From Parafilimonas terrae (GTDB lineage Bacteria > Bacteroidota > Bacteroidia > Chitinophagales > Chitinophagaceae): a stretch of 64,000 bases of DNA. Position numbers and translations under genes: made by a program. The stretch is from assembly GCF_900115755.1 (NCBI RefSeq), contig NZ_FOXQ01000005.1:248001-312000 (forward strand). Reading direction: 5' to 3'. Shown one piece after another: positions 1 to 64,000 of the stretch (positions within the stretch are counted from its first letter, which is position 1; each line of letters begins with the position of its first letter). The notes under the pieces are model-generated. The model saw nothing but the letters and a program-made list of their open reading frames with translations, had not been told where the DNA came from and did no database searches.

Positions 1-1
1 T

Positions 2-121
2 GAAGTGCTTACTGCGCAAAGCAACTCGCTTTCAGCAGAGCTGACGCTGGCAGATATACAACGCCAGCGCTTATCAGCCGCAGTGGAATTATACCGTGCA
101 TTAGGCGGGGGATGGAAATAG
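2..121 (+). CDS. C-terminal end of a TolC/NodT-type efflux outer-membrane protein (partial)
   Basis: Only the last 39 codons and the TAG stop lie in the window, and the gene is open at the left edge. The translation ends in ELYRALGGGWK after EVLTAQSNSLSAELTLADIQ. This matches the last helix of the outer-membrane factors of RND tripartite efflux pumps, where a DVLxAQ...LYKALGGGW ending is typical. The family forms the trimeric export channel through the outer membrane. It converges on the GH3-family gene with only three bases between the two stops. The fragment is too short to say which substrate the pump handles, but the family call is fairly secure from this ending. Confidence 0.8.
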   Translation, partial: EVLTAQSNSLSAELTLADIQRQRLSAAVELYRALGGGWK

Positions 122-124
122 CTG

Positions 125-1651
125 CTACGCCGGTTGTACATTTGAGCGCATTAACTGCAATATCTCATCAATATATTTCCGGTCGTTGCTTAACCTTGGC
201 ACTTTATGCTGGCCGCCTAATTTTCCTTTATGCTTCAGCCATAAATTAAAAATGCCATGCTTTAAACAATGTACAACGGGCAAGCGCAAGGCAATGTTTT
301 TATGGCGCTTGGCTTCGTAATCGCTGTTGAGATTTTTTAATGATGAATCAAGTTCATGCACAAACTGCTCCATATTGGCCGGTTCTTTTTCAAACTCTAT
401 CAACCATTCATGGGCGCCATTATTTTTTTCGCTGAAATAAATGGGCGCAGCCGTATAATCATTTACAAGTGCGCCTGTTTTTTTACTGGCTGCGGCAATA
501 GCCGCATCGGTATTTTCAACAATAATTTCTTCGCCAAAAGCATTAATAAAATGCCTGAGCCTGCCGGTAACTTTTATCCTGAAAGGAAATAATGTGGTGA
601 ATTGAATAGTATCGCCCACCAGGTAGCGCCATAAACCGCCGTTGGTGGAAATTACAAGCGCATATTGTTTTCCCAATTGTACTTTAGTCAATCCCACCGT
701 TTCAGGATTTGGTTTGCCATATTCTTCAACGGGCATAAACTCATAAAAAATACCGTGGTTTAAAAACAACAGCATTCCTTCTTCATTAAGATTATCCTGC
801 GCCGCAAAAAAACCTTCGCTTGCATTATACATTTCCATGTACTGAATGCCATCGCCCAGCAATCTTTTAAAATTTTCTTTGTACGGTGTAAACGATACGC
901 CGCCATGCATATACAGTTCAAGATTGGGCCATACTTCCTTGGCAGTTTGTTTACCGGTTATTTCAAGAATGCGTTTTATTAAAACCTGCGTCCATGTGGG
1001 CACGCCGGATATAGATGTTACATTTTCATATATGGTTGACTGTGCAAGCGATTCAATTTTTGTTTCCCATTCATCCAATAATGCAATAGCAAGTTCAGGC
1101 GTGCGTATCCATTGTCCCCACACCGGCATGTTTTGCATCAGCACGGCGCTCAGGTCGCCAAAAAATATTTCTTCATTTAACTGGTTTACCTGGTGGCTGC
1201 CGCCAATTACCAGGCCTTTGCCGGTAAGTAAATTACTTTCAGGATTACATTGATAATAAAGCGTGAGCACATCTTTACCGGCCTGGTAATGACAGTCTTC
1301 CAGGCTTTCTTCCGTAACCGGGATAAACTTGCTTTTATCGCTTGTGGTGCCACTGCTTTTGGCAAACCAGTTTACTGGCGAACACCATAACTGGTTTTGC
1401 TCGCCGTTCATTAATTTTTGTATCCAGGGTTTTATATCATCATACTCATGAATAGGAATCGCTTCTTTAAACGCTTTTACTGTAAACAGGTTTTTCATGT
1501 TGTACTTCCTGCCAAAATCTGTATGTTGGCCATGTGTAACAAGGTCCTGCAAAATTTCACGCTGCGCCGTTATGGGATGGCTCATCCATTCTTCAATGCT
1601 GCTGTAGCGAAGGCGCACAAGCTTGGATATGGCAGGAGAAAGCAAGTTCAT
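125..1651 (-). CDS. GH3-family acyl-adenylate amidosynthetase-like protein
   Basis: The protein has about 508 residues and resembles the GH3 family, named after plant auxin-amido synthetases but widespread in Bacteroidota. Members adenylate an acyl acid and conjugate it to an amine; the bacterial substrate is unknown. The ATP-binding motif SSGTTSDKSKFIPVT is visible. Later come GGVSFTPYKENF and YNASEGFFAAQD, as in the ANL-like fold, and LWRYLVGDTIQF near the hinge. I chose the ATG at 1651, giving MNLLSPAISKLVRLRY, because the 34 upstream in-frame codons are hydrophobic and cysteine-rich and unlike the family's start. The gene diverges from the rhamnosidase and converges on the efflux gene. 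The family call is secure; the reaction is inferred. Confidence 0.85.
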   Translation of the reverse strand: MNLLSPAISKLVRLRYSSIEEWMSHPITAQREILQDLVTHGQHTDFGRKYNMKNLFTVKAFKEAIPIHEYDDIKPWIQKLMNGEQNQLWCSPVNWFAKSSGTTSDKSKFIPVTEESLEDCHYQAGKDVLTLYYQCNPESNLLTGKGLVIGGSHQVNQLNEEIFFGDLSAVLMQNMPVWGQWIRTPELAIALLDEWETKIESLAQSTIYENVTSISGVPTWTQVLIKRILEITGKQTAKEVWPNLELYMHGGVSFTPYKENFKRLLGDGIQYMEMYNASEGFFAAQDNLNEEGMLLFLNHGIFYEFMPVEEYGKPNPETVGLTKVQLGKQYALVISTNGGLWRYLVGDTIQFTTLFPFRIKVTGRLRHFINAFGEEIIVENTDAAIAAASKKTGALVNDYTAAPIYFSEKNNGAHEWLIEFEKEPANMEQFVHELDSSLKNLNSDYEAKRHKNIALRLPVVHCLKHGIFNLWLKHKGKLGGQHKVPRLSNDRKYIDEILQLMRSNVQPA

Positions 1652-1766
1652 ATCAATAGGGCAAATTAAAGAAATGGTTCTTAATAATGTGCAACACTTT
1701 ATTAAAACAGCACAGTGCAGTACAATTCCGTTTTCAATATTAATTATCTTCATTTAAACTTGCTAC

Positions 1767-4163
1767 ATGAAGCTTATAATTTTATTGATTGCGCTTATTT
1801 ACCCATTTCAACATTTTAATGCGCAAAGCATAAATCCTGATATTATCACAAAGCCCTGGAATGCCAAATGGATTGATGTGCCCAATACCAATCAGCATGG
1901 TTATGGCATTTATCATTTCAGAAAAGAAATTGTATTGAATGAAAAGCCTTCACAATTTATAATTCATGTATCTGCAGATAACCGGTATAAGTTATTTGTA
2001 AATGGAGAACTGGTTTCTATGGGGCCGGCAAAAGGTGATCTTTTTCACTGGAATTTTGAAACGGTTGACATAGCGCCTTATCTTAAAAAAGACAATAACA
2101 TTATTGCTGCTTTGGTTTGGAATTTTGGCGATGTAAAAGCCGCCTGGCAGGCTTCATTTCAAACAGGTTTTATATTACAGGGCAATACAAAAGCAGAAGA
2201 AATTTTAAATACGAATAAAAGCTGGAAGTGTATTGAAGACAAAGCCTATTCGCCTTTGCAACCGCAACTGATATATGTTTATTACGCAGCCGGCGCCACA
2301 GAAAAAATTGACATGAATAAATATCCTGCCGGATGGGAAACACTAAATTTTAATGATGCCGGATGGATGAATGCACATGAATTATTCATAGGCAATCCCA
2401 AAACTGCCAATAACTGGAACTCAAGCTGGATGCTGGTTCCAAGGCCTATACCCATGATGGAATTAACGCCGCAGCGTTTGCAAAAAATAAGAGACCAGAA
2501 AAATATAGCTGTTGATGAAAACTTTTTAAAAGGCAATCATACTATAACCATCGCGGCCAATACAAAGGCACATATTTTAATTGACCAGGAATTTCTTACC
2601 AACGCTTTTCCTGTTTTGCAATTCAGTAAAGGAAAAGAAGCAGGCATAGAATTAACATACGCAGAAGCTTTATATATGGATGAACCCAATAATACAAACT
2701 GGCGTACACAAAATCAAAAGGGCAACCGCAATGAAATTGAAGGAAAACATATAGTGGGCGTGAAAGATGAAATTATTTCAAGTGGCGGTGAACATCAAAC
2801 CTTTTCTTCTCTTTCTTACAGAACCTACCGTTATGTGGCAATAGATATAACAACAAAAGATGAAGCACTAACGCTTGATGATTTTTATGGCATATTTACA
2901 GGCTATCCTTTTAAATTCAATTCAACTTTTTCAAGCAGCGATGCTTCGCTTAATAAAATGCTGGAAGTTGGCTGGCGCACTGCAAGGTTAGATGCGTATG
3001 AAACTTATATGGATTGCCCTTACTATGAACAATTGCAATACATTGGCGATGCCCGCATACAGGCATTGGTTAGTTTATATAATTCCGGCGATGACAGGCT
3101 GATGCGCAACTGCATTCAGCAAATTGCCAATTCCACTTTAGCGGAAGGCATTACGGAAAGCCGTTTCCCGCACAGCATTCACCAGGAAATTCCAACATTT
3201 TCTTTGATATGGATAAGCATGTTGCATGATTATTTTATGTATCGTGGCGACAGCAGTTTTGTAAAAGATAAGCTGCGGGTTTCAAGGCAGGTTTTATCAT
3301 TCTTTAATAAGCTGCAACAGGCTGATGGCAGTGTGCATAATGCACCCTACTGGGAGTTTACAGACTGGGCCGAAGCGCCGGGCTGGCAAAGCGGCGTGGG
3401 CCCGATTGACAGCAGCGGTAATTCTGCTTTGCTCGATCTTCAATTATTAATGGCTTATGAATCTGCTTATGATCTTGAAAAGAATATTGGAATGAATGAT
3501 TATGCAGTTATGTATGAAAAACAAATTGCACAGCTTAAAAAAACCATTCAGCAAAAGTATTGGGATGATAACAGGAAAATCTTTGCAGATACAAAGGATA
3601 AAAAATATTATTCGCAACATGCAAATGCTCTGGCAATAATAACAGGTGTTGCCGAAAACAATATTGCAAAAGAAATTGGCAATAAACTGCTGCACGATTC
3701 ATCGCTTGCAATTGCTTCTGTTTATTTCAGGTATTATTTATACCAGGCATTAAATAAAGCCGGTTTTGGCAACGATTATCTTAACTGGCTGGGTATATGG
3801 AAACAAAACCTTGCAATGGGTTTAACCACCTGGGCAGAGATGGACGATGTGAACCGGTCGCGTTCGGATTGCCATGCCTGGGGCAGCAGCCCAAATATTG
3901 AATTGTACAGGATTGTTTTGGGAATTGACAGCGATGCGCCAGGCTTCTCCAAAGTAAAAATTGAACCTCATTTAGGCGCATTAGCCAATGCATCTGGAAC
4001 GATGCCACATCCAAAAGGTGATATAAAGGCAGTATATGTTTTAACCGATAATAAATGGAATGTAGATATAAATCTTCCGGCAACAATTACGGGGAAATTT
4101 GTTTGGAAAGGCAAAGAATATGCGCTAAAAACAGGTGCAAATAAATTTACGGTTGACAAGTAA
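1767..4163 (+). CDS. Secreted alpha-L-rhamnosidase, GH78 family
   Basis: This 798-residue protein begins with a signal peptide (MKLIILLIALIYPFQHFNAQ, cleavage likely after NAQ), so it acts in the periplasm or at the surface. An N-terminal carbohydrate-binding-like beta-domain (about residues 30-220) is followed by a middle beta-sandwich and an (alpha/alpha)6 barrel. The barrel contains YMDCPYYEQLQYIGDARIQ from about residue 415, the GH78 region around the catalytic general acid, and DSSGNSALLDLQLL further on. A short C-terminal beta domain (PGFSKVKIEPHLG) closes the protein, as usual for GH78. It would release terminal L-rhamnose from plant or microbial polysaccharide. No SusC/SusD pair or other glycosidase is adjacent, so it is not in a visible utilisation locus. 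Confidence 0.88.
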   Translation: MKLIILLIALIYPFQHFNAQSINPDIITKPWNAKWIDVPNTNQHGYGIYHFRKEIVLNEKPSQFIIHVSADNRYKLFVNGELVSMGPAKGDLFHWNFETVDIAPYLKKDNNIIAALVWNFGDVKAAWQASFQTGFILQGNTKAEEILNTNKSWKCIEDKAYSPLQPQLIYVYYAAGATEKIDMNKYPAGWETLNFNDAGWMNAHELFIGNPKTANNWNSSWMLVPRPIPMMELTPQRLQKIRDQKNIAVDENFLKGNHTITIAANTKAHILIDQEFLTNAFPVLQFSKGKEAGIELTYAEALYMDEPNNTNWRTQNQKGNRNEIEGKHIVGVKDEIISSGGEHQTFSSLSYRTYRYVAIDITTKDEALTLDDFYGIFTGYPFKFNSTFSSSDASLNKMLEVGWRTARLDAYETYMDCPYYEQLQYIGDARIQALVSLYNSGDDRLMRNCIQQIANSTLAEGITESRFPHSIHQEIPTFSLIWISMLHDYFMYRGDSSFVKDKLRVSRQVLSFFNKLQQADGSVHNAPYWEFTDWAEAPGWQSGVGPIDSSGNSALLDLQLLMAYESAYDLEKNIGMNDYAVMYEKQIAQLKKTIQQKYWDDNRKIFADTKDKKYYSQHANALAIITGVAENNIAKEIGNKLLHDSSLAIASVYFRYYLYQALNKAGFGNDYLNWLGIWKQNLAMGLTTWAEMDDVNRSRSDCHAWGSSPNIELYRIVLGIDSDAPGFSKVKIEPHLGALANASGTMPHPKGDIKAVYVLTDNKWNVDINLPATITGKFVWKGKEYALKTGANKFTVDK

Positions 4164-4186
4164 ACTTTATACGTAGTAAATATTTA

Positions 4187-4202
4187 ATTTATACGTATAA
4201 AT
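4187..4202. promoter_or_regulatory. Perfect 16-bp palindrome, probable toxin-antitoxin operator
   Basis: The sequence ATTTATACGTATAAAT is a perfect inverted repeat. An imperfect second copy (TTTATACGTAGTAAA, 4166-4180) lies upstream, with centres 22 bp apart, about two helical turns. A -7 box TATTTTTG at 4206-4213 follows directly, so a protein bound here would cover the promoter of the antitoxin gene. Autorepression by antitoxin or toxin-antitoxin complex is the usual rule for these pairs; that this site is the operator is inferred from position and symmetry. Confidence 0.65.
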
Positions 4203-4205
4203 AAT

Positions 4206-4213
4206 TATTTTTG
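4206..4213 (+). promoter_or_regulatory. Promoter -7 box of the toxin-antitoxin operon
   Basis: TATTTTTG fits the Bacteroidota -7 consensus TAnnTTTG and lies 15 nt before the antitoxin ATG. No clear TTTG -33 box is present. The palindromic operator occupies that region. Confidence 0.55.
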
Positions 4214-4228
4214 CATAAATATTAAGTT

Positions 4229-4486
4229 ATGGATGCAAAAATTACATTGAGCTTTAATGAAGCTGTTGCTACAAAAGCAAAAAAATATGCCGAGCGGAAC
4301 AATGTAAGTTTAAGCAGGCTTGTTGAGTTTCTTTTAGAGAAGGTAACTTCTTCCGGCTATACATCTTTCGAAGAATTTCCTGTATCAGATTGGGTGAGGC
4401 AGGTTGCCGAAGGTGAAGCTGTGTATCAAACAAAATCCCGTTCACGTAAAGCATTGAAAAACGAATACTACGCTTCTAAAAAATGA
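4229..4486 (+). CDS. Antitoxin of a VapBC-like pair (DUF6364-like)
   Basis: This 85-residue protein begins MDAKITLSFNEAVATKAKKYAE, a short beta strand followed by helices. That is the ribbon-helix-helix pattern of DUF6364/VapB-type antitoxins, with NNVSLSRLVEFLLEKV as the second helix. The lysine-rich C-terminal half (TKSRSRKALKNEYYASKK) probably wraps and inhibits the toxin. Its stop overlaps the toxin start by four bases (ATGA), so the two are translationally coupled. A palindrome pair overlaps its promoter, consistent with autoregulation. The antitoxin role is inferred from fold, size and partner. Confidence 0.82.
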   Translation: MDAKITLSFNEAVATKAKKYAERNNVSLSRLVEFLLEKVTSSGYTSFEEFPVSDWVRQVAEGEAVYQTKSRSRKALKNEYYASKK

Positions 4487-4905
4487 AGGTTTTTGTTGAT
4501 GCAAATATTCTTGTTTCTGTGTTGAATAAAGAGTACCCGCTTTTTACCCACAGCGCCCGCATATTAAGTCTTTCAGGCAATAATAACTTTGAAATTTATA
4601 CTTCTCCTATATGCCTTGCCATTGCATTTTATTTTGCAGAAAAGAAACACAAAACAAAACCGGCAAGAGAGAAAATTGCCCTGTTGTGCCAGCATATTTT
4701 TATTGCCCCGGCAACACAAAGTGCTGTTGAAAAAACCATCGGCAATAAAAAAATAAATGATTTTGAAGACGGGCTTGAATATTACTCAGCCATAGAAAGT
4801 AACTGCAGCTATATTGTTACAGAAGATAAAAATGATTTTTATTTTTCTGAGATACCTGTAATGAATTCAAAAACTTTCTTTGAAAAGATTGTAGCCCGAA
4901 AATAA
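4483..4905 (+). CDS. PIN-domain toxin, VapC-like ribonuclease
   Basis: This 140-residue PIN domain starts MKVFVDANILVSVLNKEYP, with the first acidic metal ligand at Asp6. The later acidic cluster is INDFEDGLEYYSAI, followed by SYIVTEDKNDF. Together these form the Mg2+ site of VapC-type endoribonucleases, which cut tRNA or rRNA when freed from the antitoxin. The four-base overlap with the upstream antitoxin shows a two-gene operon. All expected acidic residues appear present, so it looks active. Its RNA target cannot be read from sequence. Confidence 0.85.
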   Translation: MKVFVDANILVSVLNKEYPLFTHSARILSLSGNNNFEIYTSPICLAIAFYFAEKKHKTKPAREKIALLCQHIFIAPATQSAVEKTIGNKKINDFEDGLEYYSAIESNCSYIVTEDKNDFYFSEIPVMNSKTFFEKIVARK

Positions 4906-4908
4906 ATA

Positions 4909-5364
4909 TTACCAGTTACCCATGTGCTCTTTTACAATTCTTTCAGGGTCTTCCGGCTTATGTATTTCCCAATGAGGGTCATATTTTACAAACCAGCTAA
5001 GCCATAAGCTACGCGCCAGGCGCATGAGCGGTGGTTGAAGTATAACCAGTACGACAGCATTGCAGCCAAGCCACCAGAAAATACGGTTATCATTGGCCGA
5101 AATACCAATAAATATCCACCATAAAATAAAAGTTGCAACTGAAAAAGCAACGGTGAGGCCATAACTTACATAGCCGGTTCCATAATAAAAGCCAACTTCA
5201 AGATCGGTTGCCTGGCCGCATAAAGGGCAATGATCATGCATTTTCATGTATTCGCTGCCTTTTAAAGCGTAAGCATTTTTTGACTTGAAAATATCTCCGC
5301 GCCTGCAGCGGGGACAACGATTGGTAAGAACACTCAGCAGGTAAGATGGTTTATCTTTTGCCAT
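4909..5364 (-). CDS. DUF983 family membrane protein
   Basis: The protein has 151 residues. An N-terminal zinc-ribbon-like segment contains CPRCRRGDIF and CPLCG, and two transmembrane helices follow (roughly residues 68-90 and 96-115). A basic cytoplasmic tail ends in HWEIHKPEDPERIVKEHMGNW. This matches DUF983, a family with no established function that is common in Bacteroidota and Alphaproteobacteria. It follows murF on the same strand 30 bp downstream and may be co-transcribed. It converges on the toxin gene with a three-base gap. Confidence 0.8.
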   Translation of the reverse strand: MAKDKPSYLLSVLTNRCPRCRRGDIFKSKNAYALKGSEYMKMHDHCPLCGQATDLEVGFYYGTGYVSYGLTVAFSVATFILWWIFIGISANDNRIFWWLGCNAVVLVILQPPLMRLARSLWLSWFVKYDPHWEIHKPEDPERIVKEHMGNW

Positions 5365-5394
5365 CCTTAAAAAATTTGTGCAAAGTTAATTTTT

Positions 5395-6684
5395 TTACCG
5401 GTCAAAAGCCGTTAAAACTTTTTCCATCTGCATGCTGCGGCTACCCTTTATTAAAAAAGAGGTGTTTAGAAATTGCTGTTGCTGAATATAAGTGCCCGCC
5501 TCCTCAGCCGTGTTAAAATAAGGGAAAGATTGATGTGTTGTTTTAAAATTGCCGCCAACAAGGATCACATTTTCAAAATGATTCTTCTGAATGAGATTAA
5601 CGAGATTTTCATGTTCATGCACACTTGTTTCACCTAATTCCATCATACCACCCAATACTAAAACCTTGTTATCAGCATGCATGTTTTTAAAATTTTCTAT
5701 AGCGGCCTTCATGCTCGAAGGGTTGGCATTATAAGCATCAAGAATTATTTTATTCGAATCCTTTTCTATTAACTGCGACCGGCTGTTAGACGGTGCATAA
5801 CTTTCAATAGCAGTTTGTATTTTTTCTTCCGGTACATTAAAATATTTGCCAACGGCAATAGCGCACAAAACGTTCGGAAGGTTATAATCGCCAACCAGGT
5901 TTGTTTTTATAGAGGCGAATGATGCACCTTTTGTAATTGCTGCTTCGAGAAATGGTTCCGAAGTTTTTACCTGTCCGCAAACAATTCCGTTTTTTGTGCC
6001 ATACCAGGTTATATTATTAATACCCTTGCTCATTTCGTGCAGGTAATCATAATCGTCAAAAGCAAATACAACGCCGTTGTGCGCACGAATGAAATCATAC
6101 AATTCTCCTTTTCCTTTTCTAACGCCTTCTATTCCGCCAAAACCTTCGAGGTGCGCTTTACCCACATTAGAAATGATTCCATGTGTTGGTTGCACTATTT
6201 TACAATAGCTTTCAATTTCTTTTTGATGATTGGCGCCCATTTCAATCACAGCCATTTGCGCATCGGGCTTTATCTTTAAAATTGTAAGTGGCACGCCAAT
6301 ATGGTTATTGAGGTTGCCAATAGTGGTGTAAGTTTTATAATAAGATGAAAGCACTGCATGAACCAGTTCTTTTGTAGTGGTTTTACCATTGCTTCCCGTA
6401 ATTGCAATAAAAGGAATATTGAATTGCCCGCGGTGAAATTTAGCGAGCTGCTGCAGCGTATCAAGCACATCATCAACCCTGATTAACCGTTCATCTGTAG
6501 CATCAACATCTTCATCAATCACGGCATAAGCTGCGCCCAGTTCAAGCGCTTTTAATGCAAAAGCATTCCCATTAAAATTATCACCTTTCAATGCAAAAAA
6601 AATATCACCCTTGTTCAGCTTCCGCGTATCGGTTTGAACAGAAGAATACTGCCGGTAAATTGTGTATAGTTCAGGAATACTCAA
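5395..6684 (-). CDS. murF: UDP-N-acetylmuramoyl-tripeptide--D-alanyl-D-alanine ligase
   Basis: MurF adds D-Ala-D-Ala to the UDP-MurNAc-tripeptide in the cytoplasm, the last soluble step of peptidoglycan precursor synthesis. The 429-residue protein shows TDTRKLNKGDIFFALKG at the UDP-binding domain. The ATP loop AITGSNGKTTTKELV lies at about residues 93-107. ILDAYNANPSSMKAAI and VLVLGGMMELG belong to the C-terminal Rossmann domain. The start is TTG at 6684; the codons upstream in frame contain no ATG, and MSIPELYTIYRQY aligns with the usual MurF start, so the TTG looks genuine. MurA is encoded about 20 kb away, so there is no mur operon here. Confidence 0.95.
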   Translation of the reverse strand: MSIPELYTIYRQYSSVQTDTRKLNKGDIFFALKGDNFNGNAFALKALELGAAYAVIDEDVDATDERLIRVDDVLDTLQQLAKFHRGQFNIPFIAITGSNGKTTTKELVHAVLSSYYKTYTTIGNLNNHIGVPLTILKIKPDAQMAVIEMGANHQKEIESYCKIVQPTHGIISNVGKAHLEGFGGIEGVRKGKGELYDFIRAHNGVVFAFDDYDYLHEMSKGINNITWYGTKNGIVCGQVKTSEPFLEAAITKGASFASIKTNLVGDYNLPNVLCAIAVGKYFNVPEEKIQTAIESYAPSNSRSQLIEKDSNKIILDAYNANPSSMKAAIENFKNMHADNKVLVLGGMMELGETSVHEHENLVNLIQKNHFENVILVGGNFKTTHQSFPYFNTAEEAGTYIQQQQFLNTSFLIKGSRSMQMEKVLTAFDR

Positions 6685-6759
6685 TGTAAAACATTTGCTG
6701 CAAGATAGTACGGCAGGTAATAATTGCCAACGTAAATGCCGGTTGAAAATGATAACATA

Positions 6760-7242
6760 TTAATACAGTGATGCATTGTTTTTATTCTTCCATTCATTAA
6801 AAACTTTCATCGCATCTTCTTTACCCAATGCTATCATCGGAATTTTCCGGTTGGCAAAATCGTTGTTCATTTCGTGATAAATAAAAGAATCGTCAAACCC
6901 AATTCCCGCTGCATCGTAGCGGTCGCTGGCATAATATATAGTTTTTATTCGTGCCCAGTAAATAGCGCCCAGGCACATGGGGCAAGGCTCACACGATGCA
7001 TATATTTCACAATCCGTGAGATGAAAATGATCAAGGTTTTTGCAGGCATCCCTTATGGCAACTATTTCTGCATGTGCCGTGGGATCGCTATCTGCAATAA
7101 CACGGTTATTGCCCCTGCCCACAATTACGCCATCTTTTACAATAACACAGCCAAAAGGTCCGCCTTCGCCGTTTTCAATCCCTTTTGCCGCCATATCAAT
7201 GGCTGCTTTCATGAATTTTTCTTCCTGCGTCATATACTTCAT
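6760..7242 (-). CDS. Cytidine/deoxycytidylate deaminase-fold nucleoside deaminase, guanine deaminase-like
   Basis: The 160-residue zinc deaminase carries the ligand motifs HAEIVAI and CEPCPMCLGAIYWARI, where the Glu of HAE is the proton shuttle. GGPFGCVIVKDGVIVGRGNN and the tail ending FNEWKNKNNASLY match the Bacillus GuaD-type guanine deaminases more than TadA tRNA adenosine deaminases. It would convert guanine to xanthine in purine salvage. It is divergent from the holB-like gene and separated from murF by 75 bp. Substrate assignment is by similarity; TadA-like or other base deamination remains possible. Confidence 0.82.
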   Translation of the reverse strand: MKYMTQEEKFMKAAIDMAAKGIENGEGGPFGCVIVKDGVIVGRGNNRVIADSDPTAHAEIVAIRDACKNLDHFHLTDCEIYASCEPCPMCLGAIYWARIKTIYYASDRYDAAGIGFDDSFIYHEMNNDFANRKIPMIALGKEDAMKVFNEWKNKNNASLY

Positions 7243-7312
7243 TTAATAAAGTAAGCAACAAAGAAACTTCTTTCTTAGCTTAAAACTTGCAACTCAATAT
7301 TAACTTCGCCCT

Positions 7313-8527
7313 ATGCAATTCGCAGATGTAATTGGCCAGCAGCATACAAAAAAGCATTTATTGGAAATGGTGGAGCAAAACCGCCTTAGCCATGCTTTAC
7401 TTTTTCTTGGTAAAGAAGGAAGCGGCGCCCTGCCTTTGGCCCTGGCTTTTGCCGAATACATAAGTTTATTGCCCTTAGCAAAGGAAAGCGCAGGGCCGTC
7501 TTTATTTGGGGAACCTGTTGAAGAAATGAAACCGGTTTTTCCAAAAACACCGGAAGATGCCGACGGCTTCATGCAAAAGCAACCGGGTTTTTCTAAAGCC
7601 AATAATTATATCCATCCCGATATTCATTTTTCTTACCCGGTAATTCCCAAAAAATCCGGGGATAAACCCATCAGCACAGATTATGCAGAAGAATGGCGGG
7701 AATTTATTGGCCAAATGCCTTATGGCAATGTGTACGACTGGCTGCAGTTTATCGGCGCAGAAAACAAGCAGGGTAATATTACGGCAGAAGAATGCAACGA
7801 CATCATCCGCAAACTGAACCTTAAAAGTTTTGAGAGCGAACATAAAGTATTGGTAATGTGGATGCCTGAATACCTTGGCAAAGAAGGCAACAAACTTTTA
7901 AAACTGATTGAAGAGCCGCCTGCAAATACGCTGTTCATCCTGGTTGCCGAAAATGAAGACCTCATTTTACAAACCATTTTAAGCCGCTGCCAGCTTGTAA
8001 AAATAAATGCGCCCGACACCGGCGATATTGCAGAAGCTTTGATAAAACGCGGCAACATTGATACCGCTGCAGCACATCAAACCGCTGCTATTGCGCAGGG
8101 AAATTATCGCGAAGCATTGCAGTTACTGCAAAATGCGTCCGAAGACTGGCAGAGTTTGCTGCGCGAATGGCTGAATGCTATTTTAAAAAATGGCCCGGCA
8201 GCCCAGGTAAAATGGATTGACGAGGTTAATAAACTTGGCCGCGAAAAACAAAAACAGTTTTTGCTCTATTTTATTCACCTCTTACAGCAAAGCATCCGCA
8301 TACGTTTTGCCGGTAATAATGCCGTTTCTGTCGCCGAAACAGAAAGGGATTTTGCAGAGCGCCTCAATAAATTTGCCCAGGTAAACCACCAGCAGGCAAT
8401 GATAGAAGAGCTGAACAAAGCTGTATATTACATTGAGCGCAATGCGAATGCGAAAATGCTTTTTCATGCGTTAACCATTAAATTATATCATCTTATACGA
8501 AACAATGCCTTAATTTTAACGCCTTAG
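7313..8527 (+). CDS. holB: DNA polymerase III subunit delta' (clamp-loader ATPase-like)
   Basis: This 404-residue AAA+ clamp-loader subunit starts MQFADVIGQQHTKKHLLEMVEQNRLSHALLF. Its P-loop region reads GKEGSGALPLA and lacks the lysine of GxxxxGKT, as expected for the non-ATP-binding delta' subunit. LLKLIEEPPANTLFILV and LSRCQ (with the SRC motif) are typical of the delta'/tau/gamma family. An insertion near residues 60-130 (IHPDIHFSYPVIPKKSGDK) is usual for Bacteroidota versions. A near-consensus -7 box (TAACTTCG, 7301-7308) sits four bases before the ATG. Confidence 0.88.
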   Translation: MQFADVIGQQHTKKHLLEMVEQNRLSHALLFLGKEGSGALPLALAFAEYISLLPLAKESAGPSLFGEPVEEMKPVFPKTPEDADGFMQKQPGFSKANNYIHPDIHFSYPVIPKKSGDKPISTDYAEEWREFIGQMPYGNVYDWLQFIGAENKQGNITAEECNDIIRKLNLKSFESEHKVLVMWMPEYLGKEGNKLLKLIEEPPANTLFILVAENEDLILQTILSRCQLVKINAPDTGDIAEALIKRGNIDTAAAHQTAAIAQGNYREALQLLQNASEDWQSLLREWLNAILKNGPAAQVKWIDEVNKLGREKQKQFLLYFIHLLQQSIRIRFAGNNAVSVAETERDFAERLNKFAQVNHQQAMIEELNKAVYYIERNANAKMLFHALTIKLYHLIRNNALILTP

Positions 8528-8528
8528 G

Positions 8529-8555
8529 ATTGCAAATATTTTTAATATTTGCAAT
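8529..8555. terminator. AT-rich 12-bp hairpin after the delta' gene
   Basis: A perfect 12-bp inverted repeat (arms 8529-8540 and 8544-8555) with a three-base T loop starts two bases after the stop of the delta' gene. It is AT-rich and not followed by a T run, so it may be a weak terminator or a 3'-end stabiliser rather than a classic intrinsic terminator. Confidence 0.45.
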
Positions 8556-8601
8556 ATGTGAAGATGAGTTTTTGTGGAGCCGGCCAATGAACAATGGTCA
8601 T

Positions 8602-8767
8602 CACGGTTGCGTCGCACACTGCGGCTGGGGGAATATATCCCGGCTGCGGTTTCAAATGCAAAAAGAGTTTACAAATACAAACGTTATACATTAATGAAAC
8701 GTTTTTTAAATATAAACACTACAGTTCAACAGCATTCATGCAGTTGAAGTGATGCGACGCAACCGTG
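8602..8767. repeat. 166-bp intergenic element with 15-bp perfect terminal inverted repeats
   Basis: The stretch from 8528 to 8848 holds no credible gene. It contains a 15-bp sequence CACGGTTGCGTCGCA at 8602-8616 and its exact reverse complement at 8753-8767, bounding a 166-bp segment. The interior has a further short dyad (TTCAAC at 8725, GTTGAA at 8742 or nearby) and no reading frame of note. This could be a miniature inverted-repeat element or a structured RNA. No flanking target-site duplication is obvious. Confidence 0.5.
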
Positions 8768-8848
8768 TCCAATACCCGTTCTGCTGCCGGTAACCCAAAA
8801 ATCTTCATTAAAATAATTATTATTTTACTTGTTTAACTGAACATATAC

Positions 8849-10168
8849 ATGGGATGTGGCAATTGTGGCACGGGTAAACCTAACGGATGTAAAAGCAATG
8901 GCGGTTGCAACACTGGCAGTTGTAACCGTATGAATGTGCATGACTGGCTTTGGAACCTGCCGATGAGCGATACAGACAGCGCCTGCAAAATTGTGGAAGT
9001 GAGTTTTAACCAGGGCAGCCGCAAAGATTATTACCGCAATGCCAGCCTTCAATATTTTGAAAAGGGCGACATGGTTACCATTGAAGGCGTAAATGGCTTT
9101 GATGTGGGCGAAGTGAGCCTTACCGGCGAACTGGTGCGGTTACAACTGAAAAAGAAAAACATCAGCGAGTTCGGGATTGATATGAAGAAAATATTGCGCC
9201 TTAGCAATGAACGGGACCTGGAACTGTTTCATAAAAATAAAGCCCGGGAAAAAGAGGCGCTGATGAAAAGCCGCATTATTGCCAAAAACCTGAACCTTGA
9301 CATGAAGCTGATTGAAGTGGAAATTCAGGCAGATGGCAAAAAAGGCACTTTTTTTTATACGGCTGACGACCGCGTTGATTTTCGTGAACTCATAAAACAA
9401 TATGCCGGCGAATTTAAACTGAAGATTGAAATGCGGCAGGTGGGCATTCGCCAGGGCGCCGCCAAAGTAGGTGGAATTGGCAGTTGTGGCCGCGAACTTT
9501 GCTGCAGTACATGGCTTACTGATTTTAAAAGCGTTACCACCACCGCAGCACGTTATCAAAACCTTTCTATTAATCAAACCAAATTAAGCGGCCAGTGCGG
9601 CAGGCTTAAATGCTGTTTAAACTACGAGCTGGATACTTACCTGGATGCCCTGCAATATTTTCCTGATAATGCCGATGTGCTGGAAACAGCGAAAGGCACA
9701 GCTATTTTAATTAAAAAGGATATTTTCAAAAACCTGATGTGGTATATTTTGCAGGGAGGCGCAAAACATTACCCTTTAACGATTCGCCGGGTAAAGGAAA
9801 TAAAACAGCTAAATGCAAAAGGTATAAAAGTGGATGACCTTCAGCCGGTTGAACTGGCGCCTGCAAAAGAAGTGGAACATGGCTTTGTTGATGTGGTGGG
9901 CCATTTAACTATCGGCAACCTGGAAAAAACCTCGCAGCGTAATAAAGAAAAACAAAGGCAGCAGCGCAGGGAAGGACAGGGAAAACAACCACAGCAGCAA
10001 CACCAAAAAAAAGGGCAGCAGCAAGGACCGGCTTCGCAAAAAAACCAACAACAAAAACTGCAGCAACAACGGCCATCTCATTATCAAAAGCCTGGCAAAC
10101 CGCAGTTGCGGCCACCTCAAAATCCCAACCAACCTAAAAATAAGCCGCCGCAAAAGAGGGATTCTTAA
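8849..10168 (+). CDS. PSP1/RicT-like regulatory iron-sulfur complex subunit
   Basis: The 439-residue protein has a cysteine-rich N-terminus (MGCGNCGTGKPNGCKSNGGC) followed by the PSP1 C-terminal domain. The diagnostic motifs are KVGGIGSCGRELCCSTWL and KLSGQCGRLKCCLNYE. In Bacillus subtilis the relative RicT (YaaT) works with RicA and RicF in an Fe-S-containing complex affecting RNase Y and phosphorelays; the role in Bacteroidota is not established. The last 80 or so residues are a low-complexity Gln/Lys/Pro tail (QQQ, KKGQQQ, PKNKPPQKRDS), probably disordered and possibly RNA-binding. It lies downstream of the delta' gene, as the two are paired in many bacteria. Confidence 0.85.
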   Translation: MGCGNCGTGKPNGCKSNGGCNTGSCNRMNVHDWLWNLPMSDTDSACKIVEVSFNQGSRKDYYRNASLQYFEKGDMVTIEGVNGFDVGEVSLTGELVRLQLKKKNISEFGIDMKKILRLSNERDLELFHKNKAREKEALMKSRIIAKNLNLDMKLIEVEIQADGKKGTFFYTADDRVDFRELIKQYAGEFKLKIEMRQVGIRQGAAKVGGIGSCGRELCCSTWLTDFKSVTTTAARYQNLSINQTKLSGQCGRLKCCLNYELDTYLDALQYFPDNADVLETAKGTAILIKKDIFKNLMWYILQGGAKHYPLTIRRVKEIKQLNAKGIKVDDLQPVELAPAKEVEHGFVDVVGHLTIGNLEKTSQRNKEKQRQQRREGQGKQPQQQHQKKGQQQGPASQKNQQQKLQQQRPSHYQKPGKPQLRPPQNPNQPKNKPPQKRDS

Positions 10169-10181
10169 AAAGAATTAATTT

Positions 10182-10940
10182 TTATTCTGCCGCAGGTATA
10201 TGCCCCCAGTTTTCGCCGCGTTTAATGCGGTAAACCTGCATATCACTTATTTTAAATTGCTTTACAAGCTGCCTCACAGGCTTTTGCTGGTTAAGCAGTT
10301 TTTTCAGCAGCATTACTTTGGTTACCGTAAGCTTTTCATTTCTTCCTGCTGCGCTAAGCCCAAGTTTCCGTTGTTGTTTTTCATGAATAACATAAGGGCT
10401 ATTTTGCTGGTGCCTGTAGTTTTCTTCAGGTGTCATCCATTTAAGGTTGGCAGCACGGTTGTTTAATTTATTATAATCCATATGAGCAACCTTGGTTTGG
10501 CCCGATGTGGCTACCGGAAGAAAATAATCTGCTACCAGCCTGTGCACCAGTGCATGAAAATTAATAGTGCGGTATTTGCCATCCTGCTTATAAACCCGCG
10601 CCAGGTTATTTTTAAGTGATTTAAGAAGCACTTCTTTTTCCTTCACCGTTTTTTTATTGCCCCTTACCCCAGATAGCTGCGTTATTTCTTTTGTAACCTG
10701 CAAAACCTGTTTTTGAAGGCGGTCTATTGCAGCCTGTGTTTTAGGCAACCTTGGTTTAAAAAGCTTAAGCCGTATAATTTTGTAGCCGTTAATTTTTGAT
10801 CCGTTCAGCAACCGGCCGTCAGTGTACCTGTTGCTGGTTTTAAGCCTGCCAAAGTTGGAAACAAATAGTTCCATTCTGTTTGTAAAGTCAAAACTGAACT
10901 CTACTTTTTTCCATTTTTCACCGGGAAAATCTTTTATCAT
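10182..10940 (-). CDS. Free-standing NUMOD4/HNH endonuclease
   Basis: The 252-residue protein begins with a NUMOD4-like segment (GEKWKKVEF...YFVSNFGR-type, here ELFVSNFGRLKTSNRY). A helical spacer follows (about residues 68-115). The HNH core is VHRLVADYFLP...VAHMDYNKLNNRAANLKWMTPEEN, which keeps the His and the paired Asn residues. The C-terminus, KLTVTKVMLLKKLLNQQKPVRQLVKQFKIS, is a helix-turn-helix DNA-binding domain. These proteins are homing-type nucleases and are often solitary in Bacteroidota. No intron or intein is visible nearby. It converges on the RicT gene (13 bp apart). Confidence 0.8.
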   Translation of the reverse strand: MIKDFPGEKWKKVEFSFDFTNRMELFVSNFGRLKTSNRYTDGRLLNGSKINGYKIIRLKLFKPRLPKTQAAIDRLQKQVLQVTKEITQLSGVRGNKKTVKEKEVLLKSLKNNLARVYKQDGKYRTINFHALVHRLVADYFLPVATSGQTKVAHMDYNKLNNRAANLKWMTPEENYRHQQNSPYVIHEKQQRKLGLSAAGRNEKLTVTKVMLLKKLLNQQKPVRQLVKQFKISDMQVYRIKRGENWGHIPAAE

Positions 10941-11042
10941 TCTGAATTAAAGTTTTAAATAGCCTGATTTTAAGGGTCAGGGTTTTTAAAACAATTATTC
11001 AAAGCAATTGGTTGCAATAATGAAACCAAATTTCTTTCTGAA

Positions 11043-12032
11043 TCAATCTTCTTTGTGTGCCCTCAGCAAACCATCCTGTAGCAAATCATTTTTCCTGTAA
11101 TCTCTCAATTCTTTACGCAAACCTTTTCTTTCACTGCGGTTAAACTTATAAAGATGTTTAAGGTTTGGTTTGCCTGCATCCACCCAGGCAGAATACCAGA
11201 AATCTGCGACAAGATTAGCGGAATAATTCAACTGATCATTTACAGTGGTGGTTAAAGCTGCCGCATATTGTTTGGCAAAAGCATCAGTGTAAACTTTTGT
11301 TTTGCGGCCATAATACATGCGTTCTTCATATTTGGAACTGTCTGGAAAATTCTTGGCAACTTCCTTTTCTTTTTCAAACATTTCAGGCAATAAAGCATGC
11401 GCCCTTCTTACGGCCGTCCAAATAGTTTCACCTTTATTTTTTATATATGCAGCCTTGTGTTTTGAATGTAAATTATAATGGCTCAATTCGAGTTCAGGAA
11501 TGGTTGATTCCCATAAAGCATGCAAACCTTTCTGGCCGGTAAGCTGGCCATCATAATTATTGGTTGTATGCAACGGCACACAGGCGTCTTCAATATAATG
11601 CGCCAGGTCAACCGCGTAAAAAACAATGCTGTCTGCATTACTTCTTTTTAAAGCATTCACCAGCGAATCATATTCAATTAAAACCTGGTAAGGCACAAAG
11701 CCATATTTTTTTAAAGTATCCCAGGTATATTTTTCAACAGCAGGCTGCACATCCCGCGGCATATAGAGCATGGCGCCGTTGCCATAATTTTCAATATCTA
11801 TGAAATGCTTCGGGCCTTCATTCCTGTCAATATAACGGCGTTTATCCGGCCTGATTGATGTAATAGCAATCGTATCCATATTGGAAAAGAAAAAAAGGCG
11901 CACACATTTCGGCAATTTATATACGGCAAGCTGTGTGGCAGTCTGATGCGCATAAAACCCCCAGGAACAAAGGGAAACTATAACAATTGCACAGCAAATA
12001 AATACGAAGAAACGATTGAAATAAATTTTCAT
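11043..12032 (-). CDS. Zinc-dependent phospholipase C / S1-P1 nuclease-like protein
   Basis: The protein has about 329 residues counted from the ATG at 12032 (MKIYFNRFFVFICC), an N-terminal signal or anchor helix. The mature end starts WGFYAHQTATQLAVY, where Trp and His at the new N-terminus are metal ligands in this fold. DLAHYIEDACVPLHTTNNYDGQ and LHALWEST give the remaining His/Asp ligands of the trinuclear zinc site. The family includes bacterial phospholipase C and S1/P1 nuclease, and the substrate is uncertain. A TACATTTG box at 12037-12044 lies only four bases upstream of this start, which favours it over the ATG at 12077. Confidence 0.75.
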   Translation of the reverse strand: MKIYFNRFFVFICCAIVIVSLCSWGFYAHQTATQLAVYKLPKCVRLFFFSNMDTIAITSIRPDKRRYIDRNEGPKHFIDIENYGNGAMLYMPRDVQPAVEKYTWDTLKKYGFVPYQVLIEYDSLVNALKRSNADSIVFYAVDLAHYIEDACVPLHTTNNYDGQLTGQKGLHALWESTIPELELSHYNLHSKHKAAYIKNKGETIWTAVRRAHALLPEMFEKEKEVAKNFPDSSKYEERMYYGRKTKVYTDAFAKQYAAALTTTVNDQLNYSANLVADFWYSAWVDAGKPNLKHLYKFNRSERKGLRKELRDYRKNDLLQDGLLRAHKED

Positions 12033-12036
12033 GGCA

Positions 12037-12044
12037 CAAATGTA
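12037..12044 (-). promoter_or_regulatory. -7 box directly upstream of the phospholipase-like gene
   Basis: On the minus strand this reads TACATTTG, a full match to TAnnTTTG, four bases before the ATG at 12032. Transcription would start at or next to the start codon. No matching -33 TTTG was found at the usual spacing. Confidence 0.4.
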
Positions 12045-12181
12045 ATTTGTAAGATCATCTGAATTTAACCGTAACAAAATGTAAACAAAAGTTTACTTTA
12101 TTCATTCCATGAAATCTGCAAAGCCTTAGTTTTATTCAGATTTATACATTTCTTTTAATAAACAATTGCTTACTAAAGGTA

Positions 12182-12189
12182 TATTTTTG
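12182..12189 (+). promoter_or_regulatory. -7 box of gatB
   Basis: TATTTTTG matches TAnnTTTG and ends six bases before the gatB ATG at 12196. It decides the start, because the upstream TTG at 12166 would lie before the promoter. No clear -33 box is seen. Confidence 0.45.
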
Positions 12190-12195
12190 CCACCC

Positions 12196-13641
12196 ATGAG
12201 TGAAGCAGCGCAAAAATATGAAGCGGTCATTGGGCTTGAAGTGCATGCACGGTTATCTACCAAAAGCAAATTGTTTTGCAGTGATGCCAACAGTTATGGC
12301 GCTGCCCCCAATGAAAATGTTGGTGTAATTACATTGGCTCATCCGGGCATTTTACCCAAAACAAATAAGAAGGCAATTGAATACGCGGTTATGATGGGCA
12401 TAGCCTGTAACTGCAGTATCAATCAAAAAAATTATTTTGCCCGCAAGCATTATTTCTATCCCGATCTGCCAAAAGGTTTTCAAACTTCACAGCACACAGT
12501 TCCTATATGCGGGCCTGGTTTTGTAACTATAAAAACTTCAACGGGCGAACGCAATGTAAAGCTGCATCATATTCACCTGGAAGAAGATGCCGGCAAGAGC
12601 ATTCATGATATGGATGAAGATTACAGTTACATTGATTTAAACCGCGCCGGTACACCGTTAATTGAAATTGTTACCGAGCCCGATATGCATTCCGCAGAAG
12701 AAGCAGGATTATTTGTAACTGAATTAAGAAAACTCGTACGCTGGATAAATGTATGCGATGGCAACATGGAAGAAGGCAGCATGCGCTGCGATGCGAATGT
12801 TTCCATTCGTTTAAAAGGTGAAACAAAACTGGGCACCAAGGCTGAAGTAAAAAACCTAAATTCCATACGCAACGTAAGAAAGGCGATTGAATTTGAGATT
12901 GACCGTATGATTGGTATGCTTGAAAGGGGTGAAAAAATTTACCAGCAAACAAGAAGTTTTGATGCATCGAACGATACCACATTCGCCATTCGCGAAAAAG
13001 AGGAAGCAAACGATTACCGCTATTTTCCCGAGCCGGATTTGCCGCCAGTCAGTTTAAGCAATGAATATGTTATCAACATAAAAAATAATTTACCGGCATT
13101 GCCGCAGGTATTATATAAAAAGTATCAAACTGAATTTGGCTTAAACGAATACGATGCTGCGCAGCTTACACTGGAAAAAGAAATTGCAGATTATTTTGAA
13201 TCGGTTATTCAGCATACAACTAATTATAAAGCTGCGGCCAACTGGATAAACGGCCCCATTAAACAATTGATAAACGAAGAAGGCATTTCGTTAAATACCG
13301 TTTCGGCAAACAGGCTTGCAGAGATGATTGAAATTGTAGATAAAGGGGAAGTGAGTTTTTCAAATGCAGCATCAAAATTGTTGCCTGCTATTATAAAGAA
13401 CAATACTGAAAGCATTGCTGTGCTTGCATCTCAGCTTAATATTATTCAAACGGGCGATGCAGGCCAATTGCAGGAATGGGTGAATACGGTTATTAATAAA
13501 ATGCCTGAAAAAGTAGCTGAATATAAAAAAGGTAAGAAAGGTTTGATTGGCCTGTTTGTTGGTGAAGTAAAAAAACTGAGCAAGGGGAGGGCAGACCTGA
13601 AATCTGTAACGCAGTTGCTGGAAGATGCATTAAAATCTTAA
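12196..13641 (+). CDS. gatB: Aspartyl/glutamyl-tRNA(Asn/Gln) amidotransferase subunit B
   Basis: GatB is the kinase/transferase subunit of GatCAB, which converts Glu-tRNA(Gln) and/or Asp-tRNA(Asn) to the amide form. The 481-residue product starts MSEAAQKYEAVIGLEVHARLSTKSK. It shows the family signature HLEEDAGKS, then YIDLNRAGTPLIEIVTEPD, and EGSMRCDANVSIR. The C-terminal YqeY-like tail domain ends IGLFVGEVKKLSKGRADLKSVTQLLEDAL. The start at 12196 is preferred over the TTG at 12166 because of the promoter box and the family start. GatA and GatC are not in the window. Confidence 0.95.
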   Translation: MSEAAQKYEAVIGLEVHARLSTKSKLFCSDANSYGAAPNENVGVITLAHPGILPKTNKKAIEYAVMMGIACNCSINQKNYFARKHYFYPDLPKGFQTSQHTVPICGPGFVTIKTSTGERNVKLHHIHLEEDAGKSIHDMDEDYSYIDLNRAGTPLIEIVTEPDMHSAEEAGLFVTELRKLVRWINVCDGNMEEGSMRCDANVSIRLKGETKLGTKAEVKNLNSIRNVRKAIEFEIDRMIGMLERGEKIYQQTRSFDASNDTTFAIREKEEANDYRYFPEPDLPPVSLSNEYVINIKNNLPALPQVLYKKYQTEFGLNEYDAAQLTLEKEIADYFESVIQHTTNYKAAANWINGPIKQLINEEGISLNTVSANRLAEMIEIVDKGEVSFSNAASKLLPAIIKNNTESIAVLASQLNIIQTGDAGQLQEWVNTVINKMPEKVAEYKKGKKGLIGLFVGEVKKLSKGRADLKSVTQLLEDALKS

Positions 13642-13701
13642 AAAACAGGCATTAAAAGATTGCACATTTTTATTTTAAATTTTTGACTTTAATTCAACAT
13701 A

Positions 13702-14823
13702 ATGAAATATCTAACCTGGGTTGCAGTTGCGCTGATAGTGTTTGCGGGATGCAAAAATGATGGCGGTGAAAACTTTACAGTAAGTGGTAAAATTACAAAC
13801 CCTCAGTCAGACAGCGTTTATCTCGAAGAGCTTTCCTACAACACGCCCGAAACAAAAAAACTTGATTCGGCTAAAGTTGATAAAGACGGCAACTATACTT
13901 TAAAAGGAAGTTCCTCTCAGCAGAATTTATTTATGCTCGGGTTTAAAAATAATCCAACGGTTATCTTGATAAATGATGCAAAGGATATTAAAATAAATTT
14001 TGACCCTAATGGTTTTCATTTCCCTGAAGTAACAGGTTCTGCGGCAACAAAAGAGCTGTATACTTTTATAAAAGATTATTTTCAGAAAGATTCTGCGCTG
14101 GCTGTTACTTACCAGCAATTAAATGCGCTCACAGAAGAAACTGCGAAAGATTCAAACTATGTGCAAAACCTGCAACAGGATTATACCAATCGCATAACTG
14201 CGCTGGGCAACCTGTTATCTTCTACCATCAACAATTCTAAAAACCCGGCTGTTGTTTGTTTTGTTTTAGACAGGGCAAGAGGCGCTATGGCGCCGGAAGC
14301 ACTGGCAGGGTTAGCAGAAAGTGCAGCCAAACGTTTTCCACAACATGCAGGTTTGGAAAGCTTTAAAACAGACCTCGCCAAGCAGGCTAATCCAAATGCT
14401 GATTATCCATTGCTAAACCAGCAGGCGCCGGATTTAACCATGGCTACGCCGGATGGCAAAAAAATCAGTATCAGTAATTTTAAAGGCAAATATGTATTGG
14501 TTGATTTTTGGGCAAGCTGGTGCGCCCCATGTCGCCAGGAAAATCCAAATGTAGTAGAAGCCTATAATAAGTTTAAGAATAAAAATTTCGATATTCTTGG
14601 CGTTTCGCTGGACGATGACAAAACAGCCTGGCTTAAAGCCATCCAGGACGACCATCTTGCCTGGACGCATATAAGCGACCTTCAATCGCCGAGCGCAGCG
14701 GCTTCATTGTATCATTTTGACGGCATTCCTTTTAATGTTTTGATTGATCCGCAGGGAAAGATTATTGCATCAGGCCTGCGCGGCCCAGCACTTGAACAAA
14801 AGCTTAATGAAGTGTTGCAGTAA
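13702..14823 (+). CDS. TlpA-type thioredoxin-like lipoprotein with DUF4369 domain
   Basis: The 373-residue protein has a lipoprotein signal (ALIVFAGC, lipid-modified Cys17 or nearby). An N-terminal DUF4369 beta-domain (FTVSGKITNPQSDSVYLEEL) and a helical linker precede a C-terminal TlpA/AhpC thioredoxin fold with the redox pair in DFWASWCAPCRQENP. The cis-proline region is DGIPFNVLIDPQG. It would act as a periplasmic thiol-disulfide reductase, for example in cytochrome c maturation or envelope repair. It is followed by a strong intrinsic terminator and appears monocistronic. Confidence 0.9.
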   Translation: MKYLTWVAVALIVFAGCKNDGGENFTVSGKITNPQSDSVYLEELSYNTPETKKLDSAKVDKDGNYTLKGSSSQQNLFMLGFKNNPTVILINDAKDIKINFDPNGFHFPEVTGSAATKELYTFIKDYFQKDSALAVTYQQLNALTEETAKDSNYVQNLQQDYTNRITALGNLLSSTINNSKNPAVVCFVLDRARGAMAPEALAGLAESAAKRFPQHAGLESFKTDLAKQANPNADYPLLNQQAPDLTMATPDGKKISISNFKGKYVLVDFWASWCAPCRQENPNVVEAYNKFKNKNFDILGVSLDDDKTAWLKAIQDDHLAWTHISDLQSPSAAASLYHFDGIPFNVLIDPQGKIIASGLRGPALEQKLNEVLQ

Positions 14824-14851
14824 GCACAGTATTCTTATAATTTTCTTTTAG

Positions 14852-14898
14852 CTGCAGGTGTGCGGAAAAATTCCGTACACCTGCAGTAATTTTTTTTG
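14852..14898 (+). terminator. Intrinsic terminator of the TlpA gene
   Basis: A 16-bp stem (14852-14867 with 14871-14886, a single G-T wobble) closes a three-A loop and is followed by TAA and a run of eight T. It lies 30 bp after the stop of the TlpA-type gene and separates it from the next operon. Confidence 0.92.
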
Positions 14899-14919
14899 AT
14901 AAGTAAATTTTACATGTTT

Positions 14920-14936
14920 ACTTTGTTTCTCAAAGT
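14920..14936. promoter_or_regulatory. Operator copy 1: ACTTTG-N5-CAAAGT upstream of the membrane-protein/regulator operon
   Basis: ACTTTG and its reverse complement CAAAGT are separated by five bases (TTTCT), followed by GCTTTT, six bases before the ATG at 14943. The left half overlaps a -7-like box (TTACTTTG). Two further copies precede creD and the small membrane protein. The product of the second gene of this operon is a winged-helix regulator, the natural candidate to bind here. Confidence 0.75.
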
Positions 14937-14942
14937 GCTTTT

Positions 14943-15590
14943 ATGAATGAATCTGAAAAGCTTTCAAGCGATCTGCATGATATAAAACAAATGATGGAGC
15001 GCAGCAGCCGTTTTATAAGTCTGAGCGGCTTAAGCGGTATTTCCGCTGGTGTGTGCGCTTTAATTGGCGCAACAGTTTCCGCAGATATAATTGAAAGGAA
15101 TAAACGGGCCGTGCATAATTTAAAGGCTTCACTGGCTGATGCCGATTCCATCCTCTATGGCGATTTTTTGCATAGCCGTTTATTCCAGGTTGCAATGCTA
15201 ACGTTTATTGCAGCATTGGTTACAGCTTTTATATTTACATATCAACGCAGTAAGAAAACAAACACGCCTATTTGGGGCACCACGGCAAAACGCCTTATTA
15301 TTAATGTAACAGTGCCCGTTATTACCGGCGGCATATTTTTGCTGGCATTAATTAATAACGGTGTATTTGGTTTTATTGCGCCCGGCTGCTTAATATTTTA
15401 CGGCCTCGGCATGCTAAATGCCAGTAAATACACGCTTCCTGAAACAAGGTATCTTGCATTCGGCGAAATTTTATTAGGCCTTATCAATTTATGTTTCATG
15501 GGATATGGTTTATATTTCTGGGCTGCAGGTTTTGGCTTACTCCATATCATATATGGTACGTTTATGTGGTGGAAATATGAACGCAACTGA
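14943..15590 (+). CDS. Polytopic membrane protein, partner of the adjacent winged-helix regulator
   Basis: The 215-residue protein has a cytoplasmic start (MNESEKLSSDLHDIKQMMERSSRFISL) and about six transmembrane segments: near residues 22-44, 78-98, 117-137, 140-157, 168-188 and 190-208. I do not recognise a named family. Similar proteins commonly sit directly before small winged-helix regulators in Bacteroidota, and a second such arrangement is at 50,640-52,178. The next gene starts 11 bp after its stop. The ACTTTG-N5-CAAAGT operator lies just before its start, so it is probably autoregulated. It may sense or modulate the regulator at the membrane, but that is inference. Confidence 0.72.
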   Translation: MNESEKLSSDLHDIKQMMERSSRFISLSGLSGISAGVCALIGATVSADIIERNKRAVHNLKASLADADSILYGDFLHSRLFQVAMLTFIAALVTAFIFTYQRSKKTNTPIWGTTAKRLIINVTVPVITGGIFLLALINNGVFGFIAPGCLIFYGLGMLNASKYTLPETRYLAFGEILLGLINLCFMGYGLYFWAAGFGLLHIIYGTFMWWKYERN

Positions 15591-15601
15591 AGAAGCAAAG
15601 C

Positions 15602-15901
15602 ATGAAGAATCCAATCGAGAACTTAAATAAAATTTTTGACAGCCGCATACGGTTAGGCATAATGAGTGCGCTTATGGTAAATGCATCTATCAATTTTAAT
15701 GACTTAAAACAGTTGATAAATGTTACAGATGGAAATCTTGCCAGCCACATAAAAGCGCTTGAAGAAAGCGGTTATATAAAAGTGCAGAAAGGGTTTATTG
15801 GCCGTAAAACCAATACGCTTTATTCAGCCACAAAATCTGGTGAAAAAGCTTTTCGTGCACATTTGGATGCGTTGGAGAAAATGATTAAGAACATAGAATA
15901 A
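15602..15901 (+). CDS. Winged-helix transcriptional regulator (HTH_27/MarR-like)
   Basis: This 99-residue single-domain winged helix starts MKNPIENLNKIFDSRIRLGIMSALMVNASINF. The recognition-helix region NVTDGNLASHIKALEESGYIKV is followed by the wing strand KGFIGRKTNTLYSATKSGEKAF and a dimerisation helix. This is the short Bacteroidota family typically placed next to CreD or small membrane proteins. It is co-transcribed with the membrane protein upstream, and creD starts 44 bp downstream behind another operator copy. It probably represses all three units that carry ACTTTG-N5-CAAAGT. The DNA-binding fold is secure; the regulon is inferred from shared sites. Confidence 0.85.
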   Translation: MKNPIENLNKIFDSRIRLGIMSALMVNASINFNDLKQLINVTDGNLASHIKALEESGYIKVQKGFIGRKTNTLYSATKSGEKAFRAHLDALEKMIKNIE

Positions 15902-15918
15902 AATTTTTTTACCTATTT

Positions 15919-15935
15919 ACTTTGAACTTCAAAGT
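15919..15935. promoter_or_regulatory. Operator copy 2: ACTTTG-N5-CAAAGT upstream of creD
   Basis: ACTTTG-AACTT-CAAAGT is followed directly by ACTTTT, giving three half-sites. It lies ten bases before the creD ATG at 15946 and overlaps the -7-like TTACTTTG. The site shares half-sites and spacing with the copies at 14920 and 17782. Confidence 0.78.
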
Positions 15936-15945
15936 ACTTTTAAAA

Positions 15946-17748
15946 ATGAATGCAAAAGTATCATCTTCATCTATTTCATTAAGGCTTTGGCTTTGCTCCG
16001 CATTTGTTTTGTCGGTTGAAATATTTATTTATTCGCTTTTTACGGGGTTTTCCGATAGCATGACAGCACTATTTTTTTCTCTTCTGGCATCAACTGTTGG
16101 CAGCGTACCCGCATTTTTAGTGTTGCTGATATTCGTGCCCCTGATAAGAAAATTTAAATTCCGCTACGCCGATAGTTTATCAATTTTTATATTCCTGTTA
16201 TTAATTATTGCTGCTGCTTACACATTGCCAGCAGCATTTATAATTGATAACCCCTTCAGCGAATACAGTTCCGTGCAGTCATTTTTACAAGCGGCCGCAA
16301 TTTGCTTTGCCTTTGTTTTCTCGTCCATCCTTATTGCTTTTTTATGTAACCTGAAATATATCAACCTCTATTTTTTATCATCAAACAAAAACACACATAC
16401 CATGCACGAAAATTCAATGCAGGCTCCTGCACAGCCAGGCGCAAATCCATACGCCAATAAAATATGGATAAAAGCAGTTACAACCGCAGGCCTTATCCTG
16501 CTAATGCTGATACCAACCGTATTTGTTTCCAACCTTGTTGAAGAAAGACAGGCGCGGCAGGAAGAAGTAAAAAACGAGGTAAGCGGCAAATGGGCGGGAC
16601 AGCAAAATATCACGTTTCCTTACCTGTACATTCCTTACAGTGTAACAACCCAATCAAATGGCAAAACGATTGTACAGGAAAAATCTTTTTTAATTCTTCC
16701 TGAAAACCTGAATGTAAATGGATCAGTTACAGCAGAGCAGCGAAAACGTTCTATTTACAGTGTGCTTTTATATAACAGCGCATTACAGGCAAAAGGTAAT
16801 TTTAAAATAGGGGTGCCGGAGGGTGTGGATGCATCAACAATTAACTGGGCCAATTCAAAAATATGTTTTGGTATTTCAGATTTTAAAGGCATTCAGCAGA
16901 AAGTTATTGTGAATGCAAACAACCAAGCCTATGATCTTTCTGCGGGGCTGCCAACAGATGAAATTGATACAACCGGCTTATCATCGCCCATACATTTATC
17001 AGCAGATAATATAGGCAAGGAAGTAAACTTTGAACTTCCGTTAAAAATAAAAGGCAGTGGCCAGTTACATTTTGCGCCGCTGGCTGGTAACAGTGAATTC
17101 AATATAACATCAAATTGGAACAGTCCTTCATTCGATGGCAATACTTTACCAGCAGAACGAACACTCGATAACAAAGGTTTTGAAGCAAGCTGGAATTTTA
17201 ATAAAGCCAATCTTCCATTCAATACAGTTGTAAAAGATTTCAATTTTAAAAAGAATGATTACACATTTGGTGTGAGCCTTTTGCAGCCTACGGATCAATA
17301 TGCAAAAACAATGCGCTGTGTTAAGTATGCATTGTTATTCATCGGCTTAACATTCTCCTTATTTTTTATTGTTGAGATTATGCAAAAGAAACCTTTTCAT
17401 CCGGTGCAATATGTATTGGTTGGCCTGGCGCTTATTGTTTTTTATACATTATTGTTATCAATAAGCGAGTTTTTGCAATTTGATTTTGCTTATCTCCAGG
17501 CATCAATTGCAACTGTTTTATTAATAACGCTATATGCAAAAGGCCATTTCAAAAGCTGGAAAGTAGCAAGTGTTTTTGCAGGCTCTATTGGTTCCATTTA
17601 CGGGTTCATATTTGTGCTGATAAGGCTTGAAGATACAGCGTTGTTGGTAGGAAGCATTGGCCTGTTCTGCATTCTTGCCTTAGCCATGTATGCAAGCCGG
17701 AAAATTAACTGGTATGGCAGCGCTGTACCGGCAAATGCAACTATATAA
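15946..17748 (+). CDS. creD: CreD-family inner-membrane protein with an extra N-terminal membrane domain
   Basis: The 600-residue protein has the CreD core from about residue 155 onward. WIKAVTTAGLILLMLIPTVFVSNLVEERQARQEEV is the first CreD helix with its ER-rich motif. A large extracytoplasmic beta-domain and a C-terminal set of helices (FIGLTFSLFFIVEIM to CILALAMYASRKI) follow. CreD is linked to beta-lactam and colicin tolerance and envelope integrity in proteobacteria. The first 150 residues add about four transmembrane helices not usual for CreD. I start at the ATG at 15946, since the earlier TTG lies inside the operator. A second in-frame ATG at 16401 follows a leader-like A-rich stretch and marks where ordinary CreD would begin. 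Confidence 0.85.
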   Translation: MNAKVSSSSISLRLWLCSAFVLSVEIFIYSLFTGFSDSMTALFFSLLASTVGSVPAFLVLLIFVPLIRKFKFRYADSLSIFIFLLLIIAAAYTLPAAFIIDNPFSEYSSVQSFLQAAAICFAFVFSSILIAFLCNLKYINLYFLSSNKNTHTMHENSMQAPAQPGANPYANKIWIKAVTTAGLILLMLIPTVFVSNLVEERQARQEEVKNEVSGKWAGQQNITFPYLYIPYSVTTQSNGKTIVQEKSFLILPENLNVNGSVTAEQRKRSIYSVLLYNSALQAKGNFKIGVPEGVDASTINWANSKICFGISDFKGIQQKVIVNANNQAYDLSAGLPTDEIDTTGLSSPIHLSADNIGKEVNFELPLKIKGSGQLHFAPLAGNSEFNITSNWNSPSFDGNTLPAERTLDNKGFEASWNFNKANLPFNTVVKDFNFKKNDYTFGVSLLQPTDQYAKTMRCVKYALLFIGLTFSLFFIVEIMQKKPFHPVQYVLVGLALIVFYTLLLSISEFLQFDFAYLQASIATVLLITLYAKGHFKSWKVASVFAGSIGSIYGFIFVLIRLEDTALLVGSIGLFCILALAMYASRKINWYGSAVPANATI

Positions 17749-17781
17749 AATTAAGATGATATAAAAAGTTTTTGTTAATAA

Positions 17782-17798
17782 ACTTTGAAATACAAAGT
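17782..17798. promoter_or_regulatory. Operator copy 3: ACTTTG-N5-CAAAGT upstream of the small membrane protein/dgkA unit
   Basis: ACTTTG-AAATA-CAAAGT is followed by ACTTTT, matching copy 2 in half-sites and spacing. A TACATTTG -7 box lies downstream at 17816-17823, so a bound protein would sit over the upstream part of the promoter. Confidence 0.75.
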
Positions 17799-17815
17799 AC
17801 TTTTTAAACTATTCT

Positions 17816-17823
17816 TACATTTG
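17816..17823 (+). promoter_or_regulatory. -7 box of the small membrane protein/dgkA operon
   Basis: TACATTTG fully matches TAnnTTTG and lies 26 bp upstream of the ATG at 17850. Confidence 0.5.
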
Positions 17824-17849
17824 ATATTCGAAACACAAAACAAACAGTT

Positions 17850-18005
17850 ATGTTACCAATTAAAGTAGCGCTTCGCTCCATGCTTTCCCTGCCGGTTTTA
17901 AGAGAAGCCGATTTGCATTTTACAATTACGCTGGGCATCATCGCCTATATTGGAATTATATGGATAGTGCTGAAAACTTTTCAATACAATAAAACAAGGC
18001 ATTAA
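17850..18005 (+). CDS. Small single-pass membrane protein, 51 residues
   Basis: This short reading frame begins MLPIKVALRSMLSLPVLREA and continues into one hydrophobic helix (ITLGIIAYIGIIWIVLKTF), ending QYNKTRH. No family is recognised. Reality is supported by a consensus -7 box and operator upstream, a clean ATG and stop, and 14-bp spacing to the diacylglycerol kinase gene, which lacks its own promoter signal. Topology suggests an N-terminal amphipathic part and a short basic C-terminus. It could be a small modulator of the downstream membrane enzymes, but no function can be assigned. Confidence 0.6.
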   Translation: MLPIKVALRSMLSLPVLREADLHFTITLGIIAYIGIIWIVLKTFQYNKTRH

Positions 18006-18019
18006 GCAATAAAAGAATA

Positions 18020-18412
18020 ATGATGGATGATTCCCAAACTGTTGTTTACCGGCAGGCATTGAATAAAACCTTCGCTGCAGCCTTCAGCGGCATAGGTTAT
18101 TTTTTTAAAACAGAACGCAACGGCAAAATACAGGCCGCAGCCGCTTTATTGGCTATAGTTGCAGCTTTCTGGCTGCACATTTCTGCTGTTGAATGGATAC
18201 TAATATTGTTTTGTATTGCTGCGGTAATTGCATTGGAAATGGTAAATACCGCACTTGAACATTTATGCAATCATGTTCATGAAGACTATCATCCTTCCAT
18301 TAAAATCATAAAAGACGTTGCAGCAGGCGCCGTGCTATTTGCATCCATCACAAGTGTAATTACAGGACTAATCATTTTTATCCCGAAAATATTGCCGCTC
18401 TTAAAAAGCTAA
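18020..18412 (+). CDS. dgkA: Diacylglycerol/undecaprenol kinase
   Basis: This 130-residue three-helix membrane kinase carries the family signature ALEMVNTALEHLCNHVHEDYHPSIKIIKDVAAGAVL, with the catalytic Glu and the downstream Asp/Lys. The N-terminal amphipathic helix (ALNKTFAAAFSGIGYFFKTERN) is typical of the Gram-positive/Bacteroidota subtype that phosphorylates undecaprenol. It would recycle the lipid carrier used for peptidoglycan and surface polysaccharide. Start choice between adjacent ATGs at 18020 and 18023 is open. It follows the 51-residue membrane protein and precedes a DUF1361 gene, so the three look like one operon under the third operator copy. Confidence 0.9.
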   Translation: MMDDSQTVVYRQALNKTFAAAFSGIGYFFKTERNGKIQAAAALLAIVAAFWLHISAVEWILILFCIAAVIALEMVNTALEHLCNHVHEDYHPSIKIIKDVAAGAVLFASITSVITGLIIFIPKILPLLKS

Positions 18413-18427
18413 TTGAAAAATATTTAT

Positions 18428-19084
18428 ATGAAACTGAAAAAATTAAGCGACACAAAAAAGCTTGTTCTTATTTCATTAGGCTTTACACTATCGCTGCTTT
18501 TTGTTCGTGCATTTTACACAGGAGAACTTGCCTACTTCTTTTACCCCTGGAATTTATTCCTGGCAACAGTTCCGCTTTTCTTCAGCAGCTTATTAAAAAA
18601 GCAGGTGACAATCAACTATAAAAGCGTTTTGTATTTTATTCTATGGCTTTTGTTTTTGCCTAATGCACCATACCTCGTAACAGATATTTTCCATTTTGAA
18701 CACAGGCCACTGGTGCCAATTTGGTTTGACCTGATGCTGGTGGTTTCCGGTGCATGGAATGGTATTTTACTGTGCATGTTATCCTTGTTCAGCGTTGAAA
18801 AATTTATAAGAAAAGTATGCAATAGAAAATATGTGAATGGCATTATGCTTTCTATTCTTGTGGCATGCGGTTACGGCATTTACATCGGGCGGTTTCTGCG
18901 TTTCAATAGCTGGGATGTTGTAACAGACCCGGCGGGGCTTTTAAAAGCTTCAACACATCACATTCATCATCCTGTACAAAGCCTTAACGTTTGGGTGTTT
19001 ACCTTTTTGTTCGCCTCGTTTCTCAGCATCGTTTATTTCACCATAAAAAAACTGCCGCAGGCTTTACCACCGCGGCAGTTTTAA
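18428..19084 (+). CDS. DUF1361 membrane protein
   Basis: The protein has about 218 residues from the ATG at 18428; the TTG at 18413 is less likely. Several transmembrane helices and the conserved stretches AYFFYPWNLFLATVPL and LFLPNAPYLVTDIFH identify DUF1361, a family of unknown function. It ends with a helix VWVFTFLFASFLSIVYFTIKKL. The last codons lie inside a bidirectional terminator hairpin. It is likely the last gene of the dgkA unit, 15 bp after dgkA. Confidence 0.82.
   Translation: MKLKKLSDTKKLVLISLGFTLSLLFVRAFYTGELAYFFYPWNLFLATVPLFFSSLLKKQVTINYKSVLYFILWLLFLPNAPYLVTDIFHFEHRPLVPIWFDLMLVVSGAWNGILLCMLSLFSVEKFIRKVCNRKYVNGIMLSILVACGYGIYIGRFLRFNSWDVVTDPAGLLKASTHHIHHPVQSLNVWVFTFLFASFLSIVYFTIKKLPQALPPRQF
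19048..19082. terminator. Bidirectional intrinsic terminator between convergent genes
   Basis: Arms AAAACTGCCGC (19048-19058) and GCGGCAGTTTT (19072-19082) pair perfectly around a 13-base loop. T runs on the 3' side of each strand would terminate both the DUF1361 gene and the large minus-strand gene. The hairpin overlaps the last codons of the DUF1361 gene. Confidence 0.85.
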
Positions 19085-19100
19085 AATCGTTTTATCAATT

Positions 19101-22100
19101 CTAAAAATCAAATCCCAGGGAGAAATAAAACATAGGGCTTCCCCTGAAAATGCCACGCATTTCCCATGCCACATCTGCCCTTAAAAAATAACCCAGCAAA
19201 GTACTTCTTGCGCCAAAACCATAACCACCTGCAAAAGGGCCAATGCCACCGGCACGTACCCTTACAGAAAGAGGGTTAGGACCGCCAAAATCACCGCTTG
19301 GCCCGGGATAAATAACAGTGGGTCGTTTTATATTACTAAGCGGGCCGCTCCAGGCCGTGCCCAGGTCAATGAACTGTACCAACTGAAAATTTCTTACAAA
19401 AGCATTATTGATAGGGCTGTTAAAAAATGTTGAGAAAACGGGCAGCCTTAATTCACTGTTCAGCACAAGGTTATTACTGCCGTTTGCAACGTTTTGTTCA
19501 AATCCCCTGAGGTTTAAAGCCAATGTTTGAAATGCATACCGTACCGTTGGGTCTGCCGTATTCCTTTCATTGAATTTTGGAAAAACCCATCCATCGGTAC
19601 CGCCGAGATAATAAATGAGTTTTGACTGGCCTAAAGAAAAATCGCCGGCGCCTCTCACGGCCCAAATAAAATTCCTGTAAATCTTTACATAGTTCCGTGC
19701 ATCAAACCCAACGTTCATCAGGGTTTTCATGGTTTCTGAACTCTTGTTGGTTGGCAAAAAGAACTCGGTATAAATCTTCCAGCGCAGGCCGTTCCATATA
19801 TTTTCTGTTGGGTTGATGGTATTATCATACACATATTCCAGCCTTGCCAGCGCCGTATTGGAAACAGAATCTTTCTCTTTTAAGGATGCCGGATTAGGAT
19901 AACTGCCAAGATATAACGGGCGTAAAACACCAATATCTTTTCGCAGGCCAACCGTCATGGTTATGCGCTTGGTTTCATCAAAAGGATAGGAAACATTTGC
20001 CTGGTAAATATTGGTGATTACCATGTTGTCTATATAGTTCCTGTCATTTCCCATAGAGTCGGTTCCCCTGAAGAAGCCATTATAGTTGGTTATATTACTT
20101 CTGTAATATGTTAAGCCCCAGTCAATCCGCTTTCTGTAATTCTGATAAGAAACAAACACATCCTTGTCCGTTAATGAAGTGCCCAGCCTGAAACCGCCTA
20201 TGAGCTTCACATCTTCCATAATATCGCTTACACCCACGCGGAAGGTGAAACTTACCGCATCACTGTTGTTTAAATAAATAGGCCCGGTTTGATTGTAACC
20301 CCCAAAAGGCTGGTAACGGTTAATCAATATATTGTTGGTAACGCCCGCCAATACATAATCTGCTTCAAATTTCTTCTTGTAGTCAAATAGCCTGGATTTG
20401 CTTAAATAGTTTATGCGCGGTGGCACGAGCGGCAATGATTGATCATTAGCTGGCCGCTCAATTCCTGAATTCGCAGAAGAATCTCTTTTCTCATCTTCAA
20501 ACTCATTCTGAAACTGGCTTTTATTTTCAGGCTGTGCTTCTTCTTCCACCTGCACATTGGCGCCGCTTGCCAGTTTTTCAGCAGTTATCATCCTGCGCAC
20601 ATAATCGGTGGGCCTTGCGTTTATATTGCGTTTGCGCAGTGTGGTAGAATCAACACGCAGTTTGTATAAAAATTTATATTCGCCTTCCTGCCGCACCTCA
20701 CTTACCTGGTCGTTATTACCGGCTACCCTCGTTTCCTGTAAACTGCTTTGATAGTTGGTTATAGGAAAAGTATAAGTGCTGTCCTGGTAAATTTTAAAAT
20801 AGCTTATGCTATCCGGTTCAGCTTTTTGCCATGCGAGCAATGTTGAATCCATTTCTTTCGGGCCGGGATTGCGCAGCACTTCGTCTCCGATATAATATAA
20901 AGTATCCAGCCCGCCGGTTTGCGTAGTAAAGAATCCTGCCCAGCGGTTATTGATGCCGTTTTCATTGCTTACAAACGTAAAATGATTTTGATTGTATTGC
21001 ATGGGATAACGGGCATCGCCATATTTCATGTTGGTGAGCTGGGTTATTTGCCTGAATTCGCTGTTGTTATTAATATCGGCAAGAAAAATATTGAAATGAT
21101 TACGGCTCGGCAATACGGTGTCTGCGTTTGAAGCATTTACACCCGGCCTGTTGGAAGCGAAAATTACGCCCAGCCTTCCCGGAAAGGAAACAAATGTTGG
21201 ATCGAGATCATCATATACATCATTTGTTATTTGCTTGATGGCGCCGTTATCAATTCTATATGTGTAAATATCGCTGTGGCCGTTATTTACAGCGCTTAAC
21301 AAAAGCGTATTGGCGTTAAAAATAAAACCTGCATCGAGTATCTGGTCAAAACCTTCTATCTCCTGCTGAAACCGTTTAATGTTGGCAATCACGTCATACA
21401 CAAACATATAGGTTTTGCCTTCTTTAGTATAAATGCACAAAAGGCGCGAACCTTTTCCATCCCATGCAAGAATTGGCATGTTAGGGTTCATATCGCCAAC
21501 TATGGTGCGCACACCATAATCCAGCAACGTTTTTTCTTCGTAAAAATTATTAAAGTATTTAACCCGGTATTTACCTTTTGTAAACTGTACTACAGCATAC
21601 GAATTATTTTTAGGGTTGGGATTGGCCGCAAAATGATAATAATCGCTTTTATATAAATCTTCCACCACCGCCAGCTTGCCGCGGGGGGCGTTTCGGCGTT
21701 GCTTAATGTCATCAACATAGCGCTGCTGTTCTTCTTCCATAAAATCGGCAAGCACATATTTAAACTTCTTTTTGGCAATGCGCGTAGATGCGGTATTTAA
21801 ACTTTTATACAACCTTGCGAGGTATAAAAAATAAGTAACATTTTCTGGTTTATATTTCCTGGCTATGTAATACCAAAAGGCATGGCCGGCGAGTATTGGC
21901 TTGTCAAAGGCAAACTGGTAAAAATTGTTGTAATCACCGCTTAGAATAACGTTTTTCAGTTCGTCATCCCTTTCAATATTCCAATGTTCGGCCACATAAT
22001 CCACGTAACCATCCGTTAGCCATTTAGGCAAATCGAGCAACGCCTGGTTACTGGCAAATTCGCCTACAGAGGCGCCAAATAAAATATTATCGGTAAGCAC

Positions 22101-22541
22101 TTTGGCAATGCCCTGCCTTACCCTAAGGCGAAATGTATTGTGGTTACCGTCAAAATAAAGGGGGATTTTATTGTTAACAAGCGTGGTTAAACCTCCGGCG
22201 TTCTGCCAGTCGATGCCAAGGCCGATATTGCTGGTTTTATAGTCTTCATAGTTATTATAAATTACGATGGTTGCACGGCGCTGTAAGGAATAATCTACTT
22301 CATCTTCGATAGAATCTAATTCTTCTTCTGCAAGCTGAACCACAAATTTGGCAAGTTCCAGGCCGCCTTCGTTATAGTAAACATTAAAATTGGGGCTTTG
22401 ATAAAATTTCCATGAAAACTTTTTGTATTGAACCCTGTTCTTTCCAAACTCAACCGTATTAACCTGTGCTGAAAGAAAAATTGGCAAAAGCAGCAGCGAT
22501 ACACTTAACGCGAATCCGTTTCTTAAACCTTTATTTTGCAT
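19101..22541 (-). CDS. Large outer-membrane protein: peptidase MA-like, TolB-like propeller and beta-barrel
   Basis: The 1146-residue protein has a signal peptide (MQNKGLRNGFALSVSLLLLPIFLSAQ). Residues about 35-290 resemble a peptidase MA/gluzincin-like domain (FYQSPNFNVYYNEGGLELAKFV, LPKWLTDGYVDYV), but no HExxH motif is present. Residues about 300-560 hold TolB-like beta-propeller repeats (DLDPTFVSFPGRLGVIFASNRPG). A charged linker follows, then a C-terminal outer-membrane beta-barrel from about residue 770 to the end (FYFSLGFDF, aromatic last residue). Such proteins are common and unnamed in Bacteroidota. A role in envelope biogenesis is possible; no enzyme activity is claimed. Confidence 0.75.
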   Translation of the reverse strand: MQNKGLRNGFALSVSLLLLPIFLSAQVNTVEFGKNRVQYKKFSWKFYQSPNFNVYYNEGGLELAKFVVQLAEEELDSIEDEVDYSLQRRATIVIYNNYEDYKTSNIGLGIDWQNAGGLTTLVNNKIPLYFDGNHNTFRLRVRQGIAKVLTDNILFGASVGEFASNQALLDLPKWLTDGYVDYVAEHWNIERDDELKNVILSGDYNNFYQFAFDKPILAGHAFWYYIARKYKPENVTYFLYLARLYKSLNTASTRIAKKKFKYVLADFMEEEQQRYVDDIKQRRNAPRGKLAVVEDLYKSDYYHFAANPNPKNNSYAVVQFTKGKYRVKYFNNFYEEKTLLDYGVRTIVGDMNPNMPILAWDGKGSRLLCIYTKEGKTYMFVYDVIANIKRFQQEIEGFDQILDAGFIFNANTLLLSAVNNGHSDIYTYRIDNGAIKQITNDVYDDLDPTFVSFPGRLGVIFASNRPGVNASNADTVLPSRNHFNIFLADINNNSEFRQITQLTNMKYGDARYPMQYNQNHFTFVSNENGINNRWAGFFTTQTGGLDTLYYIGDEVLRNPGPKEMDSTLLAWQKAEPDSISYFKIYQDSTYTFPITNYQSSLQETRVAGNNDQVSEVRQEGEYKFLYKLRVDSTTLRKRNINARPTDYVRRMITAEKLASGANVQVEEEAQPENKSQFQNEFEDEKRDSSANSGIERPANDQSLPLVPPRINYLSKSRLFDYKKKFEADYVLAGVTNNILINRYQPFGGYNQTGPIYLNNSDAVSFTFRVGVSDIMEDVKLIGGFRLGTSLTDKDVFVSYQNYRKRIDWGLTYYRSNITNYNGFFRGTDSMGNDRNYIDNMVITNIYQANVSYPFDETKRITMTVGLRKDIGVLRPLYLGSYPNPASLKEKDSVSNTALARLEYVYDNTINPTENIWNGLRWKIYTEFFLPTNKSSETMKTLMNVGFDARNYVKIYRNFIWAVRGAGDFSLGQSKLIYYLGGTDGWVFPKFNERNTADPTVRYAFQTLALNLRGFEQNVANGSNNLVLNSELRLPVFSTFFNSPINNAFVRNFQLVQFIDLGTAWSGPLSNIKRPTVIYPGPSGDFGGPNPLSVRVRAGGIGPFAGGYGFGARSTLLGYFLRADVAWEMRGIFRGSPMFYFSLGFDF

Positions 22542-22597
22542 ATCTGTCTTTAAATCTTAAAATTAGCATAATTACTTGTAAAGCACTTGCAAACAAC

Positions 22598-23239
22598 ATG
22601 ATAAAAGTAGAGCATTTTACATTCAATCCGCTTGCTGAAAACACCTACGTTTTGAGCAACGAAAAAGATGAAGCACTTATTATTGATCCCGGCTGTTATT
22701 TTACAGAGGAAGAAAGAATGCTTCAGGAATATATAACAACAAAAAGATTAAAACCGTTGCTATTGCTAAACACGCATTGCCACCTGGATCACGTTTTCGG
22801 CAATAACTGGGTGTATAAAACCTACGGGCTTGAGCTGCATCTTCACGAAGGTGAAGTGGTGGTGCTGGAAACAGCGCCGGCATCGGGTAATTTATACGGG
22901 CTTGGCTTTACGACTTATAAAGGGCCGCTGCATTTTTTGAAGGAGGGTGATGAAATTATTTTCGGTGATAATAAATTGAAGGTTTTATTCACGCCGGGCC
23001 ATTCGCCTGCCAGTATTTGCTTTTACTGCGAAGCGCAGCATTTTATTATTGGCGGCGATGTTTTGTTTCAGGAAAGCATAGGCCGGTTCGATTTACCCGG
23101 AGGAAATGAACAAACGCTTTATAAAAGTATCCGCGAAAAACTATATGTTTTGCCTGATGAAACCATTGTTTACCCCGGCCACGGCGAACCAACAACCATT
23201 GGCCATGAAAAAAACTTTAATCCATTTGTAAGGCCTTAG
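22598..23239 (+). CDS. Metallo-beta-lactamase-fold hydrolase, hydroxyacylglutathione hydrolase-like
   Basis: The 213-residue single-domain enzyme has NTHCHLDHVFGN as its HxHxDH metal motif. GHSPASICFY, GGDVLFQESIGRFDLPGG and IVYPGHGEPTTIGHE supply the remaining ligands. The family (GloB-like, YcbL-like) hydrolyses thioesters such as S-lactoylglutathione. I use the ATG at 22598 (MIKVEHFTFNPLAENTYVL), because the upstream extension overlaps the start of the divergent gene. Its 3' end overlaps the convergent helical-repeat gene by 23 bp. All metal ligands are present, so it should be active. Confidence 0.88.
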   Translation: MIKVEHFTFNPLAENTYVLSNEKDEALIIDPGCYFTEEERMLQEYITTKRLKPLLLLNTHCHLDHVFGNNWVYKTYGLELHLHEGEVVVLETAPASGNLYGLGFTTYKGPLHFLKEGDEIIFGDNKLKVLFTPGHSPASICFYCEAQHFIIGGDVLFQESIGRFDLPGGNEQTLYKSIREKLYVLPDETIVYPGHGEPTTIGHEKNFNPFVRP

Positions 23240-24803
23240 CAGGTTTTGCATGATGGCGATGTTTACTTTCCAGGTATTTGGCATGAACAATTTCGCTCAT
23301 AGGTTTTTCATAAACCTTGCTTTCAATCCATGATATCACATCAAGATAGGAGAAGGCCCTGGTTTCAAAACGGTTTTTTTCAAGGTGTTTAACCCTTGAT
23401 AAAAAGATTTCCAGTTGCGGTTTCATTTGCCTTGTTGAAACTTTTAAAGAGTTCCTTATAAACTTGAATATTTCTTCTTCAACCACAGACAGGTTTTTCA
23501 TCTTGGCCATGAAGCGGTAAACAGATCTTGTAAGCGATTCGATAATTGTATCGTTACCCAATTCATAATGTGCCATTAAATGCAGCAGGCGGGCGTAACA
23601 TTGTAAATCTATACGAAGGTTACTATGATCATTAATAACCCGCTGCAAATAATCGATGCAGGTGTTATAATCACCGCTGCCAAAGTATAATACAGCAAAT
23701 TTGTAATTAAATATAAGTATCCGGTGCAGGTCAACATATACAGCATATTCCCGCAGGCCGGCTTCTATGCGCGGCACCAGTTCCAGTCCTTTGGAGAAAG
23801 TACCCGTTATTAAATGCCAGTTTATTTCTGCGGCGCTTATGTAGATAAAAGTGTGCACGCGAAAATTATCATGCGTACTGGAAGACGGAGTGGTTGCGAA
23901 TCTTTCAAAACGCTTCAGGATTTGCTGGAACATTTCATAATGTCGGAGATTAAACAAAGCGTTGAGCAGCGTATGCATTCCTTTTATATAATGGCCTGTT
24001 TCAACGGTTATCATTTCAGGCTCTTCATAAAAAAGATCAACCCATTTTTTACTGTAGCGGTAATACATTAAAAAGTCCTGCCGTATAAAAGCATACCAGC
24101 AATAACTTTGATAGAGGTACAAGCGCTCATAAAAATCGGTAATACTTTCAATATCGGGCGGCAGCATTTGTTTGAAGAAATACCGAACGCCTTTTTCATC
24201 TTCAATATTTCTTGCATAACCATTTTGCACATACCAGCGATATAAAAGCAATGCAAGATTTGACAACTTAATAACGTTGTTTATGTGCTCCCCTATGTCC
24301 AACGCTTCGTTGGCAAGTAATTCTGTTTTTTCAAGCGTGCTTCTTGTAATATGAAGCGTTTCAATTTTCTTTTCGAGCGATATTACCTGTGCCAGGAAAT
24401 TATACTTATGGTTTGCCTTTGCTATTTCTTTTGCTTTTTCAAGCATTTTAAAGCTTTGCAGCTTAAGCCCCTTATAATATAAAACCCGCGCATTATCAAG
24501 CAACTCACTTAATTGTAAATCAATATTCACAGCCGCTTTCAGCAGCCTGAGGCTTGCCAGTAATTGTTTATACAAATGCGCTTTTAAATTAGCCAGTTGG
24601 GGTTTGGTAACAGGTTTTAACCGTTTCATCAAAATCTTTTCATCATAATCCTCCATTTTATCAAGCGCATCGAAAAGATGTACTATTTTGAGGTTCTCGT
24701 TAGAAGAACTTCGTTTTATATATAGTTTGAAATGCCTTTTTTCAGCCTTCTCAAGGCTTTTGATCAGTTGAAAAAGTGCATCTGTAAATCTGTTGGACAT
24801 CAT
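23217..24803 (-). CDS. Helical-repeat protein of unknown function, conserved-type
   Basis: The protein has about 528 residues from the tandem ATGs at 24803/24800 (MMSNRFTDALFQLIKSLEKAEKRHFKLYIKR). It is entirely alpha-helical with TPR-like helix pairs, for example MLEKAKEIAKANHKYNFLAQ and AVLYFGSGDYNTCIDYLQRV. No catalytic motif or signal peptide is present, so it is probably a cytoplasmic scaffold. I do not recognise a named family. The ATGATG start is repeated in decayed form in the two downstream small-RNA repeat units, which supports it as the true start. The gene is divergent from the small-RNA array. Confidence 0.7.
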   Translation of the reverse strand: MMSNRFTDALFQLIKSLEKAEKRHFKLYIKRSSSNENLKIVHLFDALDKMEDYDEKILMKRLKPVTKPQLANLKAHLYKQLLASLRLLKAAVNIDLQLSELLDNARVLYYKGLKLQSFKMLEKAKEIAKANHKYNFLAQVISLEKKIETLHITRSTLEKTELLANEALDIGEHINNVIKLSNLALLLYRWYVQNGYARNIEDEKGVRYFFKQMLPPDIESITDFYERLYLYQSYCWYAFIRQDFLMYYRYSKKWVDLFYEEPEMITVETGHYIKGMHTLLNALFNLRHYEMFQQILKRFERFATTPSSSTHDNFRVHTFIYISAAEINWHLITGTFSKGLELVPRIEAGLREYAVYVDLHRILIFNYKFAVLYFGSGDYNTCIDYLQRVINDHSNLRIDLQCYARLLHLMAHYELGNDTIIESLTRSVYRFMAKMKNLSVVEEEIFKFIRNSLKVSTRQMKPQLEIFLSRVKHLEKNRFETRAFSYLDVISWIESKVYEKPMSEIVHAKYLESKHRHHAKPAKALQMD

Positions 24804-24925
24804 AACAAAAACTCTTTTAAAACCCTTTACCAATAAGGGTTACAGCTTTTTTTTAACGCTTTTGACGTAATCAAATTACGCCAAATTTTGTTTTACCCGG
24901 AATAACCGGTGAATTACTTTTACAC

Positions 24926-25074
24926 CAGTTTAGTATTTCAAAGGCAGACAATCGTTAGAGAAGCAACCGGAAGAGGCCTGAAACTAAATCAAAAAAAGAA
25001 ATTATTCGAACTTTTTCATATGGCAAGCAATCGTTAGAGGCCAGTCCGTTTCCACGGAAGGGCCATTTTTTTTT
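24926..25074 (+). ncRNA. Tandem small RNA gene, copy 1
   Basis: A promoter-like TTTG (24887-24890), 24 bases, then TACTTTTA (24915-24922) precede the RNA. A 5' stem pairs TTTAG/TTTCA (24929-24940) with TGAAA/CTAAA (24979-24988). The motif CAATCGTTAGAG occurs at 24949-24960 and 25028-25039. The 3' hairpin (GGCC...TCCGT paired with ACGGA...GGCC) ends in a nine-T run at 25066-25074, an intrinsic terminator. There is no open reading frame of note. The 5' stem differs from copies 2 and 3 by compensating changes, which supports RNA structure. I do not recognise a known RNA family. Confidence 0.82.
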
Positions 25075-25319
25075 AGACGGCGGCTAAGATAATATATAAT
25101 TTCAATTTTTCATTTCTTCCTGCACTTTTTCCGCCATCTTTCTTCAAACTATAAATTTATAAATAAAAAGGTGTTATAAAATGTGTTGGGCATCATTGTG
25201 CAATCAATCCTGTAATCCTTTACCAGCAAGGGTTTTTGCATTTTTCAGCGGGGTTAGCCGTAATCAAATTACACACATCTTTGTTTTTACAGGAGAAAAC
25301 CGCGGCTTAATTTTACATC

Positions 25320-25466
25320 AGTTTAGAAATTCAAAGGCAGGCAATCGTTAGAGAAGCAATCGGAAGAGGCCGAATTCTAAACTACAACAAACGAATTTTT
25401 GAACTTTTTCATATGGCAAGCAATCGTTAGAGGCCAGTCCGTTTCCACGGAAGGGCCATTTTTTTT
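25320..25466 (+). ncRNA. Tandem small RNA gene, copy 2
   Basis: The layout matches copy 1: TTTG at 25280-25283, 24 bases, TAATTTTA at 25308-25315. The 5' stem pairs AGTTTAGAA-A-TTC (25320-25332) with GAATTCTAAACT (25372-25383). The 12-base motif lies at 25342-25353 and 25421-25432, and the terminator hairpin has an eight-T run to 25466. The 3' half from GAACTTTTTCATATGG to the terminator is identical to the other copies. The spacer upstream carries a decayed copy of the neighbouring gene's start (reverse strand ATGATGCCCAAC). Confidence 0.85.
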
Positions 25467-25701
25467 GGCGGTAGCTAAATTAACAGCTAATCTTATTCCT
25501 CCAAATCTTTTTTAATATTTTTTTTCCTGGCCCGCAAAAACCCGGTTTTGAAACCCTAGGAAATACGTTGGGCATCATAATACAACAGATCCTGTAATCC
25601 TTTGCCAGTAAGGGTTTTTGCGTTTTTCTGCATCTTTTGCCGTAATCAAACCGCCAACATCTTTGTTTTTACGGGAGAAAACTGCGGTTTAATTTTACAC
25701 C

Positions 25702-25848
25702 AGTTTAGAAATTCAAAGGCAGGCAATCGTTAGAGAAGCAACCGGAAGAGGCCCGAATTCTAAACTATAACAAAGGAATTTTTGAACTTTTTCATATGGC
25801 AAGCAATCGTTAGAGGCCAGTCCGTTTCTACGGAAGGGCCATTTTTTT
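25702..25848 (+). ncRNA. Tandem small RNA gene, copy 3
   Basis: TTTG at 25662-25665, 24 bases and TAATTTTA at 25690-25697 precede the RNA. The 5' stem pairs AGTTTAGAAATTC with GAATTCTAAACT (25755-25766). The 12-base motif is at 25724-25735 and 25804-25815. The terminator hairpin carries one loop change (C to T) and a seven-T run to 25848. Transcription that escapes the terminator would enter murA, whose ATG lies 135 bp downstream. As in copy 2, the spacer holds a relic of the divergent gene's start. Confidence 0.85.
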
Positions 25849-25983
25849 AGCGGGGCTAAATTAACAGTTAATTTAAATTTTCCAACTTTATTCTTCTTTT
25901 TTTCTTATTAATCTCAAAATTCCTGCAAAACAGCATTACCGAATTGAAGTAATTCACACTATCTTTCGCCTTCAACTACTATT

Positions 25984-27291
25984 ATGTCAGCATTCGAAGT
26001 CATAGGAGGAAAAAGGTTAAGAGGAAGTATAACGCCACAGGGCGCAAAGAATGAAGCCCTTCAAATTATTTCTGCTGTTTTACTCACGGCTGAAAAGGTA
26101 ACGATAAACAATGTTCCCGATATACTTGACGTAACCCGACTGATAGAATTACTGCAATTGCTTAACGTAAAGGTTGAGCGCCTTTCTAAAAACACTTACA
26201 CTTTCCAGGCCGACGATGTGAACCCGGATTATTTTGGAACCAGTGATTTCAGGGACAAAAGCAGTAAAATGCGCGGCTCCGTTATGGTGGCCGGCCCCAT
26301 GCTTGCCCGGTTTAAGAAAGCTTATATACCCAGGCCGGGCGGCGATAAAATAGGCCGCAGAAGGCTTGATACGCATATAATAGGATTTGAAAAGCTGGGT
26401 GCAAAATTTGAATACGATGAAAAACTGAACGAGTTTGTATTAAAAGCGCCTGAACTTAAAGGCACCTATATGCTGCTGGATGAACCTTCTGTAACCGGAA
26501 CAGCCAATATTGTTATGGCCGCGGTTATGGCAAAAGGCACTACTACCATTTATCATGCCGCCTGTGAGCCATACTTGCAGCAATTATGTAAAATGCTTAA
26601 CAGCATGGGCGCCAGGATAAAGGGTGTTGGCAGTAACTTACTGGAAATTGAAGGCGTTGAGAAGTTGCACGGCACCGAACACACCATGCTTCCTGATATG
26701 ATAGAAGTGGGAAGCTTTATTGGCCTGGCAGCGATGACACAAAGCGAGATCACTATTAAAAATGCCGGCATTAAACATCTCGGCATCATACCTGATAAAT
26801 TTCAACAGCTTGGCATAAAAATGGATTTCCGGGGAGATGACATCCACATTCCCCAGCAGGATTTATATGAAGTGCAGCGTTATTTTGATGGCAGCACCGT
26901 TAGTTTTTCCGATCATCCCTGGCCCGGCCTCACGCCTGATTTATTAAGCATTATACTCGTTACCGCCATCCATGCAAAAGGCAGCGTATTAATACATCAG
27001 AAAATGTTTGAAAGCCGGTTGTTTTTTGTAGATAAGCTTATTGATATGGGCGCTCAAATAATTCTTTGCGACCCGCACAGGGCGGTAGTTTTAGGTTTGG
27101 AAAGAAAACAGCAATTACGTGGTGTGGTTATGTCAAGCCCTGATATCCGTGCAGGCGTTTCGCTGTTGTTTACAGCTTTAAGTGCACGAGGCAAAAGTAT
27201 TATTCAAAATATTGAGCAAATACACCGCGGTTACCAGGATATTGAGGATCGTTTAAGAGGCCTTGGCGCAGATATTAAAACGCTCCATTAA
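25984..27291 (+). CDS. murA: UDP-N-acetylglucosamine 1-carboxyvinyltransferase
   Basis: MurA transfers enolpyruvate from PEP to UDP-GlcNAc, the first committed peptidoglycan step. The 435-residue protein shows GGKRLRGSITPQGAKNEALQI with the catalytic Lys/Asn, and RPGGDKIGRRRLDTH in the active-site loop. TVSFSDHPWPGLTPDL and SPDIRAGVSLL complete the fold. The loop residue that is cysteine in Escherichia coli (Cys115) is aspartate here (Asp121). In other bacteria such a substitution gives natural fosfomycin insensitivity. The gene lies 135 bp after the third small RNA and has no close mur neighbours. Confidence 0.96.
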   Translation: MSAFEVIGGKRLRGSITPQGAKNEALQIISAVLLTAEKVTINNVPDILDVTRLIELLQLLNVKVERLSKNTYTFQADDVNPDYFGTSDFRDKSSKMRGSVMVAGPMLARFKKAYIPRPGGDKIGRRRLDTHIIGFEKLGAKFEYDEKLNEFVLKAPELKGTYMLLDEPSVTGTANIVMAAVMAKGTTTIYHAACEPYLQQLCKMLNSMGARIKGVGSNLLEIEGVEKLHGTEHTMLPDMIEVGSFIGLAAMTQSEITIKNAGIKHLGIIPDKFQQLGIKMDFRGDDIHIPQQDLYEVQRYFDGSTVSFSDHPWPGLTPDLLSIILVTAIHAKGSVLIHQKMFESRLFFVDKLIDMGAQIILCDPHRAVVLGLERKQQLRGVVMSSPDIRAGVSLLFTALSARGKSIIQNIEQIHRGYQDIEDRLRGLGADIKTLH

Positions 27292-27540
27292 ATTATTTTC
27301 CAGCGTCTTCTGTCAGGCGCTATAAATGTTTCAGCCTTTACTCGCCTGAAACCTGTGGCATTGGCTGCTTTAACAAACAATAATTATATTAATCGCGCCT
27401 AAAAGCTTATCTTCGTTGGAATTGAGCCGTAAAAGCATACTTAAGATAATCGTATTTTTTACTTCATTAAAAGTAAATCTTATCCTTCTCGCACTTTGTT
27501 TGTACTTACCTCAAGCATTACTAATTAAAAAATGTTTTCT

Positions 27541-27840
27541 ATGAACATCTATGTTTCTAATTTGAGTTTTCACACAAGTGAAGAAGACCTGAAAGATTTA
27601 TTTTCAAAGTATGGCAGCGTTACATCTGCAAAAATAATTATGGACAGAATGACGAACCGCTCCCGTGGTTTTGCTTTTGTGGAAATGCCCTCTGAAGAAG
27701 AAGGCAATGAAGCACTGAAAGGCCTGAACGGGAAAGAGGTGGAAGGACGTGCACTTTCTGTTTCGGTAGCACGTGAACGGGAAGAAAGAAGCGGTGGCAG
27801 AAACTCTTTTTCACGGCCAGGCAACAAACGCTCTTATTAA
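27541..27840 (+). CDS. RNA-binding protein with a single RRM domain
   Basis: The 99-residue protein starts MNIYVSNLSFHTSEEDLKDLF with RNP2 (IYVSNL) and later RNP1 (RGFAFVEM). A short Arg/Gly/Ser tail (REREERSGGRNSFSRPGNKRSY) ends it. Bacterial RRM proteins of this type bind single-stranded RNA and are often cold-induced. I start at the second ATG, which matches the family start and the paralogue at 49906-50211. A 240-bp gap without a gene lies upstream and contains a GTTTCAG/CTGAAAC hairpin (27328-27352). It heads a group of RNA-related genes. Confidence 0.9.
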   Translation: MNIYVSNLSFHTSEEDLKDLFSKYGSVTSAKIIMDRMTNRSRGFAFVEMPSEEEGNEALKGLNGKEVEGRALSVSVAREREERSGGRNSFSRPGNKRSY

Positions 27841-27849
27841 AATTATGGC

Positions 27850-28230
27850 ATGAATAATAAACAAATTGCATTTGCGGGCGTATGGAACAAGTACCTGCCC
27901 GCAATACGCATCTTAATTAAAAAGGCAGCCGCGGCAGAACAGGTTATTACCATAAACCAGTCTGATATGGAACGGGCTGTTGGTATCAAAAAATCAGGGT
28001 ACAGGTTTTCAATAGATTTTGTTAATGGCAGGCCAGACCTGCTGTATAGCAATAATGAAATTGCCCAGGCCCTAATAAGCGTATTAACAGAAGATGAAGT
28101 AATAAGAGAATATTTGTCAGGTAATAATTATACATTTTCATTTAACAATAAATATCAGCTTCAAATAAAAATAAACCTCACACAAAAAGAGGTAATGTCA
28201 CCGGATGCGCAGGAAAATGCTGCACGGTGA
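27850..28230 (+). CDS. Hypothetical protein within the RNA-protein cluster
   Basis: This 126-residue soluble protein begins MNNKQIAFAGVWNKYLPAIRILIKKA. The alternating pattern YRFSIDFVNGRPDLL...YTFSFNNKYQLQIKINL suggests an alpha/beta fold. No known family is recognised. It follows the RRM gene by nine bases, so it is probably co-transcribed, and is followed by a hairpin and the helicase gene. Association with RNA metabolism is suggested only by its neighbours. Confidence 0.65.
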   Translation: MNNKQIAFAGVWNKYLPAIRILIKKAAAAEQVITINQSDMERAVGIKKSGYRFSIDFVNGRPDLLYSNNEIAQALISVLTEDEVIREYLSGNNYTFSFNNKYQLQIKINLTQKEVMSPDAQENAAR

Positions 28231-28244
28231 ATCAGTTCACAAAA

Positions 28245-28273
28245 TGCTGATATTATCAATTATAATATCAGCA
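28245..28273 (+). promoter_or_regulatory. 12-bp perfect hairpin just before the helicase start
   Basis: Arms TGCTGATATTAT and ATAATATCAGCA pair fully around the five-base loop CAATT. It lies 15 nt after the upstream stop and 19 nt before the TTG start of the helicase. It is not followed by a T run, so a processing site or translational control element is as likely as a terminator. Confidence 0.5.
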
Positions 28274-28292
28274 TAAAATAAATAATCAGATT

Positions 28293-29516
28293 TTGGAATT
28301 TAAAGATTTAAAATTAGTTGCTCCTTTATTAAAAGCTTTGCAACAACAAGAGTACAAACACCCCACCCCCGTTCAGCAACAAGCTATACCGGTTGCATTA
28401 TCCAACAAAGATTTACTGGCCTGCGCACAAACAGGTACGGGCAAAACAGCCGCTTTTGCATTACCCATTTTACAATTGCTTTTTAATGATAAAAAGAATG
28501 GCAATGCTTCAACCCACATAAGCGCCTTAATTCTTACACCCACAAGGGAACTGGCCATACAAATTGAAGAAAGCTTTAAAAGCTATGGCGCATATACAGG
28601 ATTAAAAAGCTTTGCCGTTTATGGAGGTATAAGCCAATATCACCAGGTAAAAAAATTGCGCCAGGGTGTTGATATTTTAATAGCAACGCCGGGCCGCCTG
28701 CTCGATCTTGCTACGCAGCGTCTCATTACATTACAGCACATTAAAACGTTAGTGCTGGATGAGGCAGACCGTATGCTGGATATGGGTTTTATAAATGACG
28801 TAAGGAAAATATTAGCCCGGTTACCGCAGCAAAAACAAACCCTGTTTTTTTCTGCAACTATGCCGCCGGATATCATTCATTTATCGCAAAGCATTTTAGA
28901 TAACCCGGTAAGTATAAATATAACTCCTGCATCTACTACCGCAGAAACCGTTGAACAGGCCGTTTATTTTGTAGAGAAAAGTGATAAAAGATCGCTGCTG
29001 ATTCACCTGTTAAAAAATGACAGCATTGATACAGCCCTTGTGTTTACTGAAACAAAATTCGGGGCGGATAAATTATGCGCCGCATTGCGCAGGGAAAATA
29101 TACGGGTGCAGGCTATTCATGGCGATAAAACACAGGCAGAACGCCAAAAAGCATTAAACAATTTTAAGAATAAACATATCAGCGTATTAATAGCAACGGA
29201 TATTGCAGCAAGAGGAATAGACATTGAAAGCCTTCCATACGTAATAAACTATGAGCTGCCCAATATTCCTGAAACGTATGTGCACCGTATTGGCCGCACT
29301 GGCCGTGCCGGCATTAACGGAAAAGCCATTTCATTTTGCGGGATGGAAGAAAAAATGTTGCTGCGCGATATTCACAAGCTTATTGACCGGTCAATTCCGG
29401 TAATCAAAGACCACCCCTTTCAAATGGCAGAAGCAGATGCTTCCATGCAACCAAAAACGGTTATGCCTTTCCGGTCGTTGAACAGAAGGAGAGATAAAAC
29501 TTTCAGGCAGCGATAA
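28293..29516 (+). CDS. DEAD-box RNA helicase, RhlE-like
   Basis: The 407-residue ATP-dependent RNA helicase has the Q motif (KHPTPVQQQAIPVAL), motif I AQTGTGKT, Ia PTRELAIQ, II DEAD, III SAT, V TDIAARGID and VI HRIGRTGRAG. It has only a short basic tail (LNRRRDKTFRQR). It would unwind RNA during ribosome assembly or at low temperature. The start is TTG at 28293; the frame upstream has no ATG before a TAA at 28263, and MEFKDLKLVAPLLKAL is the usual family start. It lies in a same-strand group with an RRM and a cold-shock protein. Confidence 0.93.
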   Translation: MEFKDLKLVAPLLKALQQQEYKHPTPVQQQAIPVALSNKDLLACAQTGTGKTAAFALPILQLLFNDKKNGNASTHISALILTPTRELAIQIEESFKSYGAYTGLKSFAVYGGISQYHQVKKLRQGVDILIATPGRLLDLATQRLITLQHIKTLVLDEADRMLDMGFINDVRKILARLPQQKQTLFFSATMPPDIIHLSQSILDNPVSINITPASTTAETVEQAVYFVEKSDKRSLLIHLLKNDSIDTALVFTETKFGADKLCAALRRENIRVQAIHGDKTQAERQKALNNFKNKHISVLIATDIAARGIDIESLPYVINYELPNIPETYVHRIGRTGRAGINGKAISFCGMEEKMLLRDIHKLIDRSIPVIKDHPFQMAEADASMQPKTVMPFRSLNRRRDKTFRQR

Positions 29517-29569
29517 CTAAACCAGGCGCTATTACACGAAAGCATTAAGTTATTAAAGGAAAATATATC

Positions 29570-30016
29570 ATGTCAAAATCAAAAGAAACATTCAACAAAA
29601 AAGAAAAGGAGAAAAAAAGATTAAAGAAGAAACAGGAAAAAATGGAAAAAATGCAGGAGCGCAAAGCCAATGCAGAAAAGGGCAAATCGCTTGATGCAAT
29701 GATGGCCTACGTAGATGAAAATGGTAACCTTTCTTCCACTCCGCCCGATCCCAAGAAAAGAAAAGTATTTAATCATGAAGATATGAATACCGGCGTGCCC
29801 GTGCGTGTTGAAGAAGATACAGAAAGGCAGGGCGTGGTTGATTTTTTTAATGATGCAAAAGGCTTTGGCTTTATTAAAGACGCTGTAACCAGGCAAAGTG
29901 TTTTTGTACATATAAACCAGTTATCAGAACCCATAAAAGAAAATGACAGGGTAAGTTTTCAAATGGAGCGCGGGCCTAAGGGCATGAATGCCGTGCAGGT
30001 AAAGAAATTACATTAA
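29570..30016 (+). CDS. Cold-shock domain protein with a charged N-terminal extension
   Basis: The 148-residue protein begins with about 75 residues of Lys/Glu-rich helix (KKEKEKKRLKKKQEKMEKMQ) and a linker (PPDPKKRKVFNHEDMN). The C-terminal cold-shock domain shows RQGVVDFFNDAKGFGFIKD (RNP1) and SVFVHINQL (RNP2). It binds single-stranded nucleic acid. The extension roughly doubles the size of classical CspA and may contact ribosomes or RNA. It follows the helicase by 53 bp on the same strand. Confidence 0.9.
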   Translation: MSKSKETFNKKEKEKKRLKKKQEKMEKMQERKANAEKGKSLDAMMAYVDENGNLSSTPPDPKKRKVFNHEDMNTGVPVRVEEDTERQGVVDFFNDAKGFGFIKDAVTRQSVFVHINQLSEPIKENDRVSFQMERGPKGMNAVQVKKLH

Positions 30017-30058
30017 ATCCCAATTCATCCTATTTATTCACTATATTAAAATTTCATT

Positions 30059-30310
30059 ATGACAACAGAACAGATAGAAAAATTTTTCTCGGCAAATAAT
30101 CATCCGGAAGTGCCGGTTAAAATAAGTTTCAAAACAAGAAATAATGTAACGGGTATTTTTATAAAAACACCCGATTTTGATGAGCTGAAAGCGAAGAATT
30201 TCTACCGCATTGTTTCTGAAGCCAATTTTGAACAATGGAAAAAATCGAAAGATTATAATTTATGCCGCATGTTTAATGGCTCTGAGTTTACAAAGTTGGC
30301 TATAGCCTAA
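30059..30310 (+). CDS. Small hypothetical protein after the cold-shock gene
   Basis: The 83-residue protein starts MTTEQIEKFFSANNHPEVPVKISFKTRNNVTGIFIKTPDFDELKAKNFYRIV. A short helix precedes several beta strands, a pattern that could fit an Sm-like or other small beta-barrel, but no family is recognised. The C-terminus (FNGSEFTKLAIA) is compact. It lies 42 bp after the cold-shock gene, and the context suggests an RNA-related role. Confidence 0.65.
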   Translation: MTTEQIEKFFSANNHPEVPVKISFKTRNNVTGIFIKTPDFDELKAKNFYRIVSEANFEQWKKSKDYNLCRMFNGSEFTKLAIA

Positions 30311-30349
30311 TTAAATTGCTGGCAGATTTTTTGTTTCCAATTTTTATAA

Positions 30350-31414
30350 GTGCATACAATTATAACCGGCTCCGGAAGTTTTATTCCGGCAAATATTATA
30401 AAGAACAATAGTTTTGAAAACTGCCTTTTTTATGATGAAAAAGGCAGTCTTATTCAACGCCAGCAGGCTGAAATAATTTCAAAATTTCAGCAGATAACAG
30501 GCATTGAAGAAAGGCGCTATGCCGATGCGGGCATGAACTCATCCTGCATGGCTGCCGAAGCCGGCGCTAAGGCTATTGCTGATGCCGGTATAGATGCCGA
30601 AACTATTGATCAGGTAATTGTTGCCCATAATTTTGGTGAAATAGGCAACGGCTGCATGCATTCAGAAATGGTTCCTTCCATTGCTTCCAGGGTTAAGCAT
30701 AAACTTGGTATTAAAAACCCTTCCTGTGTGGCGTATGATATTTTATTTGGCTGCCCCGGCTGGCTGCAGGCGCTTATACAGGCTGATGCTTTTATAAAAA
30801 GCGGAATGGCTAAAAGATGCCTTGTTATTGGCACTGAAACTTTAAGCCGTGTAATTGACCCGCACGACAGGGACAGCATGATCTACAGCGATGGCGCCGG
30901 CGCCGTAATAGCCGAAGCATACAATGATAGTGACAGAGGCATTATAGGCACAAAAGCAGTGAGCTTTACCGGTGAAGAAGCAGATTATATATCTATGGGT
31001 AAATCAAACCACGCCGGTATTGATGACAGCATTCATTATTTAAAAATGAGAGGCCGCAAAGTGTACGAGTTTGCACTTAAAGAAGTTCCTGCGGCTATTA
31101 AGTGCTGCCTTGATGAATGTAACATAGCCATAAAAGAAGTGAAGAAAATCTTTATTCACCAGGCTAATGAAAAAATGGATGAAGCCATTATTGAACGGTT
31201 GTTTGGATTATACGGCATTGGGCATGCCCCAAAAAATATAATGCCCATGAATATTAAATGGCTCGGCAATAGTTCTGTTGCCACCATTCCCACCTTATTT
31301 GATATGGTTGTAAAAGGCGCATTCAAAGATCACAGTATAAGCAAGAATGATATTATTGTTTTTGCATCAGTGGGCGCAGGCATGAACATTAATGCGGTAT
31401 GCTACCGCGTATAA
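30350..31414 (+). CDS. Beta-ketoacyl-ACP synthase III-like enzyme
   Basis: The 354-residue thiolase-fold protein starts with GTG (MHTIITGSGSFIPANII). It keeps the KASIII triad: Cys in DILFGCPGWLQAL, His in IFIHQANEKM and Asn in WLGNSSVATIP. It would condense an acyl-CoA starter with malonyl-ACP. The long distance from other fab genes and divergence around the active site (FGCPG rather than the FabH ACSG-type motif) suggest a specialised synthase rather than the main FabH. It is followed by a permease fragment that overlaps its last codons in another frame. Confidence 0.85.
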   Translation: MHTIITGSGSFIPANIIKNNSFENCLFYDEKGSLIQRQQAEIISKFQQITGIEERRYADAGMNSSCMAAEAGAKAIADAGIDAETIDQVIVAHNFGEIGNGCMHSEMVPSIASRVKHKLGIKNPSCVAYDILFGCPGWLQALIQADAFIKSGMAKRCLVIGTETLSRVIDPHDRDSMIYSDGAGAVIAEAYNDSDRGIIGTKAVSFTGEEADYISMGKSNHAGIDDSIHYLKMRGRKVYEFALKEVPAAIKCCLDECNIAIKEVKKIFIHQANEKMDEAIIERLFGLYGIGHAPKNIMPMNIKWLGNSSVATIPTLFDMVVKGAFKDHSISKNDIIVFASVGAGMNINAVCYRV

Positions 31415-31431
31415 GCATCTCCTCAACAGTT

Positions 31432-31668
31432 TATCATCCAATTTCTTTAAACCTGTATGCATTGTCATACTTATTTGCATCACCGCTTGCATGGCTGCTC
31501 ATGCAAAGGCTGTTGCTTAATAATTACGCTTACCGCATATCAGTTAGTATATGGATATTTTTTGCAGCAGCAGCAGTTATTGCATTCTTAATTGCTTTTC
31601 TTACCATCTGCTATCATAGCATAAAGACCGCATTTGTTAACCCGGTTGAAACCTTGCGGAACGAATAG
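31432..31668 (+). pseudogene. C-terminal fragment of an FtsX/MacB-type ABC permease
   Basis: The frame encodes YLFASPLAWLLMQRLL followed by a helix (IWIFFAAAAVIAFLIAFLTICY) and the ending HSIKTAFVNPVETLRNE. This matches the last two helices and terminal ALxNPVxxLRxE signature of MacB-like antimicrobial-peptide ABC permeases in Bacteroidota. The rest of the roughly 800-residue protein is missing, and the upstream sequence belongs to the KASIII gene. It is therefore a remnant left by a deletion, not a full gene. Whether it is still transcribed is unknown. Confidence 0.75.
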
Positions 31669-31743
31669 CAAATAAATTTTTACAGCTACTACCGGTAATC
31701 ACTCGCCTGTTTTCTCTTCTTTGTTAATACCTATATTTAATGC

Positions 31744-32568
31744 ATGGAAAAATTAAATATAGATGGAAAGGAATACAATAATATTTGTTTTACCTGCGGC
31801 ACACGCTATAAAGAAACAGCACCCGCAGCCTGCACTGTTTGTGAAGATGAACGTCAGTATATTCCAATGACCGGCCAGCAATGGACAAGCTATGCTGCAC
31901 TTGCTGAAAGCAAAACCATCCGTATCAATCAGCGATTTGAAAACTTGTTTGACCTGAAGATAATGCCAGCCTTTGCTATTGGCCAGAAAGCTTATTTAAT
32001 TACATCGCCGCATGGCAATCTTTTATGGGATTGTATTCCATATCTTGATGAAGCAACGGTAACCTTTATTAATTCCAAAGGCGGGCTTAAAGGCATTGCT
32101 ATTTCACATCCGCATTATTACAGTTTAATGGCAGCATGGGCTGCAACATTTAATTGCCCGGTTTATATTCATGAGGCAGATAAAGAATGGATAATGGATG
32201 ATGCCGCCAACGTAAAAGTATGGAACGGAGAAGAGCAGGATTTATGGAATGGTATGAAGATCATTCATACAGGCGGGCATTTTGCGGGCAGCACAGTTTT
32301 GCACGCACCTCATTTGGGTGACAAAGGAAGTTTGCTGGTGGGCGATACACTGCAGATTGCACCAAGCCTCAAATTCATCAGCATGATGTATAGCTATCCC
32401 AATGTTATACCCTTGCCATTAAATACAATACTGCATATTTACAACAGGCTGGAAGCCCTGCAATACGATATGATGTACGGCGCTTTTGAATGGCAAACAA
32501 TTGCCGCCGGCGCTAAACAGCTTTTTCAAAAATCGGTTAATGTATATCGCAATTTGGATAGCTTATAA
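31744..32568 (+). CDS. Metallo-beta-lactamase-fold protein with zinc ribbon and altered metal site
   Basis: The 274-residue protein has an N-terminal zinc-ribbon-like CFTCGTRY...CTVCEDERQY (two CxxC pairs). A metallo-beta-lactamase-like domain follows. The HxHxDH motif is replaced by HPHYYS, so the Asp and third His are lost, while HTGGHFAGSTVLH and GDTLQIAP remain. It may bind a single metal or be non-hydrolytic. No close function is recognised. It stands alone between a permease fragment and a gap of about 430 bp. Confidence 0.78.
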   Translation: MEKLNIDGKEYNNICFTCGTRYKETAPAACTVCEDERQYIPMTGQQWTSYAALAESKTIRINQRFENLFDLKIMPAFAIGQKAYLITSPHGNLLWDCIPYLDEATVTFINSKGGLKGIAISHPHYYSLMAAWAATFNCPVYIHEADKEWIMDDAANVKVWNGEEQDLWNGMKIIHTGGHFAGSTVLHAPHLGDKGSLLVGDTLQIAPSLKFISMMYSYPNVIPLPLNTILHIYNRLEALQYDMMYGAFEWQTIAAGAKQLFQKSVNVYRNLDSL

Positions 32569-33001
32569 AGCAGGCAAATGATAATCAAACTATCACAAAA
32601 TGCAATAACTCAGTCAACAGTTAAATTGAATTATACATTTCAAAACCCTTATTCTGCACTTCAACCCGTTTCTGCAAAAACAATCTCTTCTTTTTAATAA
32701 ATTTTGGGCTTCTATAATTATTTATAAAAGCGTTTATAGAAATGTAATTTTTATAAACGGTGTAACATTTATAATACACATCGTTTAACATAATAGCTAT
32801 AGCATATTATAAGCATGAGTGCTATTAATAAAACGCAGGTTTAATATTTAAAAGACTGTTAACCTATGCTGATATTATTCATTTTCAGGTTGCTGGTTTT
32901 CCGTTTAAAACTCAACAGGAAAAATAAAAACAGGATTGAATAATTCCTTTAAAGCGGGCTTTCAGCAAGTTTAATCTTACATATTATTAAACGATATAAC
33001 C
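32569..33001. other. 433-bp AT-rich intergenic region, no gene seen
   Basis: No credible reading frame was found. An 8-bp stem CGTTTATA/TATAAACG (32731-32738 with 32752-32759) with a 13-base loop is the only clear structure. The stretch probably contains the promoter of the START-like gene at 33002, but I see no full consensus. Confidence 0.5.
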
Positions 33002-33622
33002 ATGAAATTTTTACTGTTCACCATTGCAGGTTTGCTGGCTGTTAAAAATAATTCATCCATACAGGAAGAAACGCCCTATGTTTTGGTGAAAACAAAAAAT
33101 AATATTGCACTGTATGAACATTGGATCACCGGCGCTTTCAACACAAGCATAAGAGAATTAAAAGTTGAATTTGCCACAACCGCCGGTCATGAGAAAATTA
33201 TTGCTTTACTGAAGAATGCTTCGCGTGGTAAGGACTGGAACAAAAATGCCGTTGCATTTAATACCATATTGCAATCAAACAATAGCTGGATAACCTACAT
33301 ACGCTACCGCATTCCATGGCCTTTTGATGACCAGGATATATGCATGCAATATCATGTGATACCGGGCAATAAAACCGGGCATGAAATACATTTTCAAAGC
33401 GTGGTGAGTGAACATTTTCCTGTCAATAAAAAGGTGACAAGGGTTGCAGGCGCTAAAGGCAAATGGTTGTTTAAAAATGGCGCCGATGGCAAAACACAAA
33501 TAGTTTATACAATTGCTACAGAAAAAAGTTCACAAGTGCCAAAATGGGTGTCTGATCCGCTGGTGCAGAATAACCTTTTAGATGCCATGGATGCCTTAAA
33601 AAAAATTGTTGAAGATTATTAA
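33002..33622 (+). CDS. START/Bet v 1-like lipid-binding protein, secreted
   Basis: The 206-residue protein begins with a hydrophobic N-terminus (MKFLLFTIAGLLAV), a probable signal peptide. A START/SRPBCC fold follows, with ITYIRYRIPWPFDDQDICMQY resembling the PWPxxDRD motif of START domains and VPKWVSDPLVQNNLLDAMDALKKIV forming the long C-terminal helix. It could bind a lipid or hydrophobic ligand in the periplasm. The ligand is unknown and there is no operon partner. Confidence 0.78.
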   Translation: MKFLLFTIAGLLAVKNNSSIQEETPYVLVKTKNNIALYEHWITGAFNTSIRELKVEFATTAGHEKIIALLKNASRGKDWNKNAVAFNTILQSNNSWITYIRYRIPWPFDDQDICMQYHVIPGNKTGHEIHFQSVVSEHFPVNKKVTRVAGAKGKWLFKNGADGKTQIVYTIATEKSSQVPKWVSDPLVQNNLLDAMDALKKIVEDY

Positions 33623-33941
33623 AAAGCATAAACACAATACTGCATTACCGGCGGTAATTCATAGGCAAACTATTGATGCATAACACTTATAATTCATCCA
33701 TAATATAATTTACTTAATTACAGAAAAAGACGATATTTTTGGAGTTGTATCACTTTAATCAATTAACAAGGTAGTTATTTCAAGTTTACAATTCTGACAG
33801 GGCTTTATTAATAACCCTGCACATAAAGCAACTCTTTATTCCAACATTTGATAACATGGTTTTATTCTTATTGAATATACCTGGAACTGAAATTAACAGC
33901 ATGCATTAAATAATATTTTGTAACACTTAAAAACTGTTATT
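33623..33941. other. 319-bp intergenic region with a possible promoter
   Basis: No gene was found. A TATTTTTG (33734-33741) matches the -7 box and could start a transcript with a leader of about 200 nt for the SufE-like gene. No -33 TTTG lies at the usual distance, so this is weak. Confidence 0.4.
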
Positions 33942-34409
33942 ATGCATTTAAACAAAGTACAAGACAAGATCATTGAAGAATTTGAATCTATCATTGATCA
34001 GGTTAAAGGCAAATTCAGGTATTTCAGGCATTTTGCAAAGCTGGGTACATCGCTTCCCGAAACAACAACTGTGGAAAGAACGGATGATAAAATGATTAAG
34101 CTCACCAGGTCGAAAGTGTGGCTGGATGCGGCTTATAAAGATGGCAAAGTTTATTATGCAGGAGACAGTGACAGCAGCATCATTAAAGGCATTTTAATGT
34201 TGTACATAAAAGTTTTTTCAGGAAGAACCCCCAAAGAAATTATTGATTCGGATGTTTATTTCACGCATGAAATCAGCTTGCATAATTATTTACCTCCAGA
34301 CAGGCGAAGCGAATTATCTTCCGTGCTGCAGCGCATGCGTGCCTTTGCGGCCAGGTTTAAAATTTCCAATTTAAATGCAGACGATTCCAACGTTTCACTG
34401 GCCGTTTAA
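33942..34409 (+). CDS. SufE-like protein lacking the catalytic cysteine
   Basis: The 155-residue protein follows the SufE fold along its length: VQDKIIEEFESIIDQVKGKFRYF, AKLGTSLPE, AAYKDGKVYYAGDSDSSIIKGIL and NYLPPDRRSEL. In SufE the motif VxGCQSxVW carries the persulfide-accepting Cys. Here the same place reads IKLTRSKVW, with Thr55 in place of Cys, and the protein has no cysteine at all. It cannot accept sulfur from SufS in the standard way, so it is a non-catalytic relative or has another role. It lies alone, away from any suf genes. Confidence 0.8.
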   Translation: MHLNKVQDKIIEEFESIIDQVKGKFRYFRHFAKLGTSLPETTTVERTDDKMIKLTRSKVWLDAAYKDGKVYYAGDSDSSIIKGILMLYIKVFSGRTPKEIIDSDVYFTHEISLHNYLPPDRRSELSSVLQRMRAFAARFKISNLNADDSNVSLAV

Positions 34410-34602
34410 TACCTGCCGTTTTTAATATTGTTTATACCACTTCTCTTAAAAATACAACACCTTTCCCGCTGTCTTCGTTTTATAAATGCATAGATAGCGG
34501 GAACTGTAAATTATATTTTTTTAAAAGTTCTTATACTGTCTCAATGCATAATAACCAGCATGCAATGGGAAGTTAAATTGTGCAACAACTTAATTTCAAT
34601 TA

Positions 34603-35592
34603 TTATAATTTATAGCGAATTAATTTCTTTATATACATTTTAAAAAGAAAGAAAAACGTTGTAGGGTTTTTATGCATCTTATACGCAAGTTTCGCCTGTT
34701 GTATTGCCTGCTTTGAATTGTGGTATCTATGATACACCATGTCAGAGGTCCTCGCATAATAAATGGACCAGTTTCTTTCAGCATTTCTTTTCAGCATTTC
34801 TTTTTTATGCGCGGGTAAATAATTTTGAATGGTATTAATTGTTTTTGCGATATCCTTTATATGCTGGCCGTTTTGAAAATATTTTGATGTAATATTCTCA
34901 TTATCATGAACACGATAATTAGCAAACTTTAAAGGCGTGAAAGCGAAAGGATAATGCGCTGCAATACGCACCCACATTTCCCAGTCTTCGCTGTAATGCA
35001 CACCAAAAAAACCTCCCAGCTTTTCATACACTTCACGCTTTACAACAACAGACGGCGGCTGCAATTTTTGCCCCTGCGCAATTGTGTCTAACCAATCGGT
35101 TAAAATGCCCCGTTCATCTCCAATTTTTTCATTCGGGTAAAGAAATTCGCCTGCTTCATTCACATGCCAGAATGCACAGCAGGCTGCACCTGCCTGCGGA
35201 AAATCGGTAAACAGGCTTTCTATTGCTTTATAAAATCCGGCATCAACAAAATCATCGCCGTGCAGCAAGTGAACATAATATCCTTTAGCGCGGTTAATAC
35301 AAGTTTCAAAATTGCGCAGGCTGCCCTGGTTTTTTTCCTGCCTGAAATAATCCACCCTTCCTTTACCTATTTTTTCAACAAGGGCTTTAACATCTGCATC
35401 TGTGCTGCAATCATCAACTACTTCAATCTGCATTTTATGTACACCTTCATCCTGCTGCAACACATTCTCCAAACAATGTTGTAAAAACTGCGAACAGTTA
35501 TATGCAGGTATCATTACTGACCATAATGGCCTTTCAATGCTTGGATCAATTGGTTTGATAACAGGTGGAGATTTGGGGATTCGATAACTCAT
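34603..35592 (-). CDS. Family 2 glycosyltransferase
   Basis: The protein has about 329 residues from the ATG at 35592 (MSYRIPKSPPVIKPIDPSIERPLWSVMIPAYN). It has a GT-A fold with SVMIPAYNCSQFLQHCLENVL, EVVDDCSTDADV, the DxD-type HLLHGDDFVDAGFY, and EDWEMWVRIA. It would add a sugar to an exported surface polysaccharide. It is the last gene of a four-gene operon (permease, ATPase, double glycosyltransferase, this gene), 19 bp after its neighbour. A hairpin with arms TTCCCGCT/AGCGGGAA (34463-34503) lies downstream and may end transcription. Confidence 0.86.
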   Translation of the reverse strand: MSYRIPKSPPVIKPIDPSIERPLWSVMIPAYNCSQFLQHCLENVLQQDEGVHKMQIEVVDDCSTDADVKALVEKIGKGRVDYFRQEKNQGSLRNFETCINRAKGYYVHLLHGDDFVDAGFYKAIESLFTDFPQAGAACCAFWHVNEAGEFLYPNEKIGDERGILTDWLDTIAQGQKLQPPSVVVKREVYEKLGGFFGVHYSEDWEMWVRIAAHYPFAFTPLKFANYRVHDNENITSKYFQNGQHIKDIAKTINTIQNYLPAHKKEMLKRNAERNWSIYYARTSDMVYHRYHNSKQAIQQAKLAYKMHKNPTTFFFLFKMYIKKLIRYKL

Positions 35593-35611
35593 AATAATCA
35601 ATATGCGTTAA

Positions 35612-37645
35612 TCAAGAATAGTAGCTGATCCAATTCTGAATGCCTGCTTTGTAAGCAATCCTTTCTTCATTATTCAATAAAAATTTTTCCTGGTTTTTAA
35701 GAACTGATAATGCAGCTTTAAGCATGAATGCTTTATTCTTCGACATGTTTGATGAATGCATCCTGTAAACAGCTATTTTATTTTGATGATGAATAGCTGG
35801 CAGCTTCCTGCTGATACGCAGGTTGAGATCATAATCCTCGCAACTGTGCAATTGCGTATCAAAACAAAAATAAAAAAATAAATCACGGCGATACATCACG
35901 GTTGCCTCCATACCAATGTAATTGCCCTGCAATAATGAAAAATAAATCAAATCTGTTTTTGGTTCAGCAAGCTTAGTATTTAAATAGTTTCCTTTTTCAT
36001 CAATCTTATCAAAGGTACCGGAAACAAAAGCCGCATCTTTATATGTATTAAAAAAATAGAGGTTTAATTCAACTGCCCCGGGATATAAATAATCATCAGC
36101 ATCAAGAAAAACAATATAATCGCCTTTTGAAAACTGAACGCCGATATTCCGCGCCGCAGATAACCCAACTCTTTCAACACGCACATAACTAATGTCTTGA
36201 AATGCATCACAAACATTTTTGGTTTTGTCTGTTGATCCGTCATCTACCACCACAATTTCTATATTGTTATATGTTTGGCTGATGGCGCTGTTAATGGCTT
36301 CTTCTAAATAATGTGCCTGGTTATAACAGGGTATGATTATGGAAACAAGCGGTTGCTCTTTAATTGTTATTTCATTTAATAATTTCTGTGGAAAACTTAA
36401 GCAGGTTTCCTGTGTTTCGTTTTTACGTTTATTATAAAATCTTTTACCCGCTTTACATCCTTTTATTTCAGTAAACAGAGAAGAAAATTTACCGGCAATA
36501 ATATTTTTAAATTCCTGTTTAAACCTGCTTCTGTAATAAGCCGGCAATGTTTTTCGAACACGCTTTATATTTCCTTTATGCCTGTATTTTTCATGCTGAA
36601 CAAGCAATGCGCACACATGGCCTTTCATATAACTGAATAGCTGTTTACGCAAGTCTTCCAGGGTTTTGCGATGTTCATGAAAAACATATAAATGCGGGTA
36701 ATAAACGCAGTTCCATCCTTCTGCCAAAATGCGGTACCACATTTCTGAATCGCCGCTGCAACCTGCAGCACCCACATCTAATCTTTCGTCAAATAAACCA
36801 ACAAGATTGAAAGCCTCTTTTCGAAAAGCCATATTAGCACCTGCACCAACGTCCCACGCAGGAACACCTTCATCAACTGCAGTTAAAAAATATTTATGAT
36901 CAAAAATAGTTGGTACATATCCTTTATTAAAACCCCAGTCTTTTTCAAAAATATATTGTGCTTCAGTACTTAATTCAGCCGGAATTACAAGCCCTGTAAC
37001 AGCCATTGTAAGCGGGTTAGAAAAACAGCTTTTTATATTGCTTATCCAGTTAACGGGTATTTGTACATCATCATCGGTATAAGCGATAATATCATGCGAA
37101 GCACACTTAGCGCCGGTGTTTCGGGCAATGTCCAATCCTTTTCTTTCTTCACGTATATAACGAACATGCTGAAACTGTTCAACAATATTTTTTGAATCAT
37201 CATTATCCGGTGCATTATCAACAATAACCAGTTCAAAATTGCTATCATCATTTTTTAATAAAGAAGAAATACATTTTTGCAAGGCCTGCGGCCTGTTGCG
37301 TGTGCATACAATAACAGATATTGGTGCACTTTCTTTGCTGAGATTTGTTTTAAAATCATCAATGCTTTTTGATAACAATTCATGCAGCGTAACAAAATCG
37401 CCCTGCTGTAAATATTGTTGCCAGTTATCATTATTATGTAAGTAAACAGCAATCGTTTTTTCAATTGATGATTTAATTGCATCAACTATGTTTTCGAAAA
37501 ATTCTTGCTGATGCTCCATCCACACATGGCCTAAAGGAAATTGATTACACCAAATAACGATGTAATTATTGCCTGCATTGAGCTGCAACGTTTCAGCTTT
37601 GTCAAGTTCAATATGCGTTATTGTATAAGGTTGAAATTCTGCCAT
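35612..37645 (-). CDS. Bifunctional-type protein with two family 2 glycosyltransferase domains
   Basis: The 677-residue protein contains two GT-A domains. The first (about residues 103-330) has ISVIVCTRNRPQALQKCISSLL, ELVIVDNAPDN and YTDDDVQIPVNW. The second (about 425-640) has VSIIIPCYNQAHYLEEAINSAI, EIVVVDDGSTD and FLDADDYLYPGA. Each keeps its DxD metal site, so both look active and could add two sugars in turn. The N-terminal 100 residues are not assigned. It follows the ABC transporter genes, the usual place for polysaccharide assembly enzymes. Confidence 0.86.
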   Translation of the reverse strand: MAEFQPYTITHIELDKAETLQLNAGNNYIVIWCNQFPLGHVWMEHQQEFFENIVDAIKSSIEKTIAVYLHNNDNWQQYLQQGDFVTLHELLSKSIDDFKTNLSKESAPISVIVCTRNRPQALQKCISSLLKNDDSNFELVIVDNAPDNDDSKNIVEQFQHVRYIREERKGLDIARNTGAKCASHDIIAYTDDDVQIPVNWISNIKSCFSNPLTMAVTGLVIPAELSTEAQYIFEKDWGFNKGYVPTIFDHKYFLTAVDEGVPAWDVGAGANMAFRKEAFNLVGLFDERLDVGAAGCSGDSEMWYRILAEGWNCVYYPHLYVFHEHRKTLEDLRKQLFSYMKGHVCALLVQHEKYRHKGNIKRVRKTLPAYYRSRFKQEFKNIIAGKFSSLFTEIKGCKAGKRFYNKRKNETQETCLSFPQKLLNEITIKEQPLVSIIIPCYNQAHYLEEAINSAISQTYNNIEIVVVDDGSTDKTKNVCDAFQDISYVRVERVGLSAARNIGVQFSKGDYIVFLDADDYLYPGAVELNLYFFNTYKDAAFVSGTFDKIDEKGNYLNTKLAEPKTDLIYFSLLQGNYIGMEATVMYRRDLFFYFCFDTQLHSCEDYDLNLRISRKLPAIHHQNKIAVYRMHSSNMSKNKAFMLKAALSVLKNQEKFLLNNEERIAYKAGIQNWISYYS

Positions 37646-37648
37646 GCA

Positions 37649-38896
37649 CTATTCTGGTTTTGCTTTTACAATTACAGGAAAAGATGGGCGCACGTAACCT
37701 ATCCATTTTCCAAACCAGGCGGTATCGCTCCTGTAGTCTTGCACTTCAAATGATAAACAGGCTTCAAAATAAAACAAACGTTGCGTTGTGTTTTTTACAA
37801 ATACAACAGAAATATAATAATTGCCATCGTTTAAAAAATTACCGGGAATATTGCAATCAACTTCATACAAACCATTATTGTATTTTTTGGGTTCGGAGCA
37901 AATATCAAAGATGCATTCGCCGCTGAACGTAAAAAGATGAACGCCTACAATAAGGCTTCCCGGATCAATATCCTTGTACCAAAATTCAAAATGAATGTGA
38001 AGCGGCGTGCGAATATCTACTATATCAAAGCCATCAATATAATCTGCGGTTAATGCCGCCTTTTTTATCCTGATATAATCGTTGCCCGGCGCTGATTCCG
38101 GTGCTTCGTAAGATTGATATGTGAAATTATTTTGTTGCTTTTTTAAATAATTACCAATGACTATTTCCGGTTTACCTTCATCAATAATTTCTCCCTGCTG
38201 TAATGTTATACAGCGATGGCAAAGGTTTTTCAGCGCCTGCATATTATGGCTAACAAACAAAACCGTTTTGCCCTGCTGCGATGAAACTTCTTTCATCTTG
38301 CCCAAACATTTACGTTGAAATTCCGCATCGCCAACAGCCAATACTTCATCAACAATTAAAATTTCAGGATCAAGATGTGCAGCCACAGCAAATGCAAGGC
38401 GCATATACATTCCGCTTGAGTAACGTTTAACAGGTGTATCAATAAATCTCTCAATGCCTGAAAAATCAATGATCTCATCAAGCCTGGATGTAATTTCCTT
38501 TTTATTCATACCGAGAATATTTCCATTCAGGTAAATATTCTCACGGCCTGTAAGTTCAATGTGAAAGCCCGTGCCTATTTCAAGTAAACTTGCAATTCTT
38601 CCGTTGCCATAAACGCATCCTGATGTTGGCAATGTAATGCGTGAAATAATTTTTAACAGTGTTGATTTGCCTGCACCATTATTGCCAATAAAACCTAACA
38701 CTTCACCGCGCTGCACTTCAAAATTCACATTGCGCAAAGCCCATATTTCCTGCTTTGAATGTTCATTTATTTCATTGCTTACAGCAGGCCTTCGTTTTAT
38801 CCAGTTAGCAAGGTCTTCCCTCAATCTGCCCGAACCTAATTTGCCCAGGCGGTAATATTTTGAAACATGCTCTGCCTTAATCATTAATGCGCTCAT
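37649..38896 (-). CDS. Polysaccharide-export ABC transporter ATPase, Wzt-type
   Basis: The 415-residue ATPase has Walker A GNNGAGKST (residues 71-79), the ABC signature YSSGMYMRLAFAVA and Walker B EILIVDEVLAVGD. The last 150 residues form an extra beta-sandwich-like domain like the Wzt carbohydrate-binding domain, which selects finished O-antigen chains. Its ATG overlaps the stop of the permease by one base (TGATG). Together they export a lipid-linked surface polysaccharide made by the glycosyltransferases downstream. Confidence 0.92.
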   Translation of the reverse strand: MSALMIKAEHVSKYYRLGKLGSGRLREDLANWIKRRPAVSNEINEHSKQEIWALRNVNFEVQRGEVLGFIGNNGAGKSTLLKIISRITLPTSGCVYGNGRIASLLEIGTGFHIELTGRENIYLNGNILGMNKKEITSRLDEIIDFSGIERFIDTPVKRYSSGMYMRLAFAVAAHLDPEILIVDEVLAVGDAEFQRKCLGKMKEVSSQQGKTVLFVSHNMQALKNLCHRCITLQQGEIIDEGKPEIVIGNYLKKQQNNFTYQSYEAPESAPGNDYIRIKKAALTADYIDGFDIVDIRTPLHIHFEFWYKDIDPGSLIVGVHLFTFSGECIFDICSEPKKYNNGLYEVDCNIPGNFLNDGNYYISVVFVKNTTQRLFYFEACLSFEVQDYRSDTAWFGKWIGYVRPSFPVIVKAKPE

Positions 38897-39759
38897 CAGA
38901 TAATATCCATCAGTTTTGTTTCAAGCTTTTTAAATAAAGCAAGCCCGGTGATTAAAAGAATTATTGTGATTGCAGTTGCAACAAGCAATGGCTGTAACTG
39001 TAATGTGTTGGTTGAAAAAAATCCTGTTCTAAAAGTTTCAATAGCCGGTGTTAACGGGTTAAGCCAAAATATTGTTTTTAAATTTTCAGGAACTATTGAT
39101 GCGGGATAAATAACGGGTGTTGCAAACATGAACAGGCGAATAATGAATTGCAATGCATAATCAAGGTCGCGGTAACGAGCTGTGATAACGCTGATGATTA
39201 AACCGGCGCCGAGCGCAAATGCCGCTGTAAGTAATAATATAAACGGCATTAAAATGATTGATGCTGATATATGCGCAGAATGGTCCACAGCAATAAACGC
39301 AACATATATTACAACAAATAAAGCCAGTTGCACCAGCATGCGTACCGTATGTGAAATAATATTGCTTAACGGAATAATCAGCCTTGGAAAATATACTTTT
39401 GAAAACAGGGTTGAATTGTGCAAAAACGTGTACATGGTGCTGTTAAGGCAATCGGAAAAATAACTCCAGATAATTATGCCGGGCAAATAAAACAGCAGCG
39501 GTGGAATGCCTTCCGTGGATATTTTCGCAATCTTTCCGAAAATGATATAATAGGTAATGGTTGTGAGAACAGGTTGTAATAAAATCCAGAACGGCCCTAA
39601 AATGGTTTGCTGATAGTTGGCAATAAGATCGCGGCGAACAAAGCGCAGCAGCAAATCTTTATACTGCCATATTTCTTTGAAGTCCCATTTAAATAAACTG
39701 ATCTTATGATCAATCTTCCAATCCCATTGAAGGTTGTTGCTCACAAGTGAAATTTTCAA
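38896..39759 (-). CDS. Polysaccharide-export ABC transporter permease, Wzm/TagG-type
   Basis: The 287-residue ABC-2 permease has six hydrophobic helices. Its N-terminal part WKIDHKISLFKWDFKEIWQYKDLLLRFVRRDLIANYQQTILGPFWILLQP is the conserved start of Wzm/TagG-type transporters. It pairs with the adjacent ATPase, coupled by a one-base overlap, and is the first gene of the operon. tRNA-Ala lies 110 bp upstream on the same strand. Confidence 0.92.
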   Translation of the reverse strand: MKISLVSNNLQWDWKIDHKISLFKWDFKEIWQYKDLLLRFVRRDLIANYQQTILGPFWILLQPVLTTITYYIIFGKIAKISTEGIPPLLFYLPGIIIWSYFSDCLNSTMYTFLHNSTLFSKVYFPRLIIPLSNIISHTVRMLVQLALFVVIYVAFIAVDHSAHISASIILMPFILLLTAAFALGAGLIISVITARYRDLDYALQFIIRLFMFATPVIYPASIVPENLKTIFWLNPLTPAIETFRTGFFSTNTLQLQPLLVATAITIILLITGLALFKKLETKLMDII

Positions 39760-39868
39760 AAGCTAAAAATAAGATAAACTGCTTTTGATTTTTTGAAAAA
39801 AAGGTAACCGTACTATAAAATGCAGTAAGCGTAAAAAAAGCAAAGGGTATAATACAGGCTGTATTTTG

Positions 39869-39942
<74 letters not shown>

Positions 39943-40023
39943 TTTTATTACTAAGATCTGCCCGCCATTAAATGCGGAGCGCAAAAATAATGGCCGATCA
40001 AATGCAGTCAAAATCAGATTTGG

Positions 40024-41277
40024 TTATTCCTCAAACTTTTTAAATAATGTGGTTGCCGTATGTCCGCCAAAACCAAATGTATTGTTCAGGGCATATTTAA
40101 TATCCGCTGAAACAGATTCGCCCAAAACAATATTCAGGTCTTTTGAAATAGCTTCATCCAATTGTTTTGTATTAATGGTTGGTGGGACAATGCCATGTTT
40201 TAAAGCCAATATACAAATAATTGCCTCCGCAGCCCCGGCGCCTCCAAGCAAATGACCCGTCATTGATTTGGTAGCGCTTATATAAGGCCTTTTACTGCTG
40301 CCGCCAAACATGGCTTCAATAGCTACAGCTTCACTTAAATCACCCAGCTGGGTTGATGTGGCATGTGCATTTATATAATCCACATCCCCGGTGTTAATGC
40401 CGGCTTCGTTAAGCGCTTTCCGCATACTCAGTTTAGCACCACGGCCATCGGGTGGCGTGCCGGTTAAATGGAATGCATCAGCCGCCTGGCCTGTGCCAAT
40501 AAGCTCTCCATAAATGGGCGCATTTCTTTTAATGGCATGTTCATAATCTTCCAGTATTAAGGCGCCGGCGCCTTCAGCCAAAACAAACCCATCGCGGTCT
40601 TTATCAAACGGACGTGATGCTGAAGCCGGGTCATCATTTCTTTTTGATAAAGCCTGCGCAGCATTAAAACCACCGATAGAAGAAGCTGTAATCGGCGCTT
40701 CCGATCCGCCGGCAATCATCATAAAAGCTTTGCCTGCACGTATTGTATCAAAAGCATTTATAATAGCTGTGTTGGAAGAAGCACAGGCTGATACCGGGCA
40801 ATAGTTAGGCCCGTACAACTGGTAGCGGATTGAAATTACACCTGCTGCAATATCTTCTATTTTTTTAGGCACAAAAAAAGGAGAGAATTTAGTGCCATCG
40901 CCCTGATACAACAGGCTAACCTGTTCTTCAAAAGTGCTGATGCCTCCATTGCCGGAGCCCCAGATAACGCCAATATCAGCCCTTTCTTCTTCCGAGTAAG
41001 TGGAAAAATCTATCTGTGCGCTTTGTACGGCTTCTTCCGTGGCAGCTATAGCATATTGAGAAAAAAGATCGTATTTGCGGAGGTCTTTTCTTTCAAAATA
41101 TTTTTCCCCGTCAAAATTTTTAACCTCGCAGGCAAAACGCGTTTTATATTTTGAAGCATCAAATTTTGTAATGGGCGCTGCACTGCTTTTACCCGCAACA
41201 ATATTATCCCAGAATTCCTTTACCGAATTACCAAGCGGCGTTATGGCTCCTATCCCTGTTATAACTACTCTTCTCAT
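40024..41277 (-). CDS. fabF: 3-oxoacyl-ACP synthase II
   Basis: FabF elongates acyl-ACP with malonyl-ACP. The 417-residue protein starts MRRVVITGIGAITPLGNSV. It has the nucleophile Cys165 in VSACASSNTA, His in NAHATSTQLGD and His in MTGHLLGGAGA, with KSM preceding. The usual partner acpP is not adjacent; instead tRNA-Ala and DUF4836 genes flank it. The sequence shows the ordinary FabF type rather than a polyketide ketosynthase. Confidence 0.94.
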   Translation of the reverse strand: MRRVVITGIGAITPLGNSVKEFWDNIVAGKSSAAPITKFDASKYKTRFACEVKNFDGEKYFERKDLRKYDLFSQYAIAATEEAVQSAQIDFSTYSEEERADIGVIWGSGNGGISTFEEQVSLLYQGDGTKFSPFFVPKKIEDIAAGVISIRYQLYGPNYCPVSACASSNTAIINAFDTIRAGKAFMMIAGGSEAPITASSIGGFNAAQALSKRNDDPASASRPFDKDRDGFVLAEGAGALILEDYEHAIKRNAPIYGELIGTGQAADAFHLTGTPPDGRGAKLSMRKALNEAGINTGDVDYINAHATSTQLGDLSEAVAIEAMFGGSSKRPYISATKSMTGHLLGGAGAAEAIICILALKHGIVPPTINTKQLDEAISKDLNIVLGESVSADIKYALNNTFGFGGHTATTLFKKFEE

Positions 41278-41466
41278 GTATCAAATTTGAATTTTCCTTC
41301 CGGCATAATTGGTATTGCCAAAAACTGTGAATCTTAATTTTCTTATTGGCAATTTATAAATATACTATACAAACTGACAGGCATTAATATAAATATCAAA
41401 ATTAGTGAACAATTCTGCAAACTAAATTTGGCAGCACTTTATATATACCGGCCTTAAAGTAATTAA

Positions 41467-43113
41467 CTATTGGCCGTTAACCGAATCTTCCGTTATATCC
41501 AAACTGCCGGAATCTTTTAGGTGTGATGATACCATTCCTTTGCGCTCCATCGCTTCCGCGTGGGCAGCAACAATAAACTTAACAAGGCTTGCCATGCTGT
41601 TTTCGTTTTCATTTACGAAATTCAGCCGGTACGTTGATGCGATTGTTTTTCCATCGCCTTTATCTGCAAAAGCAACAAAGTTTTTAAAGGTTTCCTTTGC
41701 GTTTCCTGCAATCTTGTAACTGTAGTAATTATTATGTGCATGTATATCTGCTGAGGCAGAATCTTTCATTGGCTTATTGCGCAAGAACTGATTAATATCG
41801 AAATAAACCATCATTGATTTATTATTTAAATCTTTTTCAATGCCGGCAGGCAAAGGTTGTTTTTTATCAGGAGCCTGGTAAGTTTTTATCAATTCATCAG
41901 ATGAAGCAATAAAAAGATTATTGTTGCCCGTTTCTATCACAAAGCCATGGCCGCCAGACAAACCTAACTGGTATTCATCACCATTCTTCGTTAATATCTT
42001 TTTATCCAGCAGGCCTGTAATTACTTTATCAAAAGCAGCTTTGTCGCCAATGGTTGCAGCAAGTAAAAAGCCACCATTTTTTATACTGTTCTCCATGGTA
42101 TTTTGAGGATGGGAAGAAAACATAACCGCTATATCGCCGCTAAAAGCATTCATTATATCGGCAGTAGTAAAGCCTATATTGGAAGTAAATCCATCAGCTA
42201 TAGCATCAAAACCAAGGTACTTTAAAATATCAACCAGCAATTTAGGATTGAAGGATACGATCCCAAACCCCGTTAAGGTATCAGGATAACTTTCAATCAT
42301 TTCCTTTTTTATTTCCTGCGCCGGGTATTTATTAATAATGCCTGATAAGGTTTTATTATAGTGCGTTTCCGCAGAGGCGTTAATCACTCCTTTTTCAAAA
42401 TTGATAACCCCGGCCGTGTAACTGCCTTCTGCCAGTTCAGATACTTTCGACATGCCCGGAACGCCCACTTCATTCAGCCTGCCTGCCGTATTTGTATAAA
42501 AATGTATATCACCCGGTTTTGAAAAGGGCTCTTTAAAAGCATCGGTTGATGCAATGGATCCAGATACTTTCTGGTTAAATAAACCTGTTAATTGTGATTG
42601 CAAAAGAGAATCGGGGCTATCGCTGCCGCTAACACCTGTAACAATTAAAACTTTGCCTGTCCATCCTGCAATAATATTATTATGCAGCTCAAGATATTTA
42701 TAACCTGCAGCCGCCGAAATAGTGCTGCCTGGTTTTCTTGCTTTAAAAAATGCTTCCAGTTTGTTCTCATCGTTCACCTCAGCTATTAATGCGCCGCTTT
42801 TTATATGGCCCTGTTGTATTGAGTTAGTTTCCTTTGTAAAAACATAAAAAGGCTTGCTTATATCCACACCTGAATTCTCTATATCTTTCCATTTCAATCC
42901 ATCGCCATTTTGTTCACTCATTATATCAGCAAGCGAGTCAATTGTAATGCCCGATGAAGCAACCTTATCCATAACAGATTTTGAATCTACTACAAAAACA
43001 GCCGATGCATCTTTTGGAACATATACTGCCAGCGATGACGTTGCCTGTTTACAGCTATTGAAAGCAAACAGGGCTGCACAGAATATAAAAGCTGCTGCAA
43101 TCTTATTTTTCAT
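41467..43113 (-). CDS. DUF4836 family lipoprotein
   Basis: The protein has about 548 residues from the ATG at 43113 (MKNKIAAAFIFCAALFAFNSC). The lipobox (AFNSC) predicts a lipoprotein. YVPKDASAVFVVDSKSVMDKV and later KPFYVFTKE match DUF4836, a Bacteroidota family of unknown function that contains repeated alpha/beta modules. The ten-residue extension to 43143 is less likely. A 40-bp direct repeat covering the leader and start codon occurs again 85 bp upstream. Confidence 0.85.
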   Translation of the reverse strand: MKNKIAAAFIFCAALFAFNSCKQATSSLAVYVPKDASAVFVVDSKSVMDKVASSGITIDSLADIMSEQNGDGLKWKDIENSGVDISKPFYVFTKETNSIQQGHIKSGALIAEVNDENKLEAFFKARKPGSTISAAAGYKYLELHNNIIAGWTGKVLIVTGVSGSDSPDSLLQSQLTGLFNQKVSGSIASTDAFKEPFSKPGDIHFYTNTAGRLNEVGVPGMSKVSELAEGSYTAGVINFEKGVINASAETHYNKTLSGIINKYPAQEIKKEMIESYPDTLTGFGIVSFNPKLLVDILKYLGFDAIADGFTSNIGFTTADIMNAFSGDIAVMFSSHPQNTMENSIKNGGFLLAATIGDKAAFDKVITGLLDKKILTKNGDEYQLGLSGGHGFVIETGNNNLFIASSDELIKTYQAPDKKQPLPAGIEKDLNNKSMMVYFDINQFLRNKPMKDSASADIHAHNNYYSYKIAGNAKETFKNFVAFADKGDGKTIASTYRLNFVNENENSMASLVKFIVAAHAEAMERKGMVSSHLKDSGSLDITEDSVNGQ

Positions 43114-43232
43114 TCGTACAAGTTTATTATTTAATGGTCTCATGGAACCTCGCCATATACATTCCCTTGTGTGCGAAGATTATCATGCTCGGTTTCATTC
43201 GTACAAGTTTATTTTTTAATGGTCTCATGGAA
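43108..43232. repeat. 40-bp direct repeat over the DUF4836 start
   Basis: The stretches 43108-43147 and 43193-43232 match at 39 of 40 bases and lie 85 bp apart. Each contains the ATG used by the DUF4836 gene and its leader. The outer copy opens a short frame of 23 codons that ends at TAA inside the inner copy. It looks like a small duplication that also produced a decoy start, possibly an upstream reading frame. Confidence 0.75.
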
Positions 43233-43406
43233 TGCCCTTCAATAATCATTGCGTTGGGTATGCCTGAGATTTACGGCATTTCATATTGAATGAATTTAAC
43301 GAAGATATTTATTACCGGCCATTATTATTCCCACGGAACTGCGAAAAAAGGATGAGCGCAAAAGCCGGGTTAACCGCCGGTTTATTTTTAAACCTGCAAA
43401 ATCACG

Positions 43407-44339
43407 ATGGCATTAACTTGCAGGCCAATGCTTAAGTTTATACGCTCGGTTTTCTTTGGCAATTATTTTATAGGGATCATTGCAATTGCACTCTCCATTG
43501 AATCCTGCGTGCAGTTACGGCTGCCTTTAAATTCCATAATGTATTATGCCATCCTTTTTTGCACAACCGTTTTTTATTACACGTATGCTTATCTGGGCCC
43601 GTTGAATACAGGCAAAATAATGAACCCGCGAAAAGCGTGGTACAACAATAACCACACATTTGTTGTATGCAGCCAGTTTTTTTTATTCGCTATGGCTATT
43701 GTTTTAAGCATTTATTTTTTATATAAAAATTTTACAGCCATTAAATCATTGCCTTCAGTATACTGGCTGTTGGCGGGCATTGTAGCGCTTGCCGGTTTTT
43801 TATATTATGAATTATTGCCAGGTGCAGCTTTTAAAATCAACCTCCGCAATACAGGCTGGCTTAAAGCTTTTGTTATTGGGTTTGTTTGGGCATGCGTTGC
43901 CAATATTCTATCATTTATTGCTGTGCAAATTGAAAGCGGCCCGCATAAAGTGGAGGCGCTTTTTTTAATATGGCTGTTTATAAAAAATTTCATGTTCTGC
44001 ACTGTAAATGCCATCATATTCGATATAAAAGATTATGCAGATGATTCAAACAGGCAGCTGAAAACATTTGTAGTGCGCTTTGGATTAAGGAATACTATAT
44101 TTTATATTCTATTGCCTTTGATTGTGATTGGGCTGATTTCCCTGGTTGCTTTTTCCATAAGCCATCATTTTGGCTTACCCGCCATCTTAATTAACCTGTT
44201 CCCATTTATTCTATTATTTATGATTGCATGGAGCATGCAGTGGCCGCATAAAATTTTATATTACCTTGTAATAATAGATGGCATTATTTTTTTTAAGGCT
44301 ATATGTGGAATTATTGGAATGAATTTTATTGATTTTTAA
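43407..44339 (+). CDS. UbiA-like membrane prenyltransferase with only the second Asp motif
   Basis: The 310-residue protein has about eight transmembrane helices. NAIIFDIKDYADDSNRQLKTFVVRFG (Asp206 and Asp209) matches the second Asp-rich motif of UbiA prenyltransferases. The first motif (NDxxDxxxD) is absent; the corresponding loop reads YLGPLNTGKIMNPRKAW. Thus it is a divergent UbiA relative whose activity is uncertain. It is two bases before a methyltransferase gene, so the two are surely co-transcribed. The start could also be the ATG at 43428. Confidence 0.75.
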   Translation: MALTCRPMLKFIRSVFFGNYFIGIIAIALSIESCVQLRLPLNSIMYYAILFCTTVFYYTYAYLGPLNTGKIMNPRKAWYNNNHTFVVCSQFFLFAMAIVLSIYFLYKNFTAIKSLPSVYWLLAGIVALAGFLYYELLPGAAFKINLRNTGWLKAFVIGFVWACVANILSFIAVQIESGPHKVEALFLIWLFIKNFMFCTVNAIIFDIKDYADDSNRQLKTFVVRFGLRNTIFYILLPLIVIGLISLVAFSISHHFGLPAILINLFPFILLFMIAWSMQWPHKILYYLVIIDGIIFFKAICGIIGMNFIDF

Positions 44340-44341
44340 TT

Positions 44342-44971
44342 ATGCGAAACGATTACAACGGCATTGCAAATTATTACGACAGGCTTAGCCGCATTGTGTT
44401 TCAGCGTTCCATAATAAAGGCGCAGGCTTACCTGCTTGAATTTGTGCAGGATAACAACCGCATATTACTGGTTGGCGGCGGCACAGGCTGGATTTTGGAG
44501 GAAATTTCGAAACTCAACAAACAAAATGTATCGGTTGTATATGTGGAGAAATCTGCTAAAATGACTGAGCTTTCCAAAAAAAGAAAATATAAAAATATAT
44601 CCGTAGAATTTGTAAACAGTCCTGTAGAAACTTATACCACGCAACAGCAGTTTGATATTATATTAACGCCGTTCCTGTTCGATAATTTCATCGATAAAAA
44701 AATAAAATATATCTTTTCAAAGCTTGATACTTACCTTAAAAAAAGAGGGTTCTGGTTATATGCCGACTTTGTAAATGATAAGCAAAACAACAAAGCCTGG
44801 CAGCAACTGCTTTTAAAAACCATGTACACTTTCTTTAAACTTACAACCAATATTGAAACCCAAAAGCTGGTTGACCTTAAAGGCTATTTTGAAGAAAAAT
44901 ATGTAATGATAACACAGCAGTTCTATTACAAACATTTCATTCAGGCTGTTGCTTACAGGAAAATAAGATGA
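44342..44971 (+). CDS. Class I SAM-dependent methyltransferase
   Basis: The 209-residue protein begins MRNDYNGIANYYDRLSRIVFQRSI. It has motif I ILLVGGGTGWILEEI, an acidic YVEKSA after strand 2, and FDIILTPFLFDNF as motif II. This resembles UbiE/COQ5-like enzymes in layout. It lies two bases after the UbiA-like gene, suggesting both act on one lipid or quinone-like product. Its stop directly abuts the convergent lipoprotein gene. Confidence 0.82.
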   Translation: MRNDYNGIANYYDRLSRIVFQRSIIKAQAYLLEFVQDNNRILLVGGGTGWILEEISKLNKQNVSVVYVEKSAKMTELSKKRKYKNISVEFVNSPVETYTTQQQFDIILTPFLFDNFIDKKIKYIFSKLDTYLKKRGFWLYADFVNDKQNNKAWQQLLLKTMYTFFKLTTNIETQKLVDLKGYFEEKYVMITQQFYYKHFIQAVAYRKIR

Positions 44972-45415
44972 TTATTGTTTCAGGAAAACAAGGTCGGGCG
45001 ATTGCACCGTATCACTGGTATGATTGGCTTTATCACTCATCCAGAAACGGAAATAACTTGTATCATCTGCAAGTGAACAGGCAGCGAGGTTTGGCGGGTT
45101 AATATTGCCGTAATTATAAGTAAAAACAAAGTCTGCCTTTACGTTTTTCGGCGGGTCGAAATTGGGGATTAAAAAACTGTCAACGCGGGAAAGTGAAGCA
45201 CAGTTAGCCACTTTTGAAATGCGCTGCACCCAAATTGTGTCAACAACATCACCTTCTTTATCGGTACATGTTAATTTAAACTCAACCACTGAAGGCTGCG
45301 GAAACACGGTTGCATTTACGCTTTCAAATTTTAATGCAGGTTTTGTATTGTAAGTATCCTTAGAGCAAGTTACAAATGCGAGCACCAATAAAACAGCGGC
45401 TGATAATTTCTTCAT
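44972..45415 (-). CDS. Hypothetical lipoprotein
   Basis: The protein has about 147 residues from the ATG at 45415 (MKKLSAAVLLVLAFVTCSK). The lipobox AFVTC predicts lipid attachment. The mature part is an all-beta domain (VEFKLTCTDKEGDVVDTIWVQRI, FVFTYNYGN). No family is recognised. It converges on the methyltransferase gene with no gap and is divergent from the LuxE-like gene. Confidence 0.72.
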   Translation of the reverse strand: MKKLSAAVLLVLAFVTCSKDTYNTKPALKFESVNATVFPQPSVVEFKLTCTDKEGDVVDTIWVQRISKVANCASLSRVDSFLIPNFDPPKNVKADFVFTYNYGNINPPNLAACSLADDTSYFRFWMSDKANHTSDTVQSPDLVFLKQ

Positions 45416-45485
45416 TTCTTTGCAATTAATATCAAATTTATACAAAAGGAAACAACATTTAAACATCAGCAATTAAGACTTCATT

Positions 45486-46463
45486 GTGAGCACTTCATTT
45501 GTTAACAAAATTTTTCAGGTTAAAAAAAACTTCACCGGATTGGCGCTTGAATTATTTCATTACCAGCATAAACAAAATACTGTTTATAAAAGTTGGTGCG
45601 ATTGTTTGGGGATTGATATAAACAACATTTTATCAATTCAAAATATTCCCTTTTTGCCCATATCTTTTTTTAAAACACATAAAGTTTTAACCGGCAATGA
45701 AGCTTACGAACTTTTTTTTGAAAGCAGCGGCACCACGCAAACCAATAAAAGCCGGCATTATATAAAAGACATAAATGTTTATACAGAAAGTTTTACCAGG
45801 GGGTTTGAATTGTTTTACGGTGATATTAAAGAATGGTTCATTATAGGTTTGTTGCCATCTTATCTTCAGCAGCAACACTCATCGCTTATAAAGATGGTGG
45901 ATGAATTAATAAAACGAAGCGGCCATGCTGAAAGCGGGTTTTACCTGGATGAAGTTGAAAAACTATACCGGGTTTTACAACAACTTGAACAGCGTCAGCA
46001 AAAAACTTTATTAATCGGTGTTACCTATGCTTTGCTTGATTTTGCGGAGCAATATTCAACTCAACTTTCATCAATCACAATAATGGAAACGGGTGGCATG
46101 AAGGGCAGGCGCAGAGAAATTACACGCGAAGAAGTGCACGCTATTTTAAAAGATCGTTTTAACCTTCAACAGGTACATTCAGAATATGGGATGAGCGAAC
46201 TGCTTTCGCAGGCTTATGCCAAAGCCGGCGGCATTTTTAGTTGCCCGCCATGGATGAAAGTGCTGGTTCGGGATGAAGATGATCCGCTGCTGATAAAAAC
46301 CAGAGGCAAGGGCGCTTTCAATATTATTGATCTTGCCAATGTAAACAGTTGCGCTTTTATTGCCACAGATGATGTGGGAGAAGTATTTGAAGACGGCAGT
46401 TTTTCTGTTGCCGGCAGGATGGATGGCAGCGATATTCGCGGTTGCAGTTTGATGGTTTTATAA
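45486..46463 (+). CDS. LuxE-like acyl-protein synthetase
   Basis: The 325-residue protein starts with GTG (MSTSFVNKIFQVKKNFTGL). It shows FFESSGTTQTNKSRHYI, the ATP/AMP-binding loop of LuxE and related ANL-type acyl-protein synthetases. METGGMKGRRREITREEV, SEYGMSELLSQAYA and AFIATDDVGEVFEDGSF follow. LuxE activates a fatty acid and moves it to a Cys for reduction. Here no LuxC/LuxD is nearby, and in Bacteroidota the substrate is unknown. It lies near the UbiA/methyltransferase pair but is separated by a convergent gene. Confidence 0.8.
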   Translation: MSTSFVNKIFQVKKNFTGLALELFHYQHKQNTVYKSWCDCLGIDINNILSIQNIPFLPISFFKTHKVLTGNEAYELFFESSGTTQTNKSRHYIKDINVYTESFTRGFELFYGDIKEWFIIGLLPSYLQQQHSSLIKMVDELIKRSGHAESGFYLDEVEKLYRVLQQLEQRQQKTLLIGVTYALLDFAEQYSTQLSSITIMETGGMKGRRREITREEVHAILKDRFNLQQVHSEYGMSELLSQAYAKAGGIFSCPPWMKVLVRDEDDPLLIKTRGKGAFNIIDLANVNSCAFIATDDVGEVFEDGSFSVAGRMDGSDIRGCSLMVL

Positions 46464-46496
46464 ATGCTGTTATATTTGCGCTCCGTTCTTTTTAAT

Positions 46497-46578
46497 GCCC
46501 GGGTGGCGAAATTGGTAGACGCACCGTCTTCAGGTGGCGGCGCCGCGAGGTGTGCTGGTTCGAATCCAGTCCCGGGCA
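46497..46578 (+). tRNA. tRNA-Leu (anticodon CAG)
   Basis: Acceptor GCCCGGG pairs with CCCGGGC. The anticodon arm CCGTC-TTCAGGT-GGCGG places CAG at 34-36. A long variable arm (CGCCGCGAGGTGT) marks a class II tRNA, and the T loop is GGTTCGAATCC. The discriminator is A and no CCA is encoded. It follows the LuxE-like gene by 33 bp. Confidence 0.96.
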
Positions 46579-46580
46579 CA

Positions 46581-46609
46581 AGCCTTCAATAATTGAAGGC
46601 TTTTATTTT
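46581..46609 (+). terminator. Intrinsic terminator after tRNA-Leu
   Basis: Arms AGCCTTCAA (46581-46589) and TTGAAGGCT (46593-46601) pair perfectly around TAA and lead into TTTATTTT. It starts three bases after the tRNA. Confidence 0.88.
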
Positions 46610-46630
46610 AAATATTTTCGGGGATATACA

Positions 46631-46666
46631 AAAGGAGCCATGATGTTAATCATAGCTCCTTTACTT
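46631..46666 (-). terminator. Terminator of the coiled-coil gene
   Basis: AAAGGAGC-C-ATGAT pairs with ATCAT-A-GCTCCTTT around GTTA, with one internal mismatch. On the minus strand it is followed by TTTTG, so it terminates the gene ending at 46687. On the plus strand a short T run also follows. Confidence 0.75.
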
Positions 46667-46686
46667 TTTAAAACCAGCCGCTTAAT

Positions 46687-47061
46687 TTATACAGCCGGTT
46701 CTAATTTTTTGAACTCTTTTTTTGTGGCTGCAAATCTTTCCCTGAATGCTTCATAGCGTTCCCTGTTTGCTACGTGATTTATATCCTGCTTAACGGCTTC
46801 AATATCTAAATTTTCATCTTTTGACAAAGCAGCCAGCTTCATTTTTGTTATATGCATTTCATGCCTCAGGTCATCTAATTCTTTTCGCAGTTCTGAAAAG
46901 CTTTTTTCATAAAGCTTTATGCGTTCTTCAACATCATTGCTATTGTTATGTGTTTTAAGCCAAAGCACATAATCATTAAATATCCTCAGCACATTAATAT
47001 CTGAATTCATTTCAGCAATCCAAAGCCTGTATTTTAAATGCAGGCGCATAACTGATGCCAT
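46687..47061 (-). CDS. Small coiled-coil protein, unknown function
   Basis: The 124-residue protein is almost entirely helical with heptad-like stretches (LYEKSFSELRKELDDLRHEMHITKMKLAAL and RERYEAFRERFAATKKEFKKL). It lacks a signal peptide. No family is recognised. It lies 48 bp downstream of the Dps gene on the same strand and may be co-expressed. The start could also be the second Met at codon 5 or the one at codon 18. Confidence 0.68.
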   Translation of the reverse strand: MASVMRLHLKYRLWIAEMNSDINVLRIFNDYVLWLKTHNNSNDVEERIKLYEKSFSELRKELDDLRHEMHITKMKLAALSKDENLDIEAVKQDINHVANRERYEAFRERFAATKKEFKKLEPAV

Positions 47062-47109
47062 TGTTAGAAATATTTAAGGTTCATTATTTTTATAGCATAC
47101 GGGAAAAAA

Positions 47110-47583
47110 TTATTTTAAATGGGCGCGTAACATCCAGGCCATTTTCTCATGCTTTTCCATCAGGCCGGTAATAAAATCTGCAGTGCCGGCATCATGTAAT
47201 TTATCATTGAAATAATTAATGTTCTCACGTAAATGAATGATAATTGTATCATGATCATTCAACAGCGATTTTATAAACCCTTCAGCGCTGTTGGGCTGAA
47301 CAGTTTCTTCTGTTAAATGCGTGAGCTCAATATATTGCCGCAAAGTTGCTACTGCATAATGGCCAAGCACACGAATGCGTTCCGCAATTTCATCAATCAT
47401 ATCCTGCAAAGCCTGGTACTGGCTTTCGAAGTACAGGTGCATGCTATGAAAATTGAGGCCTTCAACATTCCAGTGAGCACCTCGTGTTTTTGTATATAAA
47501 ATAAATTCATCAGCCAGAATGGAGTTTAAAGCATGTGATACTGATGTAAGATTATCTGATTCTATTCCAATTGTTGGTTCCAT
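47110..47583 (-). CDS. dps: Dps-family DNA-protection ferritin
   Basis: The 157-residue protein has a four-helix ferritin fold that stores iron and protects DNA in starvation or oxidative stress. TRGAHWNVEGLNFHSMHLYFESQYQALQDMIDEIAERIR contains the conserved His and acidic ligands of the inter-subunit ferroxidase site. NDHDTIIIHLRENINYFNDK and HEKMAWMLRAHL complete it. The N-terminus is short and not strongly basic, so DNA binding may be weak. It lies upstream of a coiled-coil gene. Confidence 0.92.
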   Translation of the reverse strand: MEPTIGIESDNLTSVSHALNSILADEFILYTKTRGAHWNVEGLNFHSMHLYFESQYQALQDMIDEIAERIRVLGHYAVATLRQYIELTHLTEETVQPNSAEGFIKSLLNDHDTIIIHLRENINYFNDKLHDAGTADFITGLMEKHEKMAWMLRAHLK

Positions 47584-47643
47584 AATAATAATTCAATTTG
47601 AGTTTTCAATATAACTAAGATATAATAAAAAATGCCAATAAAA

Positions 47644-49785
47644 TTAATTAACCGGCAGGCCTAACTCTCTTTCCATAGCTTTTATATCGGGCTCATGTCC
47701 GCGAAAATCTTTAAACATCTTATTATAATTTTCTGTATTGCCGCGGGATAAAATCATATCGCGAAAACGCTGGCCGTTAGCCCTTGTTAAACCGCCATTT
47801 TCTGTAAACCATGAATAGGCATCTTCTTCCAGCATCTTCGTCCATTGATAGGCATAATAACCTGCAGCATAACCGTTGCCCCATATATGCAGGAAATAGC
47901 TGGAACGGTAACGCGGTGGTACCTGCGGCAGATCAAGGCCTGTTACATGCAGGGCATTTTTTTCAAAAGCATCTGCATCTGTTATGATTGTATCTGCGGG
48001 TAAAGTATGCCATTGCATATCCAATGCCGCAGCCGCTATAGCTTCCGTTAAAGCATAGCCCTGGTTAAAGGATGAAGCCTTTTTTATTTTATCAACCAGT
48101 TGCTGCGGAATAGGCTGGCCGGTTTTATAATGCAGTGCATAATTATTTAGCACTTTTGCATCCAATGCCCAATGCTCATTAAACTGTGAAGGAAATTCAA
48201 CATAATCGCGGGCAACGTTAGTGCCGGAAAGCGATGGATAATTTTGATGTGCAAACATGCCGTGCAATGCGTGGCCAAACTCATGAAACATGGTTGTAAC
48301 GTCGTCAAAACTTATGAGTGCAGGCTGGCCAAGCGCCGGCTTTGTGAAATTGCAAACATTATAAATAACCGGTTTTGTTTTTAATAAGAAAGACTGATCA
48401 ACAAGATTACTCATCCACGCTCCGCCTGATTTATTATCGCGTTTAAAATAATCGCAATAAAATAGCGCCAGCGATTTGCCATTTTTATCAAACACTTCAA
48501 ACACGCGTACATCGGGTTGGTAAACTGGTATATCATTGCGCTCTTTAAACGTTAACCCATATAATTGATTAGCCGCATAAAAAACGCCTTTTTCAAGCAC
48601 GGTGTTTAATTCAAAATAGGGCTTTATTTCGCTTTCATCAAGGTCGTATTTTGTTTTGCGCACCTGTTCCGCATAAAATTCCCAATCGTAAGGCTGTAAC
48701 TGAAACCCTCCATTTTGTGCATCAATCAATGCCTGGATATCGGCGGCTTCCTGTTTTGCCTTGCCGGTAACAGCGGGTACCAACGCATTCAAGAACTTAT
48801 TTACAGCCTGTGGTGTTTGCGCCATTTGATCCTGCAATTTCCAGGCGGCATAATTTTCAAAACCCATCAGCTTCGCTTTTTTTGCACGAATGGCAGCAAT
48901 GCGTATAATGCCCGCCCGTGTATCATTTGAATCGCTGCGTTCTGCCCGTATCCAGGAAGCTTTGAATAATTGTTCCCTTGCAGTACGGTTACTTAAAGAT
49001 TGCAGCGCCGGTTGCTGTGTTGTATTTTGTAAAGGAATAAGCCACCCGTTCATATTCTTTGCTGCGGCATCCTGCGCAAATGCATCTTTATCTGACTGCG
49101 GTAAACCAGTTAAAGCGGCAGCATCTTCCACATGCAAGGCGCCTTCTTTTGCTGCGTTAACCAACTGGTTAACAAATTTTGCAGTGAGCGTTGCCTCTTC
49201 TGCATTTAATTTCTTCATCTGTTCTTTATCTACCGCGGAAAGTTTAGCGCCAGCCAATACAAACTGCTGGTAATAATACTCAACAAGCCGCCCGGATTCT
49301 TTATCGAGTTTAAGGTTATTGCGGTTTTCATAAATTGTTTTAACACGGTTAAACAATTTATCATTCAAATACATTTCATCATGCACGGCTGAGAGTTCCG
49401 GGGCAATAGTTTCCTGCAGTTGCTGCAAAGTATCATTTGTATTGGCACCCGTAACTGCATTAAAAGCATTATTTACGCGTCTTAATAAAGCCCCGCTTTT
49501 TTCGAGTGCAACAAATGTGTTTTCAAATGTTGGCGCTGCTGTATTACCAGCTATTGCCTCAATTTCATTTAATTGCTGTTTAATGCCTTCACGCAAGGCC
49601 GGCTCATAGTCTTCATTTTTTATTTTATCAAATGGCGGCGCCTGAAAAGGTAAAGTGCTGGCGCTGCTGAACGGATTGGATGCCGGGAGATCGTTTTTAA
49701 TATTCATATTCACATCACTGTTATTTTTAAAAGATATTAATGCGGCAGAGATGCAGGCAAAAAACAACACAGCTATGTATTTCAT
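47644..49785 (-). CDS. M3-family metallopeptidase, dipeptidyl carboxypeptidase-like
   Basis: The 713-residue zinc peptidase has HEFGH at residues 501-505 (FHEFGHALHGMF) and a downstream Glu ligand region (FPSQFNEHWALD). The N-terminus (MKYIAVLFFACISAALISF) is a signal peptide, so it works in the periplasm. NPFSSASTLPFQAPPFDKIKNEDYEPAL is the usual Dcp/oligopeptidase A-type start. It would cut short peptides. The C-terminus ends FRGHEPDIKAMERELGL, as in the peptidyl-dipeptidase Dcp subgroup. Confidence 0.92.
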   Translation of the reverse strand: MKYIAVLFFACISAALISFKNNSDVNMNIKNDLPASNPFSSASTLPFQAPPFDKIKNEDYEPALREGIKQQLNEIEAIAGNTAAPTFENTFVALEKSGALLRRVNNAFNAVTGANTNDTLQQLQETIAPELSAVHDEMYLNDKLFNRVKTIYENRNNLKLDKESGRLVEYYYQQFVLAGAKLSAVDKEQMKKLNAEEATLTAKFVNQLVNAAKEGALHVEDAAALTGLPQSDKDAFAQDAAAKNMNGWLIPLQNTTQQPALQSLSNRTAREQLFKASWIRAERSDSNDTRAGIIRIAAIRAKKAKLMGFENYAAWKLQDQMAQTPQAVNKFLNALVPAVTGKAKQEAADIQALIDAQNGGFQLQPYDWEFYAEQVRKTKYDLDESEIKPYFELNTVLEKGVFYAANQLYGLTFKERNDIPVYQPDVRVFEVFDKNGKSLALFYCDYFKRDNKSGGAWMSNLVDQSFLLKTKPVIYNVCNFTKPALGQPALISFDDVTTMFHEFGHALHGMFAHQNYPSLSGTNVARDYVEFPSQFNEHWALDAKVLNNYALHYKTGQPIPQQLVDKIKKASSFNQGYALTEAIAAAALDMQWHTLPADTIITDADAFEKNALHVTGLDLPQVPPRYRSSYFLHIWGNGYAAGYYAYQWTKMLEEDAYSWFTENGGLTRANGQRFRDMILSRGNTENYNKMFKDFRGHEPDIKAMERELGLPVN

Positions 49786-49854
49786 ATATTGTACGTTTTT
49801 ACTAAAATACGCATTCTGTTATTTCAATAATAATTTATAACAGCCCCGTAAAAC

Positions 49855-49889
49855 AAAAAAGAGCTCACTGTTTGTGAACTCTTTTTTTT
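49855..49889. terminator. Bidirectional terminator between RRM and M3 peptidase genes
   Basis: AAAAAAGAGCTCAC (49855-49868) pairs with GTGAACTCTTTTTT with one mismatch around TGTTT. Long T/A runs flank it on both strands. It lies downstream of the RRM gene and near the promoter of the peptidase gene. Confidence 0.82.
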
Positions 49890-49905
49890 AATGCGGTTAT
49901 AAAGC

Positions 49906-50211
49906 TTACCACCTGCTGTTGCTATTACTGAAAGACCTTCTGTTGTTGTTATTGCTCCTTGGCCTTTCTTCACGAGGCTTTGCAACAGTTACGCTGATGG
50001 TCCTGCCATCAACAGATGCGCCATGTAATTCTGCAATTGCTTTTTCTGCTGCAGCATCGTCCGGCATTTCAACAAAACCAAAACCACGGCTGCGGTTTGT
50101 GAATTTGTCAGTAATAATTTTTGCTGAAGAAACTTCACCGTATTCTTCAAAATACTCTCTTAAGTCTTCATCCTGTACGTTGAAACTTAAGTTTGAAACA
50201 TAAATGTTCAT
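49906..50211 (-). CDS. RNA-binding protein with a single RRM domain (second copy)
   Basis: This 101-residue paralogue of the gene at 27541 starts MNIYVSNLSFNVQDEDLREYFEEYGEV. It has RNP2 IYVSNL and RNP1 RGFGFVEM, and an Arg/Asn/Ser tail (PREERPRSNNNNRRSFSNSN). It would bind RNA, possibly in cold adaptation. A TATCTTTG box on the minus strand (50345-50352) predicts a leader of roughly 130 nt that contains two near-identical 15-bp repeats, which could serve in autoregulation. Confidence 0.9.
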   Translation of the reverse strand: MNIYVSNLSFNVQDEDLREYFEEYGEVSSAKIITDKFTNRSRGFGFVEMPDDAAAEKAIAELHGASVDGRTISVTVAKPREERPRSNNNNRRSFSNSNSRW

Positions 50212-50344
50212 GCTTGTGTTATAAATTTAAATTAACTAAAGACTGAGAAAATAATATCGTAAAGAATCGGGATAACTATTAGCAGAAAATTCTGTAGCAG
50301 AAAATCTTGTTCAATTACTAAAACTATAAACTCAAAAATCGGCG

Positions 50345-50352
50345 CAAAGATA
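50345..50352 (-). promoter_or_regulatory. -7 box of the second RRM gene
   Basis: On the minus strand the box is TATCTTTG, a full TAnnTTTG match, about 134 bp before the RRM ATG. It predicts an unusually long leader for such a small gene. Confidence 0.45.
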
Positions 50353-50411
50353 CGTTTAAAAAGCTATGTATTTTCTAATAAATACTTTATTTATAATTCT
50401 TAACAATAAGG

Positions 50412-50591
50412 TTAATTGGATTGTTCCTGTAATAACTGCAATGTTTTTGAAATAGAATAACCCGATTGCTCAAATGCTTTTTGAAAAGCTGCAGGGCTGA
50501 TATTAAACTTTTTTGACCAGTATGCAATTTCTTTGGAATGATTAAAATTAGTCTGAACGTTATTGCTGATCTTTTCTTTTGGTTGTGTCAT
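50412..50591 (-). CDS. DUF3606-like small protein, 59 residues
   Basis: The frame encodes MTQPKEKISNNVQTNFNHSKEIAYWSKKFNISPAAF and ends LQLLQEQSN. IAYWSKKFNISPAAFQKAF matches the DUF3606 core (a Trp followed by a helix-turn-helix-like segment). The family is widespread and small, with no known function. It lies 48 bp downstream of the regulator gene on the same strand. Confidence 0.78.
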   Translation of the reverse strand: MTQPKEKISNNVQTNFNHSKEIAYWSKKFNISPAAFQKAFEQSGYSISKTLQLLQEQSN

Positions 50592-50639
50592 TTAATTTTT
50601 ATTATACCGGTTCAATTTACGTGCCTTTTTTTATAAAAT

Positions 50640-50930
50640 TTATTTTTTTACCTGCAGGTATTGCTGTAGCGATTTTACATATTCTTCAAAAGCTTTAATA
50701 CCTTTTGCCGTTATTTTACAGGTAGTATTTGGATAATTATCCTTAAACTCTTTTATCACTTCAATATAACCGGCCTCTTTTAATTTTTGGATCTGCACAC
50801 TCAAATTTCCTGCGGTAGAATTTGTTTTTTCTTTTAAAAAAGTAAACTCAGCCTGCTTTACACTTATCAGTAAACTCATTACTGCAAGCCTTAACTGTGA
50901 ATGTAATATCGGGTCTAAATCTTTAAACAT
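50640..50930 (-). CDS. Winged-helix transcriptional regulator (second copy)
   Basis: The 96-residue winged helix starts MFKDLDPILHSQLRLAVMSLLISVKQAEF. It has NSTAGNLSVQIQKLKEAGYIEVIKEF as recognition helix and the wing region NTTCKITAKGIKAFEEYV. It is a paralogue of the protein at 15602. It lies downstream of two membrane-protein genes in the same operon. No ACTTTG-N5-CAAAGT site was seen upstream of this operon, so it likely uses a different operator. Confidence 0.85.
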   Translation of the reverse strand: MFKDLDPILHSQLRLAVMSLLISVKQAEFTFLKEKTNSTAGNLSVQIQKLKEAGYIEVIKEFKDNYPNTTCKITAKGIKAFEEYVKSLQQYLQVKK

Positions 50931-50981
50931 TATGCTGCCCTGCTTTTATCTTCAACCAATAATATTCTTCTTAGTTATCTT

Positions 50982-51566
50982 TCAATTATGATATAGCTTT
51001 TTGAAACGCGCCCTTAATATTAAACCCGGCACCAGCCAAACTATGAGTGCGGTAACTGCCATTAACAAATAAATACTTGCACTTTGAACAAAGAAAGAAA
51101 CAATGGCAATTAGCATGCAAACAAGCCCGCAAATAATATGGTAACGGAATTTTGTAATCATGCCTGTAATAAATGAAGCAAAAGCAGTAAGCAATAAAAC
51201 AATCGTGATTATAATGTAACCGGCATTTATAAAATTGCCGCAAAGCGCTGCAAATACCGACAGAAAATAACCCGTCCATACATAATCGATTACTTCGTCG
51301 GTGAATGTTTTTGCTTTTTTCTTTTTTTCTTCTCTGTATTGAACCCATGCCTGTATAAAGAACACGGGCGTTAAAAGAAATAAAGGATGAAAAGGAAATG
51401 ACATTGTATTGCTTTCAACAAGCCAGGAAAGCACACAACAAATAAAAATACTTATACCATATATAATACCGCCCAGGCCACTTTCATAAAAATAACCTTT
51501 GGCTTCATGTATCATACGGTTGATAAGCTTAAAGCTTTCTTCGCCTGTTAACTGTTTTTCTTCCAT
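50982..51566 (-). CDS. Membrane protein in the second regulator operon (paralogue B)
   Basis: The 194-residue protein has a cytoplasmic start (MEEKQLTGEESFKLINRMIHEAKGYFYE) and about five to six transmembrane helices. It is clearly related to the protein from the next upstream gene (both have LIxxMIxxAKxxYxExG, then a membrane segment starting YLLWG/IIYGI). No named family. It follows that gene by nine bases and precedes the regulator. Confidence 0.75.
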   Translation of the reverse strand: MEEKQLTGEESFKLINRMIHEAKGYFYESGLGGIIYGISIFICCVLSWLVESNTMSFPFHPLFLLTPVFFIQAWVQYREEKKKKAKTFTDEVIDYVWTGYFLSVFAALCGNFINAGYIIITIVLLLTAFASFITGMITKFRYHIICGLVCMLIAIVSFFVQSASIYLLMAVTALIVWLVPGLILRARFKKLYHN

Positions 51567-51575
51567 AACAAAATT

Positions 51576-52178
51576 TTATTGTGATTTATATTTTGCCCGC
51601 AACAAATAGCCGGGAATTATCCAGGCAGCCAGCATAGCGGCAGGAACACATAAAAACTGGTAATCGTAAACTTTAATAAAGGTTGACAGGATGCATAAAA
51701 CCCAGCAGGCAATGCCGCCATATATCAATGGTTTAAACTTAATGACCACGCCGGTTAAAAATACCGGCATTCCATAAATTGCAAGCAGTATGTGAACGAT
51801 GTGCGTATAGTATTCGCCCGATGTAAGAGGCCCCACAAGAAAACACAATAAAAAAATTACAATGGCAAAAGTTATCCATACATAACTAATTATGGAATCG
51901 GCATAAGTAACCGCTTTTTGCCTCCTGCGCTTTTTCTTTACATAATAAGCCTGGTAAATAAAAACAGGAATGGTTGCAAGCCAAACAATATAGTGATATG
52001 TATAACCAAACACATGCAATAAAACAAACTGCATAATACTGCACGCAAAAACCAGCCAGCCCCAAAGCAGGTACATAAAACCATCTTCTGCATACTTATC
52101 TTTTGCACGGTTTATCATGCTTTCAATAAGCTGAAGGCTTTGCTGCGGAGAAAAATTGTTTTCAGGATTTTCAATCAT
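51576..52178 (-). CDS. Membrane protein in the second regulator operon (paralogue A)
   Basis: This 200-residue protein starts MIENPENNFSPQQSLQLIESMINRAKDKYAEDGFMYLLWGW. Six or so transmembrane helices follow, and it ends GYLLRAKYKSQ. It is the first gene of a three-gene operon with paralogue B and the winged-helix regulator. A TAACTTTC box (52183-52190, minus strand) four bases before the ATG and a TTTG 17 bp upstream form a plausible promoter. Confidence 0.75.
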   Translation of the reverse strand: MIENPENNFSPQQSLQLIESMINRAKDKYAEDGFMYLLWGWLVFACSIMQFVLLHVFGYTYHYIVWLATIPVFIYQAYYVKKKRRRQKAVTYADSIISYVWITFAIVIFLLCFLVGPLTSGEYYTHIVHILLAIYGMPVFLTGVVIKFKPLIYGGIACWVLCILSTFIKVYDYQFLCVPAAMLAAWIIPGYLLRAKYKSQ

Positions 52179-52182
52179 TTTG

Positions 52183-52211
52183 GAAAGTTAAGAAGTTGAA
52201 TGATTGACAAA
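52183..52211 (-). promoter_or_regulatory. Promoter of the second regulator operon
   Basis: On the minus strand, TTTG (52208-52211) and TAACTTTC (52183-52190) are 17 bp apart. The -7 box ends four bases before the ATG at 52178. Confidence 0.5.
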
Positions 52212-52259
52212 TTGATCGGGTTGATACGAGTTAACCTATCAACTCAATTAACCAATCAA

Positions 52260-52940
52260 CTATTGATATGTTGCCCAAACTTTTTCGCTTTGCTCCAGGC
52301 TCCAGCGCGGGTGCAATGGTTTTACCTGTTCTGCTTTGGCCAGTTCAACGGCTTTTTGCACCAATGGTTTTGCAGCATCTTTTCCGCCGCCAAATTGTTC
52401 CGGCGTACCATACACGCTCATAGCCTGCAAATAAGCAGCGCGGGGATTATTAGGATTTAACTGTATTGCTTTTTGCAAATCATCTGCAGCCTGTGCTCCA
52501 TACGACATGTAACGGCTTTGCGGGTCAACAATCATTTGCTGTGTTGCAGCCATGTTGCGCACTGTTAATATTTCTGATTTTGCTTCGTTATCTTTTGCAA
52601 CAGCATCAGCTTTATCTGCAATGGCATTAATACGTGCAGCAAGCGCATCAACTGTGCTGCCAAGGTCAGAAACCTTTACTGCAGTTACGCCTTTTTCATC
52701 GGGAAAATACATCCAGCCAATGCGCGACAAAGCAATACCCTGCCAGTAATATGGAAGCCACTGTGTTTTTTCTGCATCACCAATTCGTTGAAATGCCGCA
52801 GCTATGTTTTCATAATCGGCAACAGTTTTTGCAGAATCAAATTTTTGAAGCTGTTGCTGCATTGCAGCAGTGTATTTATCGCTCTGTGCCTGCGCTGCAA
52901 CAGTACATACAATGGCGGCAGCTAATAGTAATTGTTTCAT
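52260..52940 (-). CDS. Secreted TPR-like protein
   Basis: The 226-residue protein has a signal peptide (MKQLLLAAAIVCTVAAQAQ). All-alpha content resembles TPR repeats (AAFQRIGDAEKTQWLPYYWQGIALSRIGW and ADDLQKAIQLNPNNPRAAYLQAMSVYG). No enzyme motif. It would be a periplasmic protein of unknown role. It follows the 2TM gene by six bases, so it belongs to the same transcript. Confidence 0.78.
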   Translation of the reverse strand: MKQLLLAAAIVCTVAAQAQSDKYTAAMQQQLQKFDSAKTVADYENIAAAFQRIGDAEKTQWLPYYWQGIALSRIGWMYFPDEKGVTAVKVSDLGSTVDALAARINAIADKADAVAKDNEAKSEILTVRNMAATQQMIVDPQSRYMSYGAQAADDLQKAIQLNPNNPRAAYLQAMSVYGTPEQFGGGKDAAKPLVQKAVELAKAEQVKPLHPRWSLEQSEKVWATYQ

Positions 52941-52946
52941 GGTTTA

Positions 52947-53231
52947 TTAATTTTTATAATGATTGTTTTGCTGATTTTTTAACCGTTCATATTCCTGTTC
53001 ATCTGTAAAAATGCTCTTGCCCTGGTAGGCAGCAAGGTATTGCATGAGTATGCCAAAGCCCCAGCCAATGATTGGCCATATTGGCCAGAAATAAGAACCG
53101 GGCCCGGAAGAAAAATACCATACGGCAATTAAGAATGCATTTACTACAACATACACAGAAAAACTGCGCTTGAACATGGCTCTTTTTTTGGCTATTTTCC
53201 ATAGCGCTTCATCGCGTTCATCGTTATTCAT
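52947..53231 (-). CDS. 2TM-domain small membrane protein
   Basis: The 94-residue protein has a basic N-terminus (DEALWKIAKKRAMFKRSFSVY), two transmembrane helices (VVVNAFLIAVWYF and FWPIWPIIGWGFGILMQYL) and a polar tail. This is the 2TM domain found alone or fused to LytTR and histidine-kinase proteins in Bacteroidota. It sits between the DoxX-like and TPR-like genes in one minus-strand group. Confidence 0.85.
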   Translation of the reverse strand: MNNDERDEALWKIAKKRAMFKRSFSVYVVVNAFLIAVWYFSSGPGSYFWPIWPIIGWGFGILMQYLAAYQGKSIFTDEQEYERLKNQQNNHYKN

Positions 53232-53250
53232 ATATGATGGTTTTAGTTTC

Positions 53251-53697
53251 TTATTTAACCGCGAAATAATAAACCCAGGCTATAAAGAAAATTTGCTCCG
53301 GTATTCTGAACCACAAATAATTTATTCCGTTACCAGAGTAATCTGATTTTTCAAGATTCACTTTTTTCATAGCTGCATAAATATTCGCAGGCAGAATCAA
53401 CAAAAAAAATACAATCAATAAAATGCCTGTAATTTTTATAGTTGATGAAACAAGCAAGCCTACTGCTGCCAGCACTTCTATCATGCCGGTTATTAATACA
53501 ATTTGTTTTTTGGCTGAAAAGAATGGAGGCATCATCATAGCCATACCATCAGGAAATTTAAAATGACCCATAGCTGTAAATGAAAGCATGGCCGACATAG
53601 CAATTCTTCCGCTTAAATTAATTTCAGTACTACCGATTAAAGCCGTTATGCCAAGGCATAATACAAAAACTCCGATAAGAACAATTAATGGCTTCAT
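53251..53697 (-). CDS. DoxX-like membrane protein
   Basis: The 148-residue protein has four hydrophobic segments. MLSFTAMGHFKFPDGMAMMMPPFF and GMIEVLAAVGLLV match DoxX/DoxD-like proteins, whose role is poorly defined (possibly respiratory or redox). It is the first gene of a three-gene group (DoxX, 2TM, TPR) with 19 bp to the next. A small nested hairpin (53743-53775) lies upstream, after the TonB receptor gene. Confidence 0.8.
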   Translation of the reverse strand: MKPLIVLIGVFVLCLGITALIGSTEINLSGRIAMSAMLSFTAMGHFKFPDGMAMMMPPFFSAKKQIVLITGMIEVLAAVGLLVSSTIKITGILLIVFFLLILPANIYAAMKKVNLEKSDYSGNGINYLWFRIPEQIFFIAWVYYFAVK

Positions 53698-53810
53698 AAC
53701 AATTTCCAGGTTTTGCTGAACAATGCAGATAGCTTCATAATAACCGGCCTTACGCCTGCAAGGCGCAAAACCGGTATGTATATATGGATTGCTGCTTTCA
53801 ATATTTTGTT

Positions 53811-56042
53811 TTATAAATTATTATCAATCGCATCCTGGCTGCGGTCTATGCCCCAGCTTAAAAAGCAACCGATAAAATAACTGCGGTTTGCGGGCGGCAA
53901 CACAGCCTGTTTATTTAAACCATTAAACGAATAATTATATCCATAAACCTGCTTCTGGCCAAGCACATTGGTGGCGCTTGCAAACAACACAATAAATGTT
54001 TTTGCATTTTTCTTTCCAAGTGTTGGCAAATATTCTGCACTAATGCCCATGCTGTTATAATTGGGCGTTCGTCCGTGATCGTTTATTATATATTTATTAC
54101 CGGTTCCATTGTACAGAAAATTATAATAGGGCCTGCCTGTTGCAAAAGTGTAGGTAGCATTAAATCCCGCTTTCCATTTTGTAACAAATCTTTTTACAAC
54201 AAGCGATGCAGTATGATGCGCCGCAAATGTTGGCTCAAGCATTTCAGGATAGTTTGCATAATCCCTTTTTGTATCAAGATAAGAATAGCTTAACCAATAA
54301 TCAACGTTTTTAAATGTTGTTTTATCGCGCAAAAATAATTCAGCGCCTTTTGCAAAACCGGTTCCGCTGTTGTTATAGCTTGGAAAGCTTTTTACGAGAT
54401 CGTGATATTTTTTATAAAATGCTTCAACACGGAATATACGGTTGTTGGCTGTTTTTTGATAGTTAACAATGTAATGCGTTGCCCTCGTGTAACCAAGATT
54501 GGTGCTATAAAAAAGTTCATTGTTCAAAGGCTTTTGATAGAAGATACCATACGCCATTGATACCTGGCCGCCTTCGCTTGTTTTATATGCCATTGAAATG
54601 CGCGGTGCAATATTCGCCTGTTTTATTATAGATGAATATTCATAACGCCCGCCTATTTTTAAAGCAAGGTCATTCGTAAGATAAATATCTGTTTCAGCAA
54701 AAGCCGCTGCATAATTATCTTTTAAAGTGTTGCTGTAATTACTATCAATATTGATGTATTGATTAGGACTATATCCATACCAATACTCACCGCCAAAACG
54801 TATAGCGCTTAAACCACCCAGTCTTTTTTCAAACACTTCTTTTATCTGAAATAAATCCTGCCTGCTTTTTAAATGAAAGTTCTTGCTAATCCACGGCTGG
54901 TAGTTGAATGTTTTATCATTGTTGGAAGAATCCTGCACCTGCTGGCTTATATCATCGCGGTTAGTGCTGTAGGAGAGGCCAAGGTTCATTTTCCAGCCAT
55001 TACCTAAAGTTTGCCTCCAGCTAAGATTATTATACCAGTTGTGATTAACAATGTTGTAAGCATCTTTATAAATGCTGCTGTCAATATCGGACCTGCGTAA
55101 GCCAAGATGGTTATAATTAAACGTTGTGTAATACTTAATGATACCGCCGTTTGTTTTTATGCGGAAGTTGGCATCGCCGGAATGAAATTCGGGCATATCA
55201 AAATAATCTGGCGTTTGTTTTACGATCTTAAAATATACATAAGGATTAGCATAATTATAATCAACGCCCCAGGAAAAGTTTTTCTTTTTTGAAAGCTTTT
55301 GAATACCGCCACCAACAACTATGGGAGAAACAATGGCATTACCTGCAGTGCTGTCAGGAAAATCTATTGACTCAAGAATAACTGCAGATGATAAAGCCTG
55401 GCCATATAAAGCTGAATAACCACCAGTTGAAAATACAGTTCCTTTAAACAAAAAAGGGGAGAAGCGGCCACGTGTTGCAATATCTGGAACGCTGGTATAA
55501 TATGGGTTGTTTACCAATGTTCCGTCAATAAACTGTTGTGTTTCTTCACCGGTGCCGCCGCGCACAAATAAACCTTGCTGATTGCCTATTTGCTGTGCGC
55601 CGGGCAATGTTTTTAACGCAGCAGTTATGTCTGCATTGGCTCCCGCCGTTGTAGCAATATCAATAGAGTTAAGCACCGTTGCAGCACGTTTATTATCGCC
55701 TGCTTCAAAAGCACCTGCGGTTACCGTTACCGCTTTTAATTCATTAAATTTTGGCTTTAATGAAACATTCATTGTTAAAGGCTGACCATTTAAAACAACA
55801 GGTGCTTCATAGTCTTCAAAATCATTGCTGGTAATAGTTATAGTATGTGTGCCTGCTTCTGTTGTTGTAAAACTGAAATTACCTGATGAATCGGAGGTAG
55901 TGCCGTCGTAAGAATCTTTCACGGTAATGCTGGCGGCAATAATCGGTTTTCCCCTATTATCTTTTAAATGACCGGAAATTTTGGTTTGCGCTATTGCACT
56001 TATCCCTAAAAACAAGAAACATATAATAAGGAAATTTTTCAT
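53811..56042 (-). CDS. TonB-dependent outer-membrane receptor
   Basis: The protein has about 743 residues from the ATG at 56042 (MKNFLIICFLFLGISAIAQ, signal peptide). A carboxypeptidase-regulatory-like domain comes first (ISGHLKDNRGKPIIAASITVKDSYDGTTSDSSGNFSF). The plug follows (GAFEAGDNKRAATVLNSIDIATTAGANADITAALKTLPGAQQ...LFVRGGTGEETQQFIDGTLVNN), then the beta-barrel to the C-terminus. No SusD partner is adjacent, so it probably imports a metal complex or small ligand rather than glycans. The substrate is unknown. Confidence 0.9.
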   Translation of the reverse strand: MKNFLIICFLFLGISAIAQTKISGHLKDNRGKPIIAASITVKDSYDGTTSDSSGNFSFTTTEAGTHTITITSNDFEDYEAPVVLNGQPLTMNVSLKPKFNELKAVTVTAGAFEAGDNKRAATVLNSIDIATTAGANADITAALKTLPGAQQIGNQQGLFVRGGTGEETQQFIDGTLVNNPYYTSVPDIATRGRFSPFLFKGTVFSTGGYSALYGQALSSAVILESIDFPDSTAGNAIVSPIVVGGGIQKLSKKKNFSWGVDYNYANPYVYFKIVKQTPDYFDMPEFHSGDANFRIKTNGGIIKYYTTFNYNHLGLRRSDIDSSIYKDAYNIVNHNWYNNLSWRQTLGNGWKMNLGLSYSTNRDDISQQVQDSSNNDKTFNYQPWISKNFHLKSRQDLFQIKEVFEKRLGGLSAIRFGGEYWYGYSPNQYINIDSNYSNTLKDNYAAAFAETDIYLTNDLALKIGGRYEYSSIIKQANIAPRISMAYKTSEGGQVSMAYGIFYQKPLNNELFYSTNLGYTRATHYIVNYQKTANNRIFRVEAFYKKYHDLVKSFPSYNNSGTGFAKGAELFLRDKTTFKNVDYWLSYSYLDTKRDYANYPEMLEPTFAAHHTASLVVKRFVTKWKAGFNATYTFATGRPYYNFLYNGTGNKYIINDHGRTPNYNSMGISAEYLPTLGKKNAKTFIVLFASATNVLGQKQVYGYNYSFNGLNKQAVLPPANRSYFIGCFLSWGIDRSQDAIDNNL

Positions 56043-56313
56043 TAAGCCGCGTTTCAATTTTCTTTCACAAACGTAGAGTAGTTTATAATATAAACCAAAT
56101 TATATTTTAAATTTCCGGATTGTTTTTCGGTGAATAGCGGTTTAAAGAAGGTAAAGATGATGGTTGATTAACCTAGAAAACAAACTATAAAAACATTGAT
56201 TATTTATTGCTTTCAACTCTTCCAGCAACTATTGTTATAAAGGTGTTATAAGCTTAGTCCTGCTTAATCTTTTTCCAATATTCAGCATCTTAAATAACGT
56301 AAATACAATCAAT

Positions 56314-56709
56314 ATGAAAAAGATAACAATTATAATTCTTTCATTCATGCTTGCTGCAGGTACTGTATCTGCGCAAAAGGTAGTTGTAAGGCCCAGGCCT
56401 GTCCCGGTTGCACCACATCCGAGGGTAGTTTATTATCCAAGACCTTATTATAACCCTTATTGGAATCCATATTTTTATGGAGGTTTAGGTTTTAACTTAT
56501 ATAATCGCCCGGCCTACCGGAATCATGTTACCAAAATGGAGAGGCAAATACAGGACATAGAAAACGATTATAAGGACCGGATTGAATCTGTGAGATCTGA
56601 TAATGATTTAACAGGCAAGGAGAGGAGGCAAAAAGTTCGCGAATTAAAGCATGAACGCAACCAGGAAATTGCTAATTTTAAAAGCAATTATTATAAACAG
56701 TTTGAATAA
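56314..56709 (+). CDS. Small secreted Pro/Tyr-rich protein with C-terminal coiled coil
   Basis: The 131-residue protein has a signal peptide (MKKITIIILSFMLAAGTVSAQ). A Pro/Tyr/Arg-rich segment (RPRPVPVAPHPRVVYYPRPYYNPYW) is followed by a charged helix (VTKMERQIQDIENDYKDRIESVR). No family is recognised. Gly/Tyr-rich proteins of this kind are common in Bacteroidota envelopes. It has its own bidirectional terminator. Confidence 0.75.
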   Translation: MKKITIIILSFMLAAGTVSAQKVVVRPRPVPVAPHPRVVYYPRPYYNPYWNPYFYGGLGFNLYNRPAYRNHVTKMERQIQDIENDYKDRIESVRSDNDLTGKERRQKVRELKHERNQEIANFKSNYYKQFE

Positions 56710-56733
56710 TAAATAAGTTTTAAAACAATTTTT

Positions 56734-56772
56734 AAAAAGCGGCCTGCAAAAAAATTTGCAGGCCGCTTTTTT
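56734..56772. terminator. Strong bidirectional intrinsic terminator
   Basis: TAAAAAGCGGCCTGCAAA and TTTGCAGGCCGCTTTTT pair almost perfectly around AAAA, with A/T runs on both sides. It ends both the small secreted gene and the convergent CsbD gene. Confidence 0.95.
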
Positions 56773-56782
56773 ACATGGAATA

Positions 56783-56974
56783 TTAATTTGTTTCTCCTTT
56801 TAGCCATTTAACCAGCTCATCGCGGGTTTTACCGGTTTTCTGCTGAATACGGCCCCACAGTTCATCGTCTTTACCTTCTTCGTGTTTTAAATCATCATCA
56901 GTAAGATCGCCGAATGCCTGCTTTAATTTTCCTTTCCATTCATTCCACATTCCTTTAATTTCAAGTTTGTCCAT
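56783..56974 (-). CDS. CsbD-family stress protein
   Basis: The protein has 63 residues from the ATG at 56974 ([29 protein letters not shown]). The remainder [25 protein letters not shown] is the usual CsbD length and pattern. CsbD-like proteins are induced by stress, with no defined biochemistry. The frame could extend to 57040, but the extra residues ([14 protein letters not shown]) are unlike the family. Confidence 0.9.
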
Positions 56975-57182
56975 AAAAGAAATTTTTTGGTTAACAATGC
57001 TGATGTTAACGCCAGAACTATACCACAAGTGAATACTCATTAAGACGCTGCTGATTTAAAAATTTACAATCATTTATTGTTGCTATAAATACACAGAAAC
57101 ATTTTAGAATGAACAGCATTTAAAATAAAAACTATCAGCTTCATTATATTTTTTAATTTTCACATCAATCAAATTACTGTTT

Positions 57183-59246
57183 ATGAAAAGCATAATTTTT
57201 ATATTCCTTGTTTTTGGTTTTTATGCAAATGCGCAAACAAAATTTCAGCCGCCAGCAACGCCTTCCATCCCTGTTGTAGATACATTGCATGGCGTTTTAC
57301 TAACTGATAATTACCGCTGGCTTGAAGACAAAACTGATTCAAACGTTATTGCGTGGACAAAAGCCCAACATGATTATGGTATTGAGTATTTAAATTCAAC
57401 ACAAAAAATACACGACGGATTAAAAAATGATATCGCCAATTATATTGATATGGATTATGAAGGCCCTTTGAATAAAGAAGGTAAGAGGGTTTTTCAAACC
57501 GTTAAAAGAAAAGGTGATAAACAATATAAACTTTATACCATTTTAAATGGCAAACCGGTTCTTATATGGGATCCTGTTAAGCTTGATACATCGGGTAACA
57601 CATCTACACAAGGCATTGCTTACAGCTATGATGGCGAACGCGCTGCAATAAGTGTTCAGAAAAGCGGCGCAGAAATTTCTTCAACTTATATTATAGATAC
57701 AAAAACAGGAAAGATATTATATCCTGCGCTTGAAAACACATTCGGTTATCAATGGACAAAAGATCAGCAACATGCATATTTTACCATTCGCACACAGGAT
57801 GATGTAAACAAACAAACACCATTAAAAACTTATTTATGGAAAGTTGGCGATCCAATAAGCAAAGCAAAATTTATTGGTACAACGAAAGATGCAAAGAATA
57901 GTTTTTTTGTTTACGATAACCGCTACAGCAATGTGAGTTTTTATGGCGAAGGCGATTTTTACAGCAACAAAGCATATATGTTTAAAACCGGGACAACAGA
58001 TTCCGGAAGATTGATTTACCAGGGAGAAAAATCGAATGCTTATCCTGAAGCCATTGGTGATAAATTATACATTTTTACCAACGATAATGCACCTAATTAC
58101 CGGCTTATGGTTGCCGGTGTAGATAATCCTGAATACAGTAACTGGAAAACATTAATTCCCGAGAGCGAAACGGTGATGCAGGGTTATGTTGTTACAAAGC
58201 ACAACATCATTATCCAGGATAAAAAAGATATTCAAAGCAGGCTTACTTTATATGATTTTGATGGCAACAAAATAAAACAGCTCGAACTGCCCGAAACAGG
58301 TAATGTTGCAGGTATAGGTTATGACCGCGAAGAAGATTCTGTTTACCTCACGTTAAACACATTTACATCCACACCTAAAACATTTGTTGCTTCGGCCAAT
58401 GATTTTAAATGGCGTTTGTATTATCAAAGAATATTGCCGGTTGATATGAGCAATATTGTTGGCGAGATTAAATTCTTTTTTTCCAAAGGCAGTACGAAAG
58501 TACCGGCATTTGTTGTGCATAGAAAAGATATTAAGTTAGATGGCAATAATCCTGTTCTGCTGAATGCTTATGGCGGTTTCCAGGCGGGCATTCAACCGGG
58601 CTATTTTGGTTTTTATGCCTCGTTAATAAATCGCGGCGTTATTGTAGTGCAGGCCGGCATTCGCGGCGGCGATGAATATGGTGAGAAATGGCACCGCGAT
58701 GGCATGCTTGATAAAAAGCAAAACTGCTTTGATGATTTTTACAGTTGCGCAGAATGGCTTATTAAAGAAGGCTATACAAACACCAATAAAATAGTTGCTA
58801 TTGGCGGCAGCAATGGCGGATTATTAATGGGTGCTGCAGCCACGCAGCGGCCCGATCTTTTTAAAGCCATTGTTTGTGAAGTGCCTTTGCTTGATATGTT
58901 GCGTTATGATAAATTCCTGATTGCCCGTTACTGGATTCCCGAATATGGTACGGCAGACAGCGCTAAAGATTTCAGATGGCTATTGCGTTATTCACCTTAT
59001 CAAAATATTCGTAAGGGTGTAAACATGCCCACGATGCTTGTAACGGCCGGTGCTAACGACAGTCGCGTTGACCCCATGAATGCGAAGAAATTTATTGCCG
59101 CAGCCCAAAATAATGACGGGCAAATAAGCCCGGTAATTTTGCACATGGATTATAACAGTGGGCATGGCAGCGGGCAAAGCACCAAACAATCTATTGATAA
59201 CTGGAGTTTTATTTTTGAATTCATATTGAATCAGCTGCAGTTATAA
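57183..59246 (+). CDS. Prolyl oligopeptidase, S9A family, secreted
   Basis: The 687-residue protein has a signal peptide (MKSIIFIFLVFGFYANAQ). A seven-bladed propeller (about residues 70-420) is followed by an alpha/beta-hydrolase domain. The nucleophile is Ser543 in GGSNGG. Asp in ANDSRVDPMNAKKF and His in NSGHGSGQS complete the triad. It cleaves short peptides after proline. It acts in the periplasm. Confidence 0.94.
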   Translation: MKSIIFIFLVFGFYANAQTKFQPPATPSIPVVDTLHGVLLTDNYRWLEDKTDSNVIAWTKAQHDYGIEYLNSTQKIHDGLKNDIANYIDMDYEGPLNKEGKRVFQTVKRKGDKQYKLYTILNGKPVLIWDPVKLDTSGNTSTQGIAYSYDGERAAISVQKSGAEISSTYIIDTKTGKILYPALENTFGYQWTKDQQHAYFTIRTQDDVNKQTPLKTYLWKVGDPISKAKFIGTTKDAKNSFFVYDNRYSNVSFYGEGDFYSNKAYMFKTGTTDSGRLIYQGEKSNAYPEAIGDKLYIFTNDNAPNYRLMVAGVDNPEYSNWKTLIPESETVMQGYVVTKHNIIIQDKKDIQSRLTLYDFDGNKIKQLELPETGNVAGIGYDREEDSVYLTLNTFTSTPKTFVASANDFKWRLYYQRILPVDMSNIVGEIKFFFSKGSTKVPAFVVHRKDIKLDGNNPVLLNAYGGFQAGIQPGYFGFYASLINRGVIVVQAGIRGGDEYGEKWHRDGMLDKKQNCFDDFYSCAEWLIKEGYTNTNKIVAIGGSNGGLLMGAAATQRPDLFKAIVCEVPLLDMLRYDKFLIARYWIPEYGTADSAKDFRWLLRYSPYQNIRKGVNMPTMLVTAGANDSRVDPMNAKKFIAAAQNNDGQISPVILHMDYNSGHGSGQSTKQSIDNWSFIFEFILNQLQL

Positions 59247-59258
59247 CTCCCGGCGCCT

Positions 59259-59289
59259 TTTGTATTACCCACATTGAAGCTTAACTTTG
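59259..59289 (+). promoter_or_regulatory. Consensus promoter TTTG-N19-TAACTTTG
   Basis: TTTG (59259-59262) and TAACTTTG (59282-59289) are exactly 19 bp apart, a full Bacteroidota consensus. The -7 box ends five bases before the ATG at 59295, so the transcript should start at or next to the start codon. Confidence 0.8.
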
Positions 59290-59294
59290 TGCGT

Positions 59295-59471
59295 ATGGGC
59301 ATCTGGCGACAAATACAGGAATATCTTTTCATAAAAAAACGCGACCCGAACGCCCCAAGCAATTCTTATATCAAGATGATGCACGGCATGAACCGCATTT
59401 CATTGCTGCTGTTTATAGTGTGCCTTATAATTATGCTGGTAAGGTTTATTATTATTCCTTTGTTCAGATAA
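59295..59471 (+). CDS. DUF6728-like small membrane protein
   Basis: The protein has 58 residues from the ATG at 59295: MGIWRQIQEYLFIKKRDPNA, then one transmembrane helix (ISLLLFIVCLIIMLVRFIII). This matches the DUF6728 type of small Bacteroidota membrane proteins. The TTG at 59274 lies before the promoter and is rejected. The transcript is likely leaderless. Function is unknown. Confidence 0.8.
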   Translation: MGIWRQIQEYLFIKKRDPNAPSNSYIKMMHGMNRISLLLFIVCLIIMLVRFIIIPLFR

Positions 59472-59504
59472 AATTATAAAATACTGATAATCAATGGTTA
59501 GCGA

Positions 59505-60269
59505 TTAGTTTATGAAGTCTGTGCGCCTTCCCCTTTTCAGGAACATATAATTTTTATAGCACTGCTCAATGTAGTATCCCAGTTCAAGGTCATTCATTAA
59601 TTGAAGTTCTTCATAAGATGGCCTGTAAAAATCCATAAAAGAATTCAGCTCTGTGCTATCAAGCTTTGTTAGCCTTTTTACGAGATATTTTGTGTAGCGG
59701 TGATCAATGTATTTATCCTGTTCATCCTGCAATAATCTTTGCTGGAAAGACAGCATCTGTTTATTTCGCCTGAAACGAAAGGCATTGATAATTTCATCAA
59801 GATCCAGCGCTGCAGTTACGCTGCCTGGAACATAAGATTGAGCGCTTGGCGAACTCTGCGAAAACCGTATGCCGGGCTTACGATAATTAAATGCCTTCAC
59901 ATAAGCTTCCCTGTTTGTAACGGAATCAAACCTGTAATCTCTTGTTTGCACTTTTACTTCGGGCAACCATTTGGCATCAACATATAAAGCAATATCGAAA
60001 TTTTGCGGATGCGTTATGGTGTCTGACGGGTACTTCTGCGTTTGCTTATTCAGGTAACTAAACCAAACAGAATCATTTCTTCCCACATAAATAGAATAAT
60101 GGCCGAGAGAGTCGCTGATAGTATGCCTGCCCTGCACTGTTTGTATTGTTACGGCTGTAAGCGGCGCTTTACTGTAATAATCTGAAACGGTGCCACTGAT
60201 AACAACCTGGCTGCGGACAGTAATTGTTAACAGCAAAAAGAGGCAAGGAAAAAAAAGCTTCGGTTTCAA
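59505..60269 (-). CDS. Secreted carboxypeptidase-regulatory-like domain protein
   Basis: The 254-residue protein starts MKPKLFFPCLFLLLTITVRSQ (signal peptide). A CarboxypepD_reg-like beta-sandwich (ISGTVSDYYSKAPLTAVTIQTVQGRHTISDSLGHYSIYV) precedes a helical C-terminal part. No barrel follows, so it is not a receptor. Function is unknown; the protein is probably periplasmic or surface-attached. Confidence 0.82.
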   Translation of the reverse strand: MKPKLFFPCLFLLLTITVRSQVVISGTVSDYYSKAPLTAVTIQTVQGRHTISDSLGHYSIYVGRNDSVWFSYLNKQTQKYPSDTITHPQNFDIALYVDAKWLPEVKVQTRDYRFDSVTNREAYVKAFNYRKPGIRFSQSSPSAQSYVPGSVTAALDLDEIINAFRFRRNKQMLSFQQRLLQDEQDKYIDHRYTKYLVKRLTKLDSTELNSFMDFYRPSYEELQLMNDLELGYYIEQCYKNYMFLKRGRRTDFIN

Positions 60270-60337
60270 TTAATTACGTTGAAGTGTAATATTACAATGA
60301 GTATGAAAATAATCGCGCAATCAAAAGTTAAAGGTTT

Positions 60338-62206
60338 TCATCTTCCCATATAAACCATCAGTATTTGCACATCGCTGGGATTTACGCCAGAAATACGGCT
60401 TGCCTGGCCGAGCGTTCTGGGCCTGATTTTTTTAAACTTTTGCAACGCCTCTGCACTTAGTGCAGACACTTTATCGTAATTAAAACTTTCAGGAATCAAA
60501 GCATTTTCCATAGCTGACATACGTTGCGCCAGTTCCTGCTCCTTTTCAATGTAACGCTCATATTTTACCTGGATTTCAGCCTGTTCAATTATATCCCTTG
60601 AAAAAGAATGCAGTCTTTCCCGCAATGCAGGAATTTCTTCTATCATTTCCGGAAGAGTAACGTCAGGCCTCAGCAATAACCTCATGGTTTTTTGCTTCTC
60701 TTCTATTTCAGCGGAATTAATTTTTTTAAGGTAAATATTTGCTTCTGCCGGCAATAACGAATAAGATTGGAGTACAGTTTTAATTTCTTCAACACCTTTT
60801 TGTTTGGCTAATACCAATTCCATTCTCTCCTGGCTGGCCAGCCCTAACCGGAAGCTTTTTTCAGTAAGGCGTAAATCAGCATTGTCCTGCCGCAAAAGTG
60901 TTCTGAACTCCGCACGGCTTGTAAACATGCGGTAAGGTTCTTCCGTTCCTTTACTAATAAGGTCATCAATCAAAACACCAATGTAGGCTTCATCCCGGTT
61001 TAATATAAGCGGTTCACTTTCAATAACTTTCTGATGAGCATTTATTCCGGCCATTAATCCCTGGCAGGCGGCTTCTTCATAGCCGGTAGTTCCATTAATT
61101 TGTCCCGCAAAGAAAAGATTGTCTATAATTTTTGTTTCAAGAGAATGTTTTAACTGGGTTGGCGGAAAATAATCATATTCTATGGCATATCCCGGCCTGA
61201 ACATTTTAGCGTTCTCAAATCCGGGCATTTTGCGGATTGCTTCGTATTGAGTGTCTTCCGGCAAAGAAGTTGAAAAGCCGTTTACATATATTTCAACCGT
61301 ATTAAAGCCTTCCGGTTCAACAAATATCTGGTGGCGGTCACGCTCAGCGAAGCGGTTTATTTTGTCTTCTATGCTGGGGCAATACCTTGGACCGGTTCCT
61401 TCTATGCGGCCACAAAACATCGGGCTCCTGTCAAACCCTTTCTTTAATGTTTCATGAACTTCCTTATTTGTGTAAGTAATGTGGCAAGGCAACTGTTCAG
61501 AAGCTTTTATTGTGTTTACAGGCAAAAAAGAAAACCCAGTTATCTCTTCGTCCCCTTGTTGAACTTCCATCGCACTATACTTCAGGCTACGGCCATCAAT
61601 TCTCGGCGGCGTTCCCGTTTTTAGCCGGTCGCTTTCAAAACCCAGTTCCACTAACTGCTCTGTAATGCCCGTAGCATTTTTTTCCGATATTCTTCCACCA
61701 CCAAAATTCTTCTCCCCTATATGAATAATGCCATTTAAAAATGTCCCGCTGGTAATTATAACAGTCTTAGATTGTATCTGGTGACCCAAGCCGGTAATCA
61801 CACCATTCGCTCTACTGTCTTTTACGAGAATTCCTTTAACCGTATCCTGGTAGAAATCAACATTTTCAGTTTGCTCGAGCATTGTTCGCCAGGTTGAGGC
61901 AAAAAGCATCCTGTCGCTTTGCGCTCTTGGGCTCCACATTGCAGGGCCTTTGCTTTTATTAAGCATTCTGAACTGAATCATGCTTTTATCTGTAACAATG
62001 CCGCTATAACCGCCCAAAGCATCAATCTCCCGCACAATCTGGCCTTTGGCAATGCCCCCCATGGCAGGATTACAGCTCATTTGGGCTATTGTCTGCATAT
62101 TCATGGTAATTAGCAGCACTTTACTGCCCAAATTGGCAGCAGATGCCGCAGCTTCACAGCCTGCATGACCTGCACCAACAACTATTACATCATATTCCGG
62201 AAACAT
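60338..62206 (-). CDS. mnmG: tRNA uridine-5-carboxymethylaminomethyl modification enzyme MnmG
   Basis: MnmG (GidA) and MnmE install cmnm5U34 in tRNAs. The 622-residue protein has the FAD motif VVGAGHAGCEAAASAANLG, CNPAMGGIAKGQIVREIDALGG and LKTGTPPRIDGRSL. NGTTGYEEAACQGLMAG is in the core. A TATCTTTG -7 box four bases before the ATG and a parS-like site further upstream lie in its promoter. mnmG is often near the replication origin; here it fits that picture. Confidence 0.96.
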   Translation of the reverse strand: MFPEYDVIVVGAGHAGCEAAASAANLGSKVLLITMNMQTIAQMSCNPAMGGIAKGQIVREIDALGGYSGIVTDKSMIQFRMLNKSKGPAMWSPRAQSDRMLFASTWRTMLEQTENVDFYQDTVKGILVKDSRANGVITGLGHQIQSKTVIITSGTFLNGIIHIGEKNFGGGRISEKNATGITEQLVELGFESDRLKTGTPPRIDGRSLKYSAMEVQQGDEEITGFSFLPVNTIKASEQLPCHITYTNKEVHETLKKGFDRSPMFCGRIEGTGPRYCPSIEDKINRFAERDRHQIFVEPEGFNTVEIYVNGFSTSLPEDTQYEAIRKMPGFENAKMFRPGYAIEYDYFPPTQLKHSLETKIIDNLFFAGQINGTTGYEEAACQGLMAGINAHQKVIESEPLILNRDEAYIGVLIDDLISKGTEEPYRMFTSRAEFRTLLRQDNADLRLTEKSFRLGLASQERMELVLAKQKGVEEIKTVLQSYSLLPAEANIYLKKINSAEIEEKQKTMRLLLRPDVTLPEMIEEIPALRERLHSFSRDIIEQAEIQVKYERYIEKEQELAQRMSAMENALIPESFNYDKVSALSAEALQKFKKIRPRTLGQASRISGVNPSDVQILMVYMGR

Positions 62207-62210
62207 TTGG

Positions 62211-62218
62211 CAAAGATA
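62211..62218 (-). promoter_or_regulatory. -7 box of mnmG
   Basis: The minus-strand sequence TATCTTTG fully matches TAnnTTTG and ends four bases before the mnmG ATG (62206). The parS-like site at 62227-62242 starts nine bases further upstream, in the -33 region. Confidence 0.6.
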
Positions 62219-62226
62219 AACGCATG

Positions 62227-62242
62227 TTTTTCACGTGAAACA
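62227..62242. promoter_or_regulatory. parS-like ParB binding site 1
   Basis: TTTTTCACGTGAAACA matches the conserved parS 16-mer TGTTTCACGTGAAACA at 15 of 16 positions. It lies in the mnmG promoter. ParB/Spo0J binds such sites to segregate the origin region. Confidence 0.75.
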
Positions 62243-62274
62243 TTTTAAACAAGCCTTTAGGTATATAAGGAGTA

Positions 62275-62949
62275 TTATTGAGCGCAGGCAAAATCCTCAA
62301 CCAGAAATGTATTACCATTAGCATATTTAGCTATGGATATACCGGTGTTTACAAAAGATGAATTCATTAAGGCCTTACGATGCCCTAAATTAGAAACATT
62401 TATATCCAGGTAGAGCATTACAAGCATAAATAAAGGGTCAGCCTCTCCTCCTCCATAACTTATATTTTCACCACCGCAATTTTTTAAGCCAACCTTCTTA
62501 AACCGGTCAATAAAAGTCTCTCCGTTGGTTGAATTATGAGAAGGATTAGCATTTGATGAAGTAATATCTTTTGCATGGGCCTCTGACATCTTCATTAATG
62601 CGGGATTTATCTGCAAAAGTGCTAAAGAAGCCCCGCTTTTTAAATCTTTTTCAAGCGAAATAAGGTTTGCTCCCTTCAATTGCGGATATGTTTTAACTAC
62701 CGGCATTACGGCACTTTCAAAAAAGCCTTTAGGATTTTTGCGGCTATAATTCACCCAATACAAAAAATTCTTTTCCGGTTCGGATAATCTATTAAATCCC
62801 GGCTGCGCTTTATTCCATTGTATTATTTCCTGGTCATTCATTTCAGGCTTGGGAAGTTCAGCCTCCCGGAATAGTAACGTTTTCTGGCTTTTGCAGGAGA
62901 AGGCGATCAATAAAAGAAAAATGCTAAGAATTTGCTTCACGTGAAACAT
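62275..62949 (-). CDS. CAP/SCP-domain lipoprotein
   Basis: The 224-residue protein starts MFHVKQILSIFLLLIAFSCKSQ, a lipoprotein signal with Cys19 or nearby. The CAP domain has LNPALMKMSEAHAKDI-type residues (INPALMKMSEAHAKDITSSN), HNSTNGETF, and NLGHRKALMNSSF. Extracellular CAP proteins often bind lipids or act at the cell surface; the bacterial function is uncertain. Its first codons coincide with a parS-like site, and it overlaps the end of ybeY by 26 bp. Confidence 0.87.
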   Translation of the reverse strand: MFHVKQILSIFLLLIAFSCKSQKTLLFREAELPKPEMNDQEIIQWNKAQPGFNRLSEPEKNFLYWVNYSRKNPKGFFESAVMPVVKTYPQLKGANLISLEKDLKSGASLALLQINPALMKMSEAHAKDITSSNANPSHNSTNGETFIDRFKKVGLKNCGGENISYGGGEADPLFMLVMLYLDINVSNLGHRKALMNSSFVNTGISIAKYANGNTFLVEDFACAQ

Positions 62950-63367
62950 TAAACTGTTTTAAATAATAATCTTCTTTTTCACGCATTTGCGCTTTTTGAG
63001 GCTTTGTTTTATCGGTATAGCCACAAAGGTGCAATGCGCCATGAACCATAACTCGTAAAAGTTCGTTTTGGTATTCAACTTCAAAGGTTTTAGCATTCTC
63101 TTTTATTCTGTCTACACTTAAATAAACTTCTCCATAAACGGGTTCTCCCTCTTCAGAAAAAGGAAAAGTTATTACATCGGTTAACGTATCATGATTCAGG
63201 AATTGTTTATTTATCTGTAAAAGATAAGCATCGGAACAGAAAATATAGCTCAGTTGATCCAATGCTATGCACTCTTCCTCAAATAATGCAATAACCAAAG
63301 CTTTTACCAGGGACTTATGTTTGATATTAGCTATCTTGTCAGCGCTGTGCAGGTATATTTTATTCAT
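62924..63367 (-). CDS. ybeY: Endoribonuclease YbeY
   Basis: YbeY matures rRNA 3' ends and acts in ribosome quality control. The 147-residue protein shows DVITFPFSEEG, EVYLSVDRI and VHGALHLCGYTDKTKPQKAQMREKEDYYL. The zinc motif has two His but the usual third (GYDH) reads GYTDK here, as in other Bacteroidota versions. The CAP gene starts inside its last codons (26-bp overlap), so translation is coupled. Confidence 0.88.
   Translation of the reverse strand: MNKIYLHSADKIANIKHKSLVKALVIALFEEECIALDQLSYIFCSDAYLLQINKQFLNHDTLTDVITFPFSEEGEPVYGEVYLSVDRIKENAKTFEVEYQNELLRVMVHGALHLCGYTDKTKPQKAQMREKEDYYLKQFNVSREANS
62933..62948. promoter_or_regulatory. parS-like ParB binding site 2
   Basis: TGCTTCACGTGAAACA matches parS at 15 of 16 positions. 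It lies entirely in the overlap of the ybeY 3' end and the start of the CAP gene, so it codes the MFHVK start of the CAP protein and the NVSREA end of YbeY at once. Confidence 0.78.
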
Positions 63368-63392
63368 TTGTTTCAGATTTCGTAAAGTTAAA

Positions 63393-63406
63393 TAGCTATA
63401 TAGCTA
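63393..63406. promoter_or_regulatory. 14-bp palindrome in the feoA promoter
   Basis: TAGCTATATAGCTA is a perfect inverted repeat that ends 13 bp before the feoA -7 box, a possible operator for an iron-responsive or other regulator. Confidence 0.4.
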
Positions 63407-63419
63407 ATAGCTTTGTAAA

Positions 63420-63427
63420 TATTTTTG
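63420..63427 (+). promoter_or_regulatory. -7 box of feoA
   Basis: TATTTTTG fully matches TAnnTTTG and ends five bases before the feoA ATG. Confidence 0.5.
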
Positions 63428-63432
63428 CGATT

Positions 63433-63654
63433 ATGAAGTTATCTGATTTACGCCTGGGTCAAAGGGCAAGCATTATTGATTTTTCTAAGAGTGAAATATC
63501 AATCAAGCTCATGGAAATGGGCCTCGTGCCGGGCGAGATTATCTACATCGAAAAATTTGCACCCTTCGGCGACCCTATTTCAGTAGCCGTTGCAGGTTAT
63601 AGCTTAAGCCTTCGTTTAAACGAAGCAGAGCATATTTCTGTTGAAATTTTATAA
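63433..63654 (+). CDS. feoA: FeoA ferrous-iron transport accessory protein
   Basis: The 73-residue SH3-like FeoA domain reads MKLSDLRLGQRASIIDFSKSE, with KLMEMGLVPGEIIYIEKFAPFGDPISV. FeoA works with FeoB in Fe2+ import. feoB is not next to it; nadD starts 17 bp downstream instead. A 14-bp palindrome lies in the promoter. The fold is clear. Confidence 0.93.
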   Translation: MKLSDLRLGQRASIIDFSKSEISIKLMEMGLVPGEIIYIEKFAPFGDPISVAVAGYSLSLRLNEAEHISVEIL

Positions 63655-63671
63655 GATGCTATTTTTTGCCT

Positions 63672-64000
63672 ATGAATATTGGTCTTTTCTTCGGTTCTTT
63701 CAACCCAATCCATACAGGTCATTTAATTATTGCCAGCACCGCTTTAAATAATTTACCGCTATCCCAGGTATGGTTTGTTGTTTCCCCGCAAAATCCTCTT
63801 AAAAAAAATCAATCGCTGCTTGCTGCTGATAAACGGTTATTGCTTGTTCAAAAAGCAACAGAAGATGATTCCAGGTTCCTGGTTTCTGATGCGGAATTTA
63901 ACCTGCCCATTCCTTCTTATACAATTGATACATTAAACTATTTTGAAAAACAGTATTCGGAGGACACGTTTTACCTGATAATGGGTTCAGACAGTTTTTT
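63672..64000 (+). CDS. nadD: Nicotinate-nucleotide adenylyltransferase (partial)
   Basis: The gene is cut by the window edge. The first 109 codons read MNIGLFFGSFNPIHTGHLIIA, with GSFNPIHTGH the HxGH nucleotidyltransferase motif. VWFVVSPQNPLKK and LIMGSDSF follow. NadD adenylates nicotinate mononucleotide in NAD synthesis. It follows feoA by 17 bp and is probably in the same transcript. Confidence 0.93.
   Translation, partial: MNIGLFFGSFNPIHTGHLIIASTALNNLPLSQVWFVVSPQNPLKKNQSLLAADKRLLLVQKATEDDSRFLVSDAEFNLPIPSYTIDTLNYFEKQYSEDTFYLIMGSDSF

Follow-up and report, generated by a model that had tools for sequence, protein, structure and literature searches.

A putative operator and a co-conserved HTH_34 regulator link creD, dgkA and other membrane-protein genes in Bacteroidota

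The DNA analysed, referred to here as the window, is a stretch of 64,000 nucleotides of the Parafilimonas terrae genome (C18:248001-312000), and positions are counted from its first letter unless a contig is named. The genes considered lie on the + strand and begin with a membrane-protein gene (14943-15590) whose product, the candidate partner and controller of the regulator encoded behind it, belongs to no Pfam family. SdpI was not matched in the Pfam search of this protein, which returned only sub-threshold chance matches. The structural model (pLDDT 80, with low confidence round the first helix) contained an N-terminal helix at residues 3-22, predicted to be cytoplasmic, and six long helices, and a fold search with this protein gave nothing significant and no solved relative. 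The N-terminal segment MMERSSRFISLSG is strongly conserved and the protein is without a large outer domain.

The gene which follows (15602-15901, + strand) encodes a winged-helix regulator, the proposed binder of all the sites described below. It matched the full HTH_34 profile (PF13601, E 2.2e-28) over residues 16-95 with 98.6 bits, the cut-off being 27, and reached 23.6 bits with ArsR (PF01022, the family of SdpR; cut-off 22). The assignments to PadR (PF03551, 13.8 bits, cut-off 27), MarR (PF01047, 19.9 bits, cut-off 24.6) and HxlR were rejected, each Pfam score being under its cut-off. The model of the protein is confident (pLDDT 91) and its nearest solved homologue, by sequence (E 7e-9, 31% identical) and by fold (rank 1 in Foldseek), is the HTH_34 family protein PH1061 of Pyrococcus horikoshii (1ub9), whose operator, regulon and membrane partner, if any, are not known to us. 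A second HTH_34 protein, 37% identical, is encoded in the window at 50640-50930, also after small membrane-protein genes.

Behind the regulator lies creD (15946-17748, + strand), encoding the inner membrane protein CreD, which was identified with both PF06123 (E 1.1e-140, 469.7 bits, cut-off 23) and the equivalog model NF008712 (E 1.7e-139, 465.4 bits, cut-off 275). An ORF for a small protein of 51 aa (17850-18005, + strand) has one hydrophobic stretch and its product is a probable single-helix membrane protein, with homologues of 41-56% identity in three related loci (L047, L048 and L050). It is followed on the same strand by dgkA (18020-18412), of the prokaryotic diacylglycerol kinase family (PF01219, E 4.9e-33, 113.5 bits, cut-off 22.3), and by the gene for a DUF1361 membrane protein (18428-19084; PF07099, E 1.1e-41). 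The closest solved chains of the dgkA product are E. coli-type diacylglycerol kinases (7dvm/2kdc), and undecaprenol kinase, the name given to it in the first-pass annotation, is one possibility for this sequence.

A 17-bp palindrome followed by RCTTTT had been reported at 14920, 15919 and 17782, and we found all three copies there, each on the + strand and without mismatch to the motif. Putative operator 1 (14920..14942; ACTTTGTTTCTCAAAGTGCTTTT) reads ACTTTG-N5-CAAAGT-GCTTTT and abuts the ATG at 14943, putative operator 2 (15919..15941; ACTTTGAACTTCAAAGTACTTTT) lies ahead of creD, and putative operator 3 (17782..17804; ACTTTGAAATACAAAGTACTTTT) lies ahead of the small-protein/dgkA/DUF1361 unit. 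Within the window alone the palindrome with up to two mismatches is unremarkable (6 matches, 5.5 expected). A scan of the whole genome of 4,985,410 bases returned four exact copies of the 17-bp palindrome, three of them inside 2.9 kb, and no copy of the reversed pattern across the 4.99 Mb. The extended motif ACTTTGN5CAAAGYRCTTTT matched perfectly at five places and with two mismatches at three more, one of these three being a perfect site read from the opposite strand; no match had a single mismatch. One palindrome with a single mismatch (L015) is the fifth true site, in which the extended motif is perfect; the other one-mismatch palindromes in the genome are without RCTTTT, most lie within ORFs, and they were rejected as sites.

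The fourth perfect site (C32:680444-680465; L199) is found 38 bases ahead of the ATG of a gene for a 64-aa membrane protein, behind which stand two further small membrane-protein genes, and the fifth (C36:370450; L200) is found 46 bases ahead of the ATG for a membrane protein of 188 aa. At both of these distant sites CTTTT is towards the gene, as at the sites in the window. Occurrence at random positions genome-wide had been named as the finding that would speak against a regulon, and the scan placed 5/5 perfect sites just in front of a gene or transcription unit. The motif does head the three units for which this had been claimed, but the candidate regulon has five units in this genome.

The next comparison covered 80 named loci in GTDB species genomes (going by title, for the most part Chitinophagaceae or their relatives), all encoding the regulator at 75-96% identity. 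The membrane gene was upstream of the regulator in 80/80. Just ahead of the membrane gene, 78 of the 79 loci covering that place had a site with no more than one mismatch. Behind the regulator a site with two mismatches or fewer followed immediately in 74 of the 80 loci, and CTTT faces the gene at all of these conserved sites. The recognition region (TDGNLA.H) and the wing (KGFIGRKTNT) of the regulator were nearly invariant, in keeping with the invariant operator. The third site, by comparison, could not be retained as a constant part of the dgkA unit. In L047, where the regulator is 94% identical and the gene order is shared, creD is present and the dgkA site is absent. In L048 and L050 creD is absent and one site stands directly behind the regulator, ahead of small protein-dgkA-DUF1361, with surroundings (TTTGTTAATAAACTTTGAAA..CAAAGTRCTTTTTAAAC) closely like those of the dgkA site of the window at 17782. 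From these two patterns together it would follow that creD, bringing a site of its own, probably landed between the regulator and a dgkA promoter already present there, which gave the three-site layout.

A promoter had also been proposed at each of the three sites. This was upheld for operator 1, where TTTG (14895..14898, + strand), the putative -33 element ahead of the regulator operon, is followed after 19 nt by the putative -7 element TTACTTTG (14918..14925, + strand), which overlaps the left half-site and resembles TAnnTTTG inexactly, differing from the usual TA by one base. It was not upheld for operators 2 and 3, where no -33 box was evident and a T-rich tract is found upstream; the tract ahead of operator 2 (15904..15910, + strand) is kept in creD-type sites. 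Promoters of Bacteroidota carry TAnnTTTG at positions -12 to -5 (PMC9723704) and TTTG near -33 (PMC7366714), and SM5-type -7 boxes TAnnTTGY occur in a flavobacterium (PMC9723704). Since the left half-site would double as the -7 box, the predicted start falls within the palindrome at about 14930.

The same anatomy was found in the 78 homologous operon promoters. TTG ended 22-23 bases ahead of the site in 67/78, TT occupied positions -2 and -1 before the site in about 95%, and in 73/78 the site began 23-26 bases ahead of the ATG, so that operator and start codon abut. Sites behind the regulator were without a -33 box and carried a T tract spanning -16 to -9 (with T at -14..-11 in 72/72), while the distant sites showed the same promoter trend as the operon promoters. 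A palindrome over a promoter could, in itself, also mean activation.

The gene content behind the regulator was counted in 59 named loci, those whose sequence extended 5.5 kb on that side. creD was present in 37, dgkA in 42 and DUF1361 in 39; all three were present on the same strand in 23 of the 59 loci, and dgkA without creD in 16. The link between CreD and DgkA which had been proposed from the window thus agrees with independent synteny. The cluster recurs elsewhere in the class, in other families, with DUF4153 and more membrane proteins, and one locus (L282) has the order site-DUF1361-dgkA-membrane-regulator. Among the distant sites in family genomes, 28/36 precede gene families found repeatedly after the motif in other genera, and an ATG follows 23-59 bases on in 26/36. 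Counted by genera, their targets were an MpaB/Lcp-type oxygenase (6), the 188-aa membrane protein of the fifth site of this genome (5), a MauE/DoxX-like protein (4), three families seen in 3 genera each (a beta-lactamase-family protein, a small membrane protein and an unnamed 250-aa protein) and a radical SAM protein with a B12 domain (2). Several of these families are found within the local cluster in other genomes, and families joined to the regulator by position in one genome and by the operator in another give the pattern of a true regulon. The comparison of sequences supports the placing of CreD, DgkA and DUF1361 together in one predicted regulon.

Motif and regulator were scored in a union of 579 Bacteroidota genomes, the truncated regulator of genome G060 being scored as absent; 159 genomes had both, 2 the motif only, 56 the regulator only and 362 neither. 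The corresponding counts were 52, 1, 5 and 22 for the 80 genomes of the family set, 81, 0, 13 and 201 for the 295 of the class set, and 57, 0, 42 and 149 for the 248 of the phylum set. Genomes bearing the motif also had the regulator in 52/53 (family), 81/81 (class), 57/57 (phylum) and 159/161 (union) cases; Fisher values for the association, down to 9e-91, ignore phylogeny and are descriptive only. The reversed pattern was absent from the family and phylum sets and matched once in the class set. Both motif-only exceptions are of limited assembly, the regulator of G060 being cut at a contig end and G044 being 83% complete, and the majority of the regulator-only genomes inspected have the motif with one mismatch. 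Family genomes with a distant HTH_34 paralogue alone, or with none, had no motif, two fragmented or incomplete assemblies excepted, and no site was found in the family genome G023, where a regulator homologue is 49% identical and the membrane gene is absent. Duplicate membrane-regulator pairs (G065, G072 and G040) each had their own site. Part of the co-occurrence at the local sites reflects shared ancestry, since these are linked to the regulator gene. The first-pass annotation had named the 15602 protein as the obvious binder, and both the near-perfect co-occurrence in 579 genomes and the duplicated operons which bring their own site argue for it. The motif is most likely the docking site of this HTH_34 protein, the two having been kept together across Bacteroidota.

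On balance we consider it probable that the 15602 protein acts through the putative operator as a repressor of its own operon and of the other units, and that the co-encoded membrane protein controls the regulator. The HTH_34 protein would bind CTTTG-N5-CAAAG and the adjoining CTTT half-site, and the bound regulator would cover the -7 box and the start site. Its own operon, creD, the small-protein/dgkA/DUF1361 unit and the two distant units would in this way be kept low. The membrane protein would sense the state of the membrane and would release or sequester the regulator, and release would lead to joint induction of envelope and lipid proteins. Comparison supports three parts of this proposal, namely a single regulon, the 15602 protein as its likely binder and the membrane protein as its constant partner. 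Repression rather than activation is what we infer from the position of the site, since a protein on it would cover the start; steric repression is less obvious at the creD-type sites, from which the -33 box is missing. Control of the regulator by the membrane protein is suggested by analogy with SdpI/SdpR. As for the signal acting on the regulon, the list of targets (CreD, a lipid kinase, membrane proteins and possible lipid/quinone enzymes) points to the membrane.

It is unlikely that the 15602 protein binds the sites yet activates transcription. Conservation of the operator alone would fit either sign and creD-type sites, being without a -33 box, could need help; however, the operator spans the -7 box and the predicted start, where activators seldom work, and most small winged-helix autoregulators of this kind repress. 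We think it very unlikely that another protein, encoded elsewhere, binds the motif and that the 15602 gene is just one of its targets. The regulator gene does sit in a site-headed unit as a plain target would, but this reading has to contend with the family genomes in which the distant paralogue alone, or no HTH_34 protein, went with absence of the motif, as well as with the second copies of the regulator operon and their own sites. Besides the membrane protein, moreover, only the regulator is always with the local sites, while creD, dgkA and other genes vary.

Lower weight again is given to the motif as a mere strong core promoter, a -33/-7 variant for a sigma factor in which the palindrome is incidental. 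ACTTTG overlaps a -7-like box, TTTG is found at about -33, and the SM5-type boxes of the flavobacterium cited above are in its favour. Yet the -7 box is no more invariant than CAAAG and CTTT on its downstream side, creD-type sites retain the operator without the -33 box, the motif is present in few copies per genome and limited to genomes with the HTH_34 regulator, and no sigma gene is located beside the motif within the window. A repeat element or functionless chance cluster can be dismissed: three copies in 3 kb might reflect local duplication, and the 17782 copy is like the regulator-proximal site of relatives, but conservation across families and beyond the class, with fixed orientation and gene spacing, the genome-wide counts and the near-zero reversed controls rule it out.

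The preferred reading, repression by the 15602 protein under the control of its membrane partner, was set beside known systems. The cre tag is TTCAC-N6-TTCAC; with at most one mismatch it was found 4 times in the window (3.1 expected by chance) and not near 15900, and control of creD as in E. coli was rejected. CreD itself (PF06123, NF008712) is common to this locus and to the CreBC-CreD systems of E. coli and Stenotrophomonas, where creD is near the two-component pair CreBC, whereas here it is behind the HTH_34 regulator and its operator. In Stenotrophomonas the loss of CreD disturbs envelope integrity (PMC4689548). In Bacillus subtilis SdpI sequesters the autorepressor SdpR at the membrane (PMC1626106). 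There too a polytopic membrane protein and a regulator (the autorepressor SdpR) form a two-gene operon, and here the operator is on the operon's own promoter. The gene order and targets of SdpI/SdpR are unlike those of the present locus, the membrane protein here fits no SdpI model, and the likeness to sequestration is confined to operon layout and co-conservation. With the small winged-helix repressors of the PadR, MarR and HxlR type the 15602 protein shares fold and size, but the present operator differs in having three half-sites in an invariant arrangement.

No published description of such an operator or regulon (CreD, DUF1361, DUF4153, HTH_34, Bacteroidota) was found in the open-access literature. 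The kind of regulon, with a small winged-helix autoregulator, is known, while the composite operator is unusual and the membrane partner invariable. More tentatively, and with less than even confidence, we can envisage a phylum-wide one-step circuit in which a six-helix protein without a sensor domain would read the state of the bilayer and directly control a tiny winged-helix repressor. Its three-half-site operator would double as the -7 box, and it may join CreD, the lipid kinase, DUF1361 and DUF4153 with radical-SAM enzymes and MpaB-type oxygenases as a single inducible regulon that maintains the membrane.

To our knowledge mutant effects have been described for CreD and its biochemical role has not, and we know of no biochemical role for DUF1361, DUF4153 or the small membrane proteins. 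One operator and one neighbourhood throughout the phylum would place all of these proteins in the same response, and an exact sign of 22 bases may be used for finding more members in any Bacteroidota genome. The second HTH_34 protein of the window, encoded after small membrane-protein genes, suggests a general use of such pairs in Bacteroidota, with the HTH_34 regulator and its co-encoded membrane protein acting as a sensor pair. The role of CreD would then become testable, through which inducer acts on the regulon and which of its members relieves the inducing state.

The fourth perfect copy of the motif ACTTTG-N5-CAAAGT-RCTTTT in the genome heads an operon (locus L199; G000, contig C32:675400-680965) with genes for two membrane proteins, of 64 and 120 aa, and for a DoxX/MauE-like protein whose tail is rich in cysteine. 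The motif also precedes relatives of these genes in several further genera. A recurrent target was a B12-binding radical SAM protein (467 aa at locus L184; also at L194, L046 and L113), which was strongly conserved, with 71–83% identity between genera. The 51-aa protein with one hydrophobic stretch encoded before dgkA (17850-18005) is probably the product of a real gene, since it is kept in close relatives at 41–56% identity.

A second HTH_34 regulator (50640-50930, minus strand), 37% identical to the winged-helix regulator at 15602, was located behind two genes for small multi-helix membrane proteins (50982-51566 and 51576-52178, both minus strand) whose N-terminal layout is similar. No ACTTTG motif was observed near this regulator in the window; the DNA upstream of the unit (52201-52272) contained several inverted repeats, including GTTGAT/ATCAAC and TGATTGACAAATTGA/TCAATTAACCAATCA.

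The site at 14920-14942, like the others, consists of two overlapping dyads, CTTTG-N5-CAAAG and AAAG-YR-CTTT, which share the middle half-site and have centres approximately 8.5 bases apart, and each site may offer room for two dimers.
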